The position numbers were made by a program, and so were the translations under genes. From contig NZ_SPNJ01000001.1 in the NCBI RefSeq assembly GCF_004563925.1, forward strand, positions 372,001 through 436,000: a stretch of DNA of 64,000 bases, written 5' to 3'. Positions 1-64,000 of the stretch are shown piece after piece; position 1 is the stretch's first letter, and each line of letters begins with the position of its first letter. The stretch comes from Herbaspirillum sp. 3R11. GTDB taxonomy: Bacteria; Pseudomonadota; Gammaproteobacteria; Burkholderiales; Burkholderiaceae_D. The notes under the pieces were generated by a model. The model worked only from the letters and a program-made list of their open reading frames with translations. It searched no databases and was not told where the DNA came from.

Positions 1-138
1 GTGCAAATGCGACAGTAGTTGCGAGTTCTGCTGTGACTCCTGCTGTTCGGACGCCAACTGGGCATTGCCCGGTTCACCCAGGCCGACAGGAAAGGGCGGA
101 ACACGGTGATCGAAATCGTGCGAGGCAAATGGGGCCAT
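1..138 (-). CDS. Unknown protein, N-terminal 46 residues (cut by window start)
   Basis: Reading the minus strand from an ATG at 138 gives 46 codons without a stop, continuing past the window edge. The visible residues are polar and Gln/Ser-rich towards the end, with no signal peptide or known motif. The frame stays open for at least 16 codons upstream of this ATG, so the true start may lie further right. I do not recognise the family. It points away from tRNA-Ser, and the AT-richer 139-400 interval between them probably carries both promoters. Confidence 0.4.
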   Translation of the reverse strand, partial: MAPFASHDFDHRVPPFPVGLGEPGNAQLASEQQESQQNSQLLSHLH

Positions 139-325
139 GTCAGGTCCAGTGGGTCCAACCGAAGAGGTAAATGAATAAATGCCGATCGCGCCGGCAGCAT
201 GCCAAAAGAGCTTGAGCGCCGGGCAACATCTGATCGTAGAGAAGATTTATGACAAGATGATGATGTGTAAATTATTTTCCACAGCCGGGCCGGGAAAATA
301 TTTGCAGATTTGTCGGTAAGACTGT

Positions 326-354
326 TTCCATCTTCAAATTGGTTCTGCTATAAT
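326..354 (+). promoter_or_regulatory. Sigma-70 type promoter of tRNA-Ser
   Basis: TTCCAT (326-331) and a perfect TATAAT (349-354) are separated by 17 bp and lie about 46 bp upstream of the mature tRNA 5' end. The -35 is weak, the -10 is consensus. Assigned by eye. Confidence 0.55.
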
Positions 355-399
355 CTTTTGCTTTGCTGCCCTAGGGTAAGCAAGTCGACTAAGTTAACC

Positions 400-491
<92 letters not shown>

Positions 492-507
492 ATCAAGCAT
501 CAAAGTA

Positions 508-534
508 AAAACGCCCGCTTCATGCGGGCGTTTT
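508..534 (+). terminator. Rho-independent terminator of tRNA-Ser
   Basis: ACGCCCGC (511-518) pairs with GCGGGCGT (524-531) around a 5-nt loop, and flanking AAA/TTT extends the stem into a short T-run. Confidence 0.85.
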
Positions 535-700
535 GCTATCCGCTCGCCTGATTGTTTCCTGATTGCATCCAGCTTTTTGCTGCGTTGCGTTCGGATCGCC
601 TGCCTGATGAAAATGGGCAATCCCGGCCGGCAGTTCTCATTATATTTTTAATAATAATTAATGTGCCCGGCCGAGTCGCCATGGGCATCCGGGGTTATCG

Positions 701-2428
701 ATGTCGCTGAAACGCCTGTTCTGGCTTGTCTCCGTCGCGCTGATGCTGCTGTTTTCCGTGCTGGCCTCACGCATCGTGCTGATCGAGTGGGATGCCTACC
801 GGCGCGGCGCGCGCAGCGTCGAGGCGGTACGCGTGGTGCAACTGACCTTGCTGGCGATGGAAAAAGTGTCGATCGAACGTGGACCCTCGAATGCTCTCAT
901 GGGCGGCGAGGGCGATGCGCTGCCGGCGTTGCGAAAGAGGCTGGCTGCAGCGCGGCGCGAAAGTGATGAGGCGCTGTTTCGCGTACTGGACAGCCTGCGC
1001 CAGGAGGCTGATGTCCGCTACGCGCCGGCGATCCGCAAGATCGAGGCGGTGCGCCAGGCGCTCGGGCCGGCGCGTGACCGGGTCGACCAGCAGGTCGGGC
1101 TGATCAAGTGGCAGCGTTCGTCGCGCGACATCACCGAGGCGGTTGACGGCATGGTTGCGCTCATTCCGATGATGGTGTCGTCGGTGGCCGATTTGTCCAG
1201 CATTGCCATCCAGGCCGACCCTGAGGTGCTCGACGGTCTGACCGGCATGCGGGTGGCTGCCAGTCTGCGCGAATACGCCGGCCAGGTCGGCTCCAAGTTC
1301 ACAGCCCCGGTCATCATGCAGCGTCCGCTGACAAAAAATGAAGTGATCGAAATCGGCAAGCTCTATGGCCGCATCGAGCAGTTGCGCACCTTGCTCGACA
1401 TTCAGATGCGCGCTTACAAGGACAACACGGCGTTCCGTGCGGCGCTGTCTGATCTCGACACCCAGTATTTCGGGCAGGGTTTTCCTTTCCTGGACGGCTT
1501 GCTGCAGACCGGTTTGCTGTCCGGCGCATACGAAGTCAACACTGCTGAACTGGCAGCGCGCTATGTTCCGCCCATGGGGTCGATTCTGCGGCTGCGCGAC
1601 GTGATTCTGGTTGACCTGATCCGCGAGGCGGAAATCCGCCATCGCCAGGCATTCAACCTGCTGGTCGGCGCCATCACGATGACGCTGTTCGCCTTCGTAT
1701 TCTTTTTTGTGTTGCTGTATCTGGTGCGCCAGCGCGTGTTGCAGCCGGTCCTGAGGGCGACGCAACTGGTGGTCGGTCTGGCCGAAGGCAATCACGATGC
1801 GCCGATCCCGCAGGCGCGCTACAAGGATGAAATCGGCGACATGCTGCGCGCGCTGCACGTGCTCAAGGCGCGCAGCCTGGAGCGTATCAGCCTGGCCGGC
1901 GAGCGCGAAACGCTGATAGAGCAGCTGCAGCTGTCGTCCAATACCGATTTCCTGACCGGCGTGCTCAACCGCCGCGCCTTTTTCGCGCACAGCGAGCAAC
2001 AACTGGCGATTGCACAGCGCTACGGCCGCAATCTGGCGCTGGTGCTGCTCGACATCGATCACTTCAAGCGCTTCAATGACAATTACGGTCACCTTGTCGG
2101 CGACGATATCTTGCGCAATGCGGTGCAGAAGATCGCACAGTTGTTGCGCAAAATGGATGTGTTCGCGCGCTATGGCGGCGAAGAGTTCATCATCTTGCTG
2201 CCCGAGTCGGATCTGGAGCAGGGCGTGGCGGTGGCGGAGAAATTGCGCGCCATGCTGGCGGCGCAGGCATTTGCGCTGGAGGACGGCCGCGAACTCGGCA
2301 TCACCGCCAGCTTCGGCGTCAGCGCGCTGAGCGCAGGGGAAAGTCTCGATCAGTTGATCCGGCAGGCTGATGAAGCCCTGTATTCCGCCAAGGGCAAGGG
2401 GCGCAACCGCGTCGAGCGAGCCGGCTGA
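701..2428 (+). CDS. Membrane-bound diguanylate cyclase (HAMP-GGDEF)
   Basis: A 575-aa protein predicted to make cyclic di-GMP from two GTP at the inner membrane. Transmembrane segments lie near residues 5-27 and 317-340, bracketing a roughly 290-residue periplasmic, mostly helical region with no family I can name. A HAMP-like linker follows (about 340-395), then a GGDEF domain (about 410-570). The active-site motif is GGEEF at residues 492-496, and the product-inhibition I-site RKMD (483-486) sits five residues before it, so both activity and feedback control look intact. The gene stands alone between tRNA-Ser and a convergent marR gene. The periplasmic region probably senses a signal, but the ligand cannot be told from sequence. 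Confidence 0.9.
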   Translation: MSLKRLFWLVSVALMLLFSVLASRIVLIEWDAYRRGARSVEAVRVVQLTLLAMEKVSIERGPSNALMGGEGDALPALRKRLAAARRESDEALFRVLDSLRQEADVRYAPAIRKIEAVRQALGPARDRVDQQVGLIKWQRSSRDITEAVDGMVALIPMMVSSVADLSSIAIQADPEVLDGLTGMRVAASLREYAGQVGSKFTAPVIMQRPLTKNEVIEIGKLYGRIEQLRTLLDIQMRAYKDNTAFRAALSDLDTQYFGQGFPFLDGLLQTGLLSGAYEVNTAELAARYVPPMGSILRLRDVILVDLIREAEIRHRQAFNLLVGAITMTLFAFVFFFVLLYLVRQRVLQPVLRATQLVVGLAEGNHDAPIPQARYKDEIGDMLRALHVLKARSLERISLAGERETLIEQLQLSSNTDFLTGVLNRRAFFAHSEQQLAIAQRYGRNLALVLLDIDHFKRFNDNYGHLVGDDILRNAVQKIAQLLRKMDVFARYGGEEFIILLPESDLEQGVAVAEKLRAMLAAQAFALEDGRELGITASFGVSALSAGESLDQLIRQADEALYSAKGKGRNRVERAG

Positions 2429-2452
2429 TTTGTCCTGATTCTTGCGTGGTCT

Positions 2453-2878
2453 TCAGTCGCGGTCGTTGAAGGCCGAGATGTGCGAGACCTGGAACACGCT
2501 CGACAGCGAATGCAATTCGTTGCGATGCAATTGCGCCAGGCGGTGCAGGTATTGTTCGCCGGTTTCCGTCAGCCGCACCTGGACCAGGCGCTTGTCCTTG
2601 TCGTCCTGAGTGCGTGTCACCAATCCCGCTTTTTCACAGCGCGTCACCAGCGCCACCACGCCGTGATGCTGCGACTGCAGGCGTTCGGCGAGTTCGCTGA
2701 TGCTGGCCCAGTCGCGTTCCGGAAATCCCTTGATGTGCAACATCAACAGGTATTGCAGCGGCGTCAGCCCTTCGCTTTGCGCGGCATCTTCGCTGAAGCG
2801 GATGAAGCGGCGCAACTGATAACGGAATTCCGAAAGCGCTTCGAAGTCGTCTTTTTGCAGGCGTGGGGATGTTTTCAT
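2453..2878 (-). CDS. MarR-family transcriptional regulator
   Basis: 141 aa, normal length for a MarR-type winged-helix dimer. The helix-turn-helix and wing occupy about residues 40-110, including the recognition-helix region SELAERLQSQHHGVVALVTR and the typical wing with paired charges (DDKDKRLVQVRLT). It is divergent from the HPP/CBS membrane protein, 112 bp apart, with a palindrome between them, so it probably controls its own gene and that neighbour. Family members often respond to phenolic compounds or oxidants; the ligand here is unknown. Confidence 0.92.
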   Translation of the reverse strand: MKTSPRLQKDDFEALSEFRYQLRRFIRFSEDAAQSEGLTPLQYLLMLHIKGFPERDWASISELAERLQSQHHGVVALVTRCEKAGLVTRTQDDKDKRLVQVRLTETGEQYLHRLAQLHRNELHSLSSVFQVSHISAFNDRD

Positions 2879-2930
2879 TGGCGAAGGTCGGATGCTGCAA
2901 ATAAGCGGATAAAAATAAGCCGGAAAACAG

Positions 2931-2947
2931 CAAGATATATCATCTTG
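2931..2947. promoter_or_regulatory. Candidate MarR operator
   Basis: A perfect inverted repeat, CAAGAT-ATATC-ATCTTG, lies between the divergent MarR and HPP genes. Arms of 6 bp and a total of 17 bp fit the size of MarR-family sites. Its position close to the HPP gene start suggests repression of that gene. Assignment to this regulator is inference. Confidence 0.5.
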
Positions 2948-2990
2948 TGATGTAATTGCGATTTGACGTTATTCCGAAATGGGTTAGGGC

Positions 2991-4190
2991 ATGCGCGATT
3001 CTATCCTGCAATGGCTGAGAAGTTTCATTCCGCAAAAAACGGCGGTGGATCGCTTCGAGCGCATGCGCGCCAGCGTCGGGGCCCTGTTCGGGATCCTGCT
3101 GACGGGTTTGCTGAGCTACCTGATCCTGCCGCACAACGCCGCCACGGTCTGGCTGATCGCGCCGATGGGCGCCTCCGCGGTCCTGTTGTTTGCGGTGCCG
3201 TCCAGCCCGCTGGCGCAGCCGTGGTCGATTATCGGCGGCAACCTGGTGGCGGCGCTGGTTGGCGTGTCGTGCGCCAAACTGATCGGTGAACCGGCGCTGG
3301 CGGCGGCGCTTGCTATTGCACTGGCGATCGCCTGCATGTTCGCGTTGCGCTGCATTCATCCGCCCAGCGGCGCGGTGGCGTTGACGGCGGTGCTGGGCGG
3401 CCCGGCCGTGCATGATATGGGCTACGGCTTCGTGCTGTCGCCGGTGCTGCTCAATTCTTTTTTACTGCTGGCGATGGCGCTGTTTTTCAACAACGCGACG
3501 CGTCGTCGTTATCCGCATGCGCAGCAGAGCGAGCACCGCAACAACCTGCACCAGACGCATGATGTGGCGCCGAGTGCGCGGCTGGGTTTTACGCATGAAG
3601 ACCTGGATGCGGTGCTGCGCCGTTATAACCAGGTTCTGGACATCAGTCGTGACGATCTTGAAGAAATCCTCCAGCAAACCGAAATGGAGGCCTACCGCCG
3701 CCGTTTTGGCGAGACCGTGTGCGCTGACATCATGTCCGGCGACGTTGTCTCGGTTGAGTTCTCGACCGAGCTGGCCGAGGCCTGGCGGCAGATGCGCGCG
3801 CATCGCCTGCAGGCCTTGCCGGTGGTGGATCGTGCGCGTCGCGTGATCGGCATCGTGACCAAGACGGATTTCCTGCAGCATGCCGGTACTCACGATTACG
3901 AAAAGCTCGGCGACAAGCTGCGCTCCTTCCTGCAGCGCACACCGCATACACATTCGGCCAAGGCGGAAGTGGTCGGGCAGATCATGAGCAAGTCTGTGAA
4001 AACTGCTTCGGTGCATCTGCCCATCGTGCAACTGGTGCCGCTGATGGCGGACGAGGGCGTGCATCAGATCCCGGTAATTGATGATGAGCGCCGACTGGCG
4101 GGCATGGTGACGCAATCGGACATGGTGGCGGCGTTGTACGTGAACAATTTGTCGCGTGCGCGCGGCGGCTTGCGTGCGGTGGCTTCGTAG
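2991..4190 (+). CDS. HPP-family membrane protein with two CBS domains
   Basis: 399 aa. The N-terminal part (about residues 28-165) holds four to five hydrophobic segments with the HPP-family signature (MGASAVLLF, IGGN, and the name-giving HPPSGAVAL stretch). The cytoplasmic C-terminal part has a CBS pair (about 240-295 and 327-380), each ending in the usual GIVTKTDFL / GMVTQSDMV strand. HPP proteins include transporters such as plastid nitrite carriers, and CBS pairs bind adenosine nucleotides, so a nucleotide-regulated transporter is plausible but unproven. Probably regulated by the divergent MarR gene. Confidence 0.88.
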   Translation: MRDSILQWLRSFIPQKTAVDRFERMRASVGALFGILLTGLLSYLILPHNAATVWLIAPMGASAVLLFAVPSSPLAQPWSIIGGNLVAALVGVSCAKLIGEPALAAALAIALAIACMFALRCIHPPSGAVALTAVLGGPAVHDMGYGFVLSPVLLNSFLLLAMALFFNNATRRRYPHAQQSEHRNNLHQTHDVAPSARLGFTHEDLDAVLRRYNQVLDISRDDLEEILQQTEMEAYRRRFGETVCADIMSGDVVSVEFSTELAEAWRQMRAHRLQALPVVDRARRVIGIVTKTDFLQHAGTHDYEKLGDKLRSFLQRTPHTHSAKAEVVGQIMSKSVKTASVHLPIVQLVPLMADEGVHQIPVIDDERRLAGMVTQSDMVAALYVNNLSRARGGLRAVAS

Positions 4191-4270
4191 CCTGACGAAC
4201 CATTTGGATGGGCGGCGTCTAAAATGCAGGGATGGAGGGAATTCGCGCAACACCCAAACAGGAGATCGCC

Positions 4271-4393
4271 ATGCGCCATGCCGTTCTGATTGCCGTCGTC
4301 GCCATTGCCGTGCTGGCCACGGCCTGCCAGCGCAAGGACAAGCCGCCTACGCCCACGGTGTCGCTGGCGCCGGCCGTGCAAGTACTGGCTTGA
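4271..4393 (+). CDS. Very small lipoprotein (40 aa)
   Basis: An ATG preceded by a clear AGGAG ribosome-binding site 5 nt upstream opens a 40-codon frame. It encodes a hydrophobic signal segment (AVLIAVVAIAVLA) ending in TAC, a lipobox-like Cys at residue 17, then a short Lys/Pro-rich tail. It resembles the tiny entericidin/LptM-like lipoproteins that are often missed in annotation. The lipobox has Ala rather than Leu at -3, so lipidation is likely rather than certain. No partner gene is evident. Confidence 0.65.
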   Translation: MRHAVLIAVVAIAVLATACQRKDKPPTPTVSLAPAVQVLA

Positions 4394-4411
4394 TGGGATG
4401 AGTTATTGCTT

Positions 4412-4548
4412 TTGTGAATATCTGCTATTGGAACAATAAAGCAGACGGGGGGAGGGTGCGTCGCTATAGTTACACCTGTCTCCTCCAATTCTCCTCCTTA
4501 AGAAGATTGGATTCAGCCCGCAACCTCTGGTTCGCGGGCTTTTTTTTG
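4412..4548 (+). ncRNA. Candidate small RNA with CU-rich segment and terminator
   Basis: No gene fills 4394-4630. A promoter-like pair, TTGTGA (4412-4417) and AATAAA (4435-4440) with 17-bp spacing, precedes a G-rich stretch and then a CU-rich stretch containing CTCCTCC twice (around 4479-4498). A good Rho-independent terminator follows: AGCCCGC (4515-4521) pairs with GCGGGCT (4534-4540) before an eight-T run. A transcript of about 100 nt would result. CCUCC motifs can pair with ribosome-binding sites in many sRNAs. Only the terminator is strong evidence. Confidence 0.35.
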
Positions 4549-4630
4549 TCCTGAGATTTTGTGCCGGGAATGGTTTCGCGCTTCTTGGTAAGATGTCGGC
4601 AAGCCCCATGCAGTCCTTGTAAAGATATCC

Positions 4631-4822
4631 ATGTCCCAGACTCCCCCTGAACGCCCCGATACCCCTTGTGTTGCCGTTTGTTCCACCACTTTTGACGATG
4701 TTTGCCGCGGTTGCGGTCGCACCGTGTCGGAAGTCGCACACTGGGTGTTCATGACCGAGCAGGAGAAGGACGCGGTCTGGATACGTATTACCGCCGAGGG
4801 ATATCCGCGTCGCAAGTCCTAG
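4631..4822 (+). CDS. DUF1289 small Cys-rich protein
   Basis: 63 aa, matching DUF1289 in length and motif: Cys13 and Cys17 (PCVAVCS), then Cys25 and Cys28 (VCRGCGRT), followed by EVAHW. The four Cys arrangement suggests a small metal- or iron-sulfur-binding protein. Function is not established in the family. It follows the candidate sRNA terminator and precedes the isochorismatase-like lipoprotein, and is probably transcribed alone. Confidence 0.85.
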   Translation: MSQTPPERPDTPCVAVCSTTFDDVCRGCGRTVSEVAHWVFMTEQEKDAVWIRITAEGYPRRKS

Positions 4823-4874
4823 GCGAACTCTGCATCTGCATGCGCCATGCATCACAACCAACGGAGTAGACACC

Positions 4875-5528
4875 ATGATCCAGAAACGAATCGCCTGTAC
4901 TGCTGCTTCAGCCTTGCTGCTGGCCGCCTTGACCGCCTGCGGCTCGATGCCGGCCGCGACCACCGCCAATAGCATTCCGGAAATTCCCGCGCCGGCACAA
5001 GTGAGCTTGCCGGCTGCGAGCACCGCCTTGCTGGTGCTCGATATCAACACTGCCGTCTGCCAGCCGAACCCGGCCTGCATGAGCACGGTGCCGGCTGTTG
5101 CCGCGTTGATCGCCAAGGCGCGTGCGGCGAATGTGCCGGTGCTGTACTCGACAACCGTCAGCCCTTCCGGACCGCCGCTGACCCTGACTCAAGTGGCGCC
5201 ACAGGCCGGCGAGCCGGTGGTCTCGACGCGCGCCAATAAATTCACGGGCACCAATCTGGAAGAGTTGTTGAAGCAGAAGAAAGCGGAAACCCTGGTGATC
5301 GTCGGCAGTGCCGCCAACGGCGCCGTGATGTACACCTCGTTTCATGCCAACACGCGCGGCTTTACGGTGGTGGTCGCGGAAGACGGCATTTCGAGCCCGA
5401 CCCCGATCAATACCGTGCTGGCGCGCTACCAGTTGCTGAACCAGCCTGGTTTCATCAATGCCGCGAATGCGCCATTGGCCGACAAGAAGGTCACGCTGAG
5501 TCGCGGCGACCTGATTACGTTCAAATAA
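4875..5528 (+). CDS. Isochorismatase-fold lipoprotein lacking catalytic Cys
   Basis: 217 aa. Residues 1-22 form a lipoprotein signal with lipobox LTAC (Cys22), so the protein is probably anchored in the periplasm, unusual for this fold. The rest matches the isochorismatase/cysteine-hydrolase family: the catalytic Asp is in LVLDIN (Asp56) and the Lys in NKFTGT (Lys122). In the nucleophile loop, where relatives have GxxTxxCV, this protein reads GSAANGAV, with Ala150 at the Cys position. It is therefore likely not a normal cysteine hydrolase and may bind rather than cleave. A good AACGGAG site precedes the ATG. Its stop overlaps the convergent yceF gene by 8 bp. Confidence 0.82.
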   Translation: MIQKRIACTAASALLLAALTACGSMPAATTANSIPEIPAPAQVSLPAASTALLVLDINTAVCQPNPACMSTVPAVAALIAKARAANVPVLYSTTVSPSGPPLTLTQVAPQAGEPVVSTRANKFTGTNLEELLKQKKAETLVIVGSAANGAVMYTSFHANTRGFTVVVAEDGISSPTPINTVLARYQLLNQPGFINAANAPLADKKVTLSRGDLITFK

Positions 5529-6156
5529 CGCCGGAGTCGGCGGCGGCAACACCAAAAAACGGCATGCCAGCATTGCGTAGCATGCCGGTCAACGCAATCA
5601 TCGGCAATCCGGTCAGGGCGGTAGGATCGGTGCTGTCGATTCTTTCCAGGATGGCGATTCCCAATCCTTCGTTCTTGGCGCTGCCGGCGCAATCGTAAGG
5701 CTGTTCGATGCGCAGGTAGGCGTCCAGCTCGGCATCCGGCAGATCGCGGAAGGTGACGAAGGTCTGGATATTCTCGATCTGAATGACTGGGGCTTCGGCG
5801 CGACGGTGATCCGACAGGCACAGCGCCGTATGGAAAATCACGCGGCGGCCGCGCATCTTGATGAGTTGCTGCAAGGCATTGGCATGGTTGCCGGGTTTGC
5901 CGATTTGTTCGCCGTCGAGCGTGGCGACCTGGTCCGAGCTGATGATCAGCGCGTCAGGATGGCGTTGCGCAATCGCGTCGCCTTTCTGGCGCGCCAGGCG
6001 CAGGGCGGTGGATTCCGGGCTTTCACCCGCCGCCGGGGTTTCGTCGATGTCGGGCGCAATGACCTCAAAAGGCAATTGCAAACGCGACAATAGCTCGCGC
6101 CGGTAGATCGAGCTGGAGGCCAGGATGAGGCGGGGCAGGACGGGAGTTTTGGGCAT
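5521..6156 (-). CDS. yceF: Maf-family nucleotide pyrophosphatase (YceF type)
   Basis: 211 aa from the ATG at 6156. A 15-residue upstream extension is open but aligns with no family member, so I chose the internal start, which begins MPKTPVLPRLILASSS like E. coli YceF. The Maf signature LASSSIYRRELL is near residue 12, SSDQVA near 79, and CAGSAKNEGLGI near 154. YceF enzymes hydrolyse the pyrophosphate of m7GTP and similar modified nucleotides. It is divergent from yceD, with which it is commonly paired in proteobacteria. Confidence 0.9.
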   Translation of the reverse strand: MPKTPVLPRLILASSSIYRRELLSRLQLPFEVIAPDIDETPAAGESPESTALRLARQKGDAIAQRHPDALIISSDQVATLDGEQIGKPGNHANALQQLIKMRGRRVIFHTALCLSDHRRAEAPVIQIENIQTFVTFRDLPDAELDAYLRIEQPYDCAGSAKNEGLGIAILERIDSTDPTALTGLPMIALTGMLRNAGMPFFGVAAADSGVI

Positions 6157-6202
6157 TATGCGACAGCAAGGTGGCGGTGCTCGCGAAAAATACGCTAACA
6201 CT

Positions 6203-6232
6203 TTGACGAATAAGGGAAAACGCTGTTATTAT
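6203..6232 (+). promoter_or_regulatory. Promoter of the yceD-rpmF-fatty acid cluster
   Basis: TTGACG (6203-6208) and TATTAT (6227-6232) with 18-bp spacing lie 28 bp upstream of yceD. Near-consensus hexamers make this a likely sigma-70 promoter. Assigned by eye. Confidence 0.55.
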
Positions 6233-6260
6233 CGCAGGTTTTCCGGATTCAGCTTTCGCC

Positions 6261-6761
6261 ATGAGTGCTTTTGTGATCGACGCATTTGAATTTAGTCGGC
6301 TCAAAGAGCAGGCCGAGGGCGAACTCGCGGTGGCCGATATGGCGCGCCTGGCGGGCGAAACGGCTGATCGTGCCGGCGTCCTCAAATGGTCGCTGAGCGG
6401 CGGCGCCGACAAGATCGGTCACCCGCAATTGAAGCTTTCCGTATCCGGCCAGGTTAACCTGGTGTGCCAGCGGTGCCTGACCGCGATGCCTTTTGAGGTG
6501 TCGTCCGAGTCGGTGCTGGTACTGGCCAAGGATGAGGAGTCGGCCGACGCCATTGATGAATTGCTCAACGACGAGTCAATTGACGTGATTGTCGGTGAGG
6601 CCGAATTCAATGTCAGTTATCTGATTGAAGACGAGGCTTTGCTTGCCTTGCCGGTAGCGCCCAAGCACGATGTCTGTCCTGCGCAAGCGGTGGCGGAGTC
6701 GGGGGCGGCAGCGACCGAGAAGGTATCGCCGTTTTCGGTATTGAAGAATTTGAAGCAGTAA
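6261..6761 (+). CDS. yceD: YceD (DUF177) family protein
   Basis: 166 aa, typical of YceD, with the conserved CQRCLTAM segment near residue 70 and the acidic stretch EDEALLALPVAPKHD near 128. YceD/DUF177 proteins are encoded next to rpmF throughout bacteria and have been tied to 23S rRNA or ribosome maturation. The position directly before rpmF and plsX repeats that arrangement, likely as one transcript from the promoter at about 6203. Confidence 0.92.
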   Translation: MSAFVIDAFEFSRLKEQAEGELAVADMARLAGETADRAGVLKWSLSGGADKIGHPQLKLSVSGQVNLVCQRCLTAMPFEVSSESVLVLAKDEESADAIDELLNDESIDVIVGEAEFNVSYLIEDEALLALPVAPKHDVCPAQAVAESGAAATEKVSPFSVLKNLKQ

Positions 6762-6867
6762 AAGAAGGTGGCGGGATATTTCTGCCGGATGTAAGGATTC
6801 TCGGTTGGGCAGTGAGTTTGCTGGCCGGATATGTTAAAATTTTAGAACTTAAGATTCAGGAGTTATC

Positions 6868-7050
6868 ATGGCTGTTCAGCAAAACAAAAAGACCCCATCG
6901 AAGCGCGGTATGCATCGTGCACACGATTTCCTGACAGCGCCACCGCTGGCAGTCGAGCCGACAACTGGTGAAACGCACCTGCGTCACCACATCAGCCCGA
7001 ACGGTTTCTACCGTGGTCGCAAGGTCCTGAAGACCAAGAACGACGAGTAA
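6868..7050 (+). CDS. rpmF: 50S ribosomal protein L32
   Basis: 60 aa, correct size for L32. It starts [20 protein letters not shown] and ends in the basic [16 protein letters not shown] segment. It lacks the Cys pairs of zinc-binding L32 forms. A strong AGGAG site precedes the ATG. It lies between yceD and plsX, the standard proteobacterial order coupling translation with membrane lipid genes. A hairpin with a T-run follows it. Confidence 0.97.
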
Positions 7051-7075
7051 TCGGAAATTGCTGTTAAGGCAAAAT

Positions 7076-7112
7076 GCGGCGCAATGAATTTTTCAATTGG
7101 CGCCGCTTTTTA
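7076..7112 (+). terminator. Terminator after rpmF
   Basis: GCGGCG (7076-7081) pairs with CGCCGC near 7101-7106, with further pairing of CAAT/ATTG inside, followed by TTTTTAT. It probably separates rpmF from plsX, which has its own promoter-like sequence. Confidence 0.65.
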
Positions 7113-7139
7113 TATGCTGCTTCAGCTTAGCGCGTCATT

Positions 7140-7167
7140 TTGAATCGCGCCAAATCTGCCCCATAAT
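7140..7167 (+). promoter_or_regulatory. Candidate promoter of plsX-fab operon
   Basis: TTGAAT (7140-7145) and CATAAT (7162-7167) with 16-bp spacing lie 30 bp before plsX and just after the rpmF terminator. Moderate match, assigned by eye. Confidence 0.4.
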
Positions 7168-7196
7168 GCGGGTTGGCAAGGCTCTGAATCAAAACA

Positions 7197-8291
7197 ATGA
7201 CCATCAAAATTTCCATTGACTGCATGGGCGGCGATCACGGCCCTTCAGTCACTATCCCAGCCGCCATTTCGTTTTTGCAGCGCGAGCCTGACGCCGAGTT
7301 GATATTGGTCGGTCAGGAAGAAGCGCTGCGCGCCGCTTTGCGCAAGCACAAGCAAGGCGACATTTCACGCCTGCACGTTCAGAACGCCACCGAAGTCGTC
7401 ACCATGGACGATTCGATCGAGGTCGCCCTGCGCCGCAAGAAGGACTCGTCCATGCGCGTCGCGGTCAACCTGGTCAAGGAAGGGCGGGCCAGCGCTGCCG
7501 TCTCCGCCGGCAATACCGGCGCACTGATGGCGGTCTCGCGTTATGTGCTGAAAACTATCCCGGGCGTAGATCGTCCGGCGATCTGCACGATTCTTCCCAA
7601 TCAAAAAGACGGCCCGACCTACATGCTCGATCTCGGCGCCAACGTCGATTGCGAGCCGCAGCATTTGCATCAGTTCGCGCTGATGGGTTCTGCGCTGGTC
7701 TCGGCCATGGAAGGCAAGCCGCGCCCTACGGTTGGCTTGCTCAACGTCGGTGAAGAAGAAATCAAGGGCAATGAGGTGGTCAAGCAGACCGCCGAACTGC
7801 TCCACGCGGATCACGAAAAAGGCCTGATCAATTTCTACGGCAACGTCGAAGGCAACGACATTTTCGAAGGCACGACCGATATCGTGGTGTGCGACGGCTT
7901 TGTCGGCAACGTCACGCTGAAGGCCTCAGAAGGCCTCGGTCGTTTCGTCAAGATCGTGCTCACGACCGAATTCAAAAAAGGCTTCTTCAACAAGCTCGGC
8001 GCCCTGATCGCCTATGGCGCCATCAAGGCCCTGTCGCGCCGCCTCAATCCATCCCGCTACAATGGCGCCAGCCTGCTCGGTTTGCGCGGCCTGGTGTTCA
8101 AGAGCCATGGCGGCGCGGATGCATATGCGTTCGAGTGGGCTATCCAGCGGGCTTACGATGCGGCCAAATATGACGTGCTGTCGCGCATCACGACCACTAT
8201 CGCCGAACTGATTCCACAGGCGGAAGGTGCAGTTGAGCGCGTTAATGCAATCACACCATCAACCGATCTAACAGAACAGAAAACGGTATGA
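7197..8291 (+). CDS. plsX: Phosphate acyltransferase PlsX
   Basis: 364 aa. PlsX converts acyl-ACP plus phosphate to acyl phosphate, the donor for PlsY in the first step of phospholipid synthesis, acting at the membrane surface. The N-terminal [19 protein letters not shown] and the [19 protein letters not shown] segment are signatures of the family. It overlaps fabH by ATGA (8288-8291), so translation of the two is probably coupled, and it heads the fatty acid synthesis cluster. Confidence 0.97.
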
Positions 8292-9274
8292 CTCTTTATA
8301 GCAAAATTGTCGGCACCGGCAGTTACCTGCCACCCAAGCGCGTGACCAACGACGAGTTGGCGCGACAGCTTGCAGAGAAGGGCATCGAGACTTCCGACGA
8401 ATGGATTTTTTCGCGCAGCGGCATTTCCGCGCGCCACTACGCCGAAGCCGACGTGCTGTCGAGCGACCTCGCGGTGGCAGCCTCGCAGCGCGCGCTGGAA
8501 GCGGCCGGTTTGCAGGCCAATGACATTGACCTGATCATCCTGGCGACATCGACGCCGGATCATCTGGGCGGCTTCCCGAGCACGGCTTGCGTCGTGCAGC
8601 GCAAGCTGGGCATCAACAACGGCGGCGCCGCGATGGACGTGCAGGCGGTGTGCAGCGGCTTCGTGTACGCGATGTCGGTGGCCGACAGTTTCATCAAGAC
8701 CGGCATGCACAAGAACGTGCTGGTGATTGGCGCGGAAGTGTTTTCGCGCATCCTGAATTTCGAAGACCGCACCACCTGTGTGCTGTTCGGCGACGGCGCC
8801 GGCGCGATCGTCATGACGGCGTCAAAAGAGCCGGGTATCCTCGCGGCGAAACTGCACGCCGACGGCAGCCACGGCCATATCCTGTGCGTACCGGGCAACG
8901 TCAATGACGGCGCAGTCGCGGGCAATGCCTACTTGTACATGGACGGCCCGGCAGTGTTCAAGCTGGCGGTGTCGGTGCTGGACAAGGTGGCGCGCGAAGT
9001 GCTGGAAATCGCCAAGATCGATGCGAAAGAAGTCGACTGGCTGATTCCGCATCAGGCCAACATCCGCATCATGCAAGGCACGGCCAAGAAGCTCGGCCTG
9101 CCGCTGGAAAAAATGGTGGTGACCGTCGACGAGCACGGCAACACATCGGCCGCCTCGATTCCGTTGGCGTTGGACCAGGCGGTGCGCGACGGTCGCGTCA
9201 AGCCGGGCCAGAACGTCATGATGGAAGGCGTCGGCGGCGGCTTCACCTGGGGCGCCGTGCTGGCGCGCATGTAA
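8288..9274 (+). CDS. fabH: 3-oxoacyl-ACP synthase III FabH
   Basis: 328 aa. FabH condenses acetyl-CoA with malonyl-ACP to start fatty acid synthesis. The catalytic triad is Cys122 (AVCSGF), His255 (PHQANIR) and Asn285 (HGNTSA), all intact. The length matches E. coli FabH. The start overlaps the plsX stop, and fabD follows 47 bp on. Confidence 0.97.
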
Positions 9275-9321
9275 GTCGGCGCGGCCGGCTTTGAACTGAT
9301 TTTTCAACGATAAAATAGAGC

Positions 9322-10254
9322 ATGACAACATTTGCTTTTGTTTTTCCGGGCCAGGGTTCGCAGGCCATCGGAATGCTGAATGGATTTGCCGACAATGAAG
9401 TGGTCAAGGCGACCGTTGCGGAAGCCTCCGACGCGTTGCAATTCGATCTCGGCAAGCTGATCGCCGAAGGTCCGAAAGAGGATCTCGACCTGACCACCAA
9501 TACCCAGCCGGTCATGCTGACTGCGGCCGTGGCGTTTTACCGCGCCTGGCTCGCTGCCGGCGGCAAGGCTCCGGCGCTGGTCGCCGGTCACAGCCTTGGT
9601 GAATATTCCGCGCTTGTGGCAGCCGGCGTGATCGCGTTCAAGGACGCCGTGCCGTTGGTGCGTTTCCGCGCGCAAGCCATGCAGGAAGCCGTGCCGGTCG
9701 GGCAGGGTGGCATGGCGGCAATTCTTGGCCTGTCGGATGACGACGTGCGCGCCGCGTGCGCCGAAGCTGCGCAGGGCGACGTGGTCGAAGCCGTCAATTA
9801 CAATTCACCGGCGCAAGTGGTGATCGCCGGCAGCAAGGCCGCGGTTGAACGCGCCTGTGAAATCGCCAAGGCAAAGGGCGCCAAGCGCGCATTGGTGTTG
9901 CCGGTTTCGGCGCCGTTCCATTCGTCGCTGCTCAAGCCGGCTTCGGATCGCTTGCAACAGTATCTGGCCGGCGTGCCGTTCTCTGCGGCGCAGATTCCGC
10001 TGATCAACAATGTCGACGTCGCCATTGTCAACGATCCTGCTGCGATCAAAGACGCGCTGGTGCGTCAGGCGGCCAGCGCCGTGCGTTGGGTCGAGACTGT
10101 GCAGAAGATGTCGGTGGAAGGCATCACCCACGTGGTCGAATGCGGTCCCGGCAAGGTGTTGGCCGGTTTGACCAAGCGTATCAATGGCGATCTGGTCGGC
10201 GAGGCAATCGTTGATCAGGCATCCCTGGACAAAGTATTGGAGCTGCTCAAGTGA
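9322..10254 (+). CDS. fabD: Malonyl-CoA:ACP transacylase FabD
   Basis: 310 aa. FabD moves malonyl from CoA to ACP. The oxyanion motif GQGSQ (residues 10-14) and the nucleophile elbow GHSLGE with Ser91 are present, as is the catalytic-His segment PVSAPFHSS near 195-203. It overlaps fabG by GTGA (10251-10254). Length is as expected. Confidence 0.97.
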   Translation: MTTFAFVFPGQGSQAIGMLNGFADNEVVKATVAEASDALQFDLGKLIAEGPKEDLDLTTNTQPVMLTAAVAFYRAWLAAGGKAPALVAGHSLGEYSALVAAGVIAFKDAVPLVRFRAQAMQEAVPVGQGGMAAILGLSDDDVRAACAEAAQGDVVEAVNYNSPAQVVIAGSKAAVERACEIAKAKGAKRALVLPVSAPFHSSLLKPASDRLQQYLAGVPFSAAQIPLINNVDVAIVNDPAAIKDALVRQAASAVRWVETVQKMSVEGITHVVECGPGKVLAGLTKRINGDLVGEAIVDQASLDKVLELLK

Positions 10255-11024
10255 GTGAACAAAATCCGCAAAATTCGCAAAATTTACAAAATCAAATCGC
10301 GCTGGTGACCGGCGCTTCCCGCGGCATCGGACGCGCCATCGCGCTGGAACTGGCGCGCCAGGGCGCGAAAGTCGTCGGTACGGCAACGTCGGCAGCCGGC
10401 GCTGCGGCCATCAGCGAATACCTCGAGCAGGCGCAGCCTGGTTGCGGCAAGGGCGTGGTCCTCAACGTCAATGATGCCGCTGCCTGCATCGCCGTCATCG
10501 ATGACGTGCAAAAAGAATTCGGCGGTCTGTCCATCCTCGTCAACAATGCCGGCATCACGCAAGACCAATTGGCCATGCGCATGAAAGACGAAGAGTGGGA
10601 TAATGTCATCGCGACCAACCTGACCGCGGTCGGACGTCTGTCGCGCGCAGTCTTGCGCGGCATGATGAAGGCGCGTAACGGCCGTATCATCAACATCACG
10701 TCGGTGGTCGGTTCGGCCGGCAACTCGGGACAAATGAACTACGCTGCGGCGAAGGCCGGCGTGGCGGGCATGAGCCGTGCGCTGGCGCGTGAAATCGGCA
10801 GCCGCAACATTACCGTCAACTGCATCGCGCCGGGTTTCATCGATACCGACATGACCAAGGTGCTGGGCGAGCAGCAGACCGCCGCCTTGCTGCAGCAGAT
10901 TCCATTGGGGCGTCTGGGCGCTCCGGAGGACATCGCAGCGGCCGTGGCCTTCCTGGCGTCGCCGCAAGCGGCCTACATCACCGGCACGACCTTGCATGTC
11001 AATGGCGGCATGTACATGAATTAA
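10251..11024 (+). CDS. fabG: 3-oxoacyl-ACP reductase FabG
   Basis: 257 aa with a GTG start overlapping the fabD stop. A short-chain dehydrogenase that reduces 3-ketoacyl-ACP with NADPH. The cofactor motif TGASRGIG (20-27), the NNAG strand and the active-site Ser plus YxxxK (NYAAAK) are intact. Unlike E. coli FabG (MNFEGKIALVTG), the N-terminus is about 10 residues longer and built of a QNx triplet repeated four times, encoded by an imperfect 9-bp tandem repeat at 10260-10295. A downstream start is possible, but no better ribosome-binding site is visible. Confidence 0.96.
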   Translation: MSEQNPQNSQNLQNQIALVTGASRGIGRAIALELARQGAKVVGTATSAAGAAAISEYLEQAQPGCGKGVVLNVNDAAACIAVIDDVQKEFGGLSILVNNAGITQDQLAMRMKDEEWDNVIATNLTAVGRLSRAVLRGMMKARNGRIINITSVVGSAGNSGQMNYAAAKAGVAGMSRALAREIGSRNITVNCIAPGFIDTDMTKVLGEQQTAALLQQIPLGRLGAPEDIAAAVAFLASPQAAYITGTTLHVNGGMYMN

Positions 11025-11147
11025 GCGTCTTTGGACGCAGATCGTAGCAACTTACTTATTCTTGTCGAGAATACTTAAAAGTAAATTTTTGGCGTGCAAA
11101 CCTGATAAAATGCGCGCACTTTTGTAACCTATCCACTGGAGGCATTT

Positions 11148-11387
11148 ATGTCCGATATCGAACAACGCGTTAAAAAGATCGTCGCTGAACAACTGGGCGT
11201 CGCAGAAGCAGACATCAAGACAGAATCGTCGTTCGTGGACGATCTGGGCGCCGACTCGCTCGACACCGTCGAACTGGTCATGGCACTGGAAGATGAGTTC
11301 GAAATGGAAATTCCTGACGAACAAGCTGAAAAGATTACAACCGTGCAACAGGCGATCGATTACGCCAAGGCACACGTCAAGGCCTAA
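11148..11387 (+). CDS. acpP: Acyl carrier protein
   Basis: 79 aa, acidic, with the phosphopantetheine site Ser37 in [14 protein letters not shown] carries growing acyl chains for the Fab enzymes around it. CTGGAGG is a strong ribosome-binding site 6 nt before the ATG. The 123-bp AT-rich gap after fabG probably holds an additional promoter, as is usual for the very abundant ACP. Confidence 0.98.
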
Positions 11388-11417
11388 GCTGGTTTTGAAC
11401 GACTCTAGGAGAATTGC

Positions 11418-12659
11418 TTGAGCCGCTCACGTGAACGTCGTGTAGTCATTACCGGTCTTGGATGCATTTCACCCGTCGGCAACAACATTGCCGATGCGTG
11501 GGGCGCGGTCAAGGAAGGTAAGTCGGGCATTGCCACCATCACCAAGTTTGACGCCACTCCTTTTTCTACGCATTTTGCGGGAGAAGTGAAGGGCTTCAAC
11601 ATCGAAGATTACATCCCCGCCAAAGAAGCGCGCCACATGGATACGTTTATCCATTTCGGCATGGCGGCGGGCATGCAGGCCTTTCAGGACAGCGGCCTGG
11701 TAGTCACCGATGAAAACGCCGAGCGTATCGGCGTCATCATCGGTTCCGGTATCGGTGGCTTGCCGCTGATCGAGCAGACCCATGAAGAGCTGACCAATCG
11801 CGGCCCGCGCCGCATCAGCCCGTTCTTCATCCCGGCTTCGATCATCAATATGATTTCCGGTAACTTGTCCATCAAGTACGGTCTGAAGGGCCCTAATCTG
11901 GCCATCGTGACTGCTTGTACGACAGGTTTGCATTGCATCGGCTCCGCCAGCCGCATGATTCAGTACGGCGATGCCGACGTGATGATTGCCGGTGGTGCTG
12001 AATCCAGCGTTTCGCCGCTGGGCATCGGCGGTTTCGCTTCGGCGCGCGCGTTGTCCACCCGCAATGACGATCCGGCGACTGCGTCCCGTCCATGGGACAA
12101 GGATCGCGACGGTTTCGTGCTGGGCGAAGGCGCAGGTGTGATGGTGCTGGAAGAGTACGAGCACGCCAAGGCGCGCGGCGCCAAGATCTATGCAGAAGTG
12201 CTGGGTTTCGGCATGAGCGGCGACGCTTACCACATGACCGCTCCGAGCCTGGACGGCCCGCGCCGTTGCGTGGTGTCGGCCTTGCGCGATGCAGGCGTGA
12301 ATCCGGACGAAGTCCAGTATCTGAATGCACACGGTACATCCACGCCTCTGGGCGACAAGAATGAAACCGATGCAATCAAGGCTGCCTTCGGCGACCATGC
12401 TTACAAGATGGTCGTCAACTCCACCAAGTCCATGACCGGCCATCTGCTGGGCGGTGCGGGCGGACTGGAGTCGGTGTTCACCGTGCTGGCGTTGCACAAT
12501 CAGATCTCTCCTCCGACGATCAACATCTTCAATCAGGATCCGGAATGTGATCTTGACTACTGCGCCAACCAGGCGCGCGACATGAAGATCGATATCGCCG
12601 TCAAGAATTCGTTCGGATTCGGCGGCACCAACGGCACTTTGGTGTTCGGCAAGGTATAA
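11418..12659 (+). CDS. fabF: 3-oxoacyl-ACP synthase II FabF
   Basis: 413 aa, starting at TTG, chosen because AGGAG lies 6 nt upstream and the sequence [14 protein letters not shown] aligns with the family N-terminus. FabF elongates acyl-ACP with malonyl-ACP. The triad Cys167 (VTACTTG), His305 (NAHGTSTP) and His342 ([11 protein letters not shown]) is complete. It follows acpP by 30 bp and is closed by a strong terminator. Confidence 0.97.
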
Positions 12660-12667
12660 GAACCTGG

Positions 12668-12700
12668 CCCGGCTTTCGAGAGAAAGCCGGGTTTTGCTTT
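12668..12700 (+). terminator. Terminator after fabF
   Basis: A 10-bp perfect stem, CCCGGCTTTC (12668-12677) with GAAAGCCGGG (12682-12691), and a GAGA tetraloop, followed by TTTTGCTTTT. It ends the fatty acid operon. Confidence 0.88.
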
Positions 12701-12718
12701 TCCACTCTCCCCATTCCT

Positions 12719-13201
12719 ATGTCGATAGCAGTCTCTGCGGATATCAAACCTTCCCGTCTGCTTTTGATCATGATGGCGGCAGCGGCTGCCGGCGTTGCCC
12801 TCATCGGCGTTATTTTTGCCTTCGCCCTGGTCGGGCAACTGTCTTTTGTTTTCAGAATGTCGCTGGCGGGGGCTTGTGTCGTCGCGGCAATTCTGGCGTT
12901 CTGGCTGGTGCTGAGAAGTCGCACGGCCGTCTGGCTGCATATTTCCGGCACCGGACAGATTCGGCTGGTCGAACATCACGCGGTGGTGCGCGCCAAGCCG
13001 GGTTCGCAAGTGATGAGCGGTGGCCTGGCGCAATTGCTGGCCGGCTCAACTGTATGGCCGAACCTGCTGCTGTTGCGGCTGAGGCTGGAAAACGGCCGGA
13101 TTCGGACTATTCCGGTACTGCCCGATTCTGTCTCCAGGGAAACTTTCCGGGCGCTGCAAGTGGCTTGTCGGTGGGTTGCGAGTCATAATAACGACGCCTA
13201 A
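12719..13201 (+). CDS. Small membrane protein, YgfX-like
   Basis: 160 aa. Two hydrophobic segments (about residues 14-38 and 46-66) are followed by a soluble domain containing LLLRLRLENGRIRTIPVLPDSVSRETFRAL, which resembles the YgfX/CptA family C-terminal pattern (LPDSLS..F..LR). In many proteobacteria a YgfX-like gene lies beside rpoE or sdhE. No SdhE-like partner is seen here. It comes after the fabF terminator and just before rpoE, perhaps in the same transcript as rpoE. Family assignment is moderate. Confidence 0.65.
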   Translation: MSIAVSADIKPSRLLLIMMAAAAAGVALIGVIFAFALVGQLSFVFRMSLAGACVVAAILAFWLVLRSRTAVWLHISGTGQIRLVEHHAVVRAKPGSQVMSGGLAQLLAGSTVWPNLLLLRLRLENGRIRTIPVLPDSVSRETFRALQVACRWVASHNNDA

Positions 13202-13262
13202 TGGCACGGGCTCCACAAAAAAATCGAAAAGATAGTACGCTTATTGAATTAATTGCTTCGAA

Positions 13263-13919
13263 ATGGATCAATGGTTCGGTTTGCGCAGAAATGATAAAAA
13301 AACAAGGAAACTGGATTTGACGACGGAACGCGAAATTGATCAACTGCTTGTCGAGCGTGTGCAGCGTGGCGATAAGAAGGCGTTCGAGCTATTAGTTGCC
13401 AAATATCAACGGAAACTGATGCGGCTCGTATCGCGCCTGGTGCGCGATCAGGCGGAAGCGGAAGATGTCGTGCAGGAAGCCTTCATCAAGGCTTACCGCG
13501 CGCTGCCGCAGTTCCGTGGCGATTCGGCGTTCTATACCTGGTTGTACCGGATCGGTATCAACACGGCCAAGAACTACCTTGTGACCATGGGCAGAAGGGC
13601 GCCGACGTCAACTGAAGCAGATGCAGAAGAGGCTGAAACTTTTGACGACGGAGAGCACCTAAGAGACATCAATACTCCCGAGTCGATGTTGGCGACCAAG
13701 CAGATTGCTCAGACGGTCAACGTTGCGATGGAAGCTTTGCCGGAAGAATTGCGGACTGCGATTACCCTGCGCGAAATCGAGGGTTTGAGCTACGACGAAA
13801 TCGCCGAGGCCATGGGTTGCCCCATTGGTACGGTGCGCAGCCGGATCTTCCGGGCGCGCGAAGCGATTGCGGAGAAGCTGAGGCCGCTGCTTGGAACTGC
13901 CCTCGACAAGCGTTGGTAG
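13263..13919 (+). CDS. rpoE: RNA polymerase sigma-E factor
   Basis: 218 aa, a group IV (ECF) sigma factor with close similarity to E. coli RpoE: sigma-2 with VVQEAFIKAYRALPQFRGDSAFYTWLYRI (about 70-100) and sigma-4 with LREIEGLSYDEIAEAMGCP plus TVRSRIFRARE (about 165-205). E. coli RpoE begins near residue 20 of this frame, and a TTG at 13317 (LTTEREIDQ) is an alternative start; the ATG adds a basic 18-residue leader. It directs the envelope stress response and is held by RseA, encoded next. Confidence 0.95.
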   Translation: MDQWFGLRRNDKKTRKLDLTTEREIDQLLVERVQRGDKKAFELLVAKYQRKLMRLVSRLVRDQAEAEDVVQEAFIKAYRALPQFRGDSAFYTWLYRIGINTAKNYLVTMGRRAPTSTEADAEEAETFDDGEHLRDINTPESMLATKQIAQTVNVAMEALPEELRTAITLREIEGLSYDEIAEAMGCPIGTVRSRIFRAREAIAEKLRPLLGTALDKRW

Positions 13920-14041
13920 TTGATTTTAAGTTGTAAGCGAAGCACGGGAGTTATGCGTTATATGACGTCGTAGGCGTCAGTAAAAGACATAAAAATAAGA
14001 GCGGGTGATGGAACTGAAATTTTGTGGCCGGGTGACTACTT

Positions 14042-14731
14042 ATGGATACCAAAGAAATTAGCAGAGAACAAATTTCGGCATTGGCCGACGGCGAGCTGGT
14101 TGACGCACATGTCAGCATGGCTCTTGCCGTTTTACGCCAGCCGGAGGAACAAGTGACGTGGGATCTGTACCATCAGATCGGCGATGTCATGCGTTCGGAA
14201 GAGATGGCGTTTTCGCTCAGCGACGGCTTTGCCGCCAAAATGAGCGCGCGCCTTGACGCCGAGCCGACGATCATCGCCCCACAGTTGACGACGACCGCAT
14301 CCGAACAGATCATCGTTTCGCCTGCGGTGAATGACGCGACGGCTTCCAATGTCGTCTCGTTGGCGCCGATGCGCAAGCGCTTCGTACGTCGTTTCGTGAT
14401 GCCGGGTGCTGCAGCTGCGGCGGCGATTGTCGCTGTTGTTCTGGTAACAGGACAGCAGCAGTCGACGACATTGGCGAGTGCTCCGGCACCAGCGTCTGTT
14501 GTGGCGACTGCGGCGACGGTAACTGTGCCGTCGGCAATCACAACCGTGGCGGCAACGTCTTCCGCACCGCAAGGCACGGCGTCAATCAGCAGTCTGGCGC
14601 AACAGGGTGAAGTCGCTCGCGATCCGCGTATCGACGATTATCTGCTGGCGCATCAACGCTTCTCGCCTTCGATGTACAGTTCGACCCAATATGCCCGTTC
14701 GGCGGCTTTCGCAATGGATTCAGATAAATAA
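14042..14731 (+). CDS. rseA: Anti-sigma-E factor RseA (MucA)
   Basis: 229 aa. The cytoplasmic RseA N-domain (ISALADGELVDAHVSMAL.. TWDLYHQIGDVMRSE, residues 11-52) would bind RpoE. A single transmembrane segment lies at about 119-137, preceded by basic RKRFVRR. The periplasmic part is Thr/Ala/Val-rich and low complexity. In the known pathway it is cut in turn by DegS- and RseP-type proteases to free the sigma factor. The gene follows rpoE and is one base before rseB. Confidence 0.9.
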   Translation: MDTKEISREQISALADGELVDAHVSMALAVLRQPEEQVTWDLYHQIGDVMRSEEMAFSLSDGFAAKMSARLDAEPTIIAPQLTTTASEQIIVSPAVNDATASNVVSLAPMRKRFVRRFVMPGAAAAAAIVAVVLVTGQQQSTTLASAPAPASVVATAATVTVPSAITTVAATSSAPQGTASISSLAQQGEVARDPRIDDYLLAHQRFSPSMYSSTQYARSAAFAMDSDK

Positions 14732-14732
14732 T

Positions 14733-15770
14733 ATGCGGCAGACACAGGGTTTGCTCCGGGTCGTTCTTTTTCTTTCGGCATGTGTAGCATTCTCCGCTCA
14801 GGCGGAGAATGCATTGCCGACAAAAGTAAATAACAATCAGGATGCGCAGGTCTTACTAAAAAAAATCCAATCCGCAGCGCAGCGGCTCAATTATTCCGGT
14901 ACTTTCGTCTACCAGCAGTCCAACCAGATGCGCACATCGCGCATCACGCACATTCTGTCCGGCAAAAACGAAATCGAGAAGCTGGAAGTCCTTGATGGCA
15001 AGCCGCGTGAATATATCCGCAACAACGATGATGTCGCCTGCTACGTTCCCGAGGCGAAGACCGTCCTGATCGAAAAGCGAGTTACGCGCGATGTATTCCC
15101 CGCCATCCTTGCCGCCAATCCGACCGATCTGGTGGATTACTACAGCGTCAAAATGGGCGAGACCGGTCGCGTAGCCGGTCACGATTGCCAGGCGGTGATT
15201 CTGGAACCCAAGGATAAATTGCGCTACGGCTACAAACTGTGGGCCGACAAGGCCACCGGCTTGCTGTTGCGTGCGCAGACTTTCGATGCCAAGAATGAAG
15301 TGGTGGAGCAGATTTCCTTCACTCAGATCGAGATCGGCAACATCGACCATAATCGCGTCAAGCCGAGCATCACCAACACCAATGGCTGGCATATCGAGAA
15401 CTCGGTGATGAGCCAGGTCAATCTGTCCGGCTGGTCGGTGACGCCGCCGCCGGGATTCAAGAAGATCCAGGAAGTAAAACGCATGATTTCCGACACGCAG
15501 AACACCGGTGCGTCGGCGACCCAGCACGGCGTGACGACCCAGCGGGAAGTGTCGCAAATCGTGTTTTCCGACGGGCTGGCGGCGATTTCCGTATTCATCG
15601 AGCCGGGTTCGCAGAGCCGCACTGAAGGCTCCATGCAGCAGGGCGCGATGAATATCGTAGGCCGTCGTCAGGGTGATTACTGGCTCACCGTAGTCGGAGA
15701 AGTGCCGGGTTCGGCCATTCGACAAGTGTCGAATTCCATAGAATTCAAATCCGAATTCAAATCCAAATAA
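14733..15770 (+). CDS. rseB: Periplasmic sigma-E regulator RseB (MucB)
   Basis: 345 aa from the ATG at 14733, 1 nt after the rseA stop; a longer in-frame extension runs inside rseA and is ignored. A Sec signal peptide (VVLFLSACVAFSAQA, cleavage near residue 24) is followed by the MucB/RseB lipid-binding-type fold, with LNYSGTFVYQQ near 48 and SGWSVTPPPGFKK near 230. RseB protects RseA from cleavage and releases it when it binds mislocalised LPS or lipoprotein. Confidence 0.93.
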   Translation: MRQTQGLLRVVLFLSACVAFSAQAENALPTKVNNNQDAQVLLKKIQSAAQRLNYSGTFVYQQSNQMRTSRITHILSGKNEIEKLEVLDGKPREYIRNNDDVACYVPEAKTVLIEKRVTRDVFPAILAANPTDLVDYYSVKMGETGRVAGHDCQAVILEPKDKLRYGYKLWADKATGLLLRAQTFDAKNEVVEQISFTQIEIGNIDHNRVKPSITNTNGWHIENSVMSQVNLSGWSVTPPPGFKKIQEVKRMISDTQNTGASATQHGVTTQREVSQIVFSDGLAAISVFIEPGSQSRTEGSMQQGAMNIVGRRQGDYWLTVVGEVPGSAIRQVSNSIEFKSEFKSK

Positions 15771-15784
15771 TACGAAAAATACCA

Positions 15785-17281
15785 ATGATGATTCCCGCCA
15801 AGAAAATCTTGTTGTCGTCGTTACTGAGCGCTTCCGTTCTCGCCTTGTCGCCCGCGCTGACCGGCATGAGTGCAGCGGTCGCAGCGCCGGCTGTCGCCGG
15901 CTTGCCTGATTTCGCGGATATCGTCGACCGCACCGGTCCGGGCGTGGTCAACATTCGCACCACCGAACGCGTCAAGACCGGCCAGCCGCAAGCCGGCGCG
16001 GATGACGAAGAAATGCAGGAATTTTTCCGCCGCTTCTTCGGCGTTCCAATGCCGCGCCAGCAGCAGCCCAATACCCCGAACACTCCGCGTCCCAACCCTA
16101 ATCGCAAGGGCGGCAGCGCCCAGCAAGAAGAAGTGCCGCGCGGCGTCGGTTCCGGCTTCATCATTTCGGCAGACGGCTACATCATGACCAACGCCCACGT
16201 GGTCGAAGGCGCCAGCGATGTGTATGTAACGCTGACCGACAAGCGTGAATTCAAGGCCAAGATCATCGGTTCCGACACGCGAACCGATGTGGCGCTGCTC
16301 AAGATTGACGGCAACAGCTTGCCGCGTCTGGTGATCGGCGACTCGGACAAGATCCGCGCCGGCGAATGGGTACTGGCGATCGGATCGCCGTTCGGCCTGG
16401 AAAATACCGTCACCGCCGGCATCATTTCCGCCAAGGCCCGCGACACCGGCGATTACCTGCCGCTGATTCAGACCGACGTCGCGGTCAATCCCGGTAACTC
16501 GGGTGGTCCGCTGATCAATCTGAAAGGCGAAGTGATCGGCATCAATTCGCAGATTTACAGTCGTTCCGGCGGCTTCATGGGCATCTCTTTTGCAGTGCCC
16601 ATCGATGAAGCACTGCGCGTGTCCGAACAACTGAAGGCTTCCGGTCGCGTGACGCGCGGTCGTATCGGTGTCCAAATTGGTGAAGTCACCAAGGATGTGG
16701 CCGAATCGCTGGGCCTGGCCAAGGCGCAGGGTGCGCTGGTGCAGCGCATTGAACCGGGCGGTCCTGCAGAAAAGGGTGGCCTGGAAGCGGGCGACATCAT
16801 TCTGAAATTCAACGGCGTCGCCATCGAGAAGCCGAGCGATCTGCCGCGCATGGTCGGCGGCACCAAGCCTGGTTCGCGTGCGACGGTCAATATCTGGCGC
16901 AAGGGCAGTGCCCGTGATATCGCCGTGACCGTGGTGGAGATCGAGGCCGACAAGCCGGCCAAGGTGGAAGAGAAGAAGCCGAAGCAGGAAGCCACGCCAA
17001 ATTCTCTGGGCCTGGTAGTCAGCGACCTGACTGATGCGCAGAAAAAAGAACTCAAGGTCGACAGCGGCGTGCTGGTGGAATCTGCAGTCGGCGTGGCAGC
17101 AGCAGCCGGTTTGCGTGCCGGCGATGTGGTCCAGCGCCTGAACGACGTTGACGTCAAGGATGCCAAGCAATTCAACGGTCTGGTGGCCAAACTGGATCCG
17201 AAGAAGCGCGCAGCAGTGCTGGTGCGTCGTGGCGACTCATCGCAGTTTGTGCCTCTGCGCCCAAGCGCCAGCGGCAACTGA
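15785..17281 (+). CDS. degP: Periplasmic serine protease DegP/MucD
   Basis: 498 aa with a signal peptide (residues 1 to about 34). The HtrA triad is complete: His138 (TNAHVV), Asp168 (TRTDVALL) and Ser239 (GNSGGP). Two PDZ domains follow (about 285-385 and 405-492). A Gln/Pro/Asn-rich loop (about 90-115) corresponds to the variable LA loop. It degrades or refolds damaged envelope proteins and is a classic product of the sigma-E operon, here fourth after rpoE-rseA-rseB with a 14-bp gap. Confidence 0.95.
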   Translation: MMIPAKKILLSSLLSASVLALSPALTGMSAAVAAPAVAGLPDFADIVDRTGPGVVNIRTTERVKTGQPQAGADDEEMQEFFRRFFGVPMPRQQQPNTPNTPRPNPNRKGGSAQQEEVPRGVGSGFIISADGYIMTNAHVVEGASDVYVTLTDKREFKAKIIGSDTRTDVALLKIDGNSLPRLVIGDSDKIRAGEWVLAIGSPFGLENTVTAGIISAKARDTGDYLPLIQTDVAVNPGNSGGPLINLKGEVIGINSQIYSRSGGFMGISFAVPIDEALRVSEQLKASGRVTRGRIGVQIGEVTKDVAESLGLAKAQGALVQRIEPGGPAEKGGLEAGDIILKFNGVAIEKPSDLPRMVGGTKPGSRATVNIWRKGSARDIAVTVVEIEADKPAKVEEKKPKQEATPNSLGLVVSDLTDAQKKELKVDSGVLVESAVGVAAAAGLRAGDVVQRLNDVDVKDAKQFNGLVAKLDPKKRAAVLVRRGDSSQFVPLRPSASGN

Positions 17282-17325
17282 GAATGCGGGGCGCAAGCCC
17301 GCGCCCACGTTATTCGTCCAACATG

Positions 17326-17360
17326 AAGGCTGCATACCTCCCCAGGTTGCAGCCTTTGTT
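17326..17360 (+). terminator. Possible terminator after degP
   Basis: AAGGCTGCA (17326-17334) pairs with TGCAGCCTT (17348-17356) around a 13-nt loop and is followed by TGTTTTG. The T-run is weak, so read-through into the glutaredoxin-like gene is possible. Confidence 0.45.
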
Positions 17361-17392
17361 TTGTGATCTTCGCGACTGAACCGGAACGTCCG

Positions 17393-17656
17393 ATGTCCTC
17401 TCCCCATTTCATTCTCTATTCCCGTTCCTACTGCCATTTATGCGAGGACATGCTGCAGGCGCTGGAAAAATTCCGCCCGATGCATGATTTCACCATAGAG
17501 ACTGTCGACGTTGATGCCGACGAAGCGCTGGTGCAGCGCTATGACGAGCTGGTGCCGGTGCTGGTCGGGTGCAGGGAGGGGCGGCCCGCCGTACAGCTTT
17601 GCCATTACTTCCTGGATGCTGCCGGTGTTGAGAAGTTCTTGCTTGAAAGCAATTGA
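17393..17656 (+). CDS. Glutaredoxin-family protein (DUF836)
   Basis: 87 aa from the ATG at 17393; the ten upstream in-frame residues do not fit the family. A thioredoxin-like fold with a CxxC motif in SYCHLCEDML (Cys16, Cys19) and the cis-Pro region LVPVLVG near 58. DUF836 glutaredoxin-like proteins commonly sit between degP/mucD and lepA in betaproteobacteria, as here. The redox partner is unknown. Confidence 0.88.
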   Translation: MSSPHFILYSRSYCHLCEDMLQALEKFRPMHDFTIETVDVDADEALVQRYDELVPVLVGCREGRPAVQLCHYFLDAAGVEKFLLESN

Positions 17657-17783
17657 CCAGGCGTTTTATCCATCGGAGGGTCCTCGTGCCGCAGAATCGC
17701 TCCGCAGAGCAAGCCGTCCACGGCTTATTCGGGTTTTACCCTCTGAAATCCGGTAGAATGATGGGTTGAACAAAAGCTGTTGT

Positions 17784-17828
17784 AAAGGCGCTCAATTGGG
17801 AGACGCTCCCATTCTGGAGCGCCTTTTT
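17784..17828 (+). terminator. Terminator or attenuator immediately upstream of lepA
   Basis: AAAGGCGCTC (17784-17793) pairs with GAGCGCCTTT (17817-17826), and an inner stem GGGAG/CTCCC (17798-17810) folds within it. The T-run ends 20 bp before the lepA ATG. A TAGAAT -10-like box (17754-17759) lies upstream, so transcripts reaching lepA from it must read through this structure. Confidence 0.7.
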
Positions 17829-17848
17829 TCATCGTTTTCTGCAATTTA

Positions 17849-19648
17849 ATGAACAATATCCGTAATTTCTCGATCATTGCCCATATTGACCACGGCAAAT
17901 CCACGCTCGCCGATCGCATCATCCAGTTGTGCGGCGGCCTTTCCAACCGCGAGATGGAAGCTCAGGTGCTCGACTCGATGGACATCGAGCGCGAGCGCGG
18001 CATCACGATCAAGGCGCAAACCGCAGCGTTGCATTACAAGGCGCGGGACGGCCAGATCTACAACCTCAACCTGATCGATACGCCGGGCCACGTCGACTTC
18101 AGCTATGAAGTCAGCCGCTCGCTGTCGGCATGCGAAGGCGCGCTGCTGGTCGTCGACGCATCGCAAGGTGTGGAAGCGCAGACCGTAGCCAACTGCTACA
18201 CGGCGCTGGAGCTGGGCGTGGAAGTGGTCCCCGTGCTCAACAAGATCGACTTGCCGTCGGCCGACCCCGACAACGCCAAGAGCGAGATCGAAGAAGTCAT
18301 CGGCATCGATGCCTCCGACGCTACGCCATGTTCGGCCAAAACCGGCCTGGGCGTGGAAGACGTCATCGAAGCGATGATCGCCAAAGTGCCGGCGCCTAAG
18401 GGTGATCCGGACGCGCCGCTGCAGGCGCTGATCATCGATTCCTGGTTCGACAATTATGTTGGCGTGGTCATGCTGGTGCGCATCGTCAACGGCACCTTGC
18501 ATCCGAAGGAAAAGATTTTCCTGATGGCGACCGAGTCGACTCACCTGACCGAAAGCATCGGCGTTTTCACGCCGAAATCGCAATCGCGCGAAACGCTGTC
18601 GGCAGGACAGGTCGGCTTCATCATCGCCGGCATCAAGGAACTGAAAGCAGCCAAGGTCGGCGACACCGTCACGCTGGCTGCGAACAAGGCCAGCGAGCCG
18701 CTGCCGGGCTTCAAGGAAGTGCAGCCGCAAGTGTTTGCCGGCCTGTTCCCGGTCGAGGCGAATCAATACGACGCGCTGCGCGACTCGCTCGAAAAACTGA
18801 AGCTCAACGACGCCGCCCTGCAATATGAACCGGAAGTGTCGCAAGCGCTGGGCTTCGGCTTCCGCTGCGGCTTCCTCGGTTTACTACACATGGAAATCGT
18901 GCAGGAACGTCTCGAGCGCGAGTTCGACATGGACCTCATCACGACCGCACCGACCGTGGTGTACGAAGTCGTGCTGCGCGATGGCGAAGGCACCATCCTG
19001 ATGGTCGACAACCCGTCGAAGATGCCTGAACCGTCCAGGATCGAAGAAGTGCGCGAGCCGATCGTCACCGTCAATCTGTACATGCCGCAAGAATACGTCG
19101 GCTCGGTCATCACGCTGTGTACGCAAAAGCGCGGCGTGCAGATCAACATGAGCTATCACGGCAAGCAAGTGCAGCTGACCTACGAAATGCCGATGGCCGA
19201 AATCGTGCTCGATTTCTTCGATCGCCTGAAGTCGACCTCGCGCGGCTATGCGTCGATGGACTACGAATTCAAGGAATATCGTTCGGCCGATGTGGTCAAG
19301 GTCGACATGCTGATCAACAGCGAAAAGGTCGATGCCCTCGCCATCATCGTGCACCGCGCCAACAGTCAGTTCCGCGGCCGCGCCGTGGCGGCCAAGATGC
19401 GTGAGCTGATCCCGCGCCAGATGTTCGACGTGGCGATCCAGGCAGCCATCGGCGCCACCATCATCTCGCGTGAAAACGTCAAGGCGCTGCGCAAGAACGT
19501 GCTGGCCAAATGCTACGGCGGCGACATCAGCCGTAAGCGCAAACTGCTTGAGAAGCAGAAGGCCGGCAAGAAGCGCATGAAACAGGTCGGCTCGGTGGAA
19601 ATTCCACAGGAAGCATTCCTGGCAATCTTACAAGTGGACGACAAATGA
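17849..19648 (+). CDS. lepA: Elongation factor 4 (LepA)
   Basis: 599 aa, the same length as E. coli LepA. This translational GTPase back-translocates or remodels stalled ribosomes. G motifs are clear: [13 protein letters not shown] (G1, about 11-23), RGITIKAQT (G2), DTPGHVDF (G3), [10 protein letters not shown] (G4). The LepA-specific C-terminal domain ([20 protein letters not shown]) is present. It overlaps lepB by ATGA (19645-19648), the classic lepAB arrangement. Confidence 0.98.
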
Positions 19649-20556
19649 ACCTGCAGGCTCTCTTAGGCAATTTCGCACTGATTCTGTTTGTGTTGATGGT
19701 GCTGACCGGCGTCATCTGGTTCCTGGACACCTATTTCTGGTCCAAGCAGCGGCGCGCGAAGGCCGATGCGGCATTGGCCGAGTTCGACGCGCGCATCGCC
19801 AAAAACGCCAGCGACGGCGTCAAGAGCGATACATCCAGCCGCGCCAAGATCGAAGCCGACCTGTTGCGTCAGCCGACCTGGATCGAATATTCGGGCAGCT
19901 TCTTCCCGGTCATCGCGCTGGTGTTTTTCCTGCGCTCGTTCCTGTATGAGCCGTTCAAGATTCCGTCGAGCTCGATGGTGCCGACCTTGCTGGTGGGCGA
20001 CCTGATCCTGGTGAACAAATACACCTACGGCATTCGACTGCCGATCGTGAACAAGAAGATCATCAGCATCAACGATCCGCAGCGCGGCGACGTGATGGTG
20101 TTCAAATATCCGAAGGATACGACGGTTGACTACATCAAGCGCGTTGTTGGCGTGCCAGGTGATAAAATTGTCTATAAAAACAAGCACCTAACCGTAAATG
20201 GTAAAGAAGTTTCTTACAAGCCATTGCCAGATTATCTGGATGATGAGAATCTGACGTACTATAAGCAGTGGCAGGAAGACCTGACCGGCGTCGGCCACAA
20301 GATACTGACGGATGAGCGCGCTCCCAATTTTGTACCGAATCCGGACGCTTTCCCTCAGCATGAGCTGTGCAGCTACAACACGGAAGGCTTTGCCTGCACC
20401 GTGCCCGCCGGCCAGTACTTCATGATGGGCGACAACCGCGACAACAGCCTGGACAGCCGCTATTGGGGCTTTGTGCCGGATCAGAACATTGTCGGGAAAG
20501 CATTTTTTGTCTGGATGAATCTGGGTAATCTGAAGCGTATCGGCAGTTTCCATTAA
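19645..20556 (+). CDS. lepB: Signal peptidase I
   Basis: 303 aa. Cleaves signal peptides from exported proteins. Two N-terminal membrane segments (about 8-28 and 84-101) precede the periplasmic catalytic domain with Ser110 (PSSSMVPT) and Lys165 ([11 protein letters not shown]) and the later [14 protein letters not shown] box. Nucleotides 20161-20220 are strikingly AT-rich (18 G/C of 60) compared with the GC-rich flanks, although the frame and protein stay intact. Confidence 0.97.
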
Positions 20557-20765
20557 GTTTCTGTCTGGCATTAATTTTTCGGAGGTGGAACACGGCTTTT
20601 TTCCGGTGTTTTTCTCTGTTCCAGGAAAATCCCACAGCCAGCCGGCCGGCGTATTCTGTAGCGACGACGGCGGGTTGCAGGTAACGGGCCGGATGGCCTG
20701 GGAGGTCTGTGAAAGGCGGCAGGACAGCGCAGCCAGGCTCGCCTCTCTAAGCGACGGATGAATAA

Positions 20766-21815
20766 ATGGATCCATTAGTATTGCAAAATCGGCTGGGGCA
20801 CAACTTCAAGGACGCTACGTTACTGCAGCAGGCCTTGACACATCGTAGCCATAGCAGCTTGCATAACGAACGCCTCGAATTCCTCGGCGACTCTATCCTC
20901 AATTGCGTTGTCGCCTCTCTCTTGTTCGACCGTTACAACAAGATCGACGAAGGCGATTTGTCGCGCCTGCGCGCTAACCTCGTCAAGCAGCAATCGCTCT
21001 ATGAAATCGCCCAACGCCTCGACCTGTCGCAGTTTCTGCGGCTCGGTGAAGGCGAACTGAAATCGGGCGGTTTTCGCCGTCCCTCAATCTTGGCCGATAC
21101 GCTGGAGGCACTGTTCGGCGCGATTTTCCTCGATGCCGGTTTCAACGCCGCGCGCGACGTGATCCGCTCGCTGTACATACCGATTCTCGATACCGTCGAT
21201 CCCAAGACCCTGGGCAAGGACGCCAAGACGCTGTTGCAGGAATACCTGCAGGGCAAGAAAATCCCGCTGCCGCAATATAACGTGGTCGCCACGCACGGCG
21301 CCGCGCATAACCAGGAATTTGAAATCGAATGCCTGGTGCCCAAGCTGGAAATCCAGGTCTTCGGTACCGGCGGCAGCCGTCGCGCAGGTGAGCAGGCGGC
21401 AGCCAAACTGGCGCTCGAAGCGGTCCAGGCCGCTTTGGTCAAGACACCTGCTTCGACACGCAAACCGCGCGCACGCACCACGCAACTCAAGCTGGCAGGC
21501 ATCGCCACGATTCAGCCTGACGCCCCGAACGAGGAGTTGCCGCTGGTTGTCGAGGCGCCTGCTGCCAAGCCGGAAAAACTGGAGAAGCCGGTTGCCGTCA
21601 AGGCCGCCAAAAGCGAGGCCAAGCCCGACTTGAAAGTAGAGTCAAAAGCTGAAACCAAAGCTGAAACCAAGGCAGACCACAAAGCCGAACCCAAAACGAC
21701 CGACGGAAAAAGCGATAGCAAGGCCCAGACGGCCGCCGCCGATCTGAACGATTCCCGCACCGAGGCGCCGACAGCAGCTTCGGCGCCTTCAGTAACACAA
21801 AGCAAAACCGCATGA
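20766..21815 (+). CDS. rnc: Ribonuclease III with long low-complexity tail
   Basis: 349 aa, against about 226 in E. coli. The endonuclease domain carries the signature [12 protein letters not shown] (Glu38, Asp42) and the second metal-site segment [12 protein letters not shown] near 110-121. A double-stranded RNA-binding domain spans about 153-225. Residues after about 226 are a Lys/Ala/Glu/Pro-rich tail with the repeated unit [17 protein letters not shown], probably disordered. RNase III processes rRNA precursors and structured mRNAs. It overlaps era by ATGA. Confidence 0.96.
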
Positions 21816-22738
21816 CAGAACTCAACGCCCCTTCCGACGATTCGCCTGACGCTTCGACCGATTATCGATGCGGTTACATCGCCATTGTCGGGCGCCCGAA
21901 CGTCGGCAAATCGACCTTGATGAACGCATTGATCGGCGCCAAAGTCAGCATCACGTCGCGCAAGGCGCAGACTACGCGTCACCGCATCACCGGCATTCAG
22001 ACGATCGCCGACACGCAATACGTCTACGTCGACACGCCGGGTTTCCAGACCCGTCACAGCAACGCCCTGAACAAGACCCTGAACCGCACCGTCACCACCA
22101 CGCTGACCGCTGCCGACGTGATCCTGTACGTGATCGAAGCAGGCACTTTCGGCCCAGCCGACAAGCAGGTCATGTCGCTGCTGCCGGCCAACGTGCCGTG
22201 CATCCTGGTGATGAACAAGTCCGACCGCAGCAAGGACAAATCGGTGCTGATGCCGTTCGCGCAGGAAGTCGCATCGCAGCACAATTTCGCCTCCGTGGTG
22301 CCGGTGTCGGCCAAGCAGCGTTTCCAGCTCGATTCCCTGCAGGAAGAAATTCGCAAGCTGTTGCCGAACAATCCGCCGATGTTCGACGAAGACGACATTA
22401 CCGACCGCAGCGAAAAATTTCTCGCCTCTGAAATCGTGCGCGAAAAAGTGTTCCGTTTCGTCGGTGAAGAACTGCCATACACCAGCACCGTCCTGATCGA
22501 GAAGTTTGAACAGGAAGGCAACCTGCGCCGCGTGTTCGCCGCCATCCTGGTCGAACGCGACGGTCACAAGGCCATGGTGATCGGCAACAAGGGTGCGCGC
22601 CTGAAAGAAATTTCGACGCAGGCGCGCCTGGACATGGAGCGCCTGTTCGGCGGTCCGGTCTATCTGGAAATCTGGATCAAGGTCAAATCCGGCTGGGCTG
22701 ATAACGAAGCCGGATTGCGTGCCTACGGCTACGAATAG
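21812..22738 (+). CDS. era: GTPase Era
   Basis: 308 aa. The N-terminal GTPase domain has GRPNVGKST (27-35), DTPGF and NKSD, and a C-terminal KH domain (about 215-295) includes the [13 protein letters not shown]-binding loop. Era binds the 3' end of 16S rRNA during 30S assembly. Its coupling to rnc is the standard proteobacterial arrangement. recO follows 16 bp after the stop. Confidence 0.98.
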
Positions 22739-22754
22739 CACACACACATACTCT

Positions 22755-23645
22755 ATGGCTGCGATCATCGCTGATTCTGCTGTTGGTCAACCTCAAACAC
22801 TGGATGCCGAAGCCCTGAGCGCTGCGGCCGCCGAGTCTGCGTTGGCCAACGCCAAAAATTCCGCTGCACCCAAGCGCACCACGCGCGCAACCAGCACCAC
22901 TGGGACCGCGCGTCGTTCCAAGGTTCCTGAAAAAGACACGCGCGTCCAGGCCCAGCCCGGTTTCGTGCTGCACAGCTATCCCTACAAGGAAACCAGCCTG
23001 ATTGTCGACGTTTTCTCGCGCGATCACGGTCGCGTGGCGCTGGTTGCGAAGGGCGCCAAACGTCCGCATTCCAAGCTGCGCGGGGTGTTGCAGACCTTCC
23101 AGCCGCTGTCGGTGAGCTGGAGCGGCAAATCCGAAGTGCGCACGCTGACTGCGGCCGAATGGGTCGGCGGCCTGTTGCCGCTGGAGAAATCGGCCTTGCT
23201 GTGTGGCTTCTATCTCAATGAATTGCTGGTCAAACTGCTGGCGCGCGAGGATGCGCATCCGGCCTTGTTCGATCACTATGTCTCGACGCTGAACCAGTTG
23301 GCGCACGGCGAATCGGCACCGATCGTGCTGCGCAAGTTCGAGCGTGCCTTGCTCAAGGAAACCGGCGTGGCCGGCGACTGGACGGTCTGCGTCACCAATG
23401 GCAAGCCGGTCACGCCGGACGACATCTATGTCGTCGATCCGGAGCAGGGCGTGCGTTTCCCGCGCCTGTCCGACACCGGGCCCAAAGTGTCCGGCAAGAC
23501 CTTGCTCGACATGGAAAAAGAAGACTATAGCGACGCCACCACCCAGAGCCAGAGCAAGTTGCTGATGCGCTCGCTGCTGTCGCACCACCTTGGCGGCGCA
23601 CAACTGAACACGCGTCAGATTCTGATCGATCTGTCGCAACTCTGA
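22755..23645 (+). CDS. recO: DNA repair protein RecO
   Basis: 296 aa from the ATG at 22755, just after the era stop; an in-frame ATG at 22719 lies inside era. RecO helps load RecA onto SSB-coated DNA in the RecFOR pathway. The OB-fold starts around residue 64 ([21 protein letters not shown]), so the first 60 or so residues are an Ala/Thr-rich extension absent from the 242-aa E. coli protein. The C-terminal helical part ([13 protein letters not shown]) fits the family. Confidence 0.93.
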
Positions 23646-23659
23646 GTTCGGGAATCCAC

Positions 23660-24907
23660 GTGTTCAAAGACTTTTCCTGGTCTGGCACGGCGGCGGGTTT
23701 TGTCGCCGTGCTGATCGGCTTCACCAGTTCCGCCGCCATCATCTTCCAGGCCGCCGCCGCTGCCGGCGCCACGCCCGGCCAGATCAGTTCGTGGATCTTC
23801 GCGCTCGGCGTCGGCATGGGCGTGACCTGCATCGGCCTGTCGCTGTACTACCGCACCCCGGTCGTTACCGCCTGGTCGACACCCGGCGCCGCCTTGCTGA
23901 TCACCGGCCTGGCCGGCCTGAGCATGCCGCAGGCGATCGGCGTGTTCATGTTCTCCGCTGCGCTGGTGACAATTTGCGGCGTCACCGGCTTGTTCGCGCG
24001 GGCCATGAACCGCATCCCGATTTCGATCGCCGCCGCCATGCTGGCAGGCATCCTGGCGCGTTTCGGCATGGACGTGTTCGTCGCCATGAAACTCGAGTTC
24101 GGCCTGGTGCTGCTGATGTTCGCCGCCTACCTGTTCGGCAAGCGCTGGTTGCCGCGCTACGCCATCATCCTGGTGCTGGCGCTCGGCACCGTCTTCGCCG
24201 GCACGCAAGGTCTGCTGAAATTCGACAGCTTCCACCTGGCTCTCGCGACACCCGAATTCGTCATGCCGGAGTTCACGCTGACCAGCCTGCTGGGCGTCGG
24301 CATTCCCTTGTTCGTCGTCACCATGGCGTCGCAGAATGCGCCCGGCGTGGCCATCATGCGTGCCTCCGGCTACAACATGCCGGTGTCGCCGCTGATGACC
24401 TGGACCGGGTTGACCACACTGGTGCTGGCGCCGTTCGGCTGTTTCTCGATCTGCCTGGCCGCGATTACCGCCGCCATCTGCATGGGCAAGGAAGCACATG
24501 AGGATCCTTCCCGGCGCTACATGGCCAGCGTCGCCGCCGGCGTGTTCTACCTGATCGCAGGCGTGTCCGGCGCCACCGTGGTGGCCTTGTTTGCGGCCTT
24601 CCCCAAGGCGCTGATCATGGCGATTGCCGGCCTGGCGTTGTTCGGCACCATCGCTAACGGCCTGACCGTGGCCATGGCCAATGAAAAGCAGCGCGAAGCG
24701 GCGCTGATCACCTTCCTCGTGACTGCCTCCGGCGTGTCGCTGTTCGGCATCGGCACGGCCTTCTGGGGCCTGGTCGCCGGCGGCCTGGCGCTGCTGGTGT
24801 TCAATGGGCGCTGGCAGCGGGGCGCCGCCATCGAAATCAACGACACCAACGACGCTAAAGCGACGCACGCGTCCTCCACCCCATCCACCCCTAGCACATC
24901 GCGATAA
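23660..24907 (+). CDS. benE: BenE-family benzoate/H+ symporter-like permease
   Basis: 415 aa with a GTG start and roughly 11-12 hydrophobic segments. Matches the BenE family of proton-coupled benzoate transporters by its N-terminal [20 protein letters not shown] and the central [18 protein letters not shown] segment. No benzoate catabolic genes are near, so the substrate is unproven. It is inserted between recO and pdxJ, which are usually adjacent, and ends 4 bp before pdxJ. Confidence 0.85.
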
Positions 24908-24911
24908 TTCC

Positions 24912-25691
24912 ATGAGCTTCCTGAATCCCGTCGGCCCTGCCATCGAACTGGGCATCAATATCGATCACGTCGCCACCTTGCGCAACGCGCGCGGCACCAC
25001 CTATCCGGATCCGATCCAGGCTGCCTTGCAGGCGGAAGAAGCCGGCGCCGACGCCATCACGCTGCATTTGCGCGAAGACCGCCGCCACATCCGCGACGCC
25101 GATGTCGAAGCGATTCGTCCGCTGCTGCGCACGCGCATGAATCTGGAGGCGGCAGTGACCAGCGAGATGATCGATTTTTCCTGCCGCATCAAGCCGCAGG
25201 ATTCTTGCCTGGTGCCCGAGAAGCGCACGGAAATCACCACCGAAGGTGGGCTCGACGTCGTCACCCATTTCGCTCAGGTCCAAGCCGCAGTGAAACAGCT
25301 GCAGGCCGAAGGCATCCGCGTCAGCCTGTTCATCGATCCCGACGACGAGCAGATCAAGGCCGCTGCTGAAACCGGCGCACCGGTGATCGAATTGCATACC
25401 GGCCGCTACGCCGAGGCGCACGACCAGGCCGAGATGGAAAAGGAACTGGAACGCGTGCGCGCCGGCGTGCTTGAAGGCATCCGTCGCGGCCTCAAGGTCA
25501 ATGCCGGACATGGCCTGCATTACACCAACGTGCAAGCCATCGCAGCGATTCCCGATATCGCCGAGCTCAACATCGGCCACGCCATCGTCGCGCAAGCGGT
25601 GTTCGTCGGCTGGCACAAGGCGGTCAGCGACATGAAGGCGATCATGCTCAAGGCGCGCCTCTTGTCGGTTGGCGCGGTTGGAAAAGCCTGA
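24912..25691 (+). CDS. pdxJ: Pyridoxine 5'-phosphate synthase PdxJ
   Basis: 259 aa from the ATG at 24912; a longer frame reading inside benE is discarded. PdxJ joins 3-amino-2-oxopropyl phosphate and deoxyxylulose 5-phosphate to give pyridoxine phosphate. Diagnostic segments are [17 protein letters not shown] (N-terminus), HLREDRRHI near 50, and [16 protein letters not shown] near 220. acpS follows 2 bp later. Confidence 0.97.
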
Positions 25692-25693
25692 TC

Positions 25694-26086
25694 ATGATCT
25701 ACGGCATCGGTACCGACATCCTGCAGATTTCGCGTCTCAAGGCGACGCTTGCGCGGCGCGGTGATCGCTTCGCCGAGAAGATTCTCGGCCCGGAAGAAAT
25801 GATCAAATACCTGAGCCGCAAGGCCAAGGTCGAAGCGCGCGGTATCAGCTTCCTGGCAACGCGTTTCACCGCCAAGGAAGCATTTTCCAAGGCGATCGGC
25901 TTGGGCATGCGCACGCCTATGACATGGCGGTCGATGCAGACGCTCAACGCGCCGAGCGGCAAGCCGGTCGTGGTCTGCAGCGGCGCACTCAAGGCATGGA
26001 TGGAAGAAAAAGGACTGACCGCACAAGTCTCGATCACCGATGAGGTGGAGTACGCGGTCGCATTCGTCATCGCGGAGAAAACATGA
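25694..26086 (+). CDS. acpS: Holo-ACP synthase AcpS
   Basis: 130 aa, near the usual 126. Transfers 4'-phosphopantetheine from CoA to ACP. Metal and active-site motifs GIGTDILQI (residue 4 on, with Asp8) and [12 protein letters not shown] (near 57) are intact. The substrate ACP is encoded 14 kb upstream. It overlaps nagZ by ATGA. The pdxJ-acpS pairing is conserved in proteobacteria. Confidence 0.97.
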
Positions 26087-27141
26087 AGGCAGCAGGTCAG
26101 TCACAACAATCGGATCAATCACGCCAGCCACTCGGCCCCGTCATGCTCGACGTGGTCGGCACCACGCTCACAGCGGAAGACATCCGCCGCATTCAACATC
26201 CGCTGACCGGCGGCGTGATCCTGTTTGCGCGCAACTATGAGAATCGCCAACAACTGGTGACGCTGACGCAGGGCATCCATGCCGCGCGTCCCGGCGTGCT
26301 GATTGCAGTCGACCATGAAGGTGGTCGCGTGCAGCGCTTCAAAACCGATGGCTTCACGCATCTGCCGGCCATGCGTACGCTGGGCGAACTGTGGGACCGC
26401 GACGTGCTGCAGGCGACCAAGTTGGCCACCGCCGCCGGTTACGTGCTGGCGTCGGAACTGCGCGCCTGCGGTGTCGATCTGTCGTTCACGCCGGTGCTGG
26501 ACCTCGACTTCGGTGGTTCATCCGTGATCGGTACGCGCTCCTTCCATCGTGATCCGCGCGTGGTGACCTTGCTGGCCAAGAGCCTCAACCATGGTCTGGC
26601 GCTGGCCGGCATGGCCAATTGCGGCAAGCATTTCCCCGGTCACGGTTACGTCACGGCCGATTCGCACGTCGACCTGCCGGTGGACGAGCGCCCGCTCAAG
26701 GACATCCTCGGCGACGACGCCGCGCCTTACGACTGGCTCGGCATGAGCCTGACCGCCGTGATGCCGGCGCACGTGATTTATCCCAAGGTGGACAAGCATC
26801 CGGCCGGTTTCTCGAAGAAGTGGCTGGGTATCCTGCGCAAGGATCTCGGCTTCCAAGGCGTCATCTTCAGCGACGACCTCAGCATGCATGGCGCCAGCGT
26901 CGCCGGTGGTGCGCTCGATGGCGCCAACGCTGCATTGCAGGCAGGCTGCGACATGGTGCTGATGTGCAATTCACCGGACAAAGCCGATCAGCTGCTGAGC
27001 GGTTTGCAGGTCAAGGTATCGCCCGCTTCGGCTGCCCGCATTGCTGCGCTGGTGCCGCAAGGCGCCGCGCCGGAATGGGATGCGCTGCAACAGGATGAGC
27101 GCTTCCTCGCAGCGAAAAAGCTGCTGCAGACGCTCGCGTGA
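26083..27141 (+). CDS. nagZ: Beta-N-acetylglucosaminidase NagZ
   Basis: 352 aa, glycoside hydrolase family 3, cytoplasmic. Removes GlcNAc from muropeptides during cell-wall recycling. The [13 protein letters not shown] loop (acid/base Asp-His) and the nucleophile Asp in [10 protein letters not shown] are present. About 17 Gln/Ser-rich residues precede the point where E. coli NagZ starts (GPVMLDV). Coupled to acpS by a 4-bp overlap. Confidence 0.96.
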
Positions 27142-27159
27142 TTGACTGACTCCACAGCA

Positions 27160-29025
27160 ATGTCCGATATTCAGCCGCCTTCGCCGCCTGATCCACGTGA
27201 GATCGTCCTTGAGACGGTCGCCAAACTGCCGCACCTGCCCGGCGTGTATCGCTATTTCGATGCCGAAGACAACGTGCTCTACGTCGGCAAGGCGCGCGAC
27301 CTCAAGAAGCGCGTATCGAGCTATTTCCAGAAGACGCTGAGCAGCCCGCGCATCGCCATGATGGTCGAGCGCATCGCGCGGCTCGAGACCACGGTCACAC
27401 GCAGCGAAGCCGAAGCGCTGCTGCTGGAAAACAATCTGATCAAGACCTTGCGGCCGCGCTTCAATATCCTGTTCCGCGACGACAAGTCCTATCCGTATCT
27501 CAAAATCACCGGCCACGCTTATCCGCGCATGGCCTATTACCGCGGCGCGGTGGACAAGAAGAACCAGTATTTCGGCCCGTTCCCGAATGCCTGGGCGGTC
27601 AAGGAATCGATCCAGATCCTGCAGAAAGTGTTCCTGCTGCGCACCTGCGAAGACACCGTCTACGCCAACCGCACGCGGCCTTGCCTTTTGCACCAGATCC
27701 ATCGTTGCAGCGGTCCGTGCGTGAAACTGATCAACACCGAGGACTACGCGCTCGACGTCGAGAACGCCTCCAAATTCCTGCGCGGCCGCCAGAGCGAAGT
27801 GCTCGACGTGCTGGAGAAAAAAATGCACGCCTATGCCGGTGAGCTCAAGTTCGAACAGGCCGCGGCAGTGCGCAATCAGATCACCTCGCTCTCGAGCGTG
27901 CTGCACCAGCAAACCATGGAAACCGGCGGCGACGCCGACATCGACATCATTGCCGTGATCGTGCAGGGCGGTCGCGCCTGCGTGAATCTGGCGATGGTGC
28001 GCGGCGGCCGGCATCTGGGCGACCGTGCCTATTTCCCGACGCATGTCGACGGCGCGATCCCCGACGGCGAAGAGTCGATCGAGGCCGAAGTTTTGAAAGC
28101 CTTCATCGCCCAGCATTACATCGAAAAATTCATCCCCGGCAATCTGATCGTCAATACTGAATTCGACGATCCCGCCCTGATGCTGGCGCTGATGGAGCAA
28201 TGCGGCCACCGCATCACGCTCACGCTGCAGCCGCAGGGCCAGCGCCGCCAATGGCTGGAAATGGCGCACAAGGGCGGCGAAATCGCGCTGGCGCGCTTGT
28301 TGTCCGAGCAGGGCTCGCAGCAGGCGCGCACACGTGCTCTGGTCGAAGCGCTCGGCACCGAGGTGGAAGACATCGAAACCCTGCGCGTGGAATGCTTCGA
28401 CATCAGCCACACGCAAGGCGAAGCAACCCAGGCCTCGTGCGTGGTGTTCCATCATCACGCCATGCAGAACGGCGAATACCGTCGTTACAACATCAACGAC
28501 ATCACGCCCGGCGACGATTACGCCGCGATGCGCCAGGTGCTCACGCGTCGCTATGAAAAAGTCGCCAACGGCGACGGCACCATGCCCGACATCGTGCTGA
28601 TCGACGGCGGCAAGGGCCAGGTGGAAATCGCGCGCCAGGTCTTTACCGAACTCGGCCTCGACATCAGCCTCATCGTCGGCGTGTCGAAAGGGGAAGGGCG
28701 CAAGGTCGGCCTGGAGACGCTGGTCTTCGTCGACGGTCGCGCGCCGCAAGAGCTCGGCAAGGAATCCGCCGCGCTGATGCTGATCGCGCAAATCCGCGAC
28801 GAAGCGCACCGCTTCGCCATCACCGGCATGCGTGCCAAACGCGCCAAGGCGCGGCAGACTTCGCGGCTGGAAGAGATCGAGGGCATCGGCGCCAAGCGTC
28901 GGCAAAAATTGCTGGCGCGCTTCGGCGGTTTGCGCGGTGTGGCCGACGCCAGCATCGACGAACTGGCCTCGGTGGAAGGGATTTCACACACGCTGGCCGA
29001 AGAAATCTATCGCCAGTTGCATTGA
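27160..29025 (+). CDS. uvrC: UvrABC system protein C
   Basis: 621 aa from the ATG at 27160; a TTG at 27142 is also open. UvrC makes both incisions in nucleotide excision repair. Domains in order: GIY-YIG nuclease (about 20-100, with GVYRYF and [12 protein letters not shown]), a Cys cluster ([13 protein letters not shown]), the UVR motif ([20 protein letters not shown] near 220), the RNase H-like nuclease (about 400-540, VLIDGGKGQ), and a helix-hairpin-helix pair at the C-terminus. Confidence 0.97.
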
Positions 29026-29163
29026 GCTATTGTTTTCTTCTGCTTCGCCTGCAAGTGCGAGGCGGGCGCACCTTTTCTCCCTGTAACAGGTTTTAAGAGG
29101 CGGCTCTGATACTATCTCGGTAAATTTCAATCCGCGCACCCGTCGACGACAACAAATAAACGT

Positions 29164-29754
29164 ATGCCATTCAATTTCCCCATCTTGCTCACCTGGTTGC
29201 GTGTTGCCCTGATTCCGCTGGTGGTCGGCGTGTTTTATGTGCCGGAACTCGGCCTCTCGCGCTTCGAACAGGGCGTGGCGTCGACCGCGATCTTCGTCGT
29301 GGCCGCCGCCACCGACTGGTTCGACGGCTTCCTGGCGCGACGCTGGAACCAGACCTCGGCGTTCGGCGCCTTCCTCGACCCGGTCGCCGACAAGCTCATG
29401 GTCACCGGCGCGCTGCTGGTGCTGGTGCATCTGGACCGCGTGCATCCGATCACGGCCTTCATCATCATCGGCCGCGAGATCGCCATCTCGGCGCTGCGTG
29501 AATGGATGGCGCAGCTCGGCGCTTCGAAATCCGTCGCCGTCAGTTCGCTCGGCAAAATCAAGACCACCGCGCAAATGATCGCCATTCCGATGCTGCTGTT
29601 CTACTCGGATCTGTTCGGCATCATCGACACGCGCGAGTGGGGTCACTGGCTGCTGCTGATCGCTGCGGTGCTGACGGTTTGGTCGATGCTGTACTACCTG
29701 CGCAAGGCCTGGCCGCTCATTAAAAAAGTGCAGGAAAGTAAAAGCGGCGCTTGA
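29164..29754 (+). CDS. pgsA: Phosphatidylglycerophosphate synthase PgsA
   Basis: 196 aa, an integral inner-membrane enzyme with about five hydrophobic segments. Joins CDP-diacylglycerol and glycerol 3-phosphate, the first step to phosphatidylglycerol. The CDP-alcohol transferase motif DWFDGFLARRW..GAFLDPVADK (about 58-84) has all its Asp residues. uvrC-pgsA-tRNA-Gly order is common in proteobacteria. The stop codon is overlapped by the -35 box of the following tRNA promoter. Confidence 0.96.
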   Translation: MPFNFPILLTWLRVALIPLVVGVFYVPELGLSRFEQGVASTAIFVVAAATDWFDGFLARRWNQTSAFGAFLDPVADKLMVTGALLVLVHLDRVHPITAFIIIGREIAISALREWMAQLGASKSVAVSSLGKIKTTAQMIAIPMLLFYSDLFGIIDTREWGHWLLLIAAVLTVWSMLYYLRKAWPLIKKVQESKSGA

Positions 29755-29778
29755 CTTCTCCTATGGAAGCTCTATAAT
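29751..29778 (+). promoter_or_regulatory. tRNA promoter overlapping the pgsA stop
   Basis: TTGACT (29751-29756) and a perfect TATAAT (29773-29778), 16 bp apart, lie 18 bp before tRNA-Gly. The -35 contains the pgsA stop codon TGA (29752-29754). A GC-rich discriminator is not evident. Confidence 0.75.
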
Positions 29779-29795
29779 AGCGTTCTGTTGTTGAT

Positions 29796-29871
29796 GCGGG
29801 AGTAGCTCAGTTGGTAGAGCGATACCTTGCCAAGGTATAGGTCGAGAGTTCGAGCCTCTTCTCCCGCTCCA
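29796..29871 (+). tRNA. tRNA-Gly (anticodon GCC), copy 1
   Basis: 76 nt, acceptor GCGGGAG with CTCCCGC, anticodon loop TTGCCAA, T loop AGTTCGAGCCT, CCA encoded. The mature sequence is identical to the copy at 30081. Confidence 0.97.
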
Positions 29872-29880
29872 GAATTACTA

Positions 29881-29907
29881 AAGGAAGCGCAAAACGCTTC
29901 CTTTTTT
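29881..29907 (+). terminator. Terminator after tRNA-Gly copy 1
   Basis: AAGGAAGCG (29881-29889) pairs with CGCTTCCTT (29895-29903) around CAAAA, then a T-run. It suggests that the downstream tRNA-Cys needs its own promoter or read-through. Confidence 0.8.
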
Positions 29908-29996
29908 CATTGTGAGAGTTTGGTCATCAGCTGGAAAAACTTCTTCGGAAGCCGGTTGAAAACATATCGCAATTGACAGCAGTTTCAGTGTCCCCT

Positions 29997-30070
29997 GGCG
30001 GGGTAGCAAAGTGGTTATGCAGCGGCCTGCAAAGCCGTTTACGCCGGTTCGATCCCGACCCCCGCCTCCA
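29997..30070 (+). tRNA. tRNA-Cys (anticodon GCA)
   Basis: 74 nt, acceptor GGCGGGG with CCCCGCC, anticodon loop CTGCAAA, T loop GGTTCGATCCC, CCA encoded. Only 10 bp separate it from the second tRNA-Gly, so those two are almost certainly cotranscribed. Confidence 0.96.
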
Positions 30071-30080
30071 AACACTCCAT

Positions 30081-30156
30081 GCGGGAGTAGCTCAGTTGGT
30101 AGAGCGATACCTTGCCAAGGTATAGGTCGAGAGTTCGAGCCTCTTCTCCCGCTCCA
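30081..30156 (+). tRNA. tRNA-Gly (anticodon GCC), copy 2
   Basis: 76 nt, base-for-base the same mature tRNA as 29796-29871, with encoded CCA. Its terminator is also similar to that of copy 1, which points to a local duplication. Confidence 0.97.
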
Positions 30157-30160
30157 AATT

Positions 30161-30193
30161 AAAAAGGAAGCTCAGCAATGAGCTTCCTTTTTT
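30161..30193 (+). terminator. Terminator after the Cys/Gly tRNA pair
   Basis: AAAAAGGAAGCTCA (30161-30174) pairs with TGAGCTTCCTTTTT (30179-30192) around a 4-nt loop, giving a long stem ending in a T-run. Confidence 0.88.
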
Positions 30194-30342
30194 CTTGCCC
30201 GGCTCGCTTTTATCCTGCCGTCCGTAGTGCTCCTTAGTTACCCCATTTCATCTTTCGCCACGCCGGCACGCCGTGCTGCACCTGCACAGTGCGGACATCA
30301 TCAGCGCATCGTTACTTTTATGTCGCATTTCGTTGGATGTAA

Positions 30343-30371
30343 TTGTTTTTTAAGCAATTACACTCTACATT
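30343..30371 (+). promoter_or_regulatory. Candidate promoter of cheV
   Basis: TTGTTT (30343-30348) and TACATT (30366-30371) are spaced 17 bp apart, about 50 bp before the cheV ATG, in an AT-rich stretch. Match is moderate. The 30194-30342 part of the gap shows nothing else I can name. Confidence 0.35.
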
Positions 30372-30419
30372 GGTATTTCGGTCGGCGAGGGTGGGTCATA
30401 ACAAACGGGGGACAGGGAA

Positions 30420-31370
30420 ATGGATGCATTTCAAAAAGAAATCGACGAGAGAACCAATCTCACGAGTTCCAACAAGTTCGAACTGCTGCTGTTCCGTCTG
30501 GGCACGGATCCGTACGGCGTACGCTCCGAACTGTTCGGCATCAACGTATTCAAGATTCGTGAAATCGTCCCGATGCAGGAGATCACCAAGGCCGCCGGCA
30601 CGCGTTCACCGCTGCTGGGCATGGTCAATATCCGCGGTCAGATCATTTCCGTCATCGATTTGCCGGCCGTCGTCGGCTGTGTGCCCAAAAGCGGCCTGAA
30701 CATTTTGCTCGTCACCGAATACGCGCGCAGCACCCAAGCGTTTGCGGTCGAGTCGGTCGATGAAATCGTGCGGCTGGAGTGGAGCCAGGTCCTGTCGGCC
30801 GAATCCAAGGCCGGCGGCAACTTCGTCACCAGCATCGCGCGTCTTGACGACGACCTCAGCAGCAGCCGTCTGGCGCAGGTGCTCGACGTCGAGCAGATCC
30901 TGCACGAAATCATGCCGACTGAGCGCGACATGGAAATGGAGGGCCTGGAACATATCCAGCTCAAGCCCGGTTCGATCATCCTCGCGGCAGACGATTCCAA
31001 AGTCGCCCGTTCACTGGTCGAAAGCGGACTCAAGGCGCTCGGCTTGCCGTACGTGATGTGCAAGACCGGCAAGGAAGCCTGGGAAAAGCTGCAAGACATC
31101 TACAAGGAAACCAAGTCCCAGGGCGTGCCCATCACCGATCGCGTGGCGATGGTGCTGACCGACCTTGAAATGCCCGAGATGGACGGCTTTACGCTCACGC
31201 GCAACATCAAGCGCGACGACGGCCTGAAAGCCATTCCGGTGGTGATTCACTCGTCGCTGTCGGGCTCGGCCAATGAAGATCACGTCAAGAACATCGGCGC
31301 CGACGGCTACGTGGCAAAGTTCGTCATTGAAGACCTGACTGCCGCCCTCATCAAGGCGCTCGGCAAATAA
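30420..31370 (+). CDS. cheV: Chemotaxis coupling/receiver protein CheV
   Basis: 316 aa: a CheW-like coupling domain (about 20-165, with FGINVFKIREIVPM and MVNIRGQIISVIDL) fused to a CheY-like receiver (about 185-316). Receiver residues are intact: the acidic pair in ILAADDSK, phospho-acceptor Asp248 (TDLEMPEMDG) and the Lys in YVAKF. CheV links chemoreceptors to CheA and adapts the signal by phosphorylation. No chemoreceptor or cheA gene is adjacent. A strong hairpin ends the gene. Confidence 0.93.
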   Translation: MDAFQKEIDERTNLTSSNKFELLLFRLGTDPYGVRSELFGINVFKIREIVPMQEITKAAGTRSPLLGMVNIRGQIISVIDLPAVVGCVPKSGLNILLVTEYARSTQAFAVESVDEIVRLEWSQVLSAESKAGGNFVTSIARLDDDLSSSRLAQVLDVEQILHEIMPTERDMEMEGLEHIQLKPGSIILAADDSKVARSLVESGLKALGLPYVMCKTGKEAWEKLQDIYKETKSQGVPITDRVAMVLTDLEMPEMDGFTLTRNIKRDDGLKAIPVVIHSSLSGSANEDHVKNIGADGYVAKFVIEDLTAALIKALGK

Positions 31371-31413
31371 TAGCCGGCCGCGGCGTCCTGAACGAGGTCG
31401 TCGCAAGTTGAAA

Positions 31414-31465
31414 GCAAAATGCCGTTTGTCCCGAATAGAGAGAGGGAGCGGCATTTTGCCGTTTT
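31414..31465 (+). terminator. Terminator after cheV
   Basis: A perfect 11-bp stem, GCAAAATGCCG (31414-31424) with CGGCATTTTGC (31449-31459), encloses a 24-nt purine-rich loop and is followed by CGTTTTC. The loop is long and the T-run short, so efficiency is uncertain. Confidence 0.6.
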
Positions 31466-31739
31466 CTCTCCATTCGTTTGCAATGAACAGGTAGTCGGCC
31501 AGCCATGCAGCGCAAACCATGTTCAGGAGCGCCGGGTGTCGCAGCGGAAACTACCATGCTCAACAATGTTGATATATTGATATCGTTTGTCGTTCCGACC
31601 GGCCATGTCCGCGGGACGCATTCAAATGTAAAGATCGGGACTTCATCGCGGCACATTTGCTCGCAGGACGCCGCTATCTCTTATACTGACGTCCTTTCCA
31701 ACCTGTTCCCATTTTCCGGTCACGCATCGTGATCCTGCT
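31466..31739. other. Non-coding gap upstream of cobT
   Basis: No convincing gene: a 75-codon frame at 31505-31732 has no ribosome-binding site and unlikely composition. Two adjacent palindromes, CAACA-A-TGTTG (31561-31571) and GATAT-ATTG-ATATC (31571-31584), may be regulatory. I looked for a cobalamin riboswitch before cobT and did not find its B12 box (GCCACTG-like). Confidence 0.4.
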
Positions 31740-32774
31740 ATGCGCATTCCACAGTTAGCTTCCACGCAAGACGCTGCGCTGGCCTCGGCCCTGCAAGCGG
31801 CAATCGACAACAAGACCAAGCCGCAGGGCAGCCTCGGCGTGCTCGAATTCGTCGCGCATCGCATCGGCCTGATCCAGCAATCGCGCACGCCACGTATCGA
31901 CCGCGCCGCAGTCGCGGTGTTCGCTGGCGACCATGGCGTGGTGGCGGAAAATATTTCGGCCTATCCGCAAAGCGTGACCTGGCAGATGGTGGAAAATTTC
32001 CTGCAGCAGGGCGCGGCGATCAACGTGTTTGCGCGCCAGAACGATTGCGCGCTGCATATTGTGGACGCCGGCGTGAACCATGAGTTCGGCGAGCGTGAAG
32101 GACTGGTCTCGCGCAAGCTGGGACCGGGCACGCGCAATTTCGCGCAAGAACCTGCCATGAGCGCAGCGCAGTGTGAACAGGCCTTGCAGTACGGCATGGA
32201 CCTGGTTGCAGCGATGCCGGTCGACGTCATCGGTTTCGGTGAAATGGGCATCGGCAACACCACCGCTGCTGCTGCCATCATGCACAAGATCACCGGCATC
32301 GCCGTCGCGGAATGCGTCGGCGCCGGCACCGGCCTGGCCGCCGACGGCATCCTTCATAAGCAACGGGTGATCGAGCGGGCGGTCGCGCTGCACGTCGGCG
32401 CCGATGCGCCGCTGGAAGTGCTGCGCACCTTCGGCGGTTTTGAAATCGCCATGATCGCCGGCGCCATGCTCAAGGCGGCCGAGCGTCGCATGGTGTTGCT
32501 GATCGACGGCTTCATCGTGACCTCGGCGCTGCTGGTGGCGGCGAAACTGCAACCGGCCATCCTCGACTATTGCCTGTTCTCGCATTGTTCCGATGAGCAC
32601 GGCCACCGCCGCATGTTGCAGTATCTTGACGCGCGTCCCTTGATGCAACTCGACCTGCGGCTGGGCGAAGGCACCGGCAGCGCGCTGGCGTTGCCGTTGC
32701 TGCACGCGGCGGTCAACTTCCTCGCGCAGATGGCGACGTTTTCCTCTGCGCAAGTCAGTGAGAAGAGCGCCTGA
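31740..32774 (+). CDS. cobT: Nicotinate-nucleotide:dimethylbenzimidazole phosphoribosyltransferase CobT
   Basis: 344 aa. Makes alpha-ribazole 5'-phosphate, the lower-ligand precursor of cobalamin. Family segments: KPQGSLGVLE near 22-33, FAGDHGV near 60, GEMGIGNTTAA near 165, and the catalytic Glu in LRLGEGTGSALALPL near 315. First of three late-cobalamin genes (cobT, cobS, cobC) packed with gaps of 1 and 15 bp. Confidence 0.96.
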   Translation: MRIPQLASTQDAALASALQAAIDNKTKPQGSLGVLEFVAHRIGLIQQSRTPRIDRAAVAVFAGDHGVVAENISAYPQSVTWQMVENFLQQGAAINVFARQNDCALHIVDAGVNHEFGEREGLVSRKLGPGTRNFAQEPAMSAAQCEQALQYGMDLVAAMPVDVIGFGEMGIGNTTAAAAIMHKITGIAVAECVGAGTGLAADGILHKQRVIERAVALHVGADAPLEVLRTFGGFEIAMIAGAMLKAAERRMVLLIDGFIVTSALLVAAKLQPAILDYCLFSHCSDEHGHRRMLQYLDARPLMQLDLRLGEGTGSALALPLLHAAVNFLAQMATFSSAQVSEKSA

Positions 32775-32775
32775 C

Positions 32776-33600
32776 ATGGCTGCCGCGCCCACGCCGTCAC
32801 CCGCCACCGGCTTGCGCCATCAGTTGCAGCTGTTCTTTACGGCGCTGCAATTTTTCACGCGCCTGCCGGCGCCGCGCTGGGTCGGTTTCGACGCTGCCTG
32901 GCTGCAACACGCGGCACGCTATTTTCCTGCGGTGGGGATCATCGTTTCATTGGCATGCGCCGCTGTGTACTGGCTGGCGGCGCTGTGGCTGCCGCAAGTG
33001 GTGGCGGTGCTGTTATCGACTGCAGCGGGCATCTATCTCACCGGCGCTTTTCATGAAGACGGCTTTGCCGACGTCTGCGACGGTTTCGGCGGTGGCATGC
33101 AGCCATCGCGCGTGCTCGAGATCATGCGCGACTCGCGTGTCGGCGCCTATGGGGTGATCGGCATCGTGCTGCTGCTGGCGACCAAGATCGCCGGCCTGGC
33201 GTCGCTGCCCGCATTGCAGGTGATGCCGGCCTTGCTGATTGCCCATCCCTTGTCGCGCTGCTTCGCCGCAGCGCTGATCTGGCGCATGCCGTATGTGCGT
33301 GAAGAGGGCAAGGTCAAGCCGTTGGCGCAAAACATGAGCAAGGGTGAATTCACCGTCGCCGCCGTCACCGCCGCGTTGCCGTTGATCGTGTGCGTTGCGA
33401 CGGGATGGCTGGCGCTGCAGGCGCTGCTGTTGGCCATGTTGCTCGGCGCCGGCGCGGCCTGGTTCCTTGCGCGAAAATTCCACCGCCGCATCGGCGGCTA
33501 CACCGGCGACTGCCTCGGCGCCGTCCAACAATTCAGCGAAGTCGCGATCTACCTGGGCCTGCTGGCCGCAGCGTCAGTGTCGCCGGCTTCCCATATTTAA
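32776..33600 (+). CDS. cobS: Adenosylcobinamide-GDP ribazoletransferase CobS
   Basis: 274 aa from the ATG at 32776, 1 bp after cobT. A polytopic inner-membrane enzyme that joins GDP-cobinamide with alpha-ribazole to complete cobalamin. Signatures: QFFTRLPAPRW near residue 25, and FHEDGFADVCDGFGGG..ALEIMRDSRVGAYG-type motif near 90-120, the metal-binding DGFAD region. About six hydrophobic segments. Confidence 0.95.
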   Translation: MAAAPTPSPATGLRHQLQLFFTALQFFTRLPAPRWVGFDAAWLQHAARYFPAVGIIVSLACAAVYWLAALWLPQVVAVLLSTAAGIYLTGAFHEDGFADVCDGFGGGMQPSRVLEIMRDSRVGAYGVIGIVLLLATKIAGLASLPALQVMPALLIAHPLSRCFAAALIWRMPYVREEGKVKPLAQNMSKGEFTVAAVTAALPLIVCVATGWLALQALLLAMLLGAGAAWFLARKFHRRIGGYTGDCLGAVQQFSEVAIYLGLLAAASVSPASHI

Positions 33601-33615
33601 ACAGAAAGGTCGACC

Positions 33616-34170
33616 ATGTTGCTGCATCTCATCCGCCACCCCCAGCCCGTTATCGACAAAGGCCTTTGCTACGGCAGCAGCGACCTTGCCGTGACCGAAG
33701 AAGAGTGCGCCAAGGTGCTCGAGCAGGTAAAACCTGCGCTGCCGCCGCATGTGCCGGTGTACTCGAGTCCGTTGCAGCGTTGCGTATTCCTGGCCGAACC
33801 ACTGGCGACCGCGCTCAGCGCCGGTCCGGTGCGCTACGATCCGCGCCTGATGGAAATGCATTTCGGCACTTGGGAACAGCGCGCCTGGGATGACTTGCCA
33901 CGTGCGGAAATTGATGCCTGGGCCAGCGATGTGGTCGGCTATCGTCCCGGCGGCGGCGAGAATGTCCTCAACGTGGCGCAGCGCGTGGAAGCCTTCTGCA
34001 GCGACTTGCAGCAGCGCGGCCAGAGCCAGGCCATCGTGGTCTGCCACGCCGGCACGATCCGTCTGTTGCAGGCGCGCGCGCTTGGCTTGTCCGTCACCAA
34101 GATGGCTGAGCATGCTGCGGTCAACGCGCATGCGATTGCGTTCGGCGAAGTACTGACGCTGAAGTTGTAA
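33616..34170 (+). CDS. cobC: Alpha-ribazole phosphatase-like (histidine phosphatase)
   Basis: 184 aa, phosphoglycerate-mutase-like fold. The phosphohistidine motif reads LIRHPQP (His7) where most family members have RHG, and the second His is in VVCHAGTIR. Acting on alpha-ribazole 5'-phosphate is inferred from its place after cobT and cobS. An intact C-terminus is followed by a bidirectional-looking terminator. Confidence 0.88.
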   Translation: MLLHLIRHPQPVIDKGLCYGSSDLAVTEEECAKVLEQVKPALPPHVPVYSSPLQRCVFLAEPLATALSAGPVRYDPRLMEMHFGTWEQRAWDDLPRAEIDAWASDVVGYRPGGGENVLNVAQRVEAFCSDLQQRGQSQAIVVCHAGTIRLLQARALGLSVTKMAEHAAVNAHAIAFGEVLTLKL

Positions 34171-34174
34171 AAAC

Positions 34175-34206
34175 AAAACGCGCGGTTTGAGGCCGCGCGT
34201 TTTTGT
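34175..34206 (+). terminator. Terminator between cobC and the convergent regulator gene
   Basis: AAAACGCGCGG (34175-34185) pairs with CCGCGCGTTTT (34193-34203). A-rich and T-rich ends on either side suit termination from both directions. Confidence 0.82.
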
Positions 34207-34237
34207 TCATTCTTCCGTTTGATCTTCCGATCTTTAT

Positions 34238-34882
34238 CTATTCGTAGCGCTGTTCCACCGCAAATTTGATCAGTTCCGCCTGACCGTCGATGCCGAGCTT
34301 GCGCTTGATGTTCAGGCGATGCGTCTCCACCGTGCGCACGCTCAGGTCCAGCTCGCGTGCAATCTGCTTGTTCGATTCGCCGTTGGCGATATGCTGCAGC
34401 ACCTGGCGCTCGCGCGAGGTCAGCAGGTCGCCTGCCGCCAGCGGCTGCGACAGTTTCCTGGCCAGCGCGGCGCTGTAATAAATCCCTCCCGATATCACCG
34501 TCTCGATGGCCCGGATAATGTCCTGGCCCGGGGCATCCTTGAGCACGTAGCCGCGTGCGCCGGCCTGGATCGACTGCATCACGTATTCGCTCTTGTCGTG
34601 CATGCTCAGGATCAGCACGGCGATCTCCGGAAAGCGTGCGTGGAATTCCGCCGTCAGGTCGATACCGTTCATGCCGCGCATGTTGATGTCCATCAGCACC
34701 AGATCGATCTCCTGCAGCGTCGCCAGTTTCAGGGCCTCGTCGGCGCCGCCGGCTTCGGCCACCACGTGCAGGTTCGTCACCGTCTCCAGTCGCGCGCGCA
34801 AGCCGTCGCGTACCAGCGGATGATCGTCGACCAGCATGATGCGGGTGACATTGGACGCAGACGTCGATGTGGACTCAGACAT
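34238..34882 (-). CDS. NarL/FixJ-type response regulator
   Basis: 214 aa: receiver domain (14-130; Asp19, Asp20, phospho-acceptor Asp65, Lys115) and a LuxR-type helix-turn-helix (about 150-210, LTSRERQVLQHIANGESNKQIARELDLS). It overlaps the upstream kinase gene by 8 bp, so the pair is translationally coupled. Both are divergent from cstA, and repeated TACGTAG boxes upstream of cstA are plausible binding sites. Likely controls cstA. Confidence 0.93.
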   Translation of the reverse strand: MSESTSTSASNVTRIMLVDDHPLVRDGLRARLETVTNLHVVAEAGGADEALKLATLQEIDLVLMDINMRGMNGIDLTAEFHARFPEIAVLILSMHDKSEYVMQSIQAGARGYVLKDAPGQDIIRAIETVISGGIYYSAALARKLSQPLAAGDLLTSRERQVLQHIANGESNKQIARELDLSVRTVETHRLNIKRKLGIDGQAELIKFAVEQRYE

Positions 34883-36263
34883 GGGGATATACCGGTGCGG
34901 TTGAGTGGGGAATGCGGGCCGTCACGACCGTGCCTTCCGACGAAGAGCGCAGCGAGAAGCTGCCGCCCACGGCTTCCAGACGTTCGACCATGTTGCGCAG
35001 GCCGATACCGCGCTTGGGATGGTCGTCGATCTGGTCGAGATTGAATCCGATGCCGTTATCGCCAATCTCCAGCGTAACGTGGCCGGCGTCGGCATGCAGC
35101 TGCATGTCGATCTGGGTGGCTTGGGCGTGGCGCGCGATATTGGTCAGCGCTTCCTGCGCGATGCGGAACAGCACCGTGTTGGCCACGCCCGACAAGGTAT
35201 CGACCTGGGCGCCGGCATGGAAGGCGATCGGCGTCGACGCAGTGCTGCTCCATTCCTGGCACAGATGTTCCAGCGCCGCGGCCAGCCCCAGGTCGTCCAG
35301 GATGGCAGGGCGCAGGTCATGAGAAATGCGGCGCACTTCGGCCAGCACGTCAGTGATCTGGGTGGCGGTGCGTTCGACGCTGAGCTTGGCGGCCGCAGCC
35401 TGCTCGGGCGTGCCCGACAATCGGATGACGGCGGCTTCGATCTGCAGCTTGATCGACACGAGCCACTGGCTGATGCCGTCGTGCAAATCGCGTGACAGCC
35501 GCGCGCGTTCTTCTTCCTGCGAGCGCACCACGCGCTGCGCCAGCTGCTTGAGCTTGGCGTCGGCGACGCGATGTTCGCTGACGTTGAGCAGCAAGCCGGA
35601 CAGCGCCACCACCAGCGCGCTCAGGATGGCGATGCCGGCGATCAGCAGCATGGTCTTGTGGATGTGGCCGGACACCTGGTTGTCGATCTTTTCCAGCGCG
35701 GCGTCGACGTCGTCGAGATAAATGCCGGTGCCGACCACCCAGCCCCAATTCGGTATCGCCACCACGTAGCCGAGCTTGGGCGCGACGGTGTGGCTGGACG
35801 GCTTTTCCCACAAGTAACGCACGTAGCCGCCGCCTTCGTTGGCGCGCGCGATCAGCAGCTGGATGGTCGGGCTGCCGCTGGCATCGCGCCAGTCCCACAT
35901 GTCGCGGCCGACCAGCTCGGGTTGGCGCGGATGGACCAGGTTCTTGCCGCGCTGATCGTAGACGTAGAAATAACCGTCGTCGCCGAAATCGAGGCGTTCC
36001 AGAATCCGCTTGGCTTCTTCCTGCACTGCGGTGTCGCTGCGGCCCGATTCGTACAGGTGCGCAATCGCGCGCGTGGCCAGGTCGACGTAGTGCTTGAGCT
36101 CGGCATCCTTGCTCGCCAGATAGGCCGCCTGCACCGAGGCGCGCTGCTGCTGGCCGAGCGTCACCGCCTGGTGGCGCACCACCAGCGCGATCGCGGACAA
36201 GGCCAGCGCCAGTGGGACGATGGCGAGGAAAATGATCTTGTGACGTAAGTTCATGTCGCGCAT
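34875..36263 (-). CDS. Cache-domain sensor histidine kinase (HisKA_3)
   Basis: 462 aa, inner membrane. Transmembrane segments at about 9-30 and 204-226 bracket a periplasmic single-Cache domain (about 40-195; the DGYFYVYDQRGKNLVHP and GWVVGTGIYLDD strands are typical). The HisKA_3 dimerisation helix carries phosphorylated His261 (SRDLHDGISQW), followed by the ATPase domain with DNGIGF near 393. Single-Cache kinases of this type often sense small carboxylates; next to cstA, pyruvate is a reasonable guess only. A second ATG, three codons downstream, is possible. Confidence 0.92.
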   Translation of the reverse strand: MRDMNLRHKIIFLAIVPLALALSAIALVVRHQAVTLGQQQRASVQAAYLASKDAELKHYVDLATRAIAHLYESGRSDTAVQEEAKRILERLDFGDDGYFYVYDQRGKNLVHPRQPELVGRDMWDWRDASGSPTIQLLIARANEGGGYVRYLWEKPSSHTVAPKLGYVVAIPNWGWVVGTGIYLDDVDAALEKIDNQVSGHIHKTMLLIAGIAILSALVVALSGLLLNVSEHRVADAKLKQLAQRVVRSQEEERARLSRDLHDGISQWLVSIKLQIEAAVIRLSGTPEQAAAAKLSVERTATQITDVLAEVRRISHDLRPAILDDLGLAAALEHLCQEWSSTASTPIAFHAGAQVDTLSGVANTVLFRIAQEALTNIARHAQATQIDMQLHADAGHVTLEIGDNGIGFNLDQIDDHPKRGIGLRNMVERLEAVGGSFSLRSSSEGTVVTARIPHSTAPVYPHV

Positions 36264-36264
36264 T

Positions 36265-36350
36265 CTACATAACTACAAGTACGTAGTTATACGTAGCGAA
36301 CCTGCGTAGTGCTCCGCTTGTGGCGGCTCCTCCGATATCAAATACTACGC
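36265..36350. promoter_or_regulatory. Repeated TACGTAG boxes between kinase gene and cstA
   Basis: TACGTAG occurs at 36280-36286 and 36290-36296, 10 bp apart, about one helical turn. CTACATAACTAC (36265-36276) mirrors part of this. Farther on, GCGTAGT (36304-36310) and ACTACGC (36344-36350) form another inverted pair. Repeats one turn apart and inverted heptamers are typical of NarL-type regulator sites. The binding protein is inferred. Confidence 0.5.
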
Positions 36351-36443
36351 TCCGTACCGATCCCTCGCGGACGGGCAATGTCGCACAACAAAAACAATAA
36401 AAACAATTTCCATAAAACAGAGATCCCGTCAGGGAGGAGAACA

Positions 36444-38513
36444 ATGAACCAATTGACTTCAAAATTGGGCTGGCTCGCGCTGGCCCTGCTCGGCGCATGC
36501 TCGCTGGGCTACGTCGCCCTGCAGCGCGGCGAATCGATCAATGCAGTCTGGATCGTCATCGCGGCGGTCTGCGTCTATCTGATCGCCTACCGCTTCTACA
36601 GCCTCTATATCGCCAAACAGGTGCTGAGCCTGGACCCGGCGCGCATGACGCCGGCCTACAAGTTCAACGACGGCCTCGACTACGTCCCGACCAACAAGTA
36701 CGTGCTGTTCGGCCACCACTTCGCCGCCATCGCCGGCGCCGGTCCGCTGGTCGGCCCGGTGCTGGCCGCGCAGATGGGTTACCTGCCGGGCATGCTGTGG
36801 ATCCTGGCCGGGGTGGTGTTCGCCGGTGCGGTGCAGGACTTCATGGTGCTGTTCATCTCGACGCGCCGCGACGGCCGTTCGCTGGGCGACCTGATCAAGT
36901 CCGAGCTCGGCAATACGCCGGGCGTGATCGCGCTGTTCGGCGCCTTCATGATCATGGTCATCATCCTCGCGGTGCTGGCGCTGATCGTGGTCAAGGCGCT
37001 GGCCGAATCGCCGTGGGGCACCTTCACCGTGGCGGCGACGATCCCGATCGCGCTGTTCATGGGCGTCTATACGCGCTATCTGCGTGCGGGCCGGGTCGGC
37101 GAAGTCTCGCTGATCGGCTTCGTGCTGTTGATGCTGGCCATCGTCGGCGGCCAGTACGTGCAGGAGCACGCGACGCTGGCGCAGATGTTCACCTTCACCG
37201 GCAAGGAACTGACCTGGATGCTGATCGGCTACGGCTTCGTCGCCTCGGTGCTGCCGGTGTGGCTGCTGCTGGCGCCGCGCGACTACCTGTCGACCTTCCT
37301 CAAGATCGGCACCATCCTGGCGCTGGCGCTGGGCATCGTGTTCATCGCGCCGCACTTGAAGATGCACGCCGTCACCAAGTTCATCGACGGCAGCGGTCCG
37401 GTGTGGTCGGGTTCGCTGTTCCCGTTCCTGTTCATCACCATCGCCTGCGGCGCGGTGTCGGGTTTCCACGCGCTGATCTCGTCGGGCACCACACCCAAGC
37501 TGCTGGAAAATGAGCAGCACGCGCGCTTCATCGGCTACGGCGCCATGCTGATGGAATCCTTCGTCGCCATCATGGCGCTGATCGCAGCCTCGTGCATCGA
37601 ACCGGGCATCTACTTCGCCATGAACAGCCCGGCCGCGCTGATCGGCACCACGCCGGACCAGGTCGCCGCCACCATTTCGCAATGGGGCTTCATGCTCACG
37701 CCGGAAATGCTCACCCACACCGCGCAGGCGGTCGGCGAGCACACCATCATCTCGCGCGCAGGCGGCGCGCCGACGCTGGCCGTCGGCATGGCGCAGATCC
37801 TCTCGGGCGTGACCGGCGAGGCCATGATGGCGTTCTGGTACCACTTCGCCATCCTGTTCGAAGCCTTGTTCATCCTGACCGCCGTCGACGCCGGCACGCG
37901 CGCCGGCCGCTTTATGCTGCAGGATTTGCTGGGCACCTTTGTCCCTTCGATGAAGCGCACCGAATCCTGGGTTGCCAGCCTGATCGCCACCGGCCTGTGC
38001 GTGGCCGGCTGGGGCTACTTCCTGTACCAGGGCGTGATCGATCCGCTGGGCGGCATCAACACGCTGTGGCCGCTGTTCGGCATCTCCAACCAGATGCTGG
38101 CCGGCATTGCGCTGATCCTGGCTACCTGCGTGCTGTTCCGCATGAAGCGCGACCGCTTCGCCTGGGTCACGGCCGTGCCGACCGTATGGCTGCTGGCGTG
38201 CACGCTGACCGCCGGCTGGCAAAAGGTGTTCGACGCCAATCCGCGCGTCGGCTTCCTGGCCCATGCGCAGAAGTACCAGGCCGCGCTGGCCGACGGCAAG
38301 CTGCTGGCGCCGGCCAAGTCGATTGACCAGATGCGTCAGGTGATTTTCAACGACTACCTCGACGCCGGCCTGGCCGCGATGTTCATGCTGGTGGTGATCA
38401 GCGTGCTGGGCTTCGGCATACGCACCGTGCTGCAGGCGCGTGCGGCGCAACGGCCGAGCGTGCGCGAGTCGGCCTACGAAAGCATGCCGGCCGCCGCAGC
38501 GGCGCCGCAATAA
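36444..38513 (+). CDS. cstA: CstA-family pyruvate/peptide transporter
   Basis: 689 aa from the ATG at 36444, chosen for its GGGAGGAGA site 6 nt upstream; 45 upstream codons are open but unlike the family. A polytopic protein with about 16-18 hydrophobic segments. Conserved stretches include HHFAAIAGAGPLVGPVLAAQMG near 90, GFHALISSGTTPK near 345, and LTAVDAGTRAGRFMLQD near 475. CstA and its paralogue BtsT import pyruvate or peptides in starvation. Paired with ybdD downstream and a two-component system upstream. Confidence 0.95.
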   Translation: MNQLTSKLGWLALALLGACSLGYVALQRGESINAVWIVIAAVCVYLIAYRFYSLYIAKQVLSLDPARMTPAYKFNDGLDYVPTNKYVLFGHHFAAIAGAGPLVGPVLAAQMGYLPGMLWILAGVVFAGAVQDFMVLFISTRRDGRSLGDLIKSELGNTPGVIALFGAFMIMVIILAVLALIVVKALAESPWGTFTVAATIPIALFMGVYTRYLRAGRVGEVSLIGFVLLMLAIVGGQYVQEHATLAQMFTFTGKELTWMLIGYGFVASVLPVWLLLAPRDYLSTFLKIGTILALALGIVFIAPHLKMHAVTKFIDGSGPVWSGSLFPFLFITIACGAVSGFHALISSGTTPKLLENEQHARFIGYGAMLMESFVAIMALIAASCIEPGIYFAMNSPAALIGTTPDQVAATISQWGFMLTPEMLTHTAQAVGEHTIISRAGGAPTLAVGMAQILSGVTGEAMMAFWYHFAILFEALFILTAVDAGTRAGRFMLQDLLGTFVPSMKRTESWVASLIATGLCVAGWGYFLYQGVIDPLGGINTLWPLFGISNQMLAGIALILATCVLFRMKRDRFAWVTAVPTVWLLACTLTAGWQKVFDANPRVGFLAHAQKYQAALADGKLLAPAKSIDQMRQVIFNDYLDAGLAAMFMLVVISVLGFGIRTVLQARAAQRPSVRESAYESMPAAAAAPQ

Positions 38514-38538
38514 ACCTCGACAACACACAGGAGCCGCC

Positions 38539-38754
38539 ATGGGCAAACCGAATCTTTTGCAAGAATGCGTGAAGCTGGGGCGCTATGCAGGCCAGACGCT
38601 GCGCCTGATGGTGGGTTTGCCCGAATACGACGCCTACGTGGCGCACATGCAGGCGACCCATCCCGAGGCCGACGTGATGAGCTACGAAGCGTTTTTCCGT
38701 GAACGCCAGGAAGCGCGCTACGGCGGCAAGGGACGGGTGGGGCGCTGTTGCTGA
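38539..38754 (+). CDS. ybdD: YbdD/YjiX-family small protein
   Basis: 71 aa from the ATG at 38539 (CAGGAG upstream); a longer frame starts inside cstA and is discarded. Matches YbdD/YjiX (DUF466): GLPEYDAYVAHMQATHPEA, SYEAFFRERQEARYGG and the Cys-Cys terminus. These proteins are almost always encoded right after cstA or btsT and are needed for their transport activity. The gap from cstA is 25 bp. Confidence 0.93.
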   Translation: MGKPNLLQECVKLGRYAGQTLRLMVGLPEYDAYVAHMQATHPEADVMSYEAFFRERQEARYGGKGRVGRCC

Positions 38755-38784
38755 GCGCCCACATACATCGGATGGAGTGAATTC

Positions 38785-38811
38785 AAGGAAGCCTGCGGGC
38801 TTCCTTTTTTG
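38785..38811 (+). terminator. Terminator after cstA-ybdD
   Basis: AAGGAAGCC (38785-38793) pairs with GGCTTCCTT (38798-38806) around a TGCG loop and is followed by a T-run. Confidence 0.9.
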
Positions 38812-39010
38812 TGCCTGCTCGCCAGAGACCCGCGTTGCAGGAGCAGCGCATTAAGGGAAGTGATGATTTCCGGCAAGTCATTGTTTTAGCGCAAGATTTC
38901 CTCGGAAAAATGCACATTGATTTTGCCTGCATTTCTGTAACACTTAAAAATATTCGATTTAAAAATAGTAGAATGTAGAAAAAAAGACAACTTTATTCAC
39001 GAATACAGAC

Positions 39011-39394
39011 ATGCTCGCCACCCAATCTCCGAAGAAAGTCCTGATCGTCGACGACAGCAAAGTCTCGCGCATGGTCATCAAGGCGCACATCCTCGCCGCC
39101 TATCCTGAATGGAGCGTACAGGAGGCGGCCAGCGGCGACGAGGCGATCAGCGCGGTCGAGCGCGATCTGCCCGATTACTGCACGATGGACATCAACATGC
39201 CGGGCATGCTCGGCACCGACGCCGCCGAAATCATCCTCGCCAAACATCCGCAACTGCGCGTGGTGATTTTCTCGGCCAATATCCAGGAAGCCGCGCAATC
39301 GCGTGCGCAGCAATTGGGCGCCTTGTTCGTCGCCAAGCCGGTGACGGAAAAATCCATCGCCCAGGCGCTCGGCCATTTCGCGAGGGGTGCATGA
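39011..39394 (+). CDS. Single-domain response regulator (CheY-like)
   Basis: 127 aa, a receiver with no output domain. Asp14, Asp15, phospho-acceptor Asp60 (CTMDINMPGM) and Lys109 (VAKPV) are all present. It overlaps the next gene, a CheC-type phosphatase, by ATGA, and a diguanylate cyclase follows. It therefore probably acts through protein contact within this module rather than on DNA. The upstream 250 bp is AT-rich, with a TAGAAT box near 38970. Confidence 0.92.
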   Translation: MLATQSPKKVLIVDDSKVSRMVIKAHILAAYPEWSVQEAASGDEAISAVERDLPDYCTMDINMPGMLGTDAAEIILAKHPQLRVVIFSANIQEAAQSRAQQLGALFVAKPVTEKSIAQALGHFARGA

Positions 39395-40041
39395 AGGCGA
39401 AGGTCCTGTCCGAGATCCAGATCGACGCGCTCACCGAAGTCTTCAACGTCGGCGCGGGCAGGGCGGCGCTCAGCCTGAGCGAAATCGTCGGCGAAGAAGT
39501 CATGCTGTCGGTGCCGTCGATCGAGGTGCTCAAGGCCGAGGACGTCAACAGTCGCGTGCTGACGCTCAAGGATGACAAGTTCGCCACCGTGAGCCAACTG
39601 TTTTCCGGCCCGTTCGAGGCCGAGGCGGTGCTGCTGTTTACCGAGAATTACGCCCTCGAAATCGTGCGCGACATGATGGGCTCGCAGATGAGCATCGAGG
39701 ACCTCGCCGAATTCGAGCAGGAAGCCATGTGCGAGCTCGGTAACATCATCCTCAACGCCTGCCTGTCGGCGATGGCGGACATGCTCGGCATCAGCCTGAA
39801 CAGTTCGCTGCCGACTTACGCGATGTCGTCGCCGGACGAAATCACGGCGCGGCTGGCGGACAAGCGCGACGAGGAAAACGGGGAAGATGATGACAATGAC
39901 GGAAGTTACGTGCTGGTCCTGCACATCGACCTGGTGCTCGAAAAGCACCATACCGAAGGTCATCTGATCTTCCTGCTCAGCTCGACTTCGCTGAGCAAGC
40001 TGATCTCCCATATCCAGCAGTATTTGAACAATATTCTCTGA
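39391..40041 (+). CDS. CheC-family receiver phosphatase
   Basis: 216 aa from the ATG at 39391 overlapping the receiver gene. Carries both CheC-type active-site helices: DALTEVFNVGAG near residues 10-21 and EQEAMCELGNIILN near 109-122, each with the Glu and Asn that dephosphorylate receiver Asp. A central acidic insert (DEENGEDDDNDG) is unusual. By analogy with CheC/CheX/FliY it should dephosphorylate the receiver encoded just upstream. Confidence 0.88.
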   Translation: MKAKVLSEIQIDALTEVFNVGAGRAALSLSEIVGEEVMLSVPSIEVLKAEDVNSRVLTLKDDKFATVSQLFSGPFEAEAVLLFTENYALEIVRDMMGSQMSIEDLAEFEQEAMCELGNIILNACLSAMADMLGISLNSSLPTYAMSSPDEITARLADKRDEENGEDDDNDGSYVLVLHIDLVLEKHHTEGHLIFLLSSTSLSKLISHIQQYLNNIL

Positions 40042-40051
40042 ACGGCACGTC

Positions 40052-41011
40052 ATGAGCAGCGCGGCACCTTTGGGATTTTCTCCGGATGAAGTGGTCAACA
40101 GCATCGGCCTGGGACTGGTCGTGGTGGACAGCGAACTGAACATTCTGCTGTGGAACGACTGGATGACCAGACACAGCCGCATCACCGGCGAGCAGGCGCT
40201 GGGCAAGAACATCATCGCGCTGTTCGGCGAACAACTCACGCCGGGTTTTTTGCGTACGCTCAACAACGCCATCGGCTATGGCTTGCCGGCCATGATGTCG
40301 AGCGCGTTGCACCGTTCGCCGCTACCCTTGTTCCTCGAGCTGGACAAGAGCGACAAGCCGCTGCGCATGCACCAGTCGATCGTCATGACGCCGCTGCAAG
40401 CCAGCGAAGGCAAGGCGGCCAGCTGCCTGATCCAGATCAGCGATTCGAGCACGTCCATCAAGCGCGAAAAAATGCTGATCTCGCATTCCGATGCCCTGAA
40501 ACGCGAAGCCATCACCGACGGCCTCACCGGCATCTACAACCGCCGCTTCTTCGACGAGAGCTATGCGATTGCGTTGCGCACGGCCAAACGCAATCGCAGC
40601 AGCCTGTCGCTGTTCATGATCGACATCGACTACTTCAAGCAGTACAACGACCACTACGGCCACGTCGAAGGCGACAAGGCGCTGCAACTGGTCGCCAACA
40701 CCCTGCGCGCACAGATGCGCAGACCAACCGATATTTGCGCGCGCTACGGCGGCGAAGAATTCATCATGCTGATCCCCGGCTTCACGCCGGAGCAGGCCGG
40801 GCGCTTCGGCGAACGGCTGCGCGCCAGCGTCAGCGACCTGGCGATTGCGCATGAAAAGTCGACCGTGCAGCCGAACATGACCATCAGCGTCGGCGTCTGC
40901 ACCATGACGCCGGACCAGACCAGCGAAGGCAAGACCTTGCTCAGCGGCGCTGACGGCGCCTTGTACCAAGCCAAGAAGCAGGGCCGCAACTGCGTCCAGA
41001 GCGCGTCCTGA
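40052..41011 (+). CDS. PAS-GGDEF diguanylate cyclase (soluble)
   Basis: 319 aa with no membrane segment. A PAS-like sensor domain (about 13-130, GLGLVVVDSELNILLWND) and a GGDEF domain (about 150-318) with active site GGEEF (233-237) and an intact inhibitory I-site RPTD (224-227). It is the third gene of the receiver-CheC-cyclase operon, 10 bp after cheC, so its activity may be tuned by the phosphorylation state of the receiver. That link is inference. Confidence 0.92.
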   Translation: MSSAAPLGFSPDEVVNSIGLGLVVVDSELNILLWNDWMTRHSRITGEQALGKNIIALFGEQLTPGFLRTLNNAIGYGLPAMMSSALHRSPLPLFLELDKSDKPLRMHQSIVMTPLQASEGKAASCLIQISDSSTSIKREKMLISHSDALKREAITDGLTGIYNRRFFDESYAIALRTAKRNRSSLSLFMIDIDYFKQYNDHYGHVEGDKALQLVANTLRAQMRRPTDICARYGGEEFIMLIPGFTPEQAGRFGERLRASVSDLAIAHEKSTVQPNMTISVGVCTMTPDQTSEGKTLLSGADGALYQAKKQGRNCVQSAS

Positions 41012-41073
41012 GCAAATTCTGCCCAATCGCACGAAAGCTTGAACGCATGCGGCTTGCGCGCGGTCATAGACAA

Positions 41074-41110
41074 GTTATCCACAGGGTTGACCACATTTTC
41101 TGTGGGTAAC
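41074..41110. repeat. DnaA-box-like inverted repeat, element 1
   Basis: A consensus DnaA box TTATCCACA (41075-41083), a weaker TTGACCACA (41087-41095) and the opposite-strand box TGTGGGTAA (41101-41109) lie in 35 bp. Outer arms GTTATCCACAG / CTGTGGGTAAC form an inverted repeat with one mismatch. The same arms recur at 44004-44028. No T-run follows, so it is a poor terminator. Confidence 0.6.
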
Positions 41111-41202
41111 TCGGCCGGCGGCTTTTGCGTATAATGCGGCGCTTGTCGTCATGTATTTCACCATCATCCACCATCATTTCTGCTGTCCCTATTGCCTTGC
41201 TC

Positions 41203-41571
41203 ATGCGCCGATTCTGCTTTTTGTTGCTGGCATTCCTGTTTCCCCTGCAATTGTTTGCGGGGACGCTTGAGCCTATGGCGAATGCGGCAGCAGTAACGGA
41301 CGACGCAATCGTCATTGTTTTTGAAGCGGTACTTCACGCTTCGGATCCTGTCGACGCAGACGCATTGACCGTGCAGGCAGGCGACGACGAGGCCGGCACC
41401 GATCCCGGCCCGGATCCATGGAAGGTGCAAGCCGATCTGGAAGACCAGACCCTGCCGGTGCCTGTGGCTACCTTGCCGCTGGACTGGCAATCCTTTCCCC
41501 ATTTGTATCCCCACGTGAGCGGCAGCGAGTCTGTGTTCATCGGTTTGCTGCGGCCGCCTCCGGCCGTCTGA
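41203..41571 (+). CDS. Secreted protein of unknown function
   Basis: 122 aa from the ATG at 41203, chosen because a typical signal peptide begins there ([20 protein letters not shown]). The mature part is acidic and Asp/Pro-rich ([21 protein letters not shown]) and ends in LRPPPAV. No family recognised. It stands just before htpX, after a TATAAT (41130-41135) that may be its promoter. No strong ribosome-binding site is visible, so the start is uncertain. Confidence 0.5.
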
Positions 41572-41683
41572 TCTCCTGTCCGCGGCCGATTCTTTCCGCC
41601 GCGGCGACATCTTCTTTCCCGAATCCGGTTTTCCCGCGACGATCGTCACCGCACGGTCGCGCTCTCTTTGCATAGGAAGCATC

Positions 41684-42568
41684 ATGAAACGCGTCATTCT
41701 TTTCCTCGTCACCAACCTGGCAGTGATGCTGGTGCTGAGCGTCACCGCCAGCATCCTCGGCATCAACCGCTACATGACCGCCAACGGCCTGAACTTCGGC
41801 ATGCTGCTGATGTTCTGTGCGCTGATGGGCTTCGGCGGCTCCTTCATTTCGCTGCTGATGTCCAAGACCATCGCCAAATGGTCGACCGGCGCGCGCGTCA
41901 TTGAGCAGCCGCAGAACTCCACCGAAATGTGGCTGGTCGACACCGTCAATCGTCTCGCCACGCGCGCCGGCCTGACGATGCCCGAAGTGGCCGTCTACGA
42001 CGGTCCGCCCAACGCCTTCGCCACCGGCGCCAGCAAGAGCAATTCGCTGGTGGCGGTGTCGACCGGCCTGCTACAAGGCATGACCAAAGAAGAAGTGGAA
42101 GCCGTGCTGGCGCACGAAGTCGCGCACATTGCCAACGGCGACATGGTTACGCTGACGCTGATCCAGGGTGTGGTGAACACCTTCGTCATGTTCTTCGCGC
42201 GCATCGTCGGCTACTTCGTCGATTCGGCCCTGCGCCGCAACAACGAGCAGTCATCGGGTCCCGGCATCGGCTACATGGTCACGGTGGTGGTGTGCGAAAT
42301 CGTGTTCGGCATCCTCGCCAGCATCATCGTCATGTACTTCTCGCGCCAGCGCGAATACCGCGCCGACTCCGGCGCTGCAAAACTGATGGGTTCGCCGACG
42401 CCGATGATCGGCGCCTTGCGTCGCCTCGGCGGGATGGAAGCGGACGGCCTGCCGCAAAACCTGCAGGCTTCCGGCATCGCCGGTCGCAGTGCGTGGATGG
42501 GTTTGTTCTCCAGCCATCCGCCTATCGAATCGCGCATCGCCTCGCTGCAGGGCCGCGCCATCGCATAA
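41684..42568 (+). CDS. htpX: Membrane metalloprotease HtpX
   Basis: 294 aa, M48B peptidase of the inner membrane involved in membrane protein quality control. Zinc motif HEVAH (in [13 protein letters not shown] near 140) with the later zinc ligand Glu in EYRAD. Hydrophobic pairs at about 6-28 and 33-55, and again at about 158-185 and 195-217, match the family. Length equals E. coli HtpX (293). Confidence 0.96.
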
Positions 42569-42671
42569 GCGCATCGAAAAATGAAGCGGCCGCCAGCAGG
42601 TTTTTTTCAGCCGTGATAAATTCCTGCGTGGCGAAAAACTTTGCATCCGATGCGAAATTTTTCGACCACGA

Positions 42672-42838
42672 TGTTCTCGGGGCGGGGTGGAAATCCCCAC
42701 CGGCGGTAATGTCGTAGCGGCGTTGTTTTCGACGTCATTGCAGCGAGCCCGCGAGCGCTTGGCGGACGCCTGTCCGTTGAGGTCAGCAGACCCGGTGTGA
42801 TCCCGGGGCCGACGGTCATAGTCCGGATGAAAGAGAAC
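42672..42838 (+). promoter_or_regulatory. FMN riboswitch (RFN element)
   Basis: All conserved blocks occur in order: TTCTCGGGGCGGGGTGGAAA, the CCCCACCGGCGGTAA segment, GAGCCCGCGAGCG, GTCAGCAGACCCGGTG, GGGGCCGACGGTCATAGTC and CGGATGAAAGAGAAC. The aptamer closes on itself through GTTCTC/GAGAAC. It lies 88 bp before the ribH2 start and should lower its expression when FMN is plentiful. Confidence 0.95.
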
Positions 42839-42884
42839 GAAAACCTGCCGCGCGCATGCTGCCTGCATGCGCTCGCCGGTTTTC
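42839..42884 (+). promoter_or_regulatory. Expression-platform hairpin of the FMN riboswitch
   Basis: GAAAACC (42839-42845) can pair with GGTTTTC (42878-42884), enclosing a second perfect stem GCGCATGC/GCATGCGC (42852-42872). A TGTTTTTATT run follows 10 nt later, suggesting a terminator. The ribosome-binding site AGGAG lies beyond it, so control by termination seems likelier than by blocking translation. Confidence 0.55.
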
Positions 42885-42925
42885 ATGCGCCCTGTTTTTA
42901 TTCGACAAACAGGAGTCCTGAACAA

Positions 42926-43435
42926 ATGCAACACCCATCCAGCAATACCTCGTCCGCCAAGAACCGCATCGCCTTCATCCAGGCCAGCTGGCACAAGGAG
43001 ATCGTCGACCAGTGCCGTATCTCCTTCACTGCGGAAATGGCCAAACTCGGCTTTGCCGAATCCAGCATCGACTTCTTTGAATTGCCCGGCGCGTTTGAAA
43101 TCCCGCTGCATGCCAAGCTGTTGGCCAAGACCGGCAAATACGCCGGCATCGTCGCGGCAGGCCTGGTGGTCGACGGCGGCATCTATCGCCACGACTTTGT
43201 GGCGCAAGCGGTGATCACGTCGCTGATGAACGTCCAGCTCGAGACCGAAGTGCCGGTCTTCTCGGCCGTACTGACGCCGCATCATTTCCATTCACACGGC
43301 GAGCATCAGCAGTTCTTCCATGAGCATTTCGTGGTCAAGGGCCAGGAAGTGGCGCGCGCCTGCGCCGATACGGTGGCCAAGGTCGCGCGTATCGAAGCGG
43401 GGCAGGGCAATGTGGCGGTGCTGAACGCTGCCTGA
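42926..43435 (+). CDS. ribH2: 6,7-dimethyl-8-ribityllumazine synthase, RibH2 type
   Basis: 169 aa from the ATG at 42926 (AGGAGT upstream); a longer frame extends into the riboswitch and is discarded. Makes the lumazine precursor of riboflavin. The sequence resembles RibH2 (Brucella lumazine synthase) more than the housekeeping RibH: FIQASWHKEIVDQCR, ELPGAFEIPLHAKLLA, DGGIYRHDFVAQAVI and LTPHHFHSHGEHQQFFHEHF. RibH2 enzymes form decamers. It stands alone, apart from other rib genes, under the FMN riboswitch. Confidence 0.93.
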   Translation: MQHPSSNTSSAKNRIAFIQASWHKEIVDQCRISFTAEMAKLGFAESSIDFFELPGAFEIPLHAKLLAKTGKYAGIVAAGLVVDGGIYRHDFVAQAVITSLMNVQLETEVPVFSAVLTPHHFHSHGEHQQFFHEHFVVKGQEVARACADTVAKVARIEAGQGNVAVLNAA

Positions 43436-43451
43436 AGTCAGTGGTGAAGAC

Positions 43452-43487
43452 AAAACGGGCCTCGTTGATCGAGGCCCGTTTTTTTTG
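43452..43487 (+). terminator. Terminator after ribH2
   Basis: AAAACGGGCCTCG (43452-43464) pairs with CGAGGCCCGTTTT (43470-43482) and continues as a T-run. Confidence 0.92.
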
Positions 43488-43651
43488 AGCTGATTGTCAA
43501 ATCACGTCAGGGATTTGTAGCATCTTGTTACAAGGCTTACCGTCAACTGACTGGTCCCCGGCCGCGAATTGGATTTAAATACAGCTAAGGATTCAACGTT
43601 TTATTTTTAGCAAAGTATTTAAGTACCTCTAGGTACATCCAAGGAGCCATC

Positions 43652-43981
43652 GTGAAAAAATCTATTCTCTCCGTGACAGTCATTTCTGTCGGCGTGCTCG
43701 CCGCGAGCCTGTTTGCGACGCCGGCGATGGCCACCCATGTCGGCGTGGGCATCAACATCGGCGTGCCGGTGTATGCACCGCCGCCACCTCCGGTCTATTA
43801 CGCACCTGCACCGGTGTATGCGCCGCCGCCGCCGGTCTATGTGCGTCCGGCCCCGGTCTATTACGCCCCCGCACCGGTCTATGTGGAACGCGGCTACTAT
43901 CATCGCGGCCCCGGCTATTACCGCCATGGTCCACGTTATTACGGCCACGGCCATCATGATCGCCACGATCACCGTCGTTAA
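43652..43981 (+). CDS. Secreted Pro/Tyr/Val repeat protein with His-rich tail
   Basis: 109 aa. A Sec signal peptide (cleavage after ATPAMA near residue 28) is followed by VGVGINIGVPV, then a repeat built from YAPPPPPVYYAPAPV units (about 41-78) and a Tyr/His/Arg-rich tail ending HGHHDRHDHRR. Such short proteins are common in Burkholderiales and unassigned. The His tail could bind metal, and the repeats suggest a cell-surface or matrix role; both are inference. AAGGAG lies 7 nt upstream of the GTG/ATG region, supporting the start. Confidence 0.8.
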   Translation: MKKSILSVTVISVGVLAASLFATPAMATHVGVGINIGVPVYAPPPPPVYYAPAPVYAPPPPVYVRPAPVYYAPAPVYVERGYYHRGPGYYRHGPRYYGHGHHDRHDHRR

Positions 43982-44003
43982 ACCGGCCGCCAGGTTGTCC
44001 ACA

Positions 44004-44028
44004 GTTACCCACAGAAACTGTGGGTAAC
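44004..44028. repeat. DnaA-box-like inverted repeat, element 2
   Basis: GTTACCCACAG-AAA-CTGTGGGTAAC is a perfect 11-bp inverted repeat. A further box TTGTCCACA (43995-44003) abuts it. The arms match those of the element at 41074-41110. It lies downstream of the secreted repeat protein gene, but no T-run follows. Confidence 0.6.
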
Positions 44029-44130
44029 CATGTGAGCAACTCTGTACAACATTGGCAAGTCGTTGATTTTATTGAAATACCGTAGCGCGCCTCAAAATCA
44101 GGCAGTTGCTTAAAAACTGTGCAGGGAGTC

Positions 44131-44745
44131 CTATTTGGACTCCTTTTTTTGTGGCTGCGGCAAAGGGCCGTCAAGCTCGGTTTTGCTGGCTTTGGCTGCA
44201 TCATCCTCGCCCGGCGCCAGGTAACGCTCCACCGCGCCGAAGAAGCGGTCGTAGAAATGTGCTGAGCGGATGGTTTCACTGGCCACGCGCACCAGCGAAT
44301 CGTCGCTCGAGCCGAACGGCATCGAGACCGAACCCAGTACGCCGACACCCAGGCTGGCTGAGTTGTTGGTCTTTTTGAGCGCATAGCGATCCTGGGTGGC
44401 GCTGACGAAGACCGACGCCTTCTGATCGGCCTTGCCATTGCCGGCGCAGACGATATGAAAGGCGATTTCGACGTGCTGGTCGCTTTCCGGCTGGAAGCTC
44501 TTGGTGCCGTCGACGATATTGGCCTGCGCCTTGCTGATGATGTAGCCCTGGCCCAACAGTGCGCGGCGCGCGGCTTCGCACACCGCAGCGTCGCTGGCGC
44601 CGAAGCTGCGCGAATAGGTGTCGGTTTCGCTGAAATCTTCCTGATGATAAAACGATGGCTTGGACGTGGAGCAGCCGGCCAGCAGGGCAACGGCCACGAG
44701 CGGCAACACGGTAAAAGCGTACGGCAAAGGAAGCGAGCGGCGCAT
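44131..44745 (-). CDS. DUF2242 lipoprotein
   Basis: 204 aa with a signal peptide and lipobox LLAGC (Cys25), so a predicted outer- or inner-membrane lipoprotein. The body matches DUF2242: YSRSFGASDAAVCEAARRALLGQGYIIS near 44-70 and the conserved FYDRFFGAVERYL segment near 168. Function in the family is unknown. It is monocistronic on the minus strand, convergent with the secreted repeat gene. Confidence 0.85.
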   Translation of the reverse strand: MRRSLPLPYAFTVLPLVAVALLAGCSTSKPSFYHQEDFSETDTYSRSFGASDAAVCEAARRALLGQGYIISKAQANIVDGTKSFQPESDQHVEIAFHIVCAGNGKADQKASVFVSATQDRYALKKTNNSASLGVGVLGSVSMPFGSSDDSLVRVASETIRSAHFYDRFFGAVERYLAPGEDDAAKASKTELDGPLPQPQKKESK

Positions 44746-45051
44746 GCCTGGATTCTCCTGAAGATAATTCGATACCCCGATTGTAAATTATCGGCAAGCC
44801 CGCAAGTCGAAGCAGAAGGTAAGGAGTGGTAACAGTAAGCGAACAGTAAACGGGCCGCCGACGCGAAATTCATCAGCCCGTTATACTGGCGATGAACACG
44901 AATATTTTGGTTTAAATGTGAATTTTCGTTTATTTCTTGTTGATATTTCTCGCCGGTCGTGACGTAAAAATTTCACTTGAGGCAGCTTCGGCCCCGCAGC
45001 AATTTGACGGCATCATGAACCGCAGAAAAGAATCGGGGACAGAGAACAGTC
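44746..45051. other. Divergent intergenic region, lipoprotein / nitronate monooxygenase
   Basis: No gene seen. AACAGTAA is repeated directly at 44831-44838 and 44842-44849, 11 bp apart, which could be a regulator site. A TATACT box (44882-44887) is a possible -10. The part 44890-44970 is AT-rich compared with its surroundings. Confidence 0.35.
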
Positions 45052-46095
45052 ATGGACACACTGCAAAAATTGCTCGGCATCGAACTCCCTCTGATCCAGG
45101 CGCCGCTGGCGGGGATTCAGACCCACGCCATGGCCATCGCCGTCTCGAACGCAGGCGGACTGGGCTCGCTGCCCTGTGCGATGCTGACGCCGGACGCCTT
45201 GCGCAAGGAGCTTGAATTGATCCGCGCAGGCACCTCCAAGCCCTACAACGTCAATTTCTTCGCGCACACGCCACCGACGCCGGATGCTGCGCGGGAAGCC
45301 GCCTGGCGCACCGCGCTGGCGCCTTATTATCGCGAGTACGGCATCGATCCCGAGACCATCCCCCAAGGGGCTGGCCGTGCGCCTTTCTCCGCCGAGGCAG
45401 CGGAACTGCTGAGCGAATTCAAGCCGCCGGTGGTGAGTTTTCATTTCGGCTTGCCAGACCAGGCTTTGATCGATCGCGTACGCAAGTGGGGCGCCAAAGT
45501 ACTGTGTTCGGCCACCACCGTGGCGGAAGCGCGTTGGCTGGAAGAACAGGGCGTCGACGCCATCATTGCGCAAGGTATCGAAGCAGGCGGTCATCGCGGC
45601 TTCTTCCTCACGCACGACCTGTCGACGCAAATAGGTACTTTTGCCTTGCTGCCGCAAATTGTCCGTGCCGTCAAAGTCCCGGTGATTGCCTCCGGCGGGA
45701 TTGCCGACGCGGCCGGCGTGGCTGCCGCCAAGCTGCTGGGCGCAGCCGGCGTGCAGATCGGCACCGCCTACATGCTGACGCCGGAAGCCTTCACCAGCGC
45801 GCCGCATCGCGCCGCACTCAAGGGCGCCGCCGCCGAACACACCGCGCTGACGACCTTATTTACCGGCGGTCCGGCGCGCGGCATCGTCAATCGCGTCATG
45901 CGCGAGCTGGGGCCGTTGAGCAGCGCCGCGCAAGTTTTTCCGCTTGCCACCGCCGCGATTGCGCCGTTGCGCGCCAAGGCGGAGGCGCAGGGCAGCGGCG
46001 ATTTTTCCCCGCTGTGGTCGGGGCAGAATGCACGCGGCTGCAAGGAAATTCCTTCGGCCGACCTGACCCGCGAGCTGGCGGCCGGTTGGAAATAA
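45052..46095 (+). CDS. Nitronate monooxygenase family protein
   Basis: 347 aa, a TIM-barrel FMN enzyme of the 2-nitropropane dioxygenase/NMO family, which oxidises nitronates such as propionate 3-nitronate. N-terminal LPLIQAPLAG motif, the catalytic-His segment IIAQGIEAGGHRG near 177-190, the FMN phosphate loop VIASGGIADAAGV, and AAGVQIGTAYMLTPEA fit class I NMO. It stands alone. Substrate is not certain from sequence, since the family also includes enoyl reductase relatives. Confidence 0.88.
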   Translation: MDTLQKLLGIELPLIQAPLAGIQTHAMAIAVSNAGGLGSLPCAMLTPDALRKELELIRAGTSKPYNVNFFAHTPPTPDAAREAAWRTALAPYYREYGIDPETIPQGAGRAPFSAEAAELLSEFKPPVVSFHFGLPDQALIDRVRKWGAKVLCSATTVAEARWLEEQGVDAIIAQGIEAGGHRGFFLTHDLSTQIGTFALLPQIVRAVKVPVIASGGIADAAGVAAAKLLGAAGVQIGTAYMLTPEAFTSAPHRAALKGAAAEHTALTTLFTGGPARGIVNRVMRELGPLSSAAQVFPLATAAIAPLRAKAEAQGSGDFSPLWSGQNARGCKEIPSADLTRELAAGWK

Positions 46096-46414
46096 GTGAT
46101 AAAGAGGAGCAAAGCAGGACCAAAACACGAGCAGTGTAGCGAGTCCGCCTGCAGTCATTTGATCAGGATCAGGTCGTCGTAAAAATTGGCATAAAAAGTC
46201 AGAAGATTTATTGTTTAAGTACAGAAATTCGGTGTAATGTCTATTGCGCAATGACAAGTTGCAATCAAGATACCGAAGTGAATGCGAGTCACGGGCTTGA
46301 AAGAATTGATGCATAGTATGGTGTCGGGGGCTTCACGATGTATTTCCTTGCATGAATTAATCGGATGCCGCGTCAACCGTCAGATTCGAATAACCGACGA
46401 GCTAAAAATCATCG
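46096..46414. other. Non-coding AT-richer gap
   Basis: No gene, terminator or RNA recognised. Base composition is distinctly more AT-rich than the flanking coding DNA, continuing to about 47.0 kb apart from the small gene at 46415. Confidence 0.3.
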
Positions 46415-46636
46415 ATGGATAAAACAAAGAAAACCGAACTGGATCGGATCCGTAGAGAGTTGATCAACGCGCATAATCGCGCCGCGTGGCATATGGCGGC
46501 GACGATCGTCAAGGCGTCGCTGGTCAAGGGCGGGATGGACGAACCGCCGACGGCGAGGGAGCTTGCCGACCTCAACGCGACGATTACCAATTTGCGCAGC
46601 GTCGCTGAAGACGCGATCGAACTGTTGAAGAAGTAG
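46415..46636 (+). CDS. Small protein of unknown function (73 aa)
   Basis: A 73-codon frame encoding a charged, mainly helical protein (MDKTKKTELDRIRRELINAHNR... ending LRSVAEDAIELLKK), with no signal or membrane segment. Codon use fits the genome in its second half. No obvious ribosome-binding site precedes the ATG, and I recognise no family. It lies isolated in an AT-rich region. Confidence 0.5.
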   Translation: MDKTKKTELDRIRRELINAHNRAAWHMAATIVKASLVKGGMDEPPTARELADLNATITNLRSVAEDAIELLKK

Positions 46637-47003
46637 GGCGGCAGGACGAGAGGATCGTCACCTGCATCAGCCCTGGCCTGTTTCCTGCTCTGGAGACAGG
46701 TGGCGTATTTCTGGCGTATTTCCCGCAAGTTTGCTTTGCCAATCGAGCGATCGGCGCACGGATAGATCGCGTTCTTGCTGATATTGAACGCCGGCCCCCG
46801 TAGAAATGTCTTTACAATATGCTCTCGTAAAAATATTGTTTGTTTATAAATAAACAACTTGAATTTTTAGCGATTAATACAATAACGATACCGTAGAGTA
46901 TTGAAATTTCTGGAAATGTTTTAAACTGGCAATAGCAAAAAATTCTAGATAAAAATCAAGAAAACCCTCGCTTTCACTAACTCGCAAGAATCAATTATCC
47001 AAA
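46637..47003. other. AT-rich gap upstream of cheY
   Basis: No convincing gene. ACAATAT/ATATTGT flank 46814-46839, and TTGTTTAT-AA-ATAAACAA (46840-46857) is a perfect 8-bp inverted repeat. A minus-strand frame (46402-46857) overlaps the small gene and is doubtful. The last 150 bp before cheY is the most AT-rich stretch here and probably holds its promoter. Confidence 0.35.
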
Positions 47004-47405
47004 ATGGCAGATGACCAATATTTCCTGGTGGTAGACGATTTTTCTACCATGAGGCGCATCGTAACGGGCTTGCTCAAAGAGCTTGAGTTCACCAAGATGG
47101 CCGAGGCCGAAGATGGCGCCGCCGCAATGAAAGTGCTGGAAGGCGGAGCCGCTCCCATCACTTTCGTGCTGACCGACTGGAATATGCCGGTGATGGATGG
47201 TCTGGCCTTGCTGAAAAAAATTCGCGCGACACCGTCCCTGGCGCATTTGCCGGTGCTGATGATTACCGCGGAAGCGAAGAAGGAAAATATCGTCGAAGCG
47301 GCGCAAGCCGGCGCCGACGGTTATATCGTCAAGCCGTTCAATGCCGCGACGCTGAAAGAGAAGATCGAGAAGATCATCGCCCGTCGCGCCAACATGGCGA
47401 CGTAA
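47004..47405 (+). CDS. cheY: Chemotaxis response regulator CheY
   Basis: 133 aa and canonical: Asp11, Asp12, phospho-acceptor Asp58 ([11 protein letters not shown]), Thr88, Tyr107 and Lys110. The pattern [12 protein letters not shown] and [25 protein letters not shown] is typical of flagellar-motor-binding CheY. It is an orphan: no cheA, cheZ or fli genes are near, so it is either a second CheY or detached from the main chemotaxis operon. A stem GATGAGGGC/GCCCTCATC (47417-47440) follows. Confidence 0.92.
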
Positions 47406-47416
47406 CGTGGAAAGAT

Positions 47417-47440
47417 GATGAGGGCGGCAATGCCCTCATC
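47417..47440. terminator. Hairpin between cheY and convergent small gene
   Basis: GATGAGGGC (47417-47425) pairs with GCCCTCATC (47432-47440), a perfect 9-bp stem. No T-run on either strand, so it may only be a weak terminator or stabilising 3' end. Confidence 0.4.
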
Positions 47441-47457
47441 GGATTGATGCTCCGCCG

Positions 47458-47643
47458 TCAGCCGATGGCGAAGTAAGCGCGGATGTCGCCTGCAGTCCAG
47501 GATTTGACCACCGCGCCTTTCAGCAGCACCCGGTATTCGGGTTGCTGCGTTCCATCCGCAGCTGCGATCGTGCGGCTTTGCAAAACATACTCAACATTGT
47601 TGATGATGGTCGGCAGTTCGATACATTGGTGACCGTCAGGCAT
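47458..47643 (-). CDS. Small protein of unknown function (61 aa)
   Basis: 61 aa from the ATG at 47643, preferred over one 12 codons upstream because GGGAG lies 9 nt before it. Contains an alternating beta-like sequence (NNVEYVLQSRTIAAADG, PEYRVLLKGAVVKSW) and no signal peptide. Family not recognised. Convergent with cheY. Confidence 0.6.
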   Translation of the reverse strand: MPDGHQCIELPTIINNVEYVLQSRTIAAADGTQQPEYRVLLKGAVVKSWTAGDIRAYFAIG

Positions 47644-47981
47644 TCTTCGTTTCTCCCTTGAATGGCAAAATCCTAGCATGAACTTTTCGCTTTTCGCGGG
47701 ACGTTTTGTGTAAAACAGGTGAAATTTTTTCGCGTGCTTGTCGCTTTGTTAAAGCTTGTCGAAATAAATGTGCATTTATGCAAATGAAACTGCACGTTTG
47801 ATTGCCATTCCGATCATTTTCTCTTCCGCCAATATCCTCCAACGATCGATTCTCGTCTTCCGTCTTTGCACAACTTTGCGGCGTTTTACCGTGCGCGAAC
47901 GAACTTTGCCAGCGCCGGTTTCTATACTTGGCGCATGCCTTGCGATGACGTGGGGGCAACTTTGATGCGAGAGGAAATGGC
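47644..47981. other. Non-coding gap between two small genes
   Basis: Nothing recognised beyond promoter-like AT-rich patches near 47760-47830 and a TATACT box near 47930. The minus-strand frame running through it from 48256 has poor composition and no start signal. Confidence 0.3.
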
Positions 47982-48080
47982 ATGACCTTCGACTGGCTCT
48001 TGCACGTATTGGCAGTAGTCGCGATCAGTGTATTTGCAGGCGGGATCTGGATAGTGGCCAGGCAGGAACTGAGCGCCTGA
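47982..48080 (+). CDS. Possible membrane miniprotein (32 aa)
   Basis: An ATG with GAGAGGAAA 6-14 nt upstream opens a 32-codon frame with one hydrophobic helix (LLHVLAVVAISVFAGGIWIVA) and a short charged end (RQELSA). Composition is that of a single-pass miniprotein. No family recognised and no coding statistics possible at this length. Confidence 0.4.
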   Translation: MTFDWLLHVLAVVAISVFAGGIWIVARQELSA

Positions 48081-48149
48081 GGAAGTCCTGCTTGCCGCCA
48101 TGGCGGCTGTCGCCGCGGCAAGCAGGATGGGTTTGATGGGGCAAGCGGA

Positions 48150-48461
48150 TTAACCGCCGCTGCCGCTGCCCGCCCCACCTGCGCCAGCGCCGCCTGCACC
48201 GGCACCCGCGCCGCCGGAACCGCTGCCACTATTGCCGCTGCCGCTATTGCCGCCACCCGGCGGCTTCGGTGCAGCGCTGCTGTCCTTCGGTTGGCGCATG
48301 CTCTTCTTGGACGATTTGGTTTTCGACTTCGACATGTCGTTGTTCACGGTCTGGGCCGAATCATTGGTGGTGCTGGTGCCGGCAGTACCTGTGCTGGCCT
48401 GGGCATACGCGCCCGCACTGAAAGTGGCGGCGACGAGGACTGCAATGAGTTTGGAATGCAT
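48150..48461 (-). CDS. Secreted Gly/Ser-rich low-complexity protein
   Basis: 103 aa from the ATG at 48461, chosen for AAGGAG 7 nt upstream and a signal peptide (LIAVLVAATFSAGAYA, cleavage near residue 20). The mature part is Ser/Thr/Lys-rich and ends in a Gly-Ser-Ala repeat (GGAGAGAGGAGAGGAGSGSGG). Similar proteins are widespread in Oxalobacteraceae without known function. Confidence 0.72.
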   Translation of the reverse strand: MHSKLIAVLVAATFSAGAYAQASTGTAGTSTTNDSAQTVNNDMSKSKTKSSKKSMRQPKDSSAAPKPPGGGNSGSGNSGSGSGGAGAGAGGAGAGGAGSGSGG

Positions 48462-48610
48462 GGTGGTCTCCTTGGATGTGGACGCCAGGCAGACGCGTGG
48501 CGTGTTCAACCATCCTAAAGAAGATCGTTCTCATTGAAAGTCGGCAAGCACCGCTACACGATGTCGGAGTAGGACGGACGGCTTGTAGTGGTTTGCGGTC
48601 GTTGCCGACG

Positions 48611-50170
48611 CTACGACGCTCTGGTACCGACGCCCATCTGCAAGCCGCGCTGCCGTAAATAGTCGTCAAACGCCTGTGGACCGCCCGCCGGATCGGCACA
48701 TGCAATGTAGGAGTCGGGCCGCAGCAGATAGGCCGCATTGCGCGCGAGTCCGGCGTGGTGGTGCTGCGCCGCCCATGGAAAAACATGCAGCGCGATACCG
48801 CGTGCGGCGGCCCACTCGGATAATTCAGGACGCGCTTCGCCGTACACATGGACTTGCCACACCGGTGTCGCCAGGCTTGCAAAGTTGTCGCCGCCGTGCG
48901 TCGGCGCCCATGGCAGTCGGTCGCCACCGCGTACGGCGCCGGCCTGGCCTGCGCCGAGCGGGCCGTGACGGTAGCTGATCGTGGTTTGCGACACCGTGCG
49001 GAACAGGAACTCGCGCGCCATCGGCAAGCGCACCGCGCGCGGCAGCAAGGCGGGTGCGAGTCGCGTGCGCACCACCTTCGCCAGATTTCCCGGCGAGGTC
49101 ACCAGCGTGAAGGCGCGGTCGGTGGTCTGCACCAGGCGTCGCGCGAAAGTAAGACGTTCCGCTTCATAACTGTCCAGCAGACTGTCGCCGGCTTCACCGC
49201 GCAAGACCGCCGCCAGTTTCCACGCCAGGTTGATGGCGTCGCCGATGCCGGTGTTCATGCCCTGGCCGCCGACCGGACTGTGCACGTGACCGGCATCGCC
49301 GGCGATGAATGCGCGACCGGCGCGGAAACGGTCCGCCACGCGATGATGCACGTGATAGCTGGAGAACCAGTTGACCTTGTCGACCTTGATCTTCATCTCC
49401 CGCAGGGCGCGTTCGGAGACATCTTCAAAATTCAGCGCTGCGGCTTGTCCGTTGCCGCTCAAACCACTCACCCGATCTTCGCGGATGGTGCCGACCAGGC
49501 GCGCACGGCCGCCCGCATTCATGCCGAACACCGCGACGAAGTCTGCCTCGCTGAGATCCACATGCACCTCGCCGTTGAGCGCAGGCCCGCTGCCTTCGAT
49601 GTCGGCAACGTAGAACAGCTGACGGTACGTGCCGCCGGAAAAATCCGCCCCCAGGCTTTTGCGCACCATCGAATGGGCGCCGTCGCAGCCGACGATATAG
49701 CGCGCCTCGCAGGTCTGTGCGCGGCCGTCGGCATCGAGGTAACGCGCACTGACATGCGAACCGGCATCGCTGTAGTCGATGAAGTCGATGCCGCGTTCGA
49801 TCACGACCCCGGCCGCCTGCAACCGTTCGGCCAGCAGTTTTTCATGACGATCCTGCGGAAAGATCTGCAGGAACGGGTAGGGGGTGAGACCTTCACCGAT
49901 CGCGCCGAGCTGCACGTGCGCTTTGTGCTCTCCTTCGGCCCACAGGTTGAAAGCCTGGGCCCGATGCCCGTCTGCCAATACTGCCTCGGTCAGGTTGAGC
50001 TGGCGATACAGTTCCAGCGTCCGCGCCTGCACCACCAGCGCGCGCGACGCCGTGCCCGGCGCAGCCGCCTTGTCAAGGACACGCACGCGCACGCCGAATT
50101 TGTTGAGCCACAACGCGAGCACCATGCCGGTAGGGCCGGCACCGACGATCAATACTTCATGCTGTTCCAT
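48611..50170 (-). CDS. FAD-dependent monooxygenase (PheA/TfdB/UbiH-like)
   Basis: 519 aa, single-component flavin hydroxylase. N-terminal dinucleotide motif IVGAGPTGMVLALWLNKFG, the DG motif CDGAHSMVRK near 162, and the GD motif FIAGDAGHVHSPVGGQGMNTG near 285 are intact. A thioredoxin-like C-terminal domain resembles that of phenol hydroxylase-type enzymes. Probably hydroxylates an aromatic compound, but the substrate cannot be told. It follows the EEP gene by 30 bp on the same strand, with AAGGA before the ATG. Confidence 0.88.
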   Translation of the reverse strand: MEQHEVLIVGAGPTGMVLALWLNKFGVRVRVLDKAAAPGTASRALVVQARTLELYRQLNLTEAVLADGHRAQAFNLWAEGEHKAHVQLGAIGEGLTPYPFLQIFPQDRHEKLLAERLQAAGVVIERGIDFIDYSDAGSHVSARYLDADGRAQTCEARYIVGCDGAHSMVRKSLGADFSGGTYRQLFYVADIEGSGPALNGEVHVDLSEADFVAVFGMNAGGRARLVGTIREDRVSGLSGNGQAAALNFEDVSERALREMKIKVDKVNWFSSYHVHHRVADRFRAGRAFIAGDAGHVHSPVGGQGMNTGIGDAINLAWKLAAVLRGEAGDSLLDSYEAERLTFARRLVQTTDRAFTLVTSPGNLAKVVRTRLAPALLPRAVRLPMAREFLFRTVSQTTISYRHGPLGAGQAGAVRGGDRLPWAPTHGGDNFASLATPVWQVHVYGEARPELSEWAAARGIALHVFPWAAQHHHAGLARNAAYLLRPDSYIACADPAGGPQAFDDYLRQRGLQMGVGTRAS

Positions 50171-50200
50171 TGGATATTCCTTTCAATGAGGGCCGAACCG

Positions 50201-50941
50201 CTAGGCATCAATATGCGCCACCAGCGGCAAATGGTCGGACGCAATGCGCGCCAACGGGCTCGCGTGCACGTGCACGCGCAACAACCGACGGCGCGGGCTG
50301 ATCCAGATGCGGTCGAGCGAAAACAGCGGCCAGCGCGCCGGGAACGTGCGTGGAGCCGGGACCGCATCGAAGTGCGACACCAGCCAGCGCAATGGCCGCC
50401 CCCAGACAAACCATTCGTTGACGTCGCCCATCAGGATCACCGGCATGCGGTCGGTATCGAAGGCTTGCAGCAGGCGTTTGATCTGATCGCGCCGTTCGGC
50501 CGGACGCAGGCCCAGGTGCGTCGCCACCACGCGCAACGGCTGACCGTGGCAATCCAGGTCGGCATCGAGCGCGCCGCGCGCTTCGTGACTGCCGAACGAC
50601 AAGTCGATGGCGCGCGTCGCCTGCACCGGATAGCGGCTCAGCACCGCGTTGCCGTAGCGACGCTGCGGCGTATCTTCGGTCGGCCCTTCCACTGCATGAA
50701 AGCCGGTGGCGTCCTGCAACACCTTCAGCACATCCGCGCTTTCTGATCCGCCCAGCGGCACTTCCTGCAGCGCGATGACGTCAGCGCCGATGTCGAGCAG
50801 TACACGCGCGATGCGTTCCGGCGCGAAGCGGCCATCGGTTCCGATTGCACTATGGATATTGTAGGTGGCGACGGTCAGAGGCCACGGGCTGGGCGGCGTT
50901 GTGTGCGCCGGGGGCGCCAGCACGGCAGCGAGGTCATTCAT
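50201..50941 (-). CDS. Endonuclease/exonuclease/phosphatase-family protein
   Basis: 246 aa, EEP fold, Mg-dependent phosphodiesterase or phosphatase. Core residues: ATYNIHS (Asn), IALQEV (Glu), ILMGDVNEW (Asp/Asn), and the terminal SDHLPLVAHI (Asp-His). No signal peptide. It overlaps the phospholipase D gene by ATGA. PLD-EEP pairs are frequent and often annotated together as phospholipid-modifying functions; the actual substrate is unknown. Confidence 0.88.
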   Translation of the reverse strand: MNDLAAVLAPPAHTTPPSPWPLTVATYNIHSAIGTDGRFAPERIARVLLDIGADVIALQEVPLGGSESADVLKVLQDATGFHAVEGPTEDTPQRRYGNAVLSRYPVQATRAIDLSFGSHEARGALDADLDCHGQPLRVVATHLGLRPAERRDQIKRLLQAFDTDRMPVILMGDVNEWFVWGRPLRWLVSHFDAVPAPRTFPARWPLFSLDRIWISPRRRLLRVHVHASPLARIASDHLPLVAHIDA

Positions 50942-53097
50942 CGTGCGCCCTTGGGCTGTTGTGAAAACAATTTCTGCAAGCCCAGCGCCATGCCGATCAG
51001 CAGCGCTGCCATGCCGGCCAGCAAGGCCATCGTCGCCAGGCTGGGATGGCGAATCGCCTCCGCCAGATTATGCGCGAACGCGACGGTGAGGATGATGCCG
51101 GGCGCCATGCCGAGGAAAGTGCCGATCAGATAATCGCGCAAGCTCAGGTGCGACACGCCGGCAACCACATTGGCGATCGTGAACGGCGCTACCGGCAGCA
51201 GGCGGATCACCACCATGGCCGGAATGCCGCGCTGCGCGAAGCGACGGCTGAGGCTGTTGACGCGACGCCCCAACAGTTGCTGCAGCGTCTCGCGCCCGAG
51301 CCAGACCCCGAAGCCGAAGCCGGCCAGCGCACTGAGCAAGGATCCCGCCAGCGCATACAAAGCGCCATAGAACGGTCCGAACACGATCCCGGTCACCGCA
51401 ATCAGCAAGGTCACCGGAAACATCAGCATGCCCGCCACGAGATACACCGCCATCACCGCCAGCGGCGTGAACGGCAATGCTTCAAGGCCGCGCGCCAGGG
51501 CGATCAGCGAGCTCAGGTTAAGCCATTCGCGCAGCGGCGTGAAACGCCACGCCAGAGCCAGTGCCAGCAACAGGATGCCGAACACGCCGAGTCCGATCAG
51601 GCGACGCGGCACCGGCTTGCGTGCATGGCCCGGCACGAACTGCGCAATCAGTTCATCGGGATTGATCGGTGTTTCCGGATCGAACATCACCTTGTCCGGC
51701 ATGACAGCTTCGATCTGCGGCAGCAGGACCGGATCGAGCGTGACCACGGTGCGGCCTTCGCTGTGCAGCGCGGCGATGGCGGCATGCAGTCCGGCGCGGC
51801 TTTCAATTTCTTTTTGTACAGTTTCCACACTGGCGTCGAGATGCTCGGCCAGCAAGCGGTTACGCATGTCCACAATCGCGGCACGGATGCGCGCCTGCTG
51901 CGCTGCATCGCCGTGGGCTTCGACAATCAGATTGCACTCGGTGTCATATGCCATCGAACGGTTGCTCATGTTGGCCGAGCCGACGCAAAACAAACGATCA
52001 TCAACGGCGAATACCTTGCTGTGCACATTGAGGCAGCCATCCTGCTCGCCGGCCAGCTGCGGGCAATACATGCGATAACGGTCGTGACGGTCAGCGGTTT
52101 TCAGGCGCTGATGGATGCGCGCGCGCAGATGGCCCATGGTGGCTTGTTCCAGCCAGCCGCTCTGGTTTTGCGGCGACACCACTGCGACTTCCGGCGCGTC
52201 GTCTTCAGCCAGGCGCGCCGCCAGCGCATCGTGCAGCACGTTGGCGGTGAAGTACTGGTTTTCGAAGAACAAGGAATGCTGAGCAGCGGCGATGGCGTCG
52301 AGGTAGAGCTGGCGGATTTCGTAGACGCCCGGCACGCCTTCGCGTTCCGGTTCGGTGCGTGCGATGCCGATCTCGACATCGCTCAGGTCGGGTTCCATGC
52401 CGGCCGGCCAGAGGTCGTCGCCACCTTCTGCCTGGTTCTGCGCCAACGCAGGTCTGCAGCCGGCGCGCAACCAGCGGGTGCGCGCCAGTTCGCCCAGCGC
52501 AGCCGCGGCTTCGCCGTCGAGCATGGCCTGCACGTCGTGAAAAGGACCGTACGCCTTGCCGTCGATGTCGCGGCGCAACGGTTGATCCGGCGCATGCTCC
52601 GGCGTGTCCCAGCGGTTGCGCGTGAGGTCGATACCGCCTGCGAAGGCCAGCTTGTCATCCACCACGACAATCTTCTGATGATGTGAAGCGCCGACCGGAT
52701 GACTGGCGTCCATATGGAAGTAAAGCCGGCTGCGCTTGCGCCAGCCGTGTTTGTAGGCCGGCGGCCACTCACGCTCCAGCGCATACAGCATGGCAAAATC
52801 CCAGTTGAGAATATAGACCCGCAGTTGCGGGCGCTCCTCAATCAGCGCGTTGAGGAAATCGCCCAGCGCCTCCGGATAGCCGTCGCCGGCGCCTCCCGGC
52901 ACCAGCCGCATGCGGCTGTCGATGTCCCAGCCCAGGATGAACACGCTGTGCTGCGCCTGCCGGACGGCGGCGCGCACTGCACGGAAATAGGCGTCGGCGT
53001 CGATCAGCAGCTTGAAGCGGCGTGTCGGCGCAATGCGCCAGCAATTCTTGCCGGGCTCGAGCAGGCGAGATGAGGATGGCGCGGGCTCGGTGTGCAT
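50938..53097 (-). CDS. Phospholipase D / VTT (DedA-like) fusion protein
   Basis: 719 aa. The N-terminal two-thirds is a cardiolipin-synthase-like PLD with two HKD motifs: SHHQKIVVVDD (His140, Lys142) and NVHSKVFAVDD (His359, Lys361), each followed by the usual GG/GS strand. The C-terminal third (about 500-700) has several hydrophobic segments and a VTT/SNARE-associated domain (TGIVFGPFYGALYALAGSLL, FVIRLLPVAPFTIANVVAG). A lipid-metabolising enzyme tethered to a likely lipid scramblase-type membrane domain. First gene of a PLD-EEP-monooxygenase run. Confidence 0.9.
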   Translation of the reverse strand: MHTEPAPSSSRLLEPGKNCWRIAPTRRFKLLIDADAYFRAVRAAVRQAQHSVFILGWDIDSRMRLVPGGAGDGYPEALGDFLNALIEERPQLRVYILNWDFAMLYALEREWPPAYKHGWRKRSRLYFHMDASHPVGASHHQKIVVVDDKLAFAGGIDLTRNRWDTPEHAPDQPLRRDIDGKAYGPFHDVQAMLDGEAAAALGELARTRWLRAGCRPALAQNQAEGGDDLWPAGMEPDLSDVEIGIARTEPEREGVPGVYEIRQLYLDAIAAAQHSLFFENQYFTANVLHDALAARLAEDDAPEVAVVSPQNQSGWLEQATMGHLRARIHQRLKTADRHDRYRMYCPQLAGEQDGCLNVHSKVFAVDDRLFCVGSANMSNRSMAYDTECNLIVEAHGDAAQQARIRAAIVDMRNRLLAEHLDASVETVQKEIESRAGLHAAIAALHSEGRTVVTLDPVLLPQIEAVMPDKVMFDPETPINPDELIAQFVPGHARKPVPRRLIGLGVFGILLLALALAWRFTPLREWLNLSSLIALARGLEALPFTPLAVMAVYLVAGMLMFPVTLLIAVTGIVFGPFYGALYALAGSLLSALAGFGFGVWLGRETLQQLLGRRVNSLSRRFAQRGIPAMVVIRLLPVAPFTIANVVAGVSHLSLRDYLIGTFLGMAPGIILTVAFAHNLAEAIRHPSLATMALLAGMAALLIGMALGLQKLFSQQPKGAR

Positions 53098-53272
53098 GGA
53101 TTCGCTGACCTTTCGGAAATGCCTGCGGTGCAGGCGCAGTAAGGGATTTCAGCGTAGACCGTGCAGGCCGGAGCGGGTATCGGCAAATGCCTTTTTCCAA
53201 AGTCAGACAAAAAGGAAGTCCGGGCGCGGGCGAGATGGGGGATGTTGTGATTTTGAAATCATTTCGGCACGT

Positions 53273-54055
53273 TCAGGAATTCCGCTCATGCGCAGCAAAG
53301 CCGGACGCGCCTGGCGCAATGTCCTCGCGCAGCGTCAGCGCGGGAATGTCATAGTCGCCGGCGTTCTGCGGACGAAATGCAATCGGCGTGGTGCTGGCGA
53401 GCGTGTCGAGGCGCTCGCCGAGCGCGGCACAGATGCCGGCATAGCGCGCAGCATCGGTCTTGCCGGTGCGATACACGACGAACGGCGGCAGCACTTCAAA
53501 GCCGGGGTAGTACAGGATGCCGTGGTGGATAGGGAACAGCAGGTCGTTGATCGGGCCGTTGATGCCGCGCGCCGCATAGTGCGACTCCCAGCCGCCGGTG
53601 GTGGTGATCACCATCGCGCGCTTGCCTGCCAGTGAACCTTCGCCGAAACGGTCGCCCCAGTGGGTATCGGAATGTTCACCGACGCCATAGGCGAAGCCGT
53701 AAGCGTAAACGCGTTCCACCCAGCCCTTCATGATGGCCGGCATGGAATACCACCACAGCGGGAATTGCAAAATCACCGTATCGGCCCAGCGCAGCTTGTC
53801 CTGTTCGCGCGCGATATCTGCACTTTGCAGGTCGTTCTCAAAGGCATGCATCGATGCCAGCGATGCATCGAAGCGTTCGCCGTTGCGCGGCGCCAGGCTG
53901 TCGTTGGCATCGATCGGCGCTTTCCAGTTCATGGCATACAGATCCGACACTTGTACGGCGTGGCCGGCCGCCTCCAGACGGGCAACCGCGAAATCCTTGA
54001 GGGAACCGTTCAGCGATTGCGGTTCGGGATGGGCGTAGACAATCAGGACATTCAT
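53273..54055 (-). CDS. NAD(P)H:quinone oxidoreductase (flavodoxin-like fold)
   Basis: 260 aa, Flavodoxin_2/DT-diaphorase family. The flavin phosphate loop starts at VYAHPEPQSLNGSL, LQFPLWWYSMPAIMKGW near 97-113 and TTGGWESHYAARG near 151 are typical. Performs two-electron reduction of quinones or similar compounds. Divergent from a LysR-type gene whose operator-like palindrome lies between them, so it is likely that regulator's target. The 175-bp gap to the PLD gene holds nothing I recognise. Confidence 0.9.
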   Translation of the reverse strand: MNVLIVYAHPEPQSLNGSLKDFAVARLEAAGHAVQVSDLYAMNWKAPIDANDSLAPRNGERFDASLASMHAFENDLQSADIAREQDKLRWADTVILQFPLWWYSMPAIMKGWVERVYAYGFAYGVGEHSDTHWGDRFGEGSLAGKRAMVITTTGGWESHYAARGINGPINDLLFPIHHGILYYPGFEVLPPFVVYRTGKTDAARYAGICAALGERLDTLASTTPIAFRPQNAGDYDIPALTLREDIAPGASGFAAHERNS

Positions 54056-54107
54056 GGCGGACTTTCAAAAGAAGGAAGCGCCCAGCTTAGGTCCGTATCA
54101 GGTATAT

Positions 54108-54123
54108 TGGAAATGAATTTCCA
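54108..54123. promoter_or_regulatory. Candidate LysR operator
   Basis: A perfect inverted repeat TGGAAAT-GA-ATTTCCA lies between the divergent quinone reductase and LysR genes, 28 bp before the LysR ATG. It is flanked by two copies of CAGGTAT on either side, a pattern suited to LysR tetramer binding. Confidence 0.5.
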
Positions 54124-54150
54124 CAATTACAGGTATTACGAAAGCTGATC

Positions 54151-55044
54151 ATGAACAAGCTGCGACAACTCGATCTCAATCTGCTGGTGACGCTGGATGT
54201 GCTGCTGTCCGAGCACAATGTCACGCGTGCGGCGCAGCGGCTCAACTTCTCCCAGCCGTCGGTCAGCGTGCATCTGGCCAAGCTGCGCGAAATATTCGGC
54301 GATCCATTGCTGTTGCCGGGACCACGCGGCATGCAACCCACCGCACGCGCCGAAGAATTGCGCGAACCGCTGCGTGAAGCCTTGCAGGCGCTCGAGCGTG
54401 CGGTGGCGCCGGGTGCTGGATTCGATCCCGCCACTGCGGACAATACCTGGCGCATCGCCGCTACTGATGCCACCGAAACGGCGGTGTTGCTGCCGGCCTT
54501 GCCAGGATTGCGCGCCGCCGCGCCCGGTACGCGCCTTGCGGTGGTTGAACTGGCGCCCACGCGCATCGCGCGGCAGGCGGAGCAGGGCGAGATCGACCTG
54601 GCCTTCCACACCAGCCATGACGCGCCGCCGGGCATGCGACAGCGCGTGCTGTTCCGCGAGCGCTATGTTCTGGTCGGTCGCAGCGGGCATCCAAAATTAC
54701 GTCGCAAACCGACTCCGGCGCAGTTCTGCGCGCTGGAGCACGTGATCGTGTCGCCGGATGGCGGCGGCTTTCGCGGCGTTACCGACGACGCGCTGGCGGC
54801 TGTTGGACTGACGCGTCGCGTGGCATTGTCGGTGCCGCATTTTCTGTTCATGATGTCGGTGCTGGCCAATACCGACATGGTGGCGATGGTGCCGTCGCGC
54901 CTGATGCGAGGATCGGCGGCGCTGCAGGTGGTTGAGCCTCCCTTCGACGTCGCCGGTTATGACATGGCGATGCTGTGGCATGAGCGTTCGCATCGCGATC
55001 CGGCGCATCAATGGTTGCGCGATCATCTGGTCAATTCGATCTGA
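54151..55044 (+). CDS. LysR-family transcriptional regulator
   Basis: 297 aa. N-terminal winged helix (LRQLDLNLLVTLDVLLSEHNVTRAAQRLNFSQPSVSVHL, residues 4-42) and a substrate-binding domain (about 90-290) of NodD/NahR-like subtype. Probably regulates the divergent quinone reductase gene and itself. The inducer is unknown. Confidence 0.93.
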   Translation: MNKLRQLDLNLLVTLDVLLSEHNVTRAAQRLNFSQPSVSVHLAKLREIFGDPLLLPGPRGMQPTARAEELREPLREALQALERAVAPGAGFDPATADNTWRIAATDATETAVLLPALPGLRAAAPGTRLAVVELAPTRIARQAEQGEIDLAFHTSHDAPPGMRQRVLFRERYVLVGRSGHPKLRRKPTPAQFCALEHVIVSPDGGGFRGVTDDALAAVGLTRRVALSVPHFLFMMSVLANTDMVAMVPSRLMRGSAALQVVEPPFDVAGYDMAMLWHERSHRDPAHQWLRDHLVNSI

Positions 55045-55116
55045 TCACAGTCAGTCGTGATTCGGCTAGACTGCGGGCCATCACGATTTTTCTTACCCGA
55101 TACCTGTTGAAATTTG

Positions 55117-56040
55117 ATGAATAGAAAGAAAGCCACACTCATCGGACTTACCGCCGTCGTCCTTTGGAGTTCCATCGTTGGATTGATCCGCAGCGTCAGC
55201 GAGTATTTCGGCGCCACTGCCGGCGCGGCAATGATTTACAGCGTTGCGTCCTTGTTTTTACTGTGCTCGGTCGGTGTTCCAAAACTCAGTTCTTTCCCCA
55301 AGAAATACCTGCTGTGGGGAAGCCTCCTGTTTGTGACCTATGAGCTATGCCTCTCCCTGTCCATCGGCTATGCCAACTCGGGCAGGCAGGCCATTGAAGT
55401 GGGGATGGTCAATTATCTGTGGCCGACATTTACGCTCGTCGCCGCAATTGCTTTCGGCAAGCAGAGGGCGACCCTGCTGGTCCTTCCCGGCCTGGTTCTT
55501 TCGATTGTCGGTATCGGTTGGGTGGTGGGCGGCGATCAGGGACTGGACGTCCTCGGCATGCTCACCAACGTCAAAGAAAATCCGCTCAGCTACGGCCTGG
55601 CGTTTGCAGGGGCGCTTGTCTGGGCGGCATATTGCACCGTCACGACCAATGTCGCGAAGGGGAAAAACGGCGTGACGCTGTTCTTCATTCTTGTTTCACT
55701 GGCGCTGTGGGTGAAATTCTTCCTGGAGGACCACGGCCCTATTTCCTTCAGCACGCCGGCGGTGGTCTATCTGCTCCTGGCGGCGGCAGCGATGGGATTC
55801 GGCTATGCGGCGTGGAATGTCGGAATCCTGCACGGCAATGTCACCGTGCTGGCGGGATCGTCTTACTTCATTCCTGTTTTCTCGTCGGCGCTGTCCGCCG
55901 TCTTGCTGCATGCACCGCTGCCGAAATCGTTTTGGATTGGGGCATTGCTGGTGTGCGCAGGCTCGATACTGTGCTGGCGTGCAACCGCGGCCGCGAGCCC
56001 TTCAGCGGCGCAAGCAAACGTTGCCGCAGACCGCACCTGA
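55117..56040 (+). CDS. yddG: YddG-type aromatic amino acid exporter (EamA)
   Basis: 307 aa from the ATG at 55117; a TTG directly before is in frame. Ten hydrophobic segments in two EamA repeats. Close to E. coli YddG throughout: KATLIGLTAVVLWSSIVGLIR, AIEVGMVNYLWPTFT, AYCTVTTNVAKG and YAAWNVGILHGNVTVLA. YddG exports aromatic amino acids and related compounds such as paraquat. It follows the LysR gene by 72 bp on the same strand. Confidence 0.93.
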   Translation: MNRKKATLIGLTAVVLWSSIVGLIRSVSEYFGATAGAAMIYSVASLFLLCSVGVPKLSSFPKKYLLWGSLLFVTYELCLSLSIGYANSGRQAIEVGMVNYLWPTFTLVAAIAFGKQRATLLVLPGLVLSIVGIGWVVGGDQGLDVLGMLTNVKENPLSYGLAFAGALVWAAYCTVTTNVAKGKNGVTLFFILVSLALWVKFFLEDHGPISFSTPAVVYLLLAAAAMGFGYAAWNVGILHGNVTVLAGSSYFIPVFSSALSAVLLHAPLPKSFWIGALLVCAGSILCWRATAAASPSAAQANVAADRT

Positions 56041-56078
56041 ACGGAGGCTTCCCGGTTGTCTTCCTGCGTGCGGGATTG

Positions 56079-56315
56079 CTAGAAATTCCCGGTTGCGATC
56101 TTGCGCGCTGCGTGCAGGCGCGCAAGATCGATTGCCTGCTCGCGGCTTTGTGCCGGGCGTTCTGACGCGACCGGCTGGCGCTCCAGAACGCGGATGCTGC
56201 GATACGAAGCGGCGCGGCCGCGATAGATGGTCAGGTAAGGCGTCCATGCCGACGCCGACAGGTCGGGGTAGGCTTCGAGCACAATTTCATATTGACCGAT
56301 GACTTCAATCAGCAT
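56079..56315 (-). CDS. Small conserved-looking protein of unknown function
   Basis: 78 aa: a beta-rich first half (LIEVIGQYEIVLEAYPDLS, WTPYLTIYRG) and a helical Ala/Arg-rich end (SREQAIDLARLHAARKIATG). The pattern suits a small stand-alone cytoplasmic protein; no family recognised. A perfect 13-bp inverted repeat (56096-56130) lies inside its 3' coding end. Confidence 0.6.
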   Translation of the reverse strand: MLIEVIGQYEIVLEAYPDLSASAWTPYLTIYRGRAASYRSIRVLERQPVASERPAQSREQAIDLARLHAARKIATGNF

Positions 56316-56790
56316 GTGTTCTCCGTTGGGTGTGGTTGCGTGTGCGCATTGTTTGGAACGTCGAGCTTAGGTGCGCGTTGCCGCCGCCGCCATCCGACCA
56401 AGGTGTGGCTGTGCTCATACCTTGGTTTAATCATCGCCCTTTTCCGACCGTGTTCCGGCTGTACTTCTTCATAGCGCAATCCCTTGCCCGCAAAGGTTTG
56501 CGCGCGATGTCAGTGGTTCTCATTCCCGCGCAACTGTGTTCCTCGCATGTTGCCTCATGTGTGCGTCCAGTGCCGACGCACTTGCTTTTAGACTTGCAGC
56601 AACAGGTCGAATAACGACAAGCGGCGCCAATCCGGCGCAGGCGTCACAGTTCGCCACGGTTCGTCACGGTTCGTCACGCACAGCGAGGACATCAGATGAG
56701 GCTCGAAAATATTTCCATACGGATCAGGCAAGCCATGGCGTTTGCCGTGGTGCTGGCCCGCGTCTCGTGAAAGCCATCGAGCGAGGCGAT
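56316..56790. other. Non-coding gap before the GGDEF-EAL gene
   Basis: No gene recognised, although the frame of the next gene stays open back to 56536. A 10-bp direct repeat, GGTTCGTCAC, occurs in tandem at 56658-56667 and 56668-56677, with a third, degenerate copy at 56648-56657. AT-rich patches near 56395-56470 may hold a promoter. Confidence 0.35.
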
Positions 56791-59541
56791 ATGCGCAGGC
56801 ATCTGTTCCGCCAGGTCGGCTTCAGTCGCAGCATTCTTGAATGGTGTACCTTTGGTGCCGTGCTGGTGTTCACCGCCTTGCTGATCGCCAACTTCATCTG
56901 GGCCGAACGGCGCCTGATCACGGCGTCGGAAACCTCGCGCATGCAGACGCAAGCCCGGATCATTGAAGAGAACCTGTCGCATCAGTTTCAGGGCGTGCGC
57001 AATGCGCTCGACAGCGCGCGTGAAGCGATCGTCGATCCTGCGCGTTGCGGCGGCGACTGCCAGAACCTGCTGCTGCATGCGCTCAAGCGCGCCATGCCTG
57101 GCGTACGCGCGCTGGTGGTGCTCGATGCTGAAGGCAAGATCCGCATGTCGGCCGACGACATGGGCGACCGCCATTTGGACGACCGCGATTTCCTGTCGCA
57201 GATTTCACAGATGTATTCACGCAAGCTGATGTATCTGTCGCAGCCGTTTGAAAACACGCCGGGCGTGTTCAACATCAAGCTGTCGGTGCCGATCCTCGAC
57301 GCCGGCGCGCACAACGTCGGCGCCATCAGCGCCATCCTCAATCCGGAATACTTCGACGCCGTCATGCGTTCGGCGCTGTACGCGGAAGACATGAACAGCG
57401 CCATCACCCAGGAAGACGGCCGCCGCGTGCTGTTCGTACCGGCCAACACTGCAGCGATGCGCTCGCTTGGCGCAGGCGAGGACGACTTCCTGCTGCGCCA
57501 TTTGCGCGGCGGCAATGCCACCAGCGTACTGGTCGGCCTGGGCGGCGACGGCGAGAAGCGCATGGTGGTGCAAAGAAGCGTGGCGCCGGGCGACCTCGGG
57601 CTGGACAAGACCCTGGTCATCAGCCTCACGCGCAGCGTCGACAAACTGCATGCCGGCTGGCACGACCTGGCGATGTCCTACCTGCTGGCGTGGTGCGTCT
57701 TCGCCATGATCGGCTCACTGGCGCTGGCGCTGGTGCAACGGCGTCGGCGCATTGCTCAACATCTTGTGCGTGCGCACGAGGCGCATCAGGCCGAAACCAC
57801 CGAACGCATCGAACTGGCGCTGAGCGGCGCCAACCTCGGTCTGTGGGATTGGGACATCCCCAACGACAGCCGCACCGTCGACGCGCGCGCCAACGCCATG
57901 CTCGGCTATCCGGCCGAGCGCCAGCACAACACGCCCGGCGAATGGCGCAGCCTGGTCAATCCTGAGCATCGCGACGAACTCGACCGAGTGCTGCGCCAGC
58001 ATCTGCACGACAGCAGTCATTCGTTCGAAGCCGAATACCAGATGTGGCATCGCGACGGCCATTGGGTCTGGATCCAGTGCCGCGGCCGCGTGGTGCAGCG
58101 CGATGTGCACGGTCGCGCCCTGCGCATGGTCGGCACGCGCATGGATATCAGCGCGCGCAAACAGGCCGAGGCCGACATTGCACACCTGGCGTTCTACGAC
58201 GGCCTGACCAATCTTCCCAACCGACGCCTGCTGCTGGAACGCCTGGCGCATGCAGTGGCGCGCAGTGAACGCGGCGGTTATCACGGGGCGGTGATCTTCG
58301 TCGACCTCGACAACTTCAAATCACTCAATGACACCATGGGCCACGACATGGGTGACCAGTTGCTGGGCCTGGTGGCGCGCCGCCTCACGCAAGTGACGCG
58401 TGAAGTGGATACCGTGGCGCGCCTAGGCGGTGACGAATTCGTGATCCTGCTGGATGACCTTGGCGCTTCCCCCGAAGAAGCAGGCAACAACGCCGAGTTC
58501 GTTTGCCGCAAGGTGCTGGCCGCGCTCAACGCCGGCTATGCGCTCGGCGCCTATGAATTGCGCAGCACGCCCAGCATCGGCGTGGTGATGTTCGGAGGCG
58601 GCGAACACACCGTCAACGACCTGCTGCGGCAGGCCGACATGGCGATGTACGAAGCCAAGGCGGCAGGGCGCAATACTTTCCGTTTTTTCGATCCGCGCAT
58701 GCAGGAAGCGCTCGACGAAATCGCCATGCTGGAAACCGACCTGCGGCATGCCTTGGCGCGCAAGGAATTGCTGTTGCACTACCAGCCCATCGTTGACAAC
58801 GACGGTCGCCTGAGCGGCGTCGAGGCGCTGATGCGCTGGCGGCATCCGCAGCGCGGGCTGGTGTTTCCCGGCACCTTCATTACCCAGGCCGAAAAGTCCG
58901 GCATCATCGTCGAGTTCGGCGAGTGGGCGCTGGAAACCGCCTGCGAACAACTGGTGCAATGGTCGGCGCGTCGCGATACCGCGCACCTGACGATCGCCGT
59001 CAACGTCAGCGCGCGCCAGTTCCGCCAGCCGGAATTCACCCAGCGCATCCTGCAGATCATCGAGCGCACCGGCGCCAATCCGCGTCGCCTCAAGCTGGAA
59101 TTGACCGAGAGCATGCTGCTGACCGACGTCGAAGACCTGATCCACAAAATGAGCATGCTGAAGACGCATGGCGTCGGCTTCTCGCTGGACGATTTCGGTA
59201 CCGGTTATTCGTCGCTGAGCTATCTGAAGAAGCTGCCGATTGACCAGTTGAAGATCGACCGCTCGTTCGTCCAGGACATGCTGCTGACGCCGCACGCGTC
59301 ATCGATCGTCCGCACCATCGTCAATCTGGCGCAGAGTATGGGGCTGCAAGTGGTGGCGGAGGGGGTGGAGACGGCGGAGCAATGGGCGGCGCTGAAGAAG
59401 ATCGGCTGTGGCAACTTCCAGGGCTATCTGTTTGCTCGTCCCGGCACGATCGGTGACCTGCGGCATTGGTTCGCCGCGGTGGACGATACAGCGTCGAGCG
59501 TGCGTTCGTCTCACCTGAGTTTGGTCAATCCGGTTCCCTGA
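56791..59541 (+). CDS. Cache-PAS-GGDEF-EAL cyclic di-GMP protein
   Basis: 916 aa from the ATG at 56791 (GAGG nearby); the upstream 85 open codons lack family features. A transmembrane segment at about 20-38, a periplasmic sensor of Cache type (about 45-290), a second segment at about 291-315, PAS/PAC (about 337-457), GGDEF (active site GGDEF at 546-550 with I-site REVD just before), and EAL (EAL at 678-680). The EAL domain keeps NVSARQF, ELTES, DDFGTGYSS, KIDRSFV and VAEGVET, so both synthesis and breakdown of cyclic di-GMP look possible. Its end overlaps the convergent MocR gene by 31 bp. Confidence 0.92.
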   Translation: MRRHLFRQVGFSRSILEWCTFGAVLVFTALLIANFIWAERRLITASETSRMQTQARIIEENLSHQFQGVRNALDSAREAIVDPARCGGDCQNLLLHALKRAMPGVRALVVLDAEGKIRMSADDMGDRHLDDRDFLSQISQMYSRKLMYLSQPFENTPGVFNIKLSVPILDAGAHNVGAISAILNPEYFDAVMRSALYAEDMNSAITQEDGRRVLFVPANTAAMRSLGAGEDDFLLRHLRGGNATSVLVGLGGDGEKRMVVQRSVAPGDLGLDKTLVISLTRSVDKLHAGWHDLAMSYLLAWCVFAMIGSLALALVQRRRRIAQHLVRAHEAHQAETTERIELALSGANLGLWDWDIPNDSRTVDARANAMLGYPAERQHNTPGEWRSLVNPEHRDELDRVLRQHLHDSSHSFEAEYQMWHRDGHWVWIQCRGRVVQRDVHGRALRMVGTRMDISARKQAEADIAHLAFYDGLTNLPNRRLLLERLAHAVARSERGGYHGAVIFVDLDNFKSLNDTMGHDMGDQLLGLVARRLTQVTREVDTVARLGGDEFVILLDDLGASPEEAGNNAEFVCRKVLAALNAGYALGAYELRSTPSIGVVMFGGGEHTVNDLLRQADMAMYEAKAAGRNTFRFFDPRMQEALDEIAMLETDLRHALARKELLLHYQPIVDNDGRLSGVEALMRWRHPQRGLVFPGTFITQAEKSGIIVEFGEWALETACEQLVQWSARRDTAHLTIAVNVSARQFRQPEFTQRILQIIERTGANPRRLKLELTESMLLTDVEDLIHKMSMLKTHGVGFSLDDFGTGYSSLSYLKKLPIDQLKIDRSFVQDMLLTPHASSIVRTIVNLAQSMGLQVVAEGVETAEQWAALKKIGCGNFQGYLFARPGTIGDLRHWFAAVDDTASSVRSSHLSLVNPVP

Positions 59542-61052
59542 ACAGCTGCGCGCGGCCGGGAAGCTTTTGGCAGGGCAGCCGGAGGTGTTGCAGCAATGGA
59601 CCTTACTGCATTCAATTGTGTGGCAATGCCGCCGAGCGTTTGTACTGCGGCTTCCAGTCTCGGACTCCAGGGAAAGCTGCAGTTCAGGCGCAGGCAATTG
59701 CGGAACTGTTCGTCGATGCTGAACATGGTGCCGGGCGCGATGCTGATGCCCTCGCCGTGGCCGCGCGAATACAGTTCCAGCGCGTCGATATGCGCGGGCA
59801 TGACAACCCACAGCAGATAGCCGCCGGTAGGGTGCGACACGCGGGTGCCGGCCGGGAAGAAGCGCAGCACCGCTGCGCTCATGATGCGCACTTGTTGGGC
59901 GTAGGTCTTGCGCAGGCGGCGCAGGTGGTAGTCGTAACCTTCGTTCTTGAGGTAGTCGGCGATCGCCATCTGCGGCGTCGACGGCGTCGTCACTGTGTTG
60001 AGGAATTTGAGACCTTCGATACTTTCGCGATAGCGTCCCGGCAGGGTCCAGCCGATGCGCGGTTCGGCCGTCAGGCTTTTCGAGAAAGAGCTGCAGTACA
60101 GCACCAGTCCGGCGCGGTCGAAAGCCTTCAGCGATTTGGGACGCTGCTCGTCGAAGTGCAGTTCACCGTAGACATCGTTCTCGATGAGGGGAAGGTCATG
60201 TCTGCGCATCATCTCCACCAGCATCTTCTTGCGCTGCTCGGGCATGACGAAGCCGAGTGGATTCTGGAAATTCGGCATGACGATGCAAGCCACGATGCCC
60301 TCGGCGGCGATGGCTTCTTCCAGTGCGTCGATATCGATGCCGGTCTCGGGATCGGTGGCGATCGGCACGGCGCGCATACCCATCCGGGCGATGGCATGCA
60401 ACACGGCGTAGTAGGCCGGCGCCTCCACGGCGATGGCGTCGCCGCTCCTGGCGACCGCTTGCAGGCACAGGTTGATGGCTTCGGTGGCGCCTTCGGTGAT
60501 GATGATTTCGGCGGCGTCGATTGCCAGCCCGGTTTCAAGATGGCGACGGGCGATTTGCCGGATCAGTTCGGGATGGCCGGGCGGCAGCGCACCGATCAGT
60601 TCCTGGCGTTCGCGGCGTTTGTAGAGGCCACGCGCGAGCTGGCTGATCCTGGCCTCGGGAAACAGCGACGGGTCGGGATAGGGCGAGCCGAGCGGCACCG
60701 AATTCTGGCAATTGATCATGCGCAGGTTGGACAGCACCAGTGCGTACGACGACAGGTTTTCCGCCGTCGGCTGTATAGCCGGCGGGCGCGAGGGCGATGT
60801 CGAGGATGCGGCGTCCTGTTGGCCGGCGCGCACGAAGTAGCCCGACTGCGGCCGGCTCTCGATCACGCCGCGGCTCTCCAGCAACAGGTAGGCGCGGATC
60901 ACGGTGGAGATGCTGAGATTGTGTTGCTGGCTGGTGCGTCGGACCGACGGGATCTTTTCGCCCTCGTGCATGACGCCGCGGGCGATTTGTTCTCTGATGG
61001 TTTCCGCGAGCGTTTCGTATAGCTTCATGGTGTTTTCCCCGAGATGCTTCAT
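59511..61052 (-). CDS. MocR-type GntR/aminotransferase regulator
   Basis: 513 aa. An N-terminal GntR winged helix (EGEKIPSVRRTSQQHNLSISTVIRAYLLLESRG, about 30-62) is linked to a fold-type I aminotransferase domain with the PLP Lys in SSFSKSLTAEPRIGW near 333. Many MocR proteins activate metabolic genes such as those for PLP, GABA or taurine using PLP as effector. Divergent from a flavin reductase-like gene with palindromes between. A second Met is 8 codons downstream. Confidence 0.92.
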   Translation of the reverse strand: MKHLGENTMKLYETLAETIREQIARGVMHEGEKIPSVRRTSQQHNLSISTVIRAYLLLESRGVIESRPQSGYFVRAGQQDAASSTSPSRPPAIQPTAENLSSYALVLSNLRMINCQNSVPLGSPYPDPSLFPEARISQLARGLYKRRERQELIGALPPGHPELIRQIARRHLETGLAIDAAEIIITEGATEAINLCLQAVARSGDAIAVEAPAYYAVLHAIARMGMRAVPIATDPETGIDIDALEEAIAAEGIVACIVMPNFQNPLGFVMPEQRKKMLVEMMRRHDLPLIENDVYGELHFDEQRPKSLKAFDRAGLVLYCSSFSKSLTAEPRIGWTLPGRYRESIEGLKFLNTVTTPSTPQMAIADYLKNEGYDYHLRRLRKTYAQQVRIMSAAVLRFFPAGTRVSHPTGGYLLWVVMPAHIDALELYSRGHGEGISIAPGTMFSIDEQFRNCLRLNCSFPWSPRLEAAVQTLGGIATQLNAVRSIAATPPAALPKASRPRAAVQGTGLTKLR

Positions 61053-61095
61053 TGCACCCTTTTTCCATGTTATGTCGCCGACTGCCGTCCGCCAA

Positions 61096-61140
61096 TCATA
61101 CGAGAGTATGAGCGCGTTTTATTGTATTTCCGGCCGGAAA
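61096..61140. promoter_or_regulatory. Candidate MocR operators
   Basis: Between the divergent MocR and flavin-reductase genes lie TCATAC-GAGA-GTATGA (61096-61111) and the perfect 14-bp palindrome TTTCCGGCCGGAAA (61127-61140). Centres are about 30 bp apart, close to three helical turns. Which one MocR binds cannot be told. Confidence 0.5.
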
Positions 61141-61212
61141 GGCTGCCCCTGTCCGCTTTTCCGGATCAGACGATAATACAGATTTTCCGAAATCCACCTT
61201 CAAGTAAATGAC

Positions 61213-61800
61213 ATGAACGAACATATATCCGCAGTTGAACTCGGCAAAGCCTACCGCTTGTTGAATCACGGTCCGACGGTGCTGGTGTCGGCCGAACATG
61301 GCGGCACCGTCAACGTCATGGCGGCGGCCTGGGCTTGCGCACTGGATTTCGCCCCGCCCAAGGTGACGGTGGTGCTGGACAAGGCCACCGCCACGCGCGC
61401 GCTGGTGGAGCAGAGCGGCTTCTTTGTGTTGCAGGTGCCCAACGCCGCTCAGTTGGAGCTGACCCAGGCGGTCGGCAGCACCAGCTTGTCGGAAGCGCCG
61501 GACAAGCTCGGCCGCTGCGGCGTGGAGTTATTCCGGGCGGAAGGTCACGACCAGCCGCTGGTGGCAGGCTGCTCCGCGTGGCTGGTATGTCGCCTGATCC
61601 CGGAGCCGCACAACCAGAACACCTACGACCTGTTCATCGGCGAAGTCGTCGGCGCCTGGGCCGACACGCGGGTTTTCCGCGACGGCCACTGGCGCTTCGA
61701 AGACGCGGGTCCGGAATGGCGCAGCCTGCACTACATTGCCGGCGGGAATTACTACGCCATAGGCGAACCTCTGCGTGCCGCAGGAGGCGAAGCGGCGTAA
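61213..61800 (+). CDS. Flavin reductase-like domain protein
   Basis: 195 aa, FMN-binding split-barrel family: PTVLVSAEHGGTVNVMAAAWACALDFAPPKVTVVL near 19-55 and the TRALVEQSGFFVLQVPNA segment near 59-77. Relatives reduce flavin for partner monooxygenases or are FMN-binding proteins. Divergent from the MocR gene and probably its target. No two-component monooxygenase gene is adjacent. Confidence 0.88.
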   Translation: MNEHISAVELGKAYRLLNHGPTVLVSAEHGGTVNVMAAAWACALDFAPPKVTVVLDKATATRALVEQSGFFVLQVPNAAQLELTQAVGSTSLSEAPDKLGRCGVELFRAEGHDQPLVAGCSAWLVCRLIPEPHNQNTYDLFIGEVVGAWADTRVFRDGHWRFEDAGPEWRSLHYIAGGNYYAIGEPLRAAGGEAA

Positions 61801-62019
61801 CCCCGCCCGCGTCGATCACTTCGCTTTGTCCTACACGGTAATCAGTGTTTCTCGACCTGCTCTTTTGCAGCCGGTTTGGAGATACTCCTCAGCGCCGGGA
61901 GGAACATTGTTGTCATCAGTACATGTGCTGTGGCAACCTGTGACGTCAGCAGGGGGGCGGCAAACATTCATCAGAAATGAATCGGGAAATGGCTCTTGGA
62001 CACCAATAATAATCAACCA

Positions 62020-64000
62020 ATGGCGACAGACGCAGCGGATCTCAGCGCACCGCGCGTGGGATTCGACGTGCAGCGACGCCTCCTGATCGCCTTGCTGGCG
62101 CTGTGCGTGCTGATTTCCGCGGCGTTACTGAGCGTGCTCGGCTTCGTCCAGTGGCGCACCCTGCATGAACAGGCCGAACTCTCGGCGGCGCGCGCCACGG
62201 TGGTGGCCAAGGAACACGCGGACAAAGTGTTCGAACTCAACGCTGCGCTCAAGGGGCGTATTGAAGACTTGCTCGGCGGGATGAGCGAGAGCGCGATCCA
62301 CGCCGACGAAAGAAACATCCACACCAAATTGCGCCGCATGATCGCCGGCCTGCCGCAGGTCGTGTCAGTCGGCATCATCGGCAAGGACGGCGAGCTGCTG
62401 GTGCACAGCCGCGAGTATCCGTCGCCGGGGACGATCGTGTCGGACCGGGATTATTTCAAGACGCTCAAGGAAGGCAAGCAGGAGTCGGTCTCTCCCGTGG
62501 TGATCGGCCGGCGTGCCCTGCAGCCGGTGTTTACCGATGGCGTGGCGCGGCGCTCGGAGAGCGGTGAATTCCTCGGCATCATCCTGGTGTCGCTCGATCC
62601 AAATTATTTCTTGTCCTTCTACGAGGAAATGCTGCCCGGCGACATGCATCAGTCGTTGTCACTGGTGCGCGAGGACGGCGCGCTGCTGGTCCGTTATCCA
62701 CGCCTGCTGGGCGAGTTCTCGACCGTGCCGGCGGGGTCGCCGTTCTTCCGCGGCATCCAGGCGAACCCGGAGTCGGGTGCATTGGTCGGTATTTCTCCCA
62801 TTGACGGCGACAAGAAAATCCTCGCTTATCGGCGCGTCGCCAATCACGATCTCTATGTGGTGTCGGCCGGCTCACTGACAAGCGTGCGAAACGCCTGGCT
62901 ATCCTACATGGCGTTGGCGGCGGCCTTGCTGCTGGTACCGTGCGGGCTGCTGTGCGGAATCATCGTGTTCGCGATTCGTAAAGTGCGCGACCAGCGCGTC
63001 GCGTGGAGCCACTGGAGACGCGAATTCAGCCTGCGCCACACGGCCGAATCCACGCTGCGCGAATCGCAGAAATTTGAAGCGCTCGGCAAGCTGCTCGGCC
63101 GCGTGGCGCACGATTTCAACAACTGCCTGATGGTGGTCACGACCGGCATCCAGATCATCCGCCTCAAGCGCATCGCCGGCGTTGAAAAGCAGATTGATGC
63201 GATTGAGCGTGCCGTCAATGGCGGTCAGCAACTGACGCGGCAATTGCTGGGCGTGAGCCGTCGTCAGCCGCTCAAGCCGGAGGTACTCGCGCTGCAGACC
63301 CGCCTCCCGGAATGGCAGATCCTGTTGCTCAATCCGATCGGCGCCGAGCGCTGTACGGTTGTGGTGGAGCCGGATACCTGGCCGGTCTGCGTCGATCCGA
63401 TCGAGCTGCAGTTGGCGCTGATCAACGTGCTCATGAACGCACGCGATGCGAGTCCCTCCGAGGGCAAGATCACGCTGCAGGTTGGGAATGTCCTCAAGCG
63501 CAACGACGAACAAACACATGATTATTTTGTGCGCCTCGCCATCGTTGATCACGGCATCGGCATGTCCGAGAGCGCACGCCGACAAGCGTTCGATCCGCTG
63601 TTCACGACCAAGGAAGCAGGCAAGGGAACCGGATTGGGATTGTCGCAGGTACAGAATTTTGCACGCGCCGCCGGCGGCCATGTGGAATTGGAAAGTACGC
63701 TCGGCGTCGGCACCACGGTATCCATCTTCCTGCCGGCGGCCGAAGGCGCGGTGCGAGAGCCGGAGCCGGATCCGGCGGCAACGCCTGCGGTGGTGAAGCC
63801 GTTGAAGCTGCTGCTGGTCGAAGACAACCTCGACGTCGCCGACGGCATCATCACGCTGCTGCAGACGGCCGGGCACACGGTCACGCACATGAAGAACGCG
63901 ATGGATGCAGAGCAGTTCCTGTTGGATAACCAGGTCGAACTGGTGATCTCCGACATCCACATGCCGGGAGGCATCACCGGCATCGCGCTGGCGAAGAAAC
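62020..64000 (+). CDS. Hybrid sensor histidine kinase (3' end beyond window)
   Basis: At least 660 codons are visible from the ATG at 62020; a TTG 24 nt upstream is an alternative, and no strong ribosome-binding site decides. A transmembrane segment at about 18-38, a periplasmic double-Cache sensor (about 45-285), a second segment at about 290-315, HisKA with His364 (GRVAHDFNN), the ATPase domain (VDHGIGMS, GKGTGLGLSQV) and then a receiver with LLLVEDNLD and Asp645 (ISDIHMPGG). The window ends inside the receiver. The 220 bp upstream holds nothing recognised. Confidence 0.92.
   Translation, partial: MATDAADLSAPRVGFDVQRRLLIALLALCVLISAALLSVLGFVQWRTLHEQAELSAARATVVAKEHADKVFELNAALKGRIEDLLGGMSESAIHADERNIHTKLRRMIAGLPQVVSVGIIGKDGELLVHSREYPSPGTIVSDRDYFKTLKEGKQESVSPVVIGRRALQPVFTDGVARRSESGEFLGIILVSLDPNYFLSFYEEMLPGDMHQSLSLVREDGALLVRYPRLLGEFSTVPAGSPFFRGIQANPESGALVGISPIDGDKKILAYRRVANHDLYVVSAGSLTSVRNAWLSYMALAAALLLVPCGLLCGIIVFAIRKVRDQRVAWSHWRREFSLRHTAESTLRESQKFEALGKLLGRVAHDFNNCLMVVTTGIQIIRLKRIAGVEKQIDAIERAVNGGQQLTRQLLGVSRRQPLKPEVLALQTRLPEWQILLLNPIGAERCTVVVEPDTWPVCVDPIELQLALINVLMNARDASPSEGKITLQVGNVLKRNDEQTHDYFVRLAIVDHGIGMSESARRQAFDPLFTTKEAGKGTGLGLSQVQNFARAAGGHVELESTLGVGTTVSIFLPAAEGAVREPEPDPAATPAVVKPLKLLLVEDNLDVADGIITLLQTAGHTVTHMKNAMDAEQFLLDNQVELVISDIHMPGGITGIALAKK

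Follow-up and report, generated by a model that had tools for sequence, protein, structure and literature searches.

Introduction

CheC proteins classically act on CheY. That CheC also acts outside chemotaxis is already known, and the 2008 review by Muff and Ordal is said to have assigned class II CheC to systems other than chemotaxis. Proteins that combine a receiver with CheC (REC-CheC), such as Psyr_0886 and PSPTO_1039, are listed as a response-regulator type and as orphan regulators (PMC2222644, PMC5654926). Psyr_0886 has been cloned, and its phosphorylation by BphP1 was not detectable (PMC5654926). The roles of the asparagine and of the acidic residue of CheC have been described (PMC3035606). 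A motility suppressor of Vibrio cholerae bore a secondary mutation in VC0377, a gene of the CheX family (PMC8789113). Neither a three-gene order of receiver, CheC and PAS-output protein nor exchange of the output was found described in the open-licence papers searched. Here we analyse such a cassette in the window, which is the whole stretch of 64,000 nucleotides from Herbaspirillum sp. 3R11 under study.

Gene organization of the cassette

The cassette occupies positions 39011-41011 of the window and is preceded by a terminator-like hairpin:

38785-38806, + strand: terminator-like hairpin that separates the cassette from the cstA/YbdD-like unit preceding it (consensus match only)
39011-39394, + strand: single-domain receiver (RR), 127 amino acids (Pfam, residue check)
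39391-40041, + strand: predicted CheC-type phosphatase, 216 amino acids (Pfam, motifs, model)
40052-41011, + strand: predicted PAS-GGDEF diguanylate cyclase, 319 amino acids (Pfam, motifs, model)

The receiver and CheC genes overlap by 4 bp (ATGA), and 10 bp separate the CheC gene from the cyclase gene. An earlier note on this DNA had described three tightly coupled genes, and its coordinates, overlap and gap are exact. A consensus scan of the region detected four terminator-like hairpins, compared to a mean of 2.6 in shuffled sequences, and no sigma-70-like promoter. Alignment of the DNA upstream of the receiver genes revealed nothing noteworthy.

At 34238-38754, genes for a regulator and an sCache-HisKA_3 sensor kinase (- strand) are divergent to cstA and a small YbdD-like gene (+ strand). 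The product of cstA scores 877 bits with the Pfam CstA model. The four genes may form a nutrient control unit. The best 80 of 251 loci include 15 from Herbaspirillum, of which 10 have the sensor kinase and the LuxR-type regulator beside the cassette and six have cstA; these neighbours are absent from all 65 other loci. The sensor kinase was rejected as a dedicated kinase linked to the cassette; the terminator-like hairpin stands between its unit and the cassette.

Domains, catalytic residues and structure models

The positions of the catalytic and signature elements are as follows:

39424-39516, + strand: CheC active site 1, D12-x3-E16-x2-N19-x22-P42 (motif and alignment)
39721-39813, + strand: CheC active site 2, E111-x3-E115-x2-N118-x22-P141 (motif and alignment)
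39871-39897, + strand: nine-residue acidic loop insert in CheC, residues 161-169 (alignment)
40079-40486, + strand: cassette-specific PAS with the first part of the linker helix; its signature is LWNxW...LHRSPLPL (alignment)
40721-40732, + strand: I-site RxxD, residues 224-227 (motif)
40748-40762, + strand: A-site GGEEF, residues 233-237 (motif)

Response_reg is the single Pfam domain of the receiver (72.6 bits, over the cut-off); the earlier note had called the receiver output-less. The product of 39011-39394 has the acidic pair, phospho-acceptor and lysine of a single-domain response regulator: the acidic pocket is formed by D14/D15, the phospho-acceptor is D60 (codon 39188-39190), and the lysine is K109. 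In an alignment of 201 receivers, some of them from outside cassettes, the phospho-acceptor is kept in 200 and the lysine in all 201. The receiver falls into a 9-row set (99*) of cassette receivers and is separate from the flagellar CheY and CheB receivers of the same genome on a quick tree of 43 receivers, which, like the quick tree of 101 CheC proteins used below, has several long branches and partly hand-picked rows.

The second protein matches the Pfam models CheX (42.8 bits) and CheC (23.5 bits), both over the cut-off, and the NCBIfam CheC and CheX models below their cut-offs. Used as a query against the Herbaspirillum sp. 3R11 genome, it matches itself alone. Both active-site helices claimed previously are present, with residues D12/E16/N19/P42 and E111/E115/N118/P141. 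The motif, which we take to have the form D/S-x3-E-x2-N-x22-P, is thus found in two copies, the second of which begins with E instead of D/S. The structure model of the protein (pLDDT 85.4, 39 sequences) has the CheC fold, and its best match is CheC of Thermotoga maritima (1xkr, TM 0.81/0.85).

The acidic insert, which the earlier note had found unusual, is real, and the stretch that contains it has 22 residues in the CheC of the window compared to 7-14 in 158 other aligned CheC sequences. It is missing from relatives that are 85-89% identical, and it is located in a low-confidence loop of the model (160-169). Among the genomes compared, the insert is a private loop expansion of one genome, and it looks unimportant.

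The third protein matches GGDEF (171.9 bits) and PAS (23.2 bits), both over the Pfam cut-offs, and the NCBIfam GGDEF domain model passes its cut-off. The A-site together with the GGDEF domain identifies it as a predicted diguanylate cyclase. Its active and inhibitory sites appear intact, as claimed before, with GGEEF at 233-237 and RxxD at 224-227; the latter motif is invariant across 24 aligned cyclases. Three parts are visible in the model of the cyclase (pLDDT 89.1, pTM 0.59, 24 sequences): the N-terminal domain, a long helix formed by residues 133-154, and the GGDEF domain. The best match of the model is the LOV-activated cyclase 8c05, and its GGDEF domain matches WspR structures.

Conservation and spread of the gene order

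A search of 61 genomes with the CheC protein detected it in 24, and in 21 of 34 genomes of the same genus, with the genome of the window included in the counts of 24, 21 and 34; the distribution among close relatives is patchy. All three genes are present in 22 of the 24 loci, again including the window. One of the two remaining loci (L023) has the receiver and CheC, and no cyclase in the flank examined. In the other (L024, 1501-2532, same genus), the CheC gene breaks off after about 48 residues and continues into a gene of cobalamin type; here the cassette has been lost naturally, while the receiver has been retained.

Among the best 80 of 251 confirmed loci in genome contigs, 79 have all three genes. 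One of these 79 (L102) has a cyclase truncated at the end of its contig, and in the 80th (L089) the contig ends soon after CheC. The best 80 come from Herbaspirillum, Undibacterium, Glaciimonas, Gallionella, Rhodoferax, Variovorax, Dechloromonas, Methylovulum and others. In the sequences compared, the three-gene order is conserved far beyond chance. The conservation proposed as a check in the earlier note was thus observed both in the close relatives and in the best loci, and the order is not unique to one genome. In a contig named Stenotrophomonas daejeonensis (L030, 8001-8609), the cassette CheC is 73% identical to that of the window, which reflects either gene transfer or contamination.

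PF04509, a CheC model of 38 positions, by itself misses the CheC of the window genome-wide, and an alignment probe was used instead. When 369 genomes of the class were searched, 62 were detected with the CheC alignment and 64 with the alignment of the cassette PAS, 55 being common to both (Fisher 6e-48, kinship ignored). Seven of the nine genomes detected with PAS alone have a receiver-CheC fusion just upstream that was overlooked by the CheC probe, and these fused cassettes were recovered through PAS. Unbroken CheC of this kind is therefore present in 68 of the 369 genomes (the 62 plus the seven PAS-found fused ones, minus G148 with a broken CheC). Domain tables place a PAS gene next to CheC in 62 of the 68 carriers, the exceptions being G092, G116, G197, G237, G253 and G405. 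Conversely, 65 of the 70 places of the cassette PAS in the 369 genomes adjoin CheC (exceptions L201, L203, L205, L206 and L207). As far as can be judged from sequence, the cassette PAS is specific to CheC neighbourhoods.

In the phylum set, 67 of 299 genomes match at the cut-off used, and 27 of the best 29 loci, counted without that of the window, have the PAS gene. The three parts of the cassette are not inseparable, because CheC is missing beside the receiver and PAS of L205 and L206, and in several loci CheC and PAS occur with no receiver nearby (L153 and, among the 29 phylum loci, L224, L227, L235 and others). The flanks of the phylum loci are 1.5 kb long, so a receiver may be overlooked there, and several of their kinases carry a receiver domain of their own. 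In L205 (434-3378) and L206 (2385-4901), a PAS-GGDEF-EAL gene comes after the receiver, and CheC is absent from the space between the two. A plasmid of Phytobacter diazotrophicus has receiver, CheC and cyclase, and a plasmid of Agrobacterium vitis has receiver, CheX and a PAS kinase, the first part of which gave no match to the cassette PAS models.

Exchange of the output and fusion of the receiver to CheC

The third gene was classified for 75 CheC genes from 73 class loci, excluding the window; some of the loci were chosen through PAS, which favours PAS in the tally. The third gene has GGDEF in 46 cases, a histidine kinase in eight and GGDEF-EAL in seven, the last including L151, which was assigned by hand since its frame is split. 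GGDEF-EAL without the cassette PAS was found twice and a kinase without it once; four frames end after PAS only, and in seven cases no third gene was found. HisKA and HATPase were confirmed with Pfam in L140, L144, L150 and L152. Among the best 29 phylum loci, the 27 PAS genes comprise 23 kinases, one GGDEF protein and three that run off the 1.5-kb flank. The catalytic end that accompanies the cassette PAS thus varies among GGDEF, GGDEF-EAL and histidine kinase. The three main outputs require seven changes on the quick tree of 101 CheC proteins with its long branches.

In L158 (3252-4973) and L162 (5667-7388), the third gene encodes receiver-GGDEF-EAL, with a receiver domain replacing PAS, and site 2 of the CheC is lost (H/T). 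In L144 (1699-8165) and L147 (1330-7816), genes for a STAS-like protein, a receiver-SpoIIE phosphatase, a receiver, CheC and a PAS kinase stand in a row, which by eye also includes a gene resembling a Ser/Thr protein kinase.

Of the 75 class-set CheC genes, 28 encode a fusion with the receiver, which indicates that the two work together, and the fusion corresponds to one change on the 101-protein quick tree. Receiver fusions in L099, L100 and L103 were not counted, as their long upstream extensions are, by eye, open-frame read-through; neither was that in L160, a read-through extension in which Pfam finds the receiver alone. Site 1 (E16, N19) is kept in 111 of 113 CheC proteins of the clade of the window, in all 18 separate ones of the other clade and in all 28 fused ones. 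At site 2, 110 of the 113 proteins of the window clade have E115, and 110 have N118. Site 2 is often lost from fused CheC, in which N118 is lost in 12 of 28 and E115 is replaced by D in all 28.

The fusion is the strongest sign that CheC resets the cassette receiver. The proposed role of CheC as the reset enzyme of the neighbouring receiver is well supported by this comparison, and the previous proposal that the phosphatase clears the receiver is strengthened by it: the evidence is comparative, consisting of the fusions in 28 of 75 genes and the kept phosphosite.

Chemosensory kinases

The kinase partner had been described as missing, which is correct locally, and most loci likewise show no linked kinase. 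When the neighbours in the best 80 of 251 loci were clustered in search of a linked dedicated kinase, no flanking cluster occurred in at least three Herbaspirillum, at least three Undibacterium and at least three other loci; the commonest cluster is present in 32 of the 80 and in no Herbaspirillum. Some relatives in other lineages, in contrast, have CheA beside the cassette. L135 has the order CheC-RR-CheC-cyclase-CheA, and L154 and L157 have CheA-like-CheB-RR-CheC-cyclase. The end of a CheA gene (HATPase and CheW, Pfam) lies just upstream of the receiver in six of the best 29 phylum loci (L232, L242, L243, L245, L249 and L250). In L145 and L148, the upstream gene encodes a hybrid kinase and not CheA. 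CheB adjoins the cassette in L149, a ParA-like gene in L153, and a ParA-like gene with an MCP-like fragment (under the Pfam cut-off) in L151. The CheA-like match in L187, which is STAS and CheW without a kinase domain, was not counted as CheA, and the chemosensory counts leave out a fragment resembling CheB where L144 ends.

CheA (PF02895) was detected in 236 of the 369 class genomes, comprising 65 of the 68 carriers versus 171 of the 301 others (Fisher 4.5e-11, uncorrected for kinship); the association may reflect ancestry or a motile lifestyle. Two of the three PF02895-negative carriers (G101, G291) have a CheA-like gene with Hpt, HATPase, CheW and receiver domains beside the cassette. In the third (G288), a STAS protein is encoded upstream and no receiver was found. 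In L153, a STAS protein is encoded upstream of CheC, at 4370-4675, and no receiver was found; CheA (PF02895) and CheZ were looked for in its genome and not found.

The genome of Herbaspirillum sp. 3R11 has four CheA genes, none of them near the cassette; the closest lies on the same contig, at a distance of about 180 kb. One is located with flagellar genes and another beside a CheZ match; a third is accompanied by CheB and by genes for a receiver and for STAS-like and MCP-like proteins, and the fourth lies before a receiver-GGDEF gene. The particular phosphate donor is therefore a guess. Nevertheless, the missing kinase is probably of the CheA type, because CheA adjoins the cassette in several lineages and is present in most carriers. 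The genome also has three CheD and two CheZ genes, none near the cassette. CheZ is over the cut-off in 60 of the 68 carriers and twice in the Herbaspirillum sp. 3R11 genome, so CheC is probably dispensable as the CheY phosphatase of the genome. CheD was not found in six of the 26 carrier genomes searched for it (of 68).

Proposed mechanism and alternatives

We propose that the cassette is a modular unit in which a CheA-type kinase feeds the receiver, CheC resets it, and the third protein provides the output through its PAS domain; we give this explanation even chances. The receiver would obtain its phosphate from a kinase encoded away from the cassette, in all likelihood one of the CheA type. 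CheC would hydrolyse the receiver phosphate through its E/N pair, making the receiver signal brief. Once phosphorylated, the receiver, alone or with CheC, would act on the third protein through its PAS domain and so raise or lower the output: c-di-GMP synthesis here, and GGDEF-EAL or a second histidine kinase in the same scheme in relatives. The phosphate donor, the dephosphorylation of the receiver and the binding to PAS are the steps that we infer. A CheA-type donor and PAS as the receiving domain are reasonable assumptions of the scheme, and the conserved order supports, by comparison, the cyclase as part of the same module. The earlier reading as a phospho-switch for c-di-GMP fits the Herbaspirillum lineage and is too narrow elsewhere, where the same PAS carries a kinase or GGDEF-EAL.

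A broader version, to which we assign somewhat less than even chances, is that the cassette may be an adaptor spread across Pseudomonadota. The receiver and CheC would form a self-resetting phospho-timer that couples CheA-type arrays, through a dedicated PAS, to exchangeable enzymes, so that one input could be rewired by changing the catalytic end of the third gene.

It is also possible, if unlikely, that CheC is mainly a phospho-gated adaptor: the bound phospho-receiver would make CheC grip or release the PAS protein, which would replace CheD. The loci in which CheC and PAS remain neighbours without a nearby receiver (L153 and several of the 29 phylum loci) fit this idea, as do the rarity of receiver and PAS without CheC (L205 and L206 only), the six of 26 searched carriers in which CheD was not found, and the strengthening of CheC-CheD binding by CheY-P in Bacillus subtilis (PMC3513319). 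However, each of the four E/N positions is kept in 110-111 of 113 proteins of the window clade, which fits catalysis, and the loci lacking a receiver include those with short phylum flanks and with kinases that have a receiver domain of their own.

A somewhat more doubtful alternative places the third protein upstream of the receiver or parallel to it, with PAS sensing a signal, the kinase versions phosphorylating the receiver, and receiver and CheC acting as a phosphate sink or brake. The PAS histidine kinases, which take third place beside eight of the 75 CheC genes of the class set and in 23 of the best 29 phylum loci, and the RR-CheX-PAS kinase order of A. vitis would agree with it. In the class set, though, most third proteins are cyclases that lack a kinase domain (GGDEF in 46 of 75), and six of the 29 phylum loci have an additional CheA upstream. 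That CheC serves the flagellar CheY of ordinary chemotaxis, with the cyclase a bystander, agrees with its classical role and with CheA in 65 of 68 carriers but is very improbable in view of the two CheZ genes and the CheZ of 60 of 68 carriers, the placement of the receiver among cassette receivers on the 43-receiver quick tree, and the fusion and conserved order, which argue for a private partner.

If the modular explanation of kinase, self-resetting receiver and PAS-borne output is true, it explains the role of many CheC and REC-CheC proteins outside flagellar chemotaxis, gives chemosensory kinases a route to setting c-di-GMP, and makes one PAS family the probable docking module. Because nature itself provides output swaps and receiver-CheC fusions, the explanation can be tested directly with few proteins.

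Comparison with known systems

The finding is real and more general than first described, and it combines known parts in a new way. What can be read from the genes themselves comprises domains, catalytic residues, order, fusion, PAS specificity, output exchange and, in some relatives, linkage to CheA. The cassette CheC resembles T. maritima CheC (1xkr, 2f9z) and the CheC/FliY/CheX phosphatases in its fold, its two E/N sites and its Pfam CheC/CheX matches. In contrast to these proteins, it is encoded beside its own receiver and a PAS-output gene and not beside CheD.

In a plasmid of Azospirillum brasilense Sp7 (p2), CheC, a PAS kinase and a response regulator are encoded in this order beside a CheA/CheB/CheR/MCP cluster. 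As in the cassette, a receiver neighbours CheC and a protein whose PAS is that of the cassette (about 85-114 bits). The Sp7 locus differs in that its third gene is a multi-PAS HisKA_2 kinase, its receiver comes last and has a low score with the receiver model, and CheA, CheB, CheR and MCP adjoin.

The proposed control of a cyclase by a receiver is similar to that in the receiver-GGDEF proteins WspR and PleD, and the GGDEF domain matches WspR structures; unlike in WspR and PleD, the cassette receiver and cyclase are separate proteins, and the cyclase has a PAS domain. Psyr_0886 and PSPTO_1039 combine receiver and CheC in one protein, which is the architecture of the fused clade, and the likeness is one of architecture. 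The cassette CheC also resembles class II CheC, which is reported to act outside chemotaxis.
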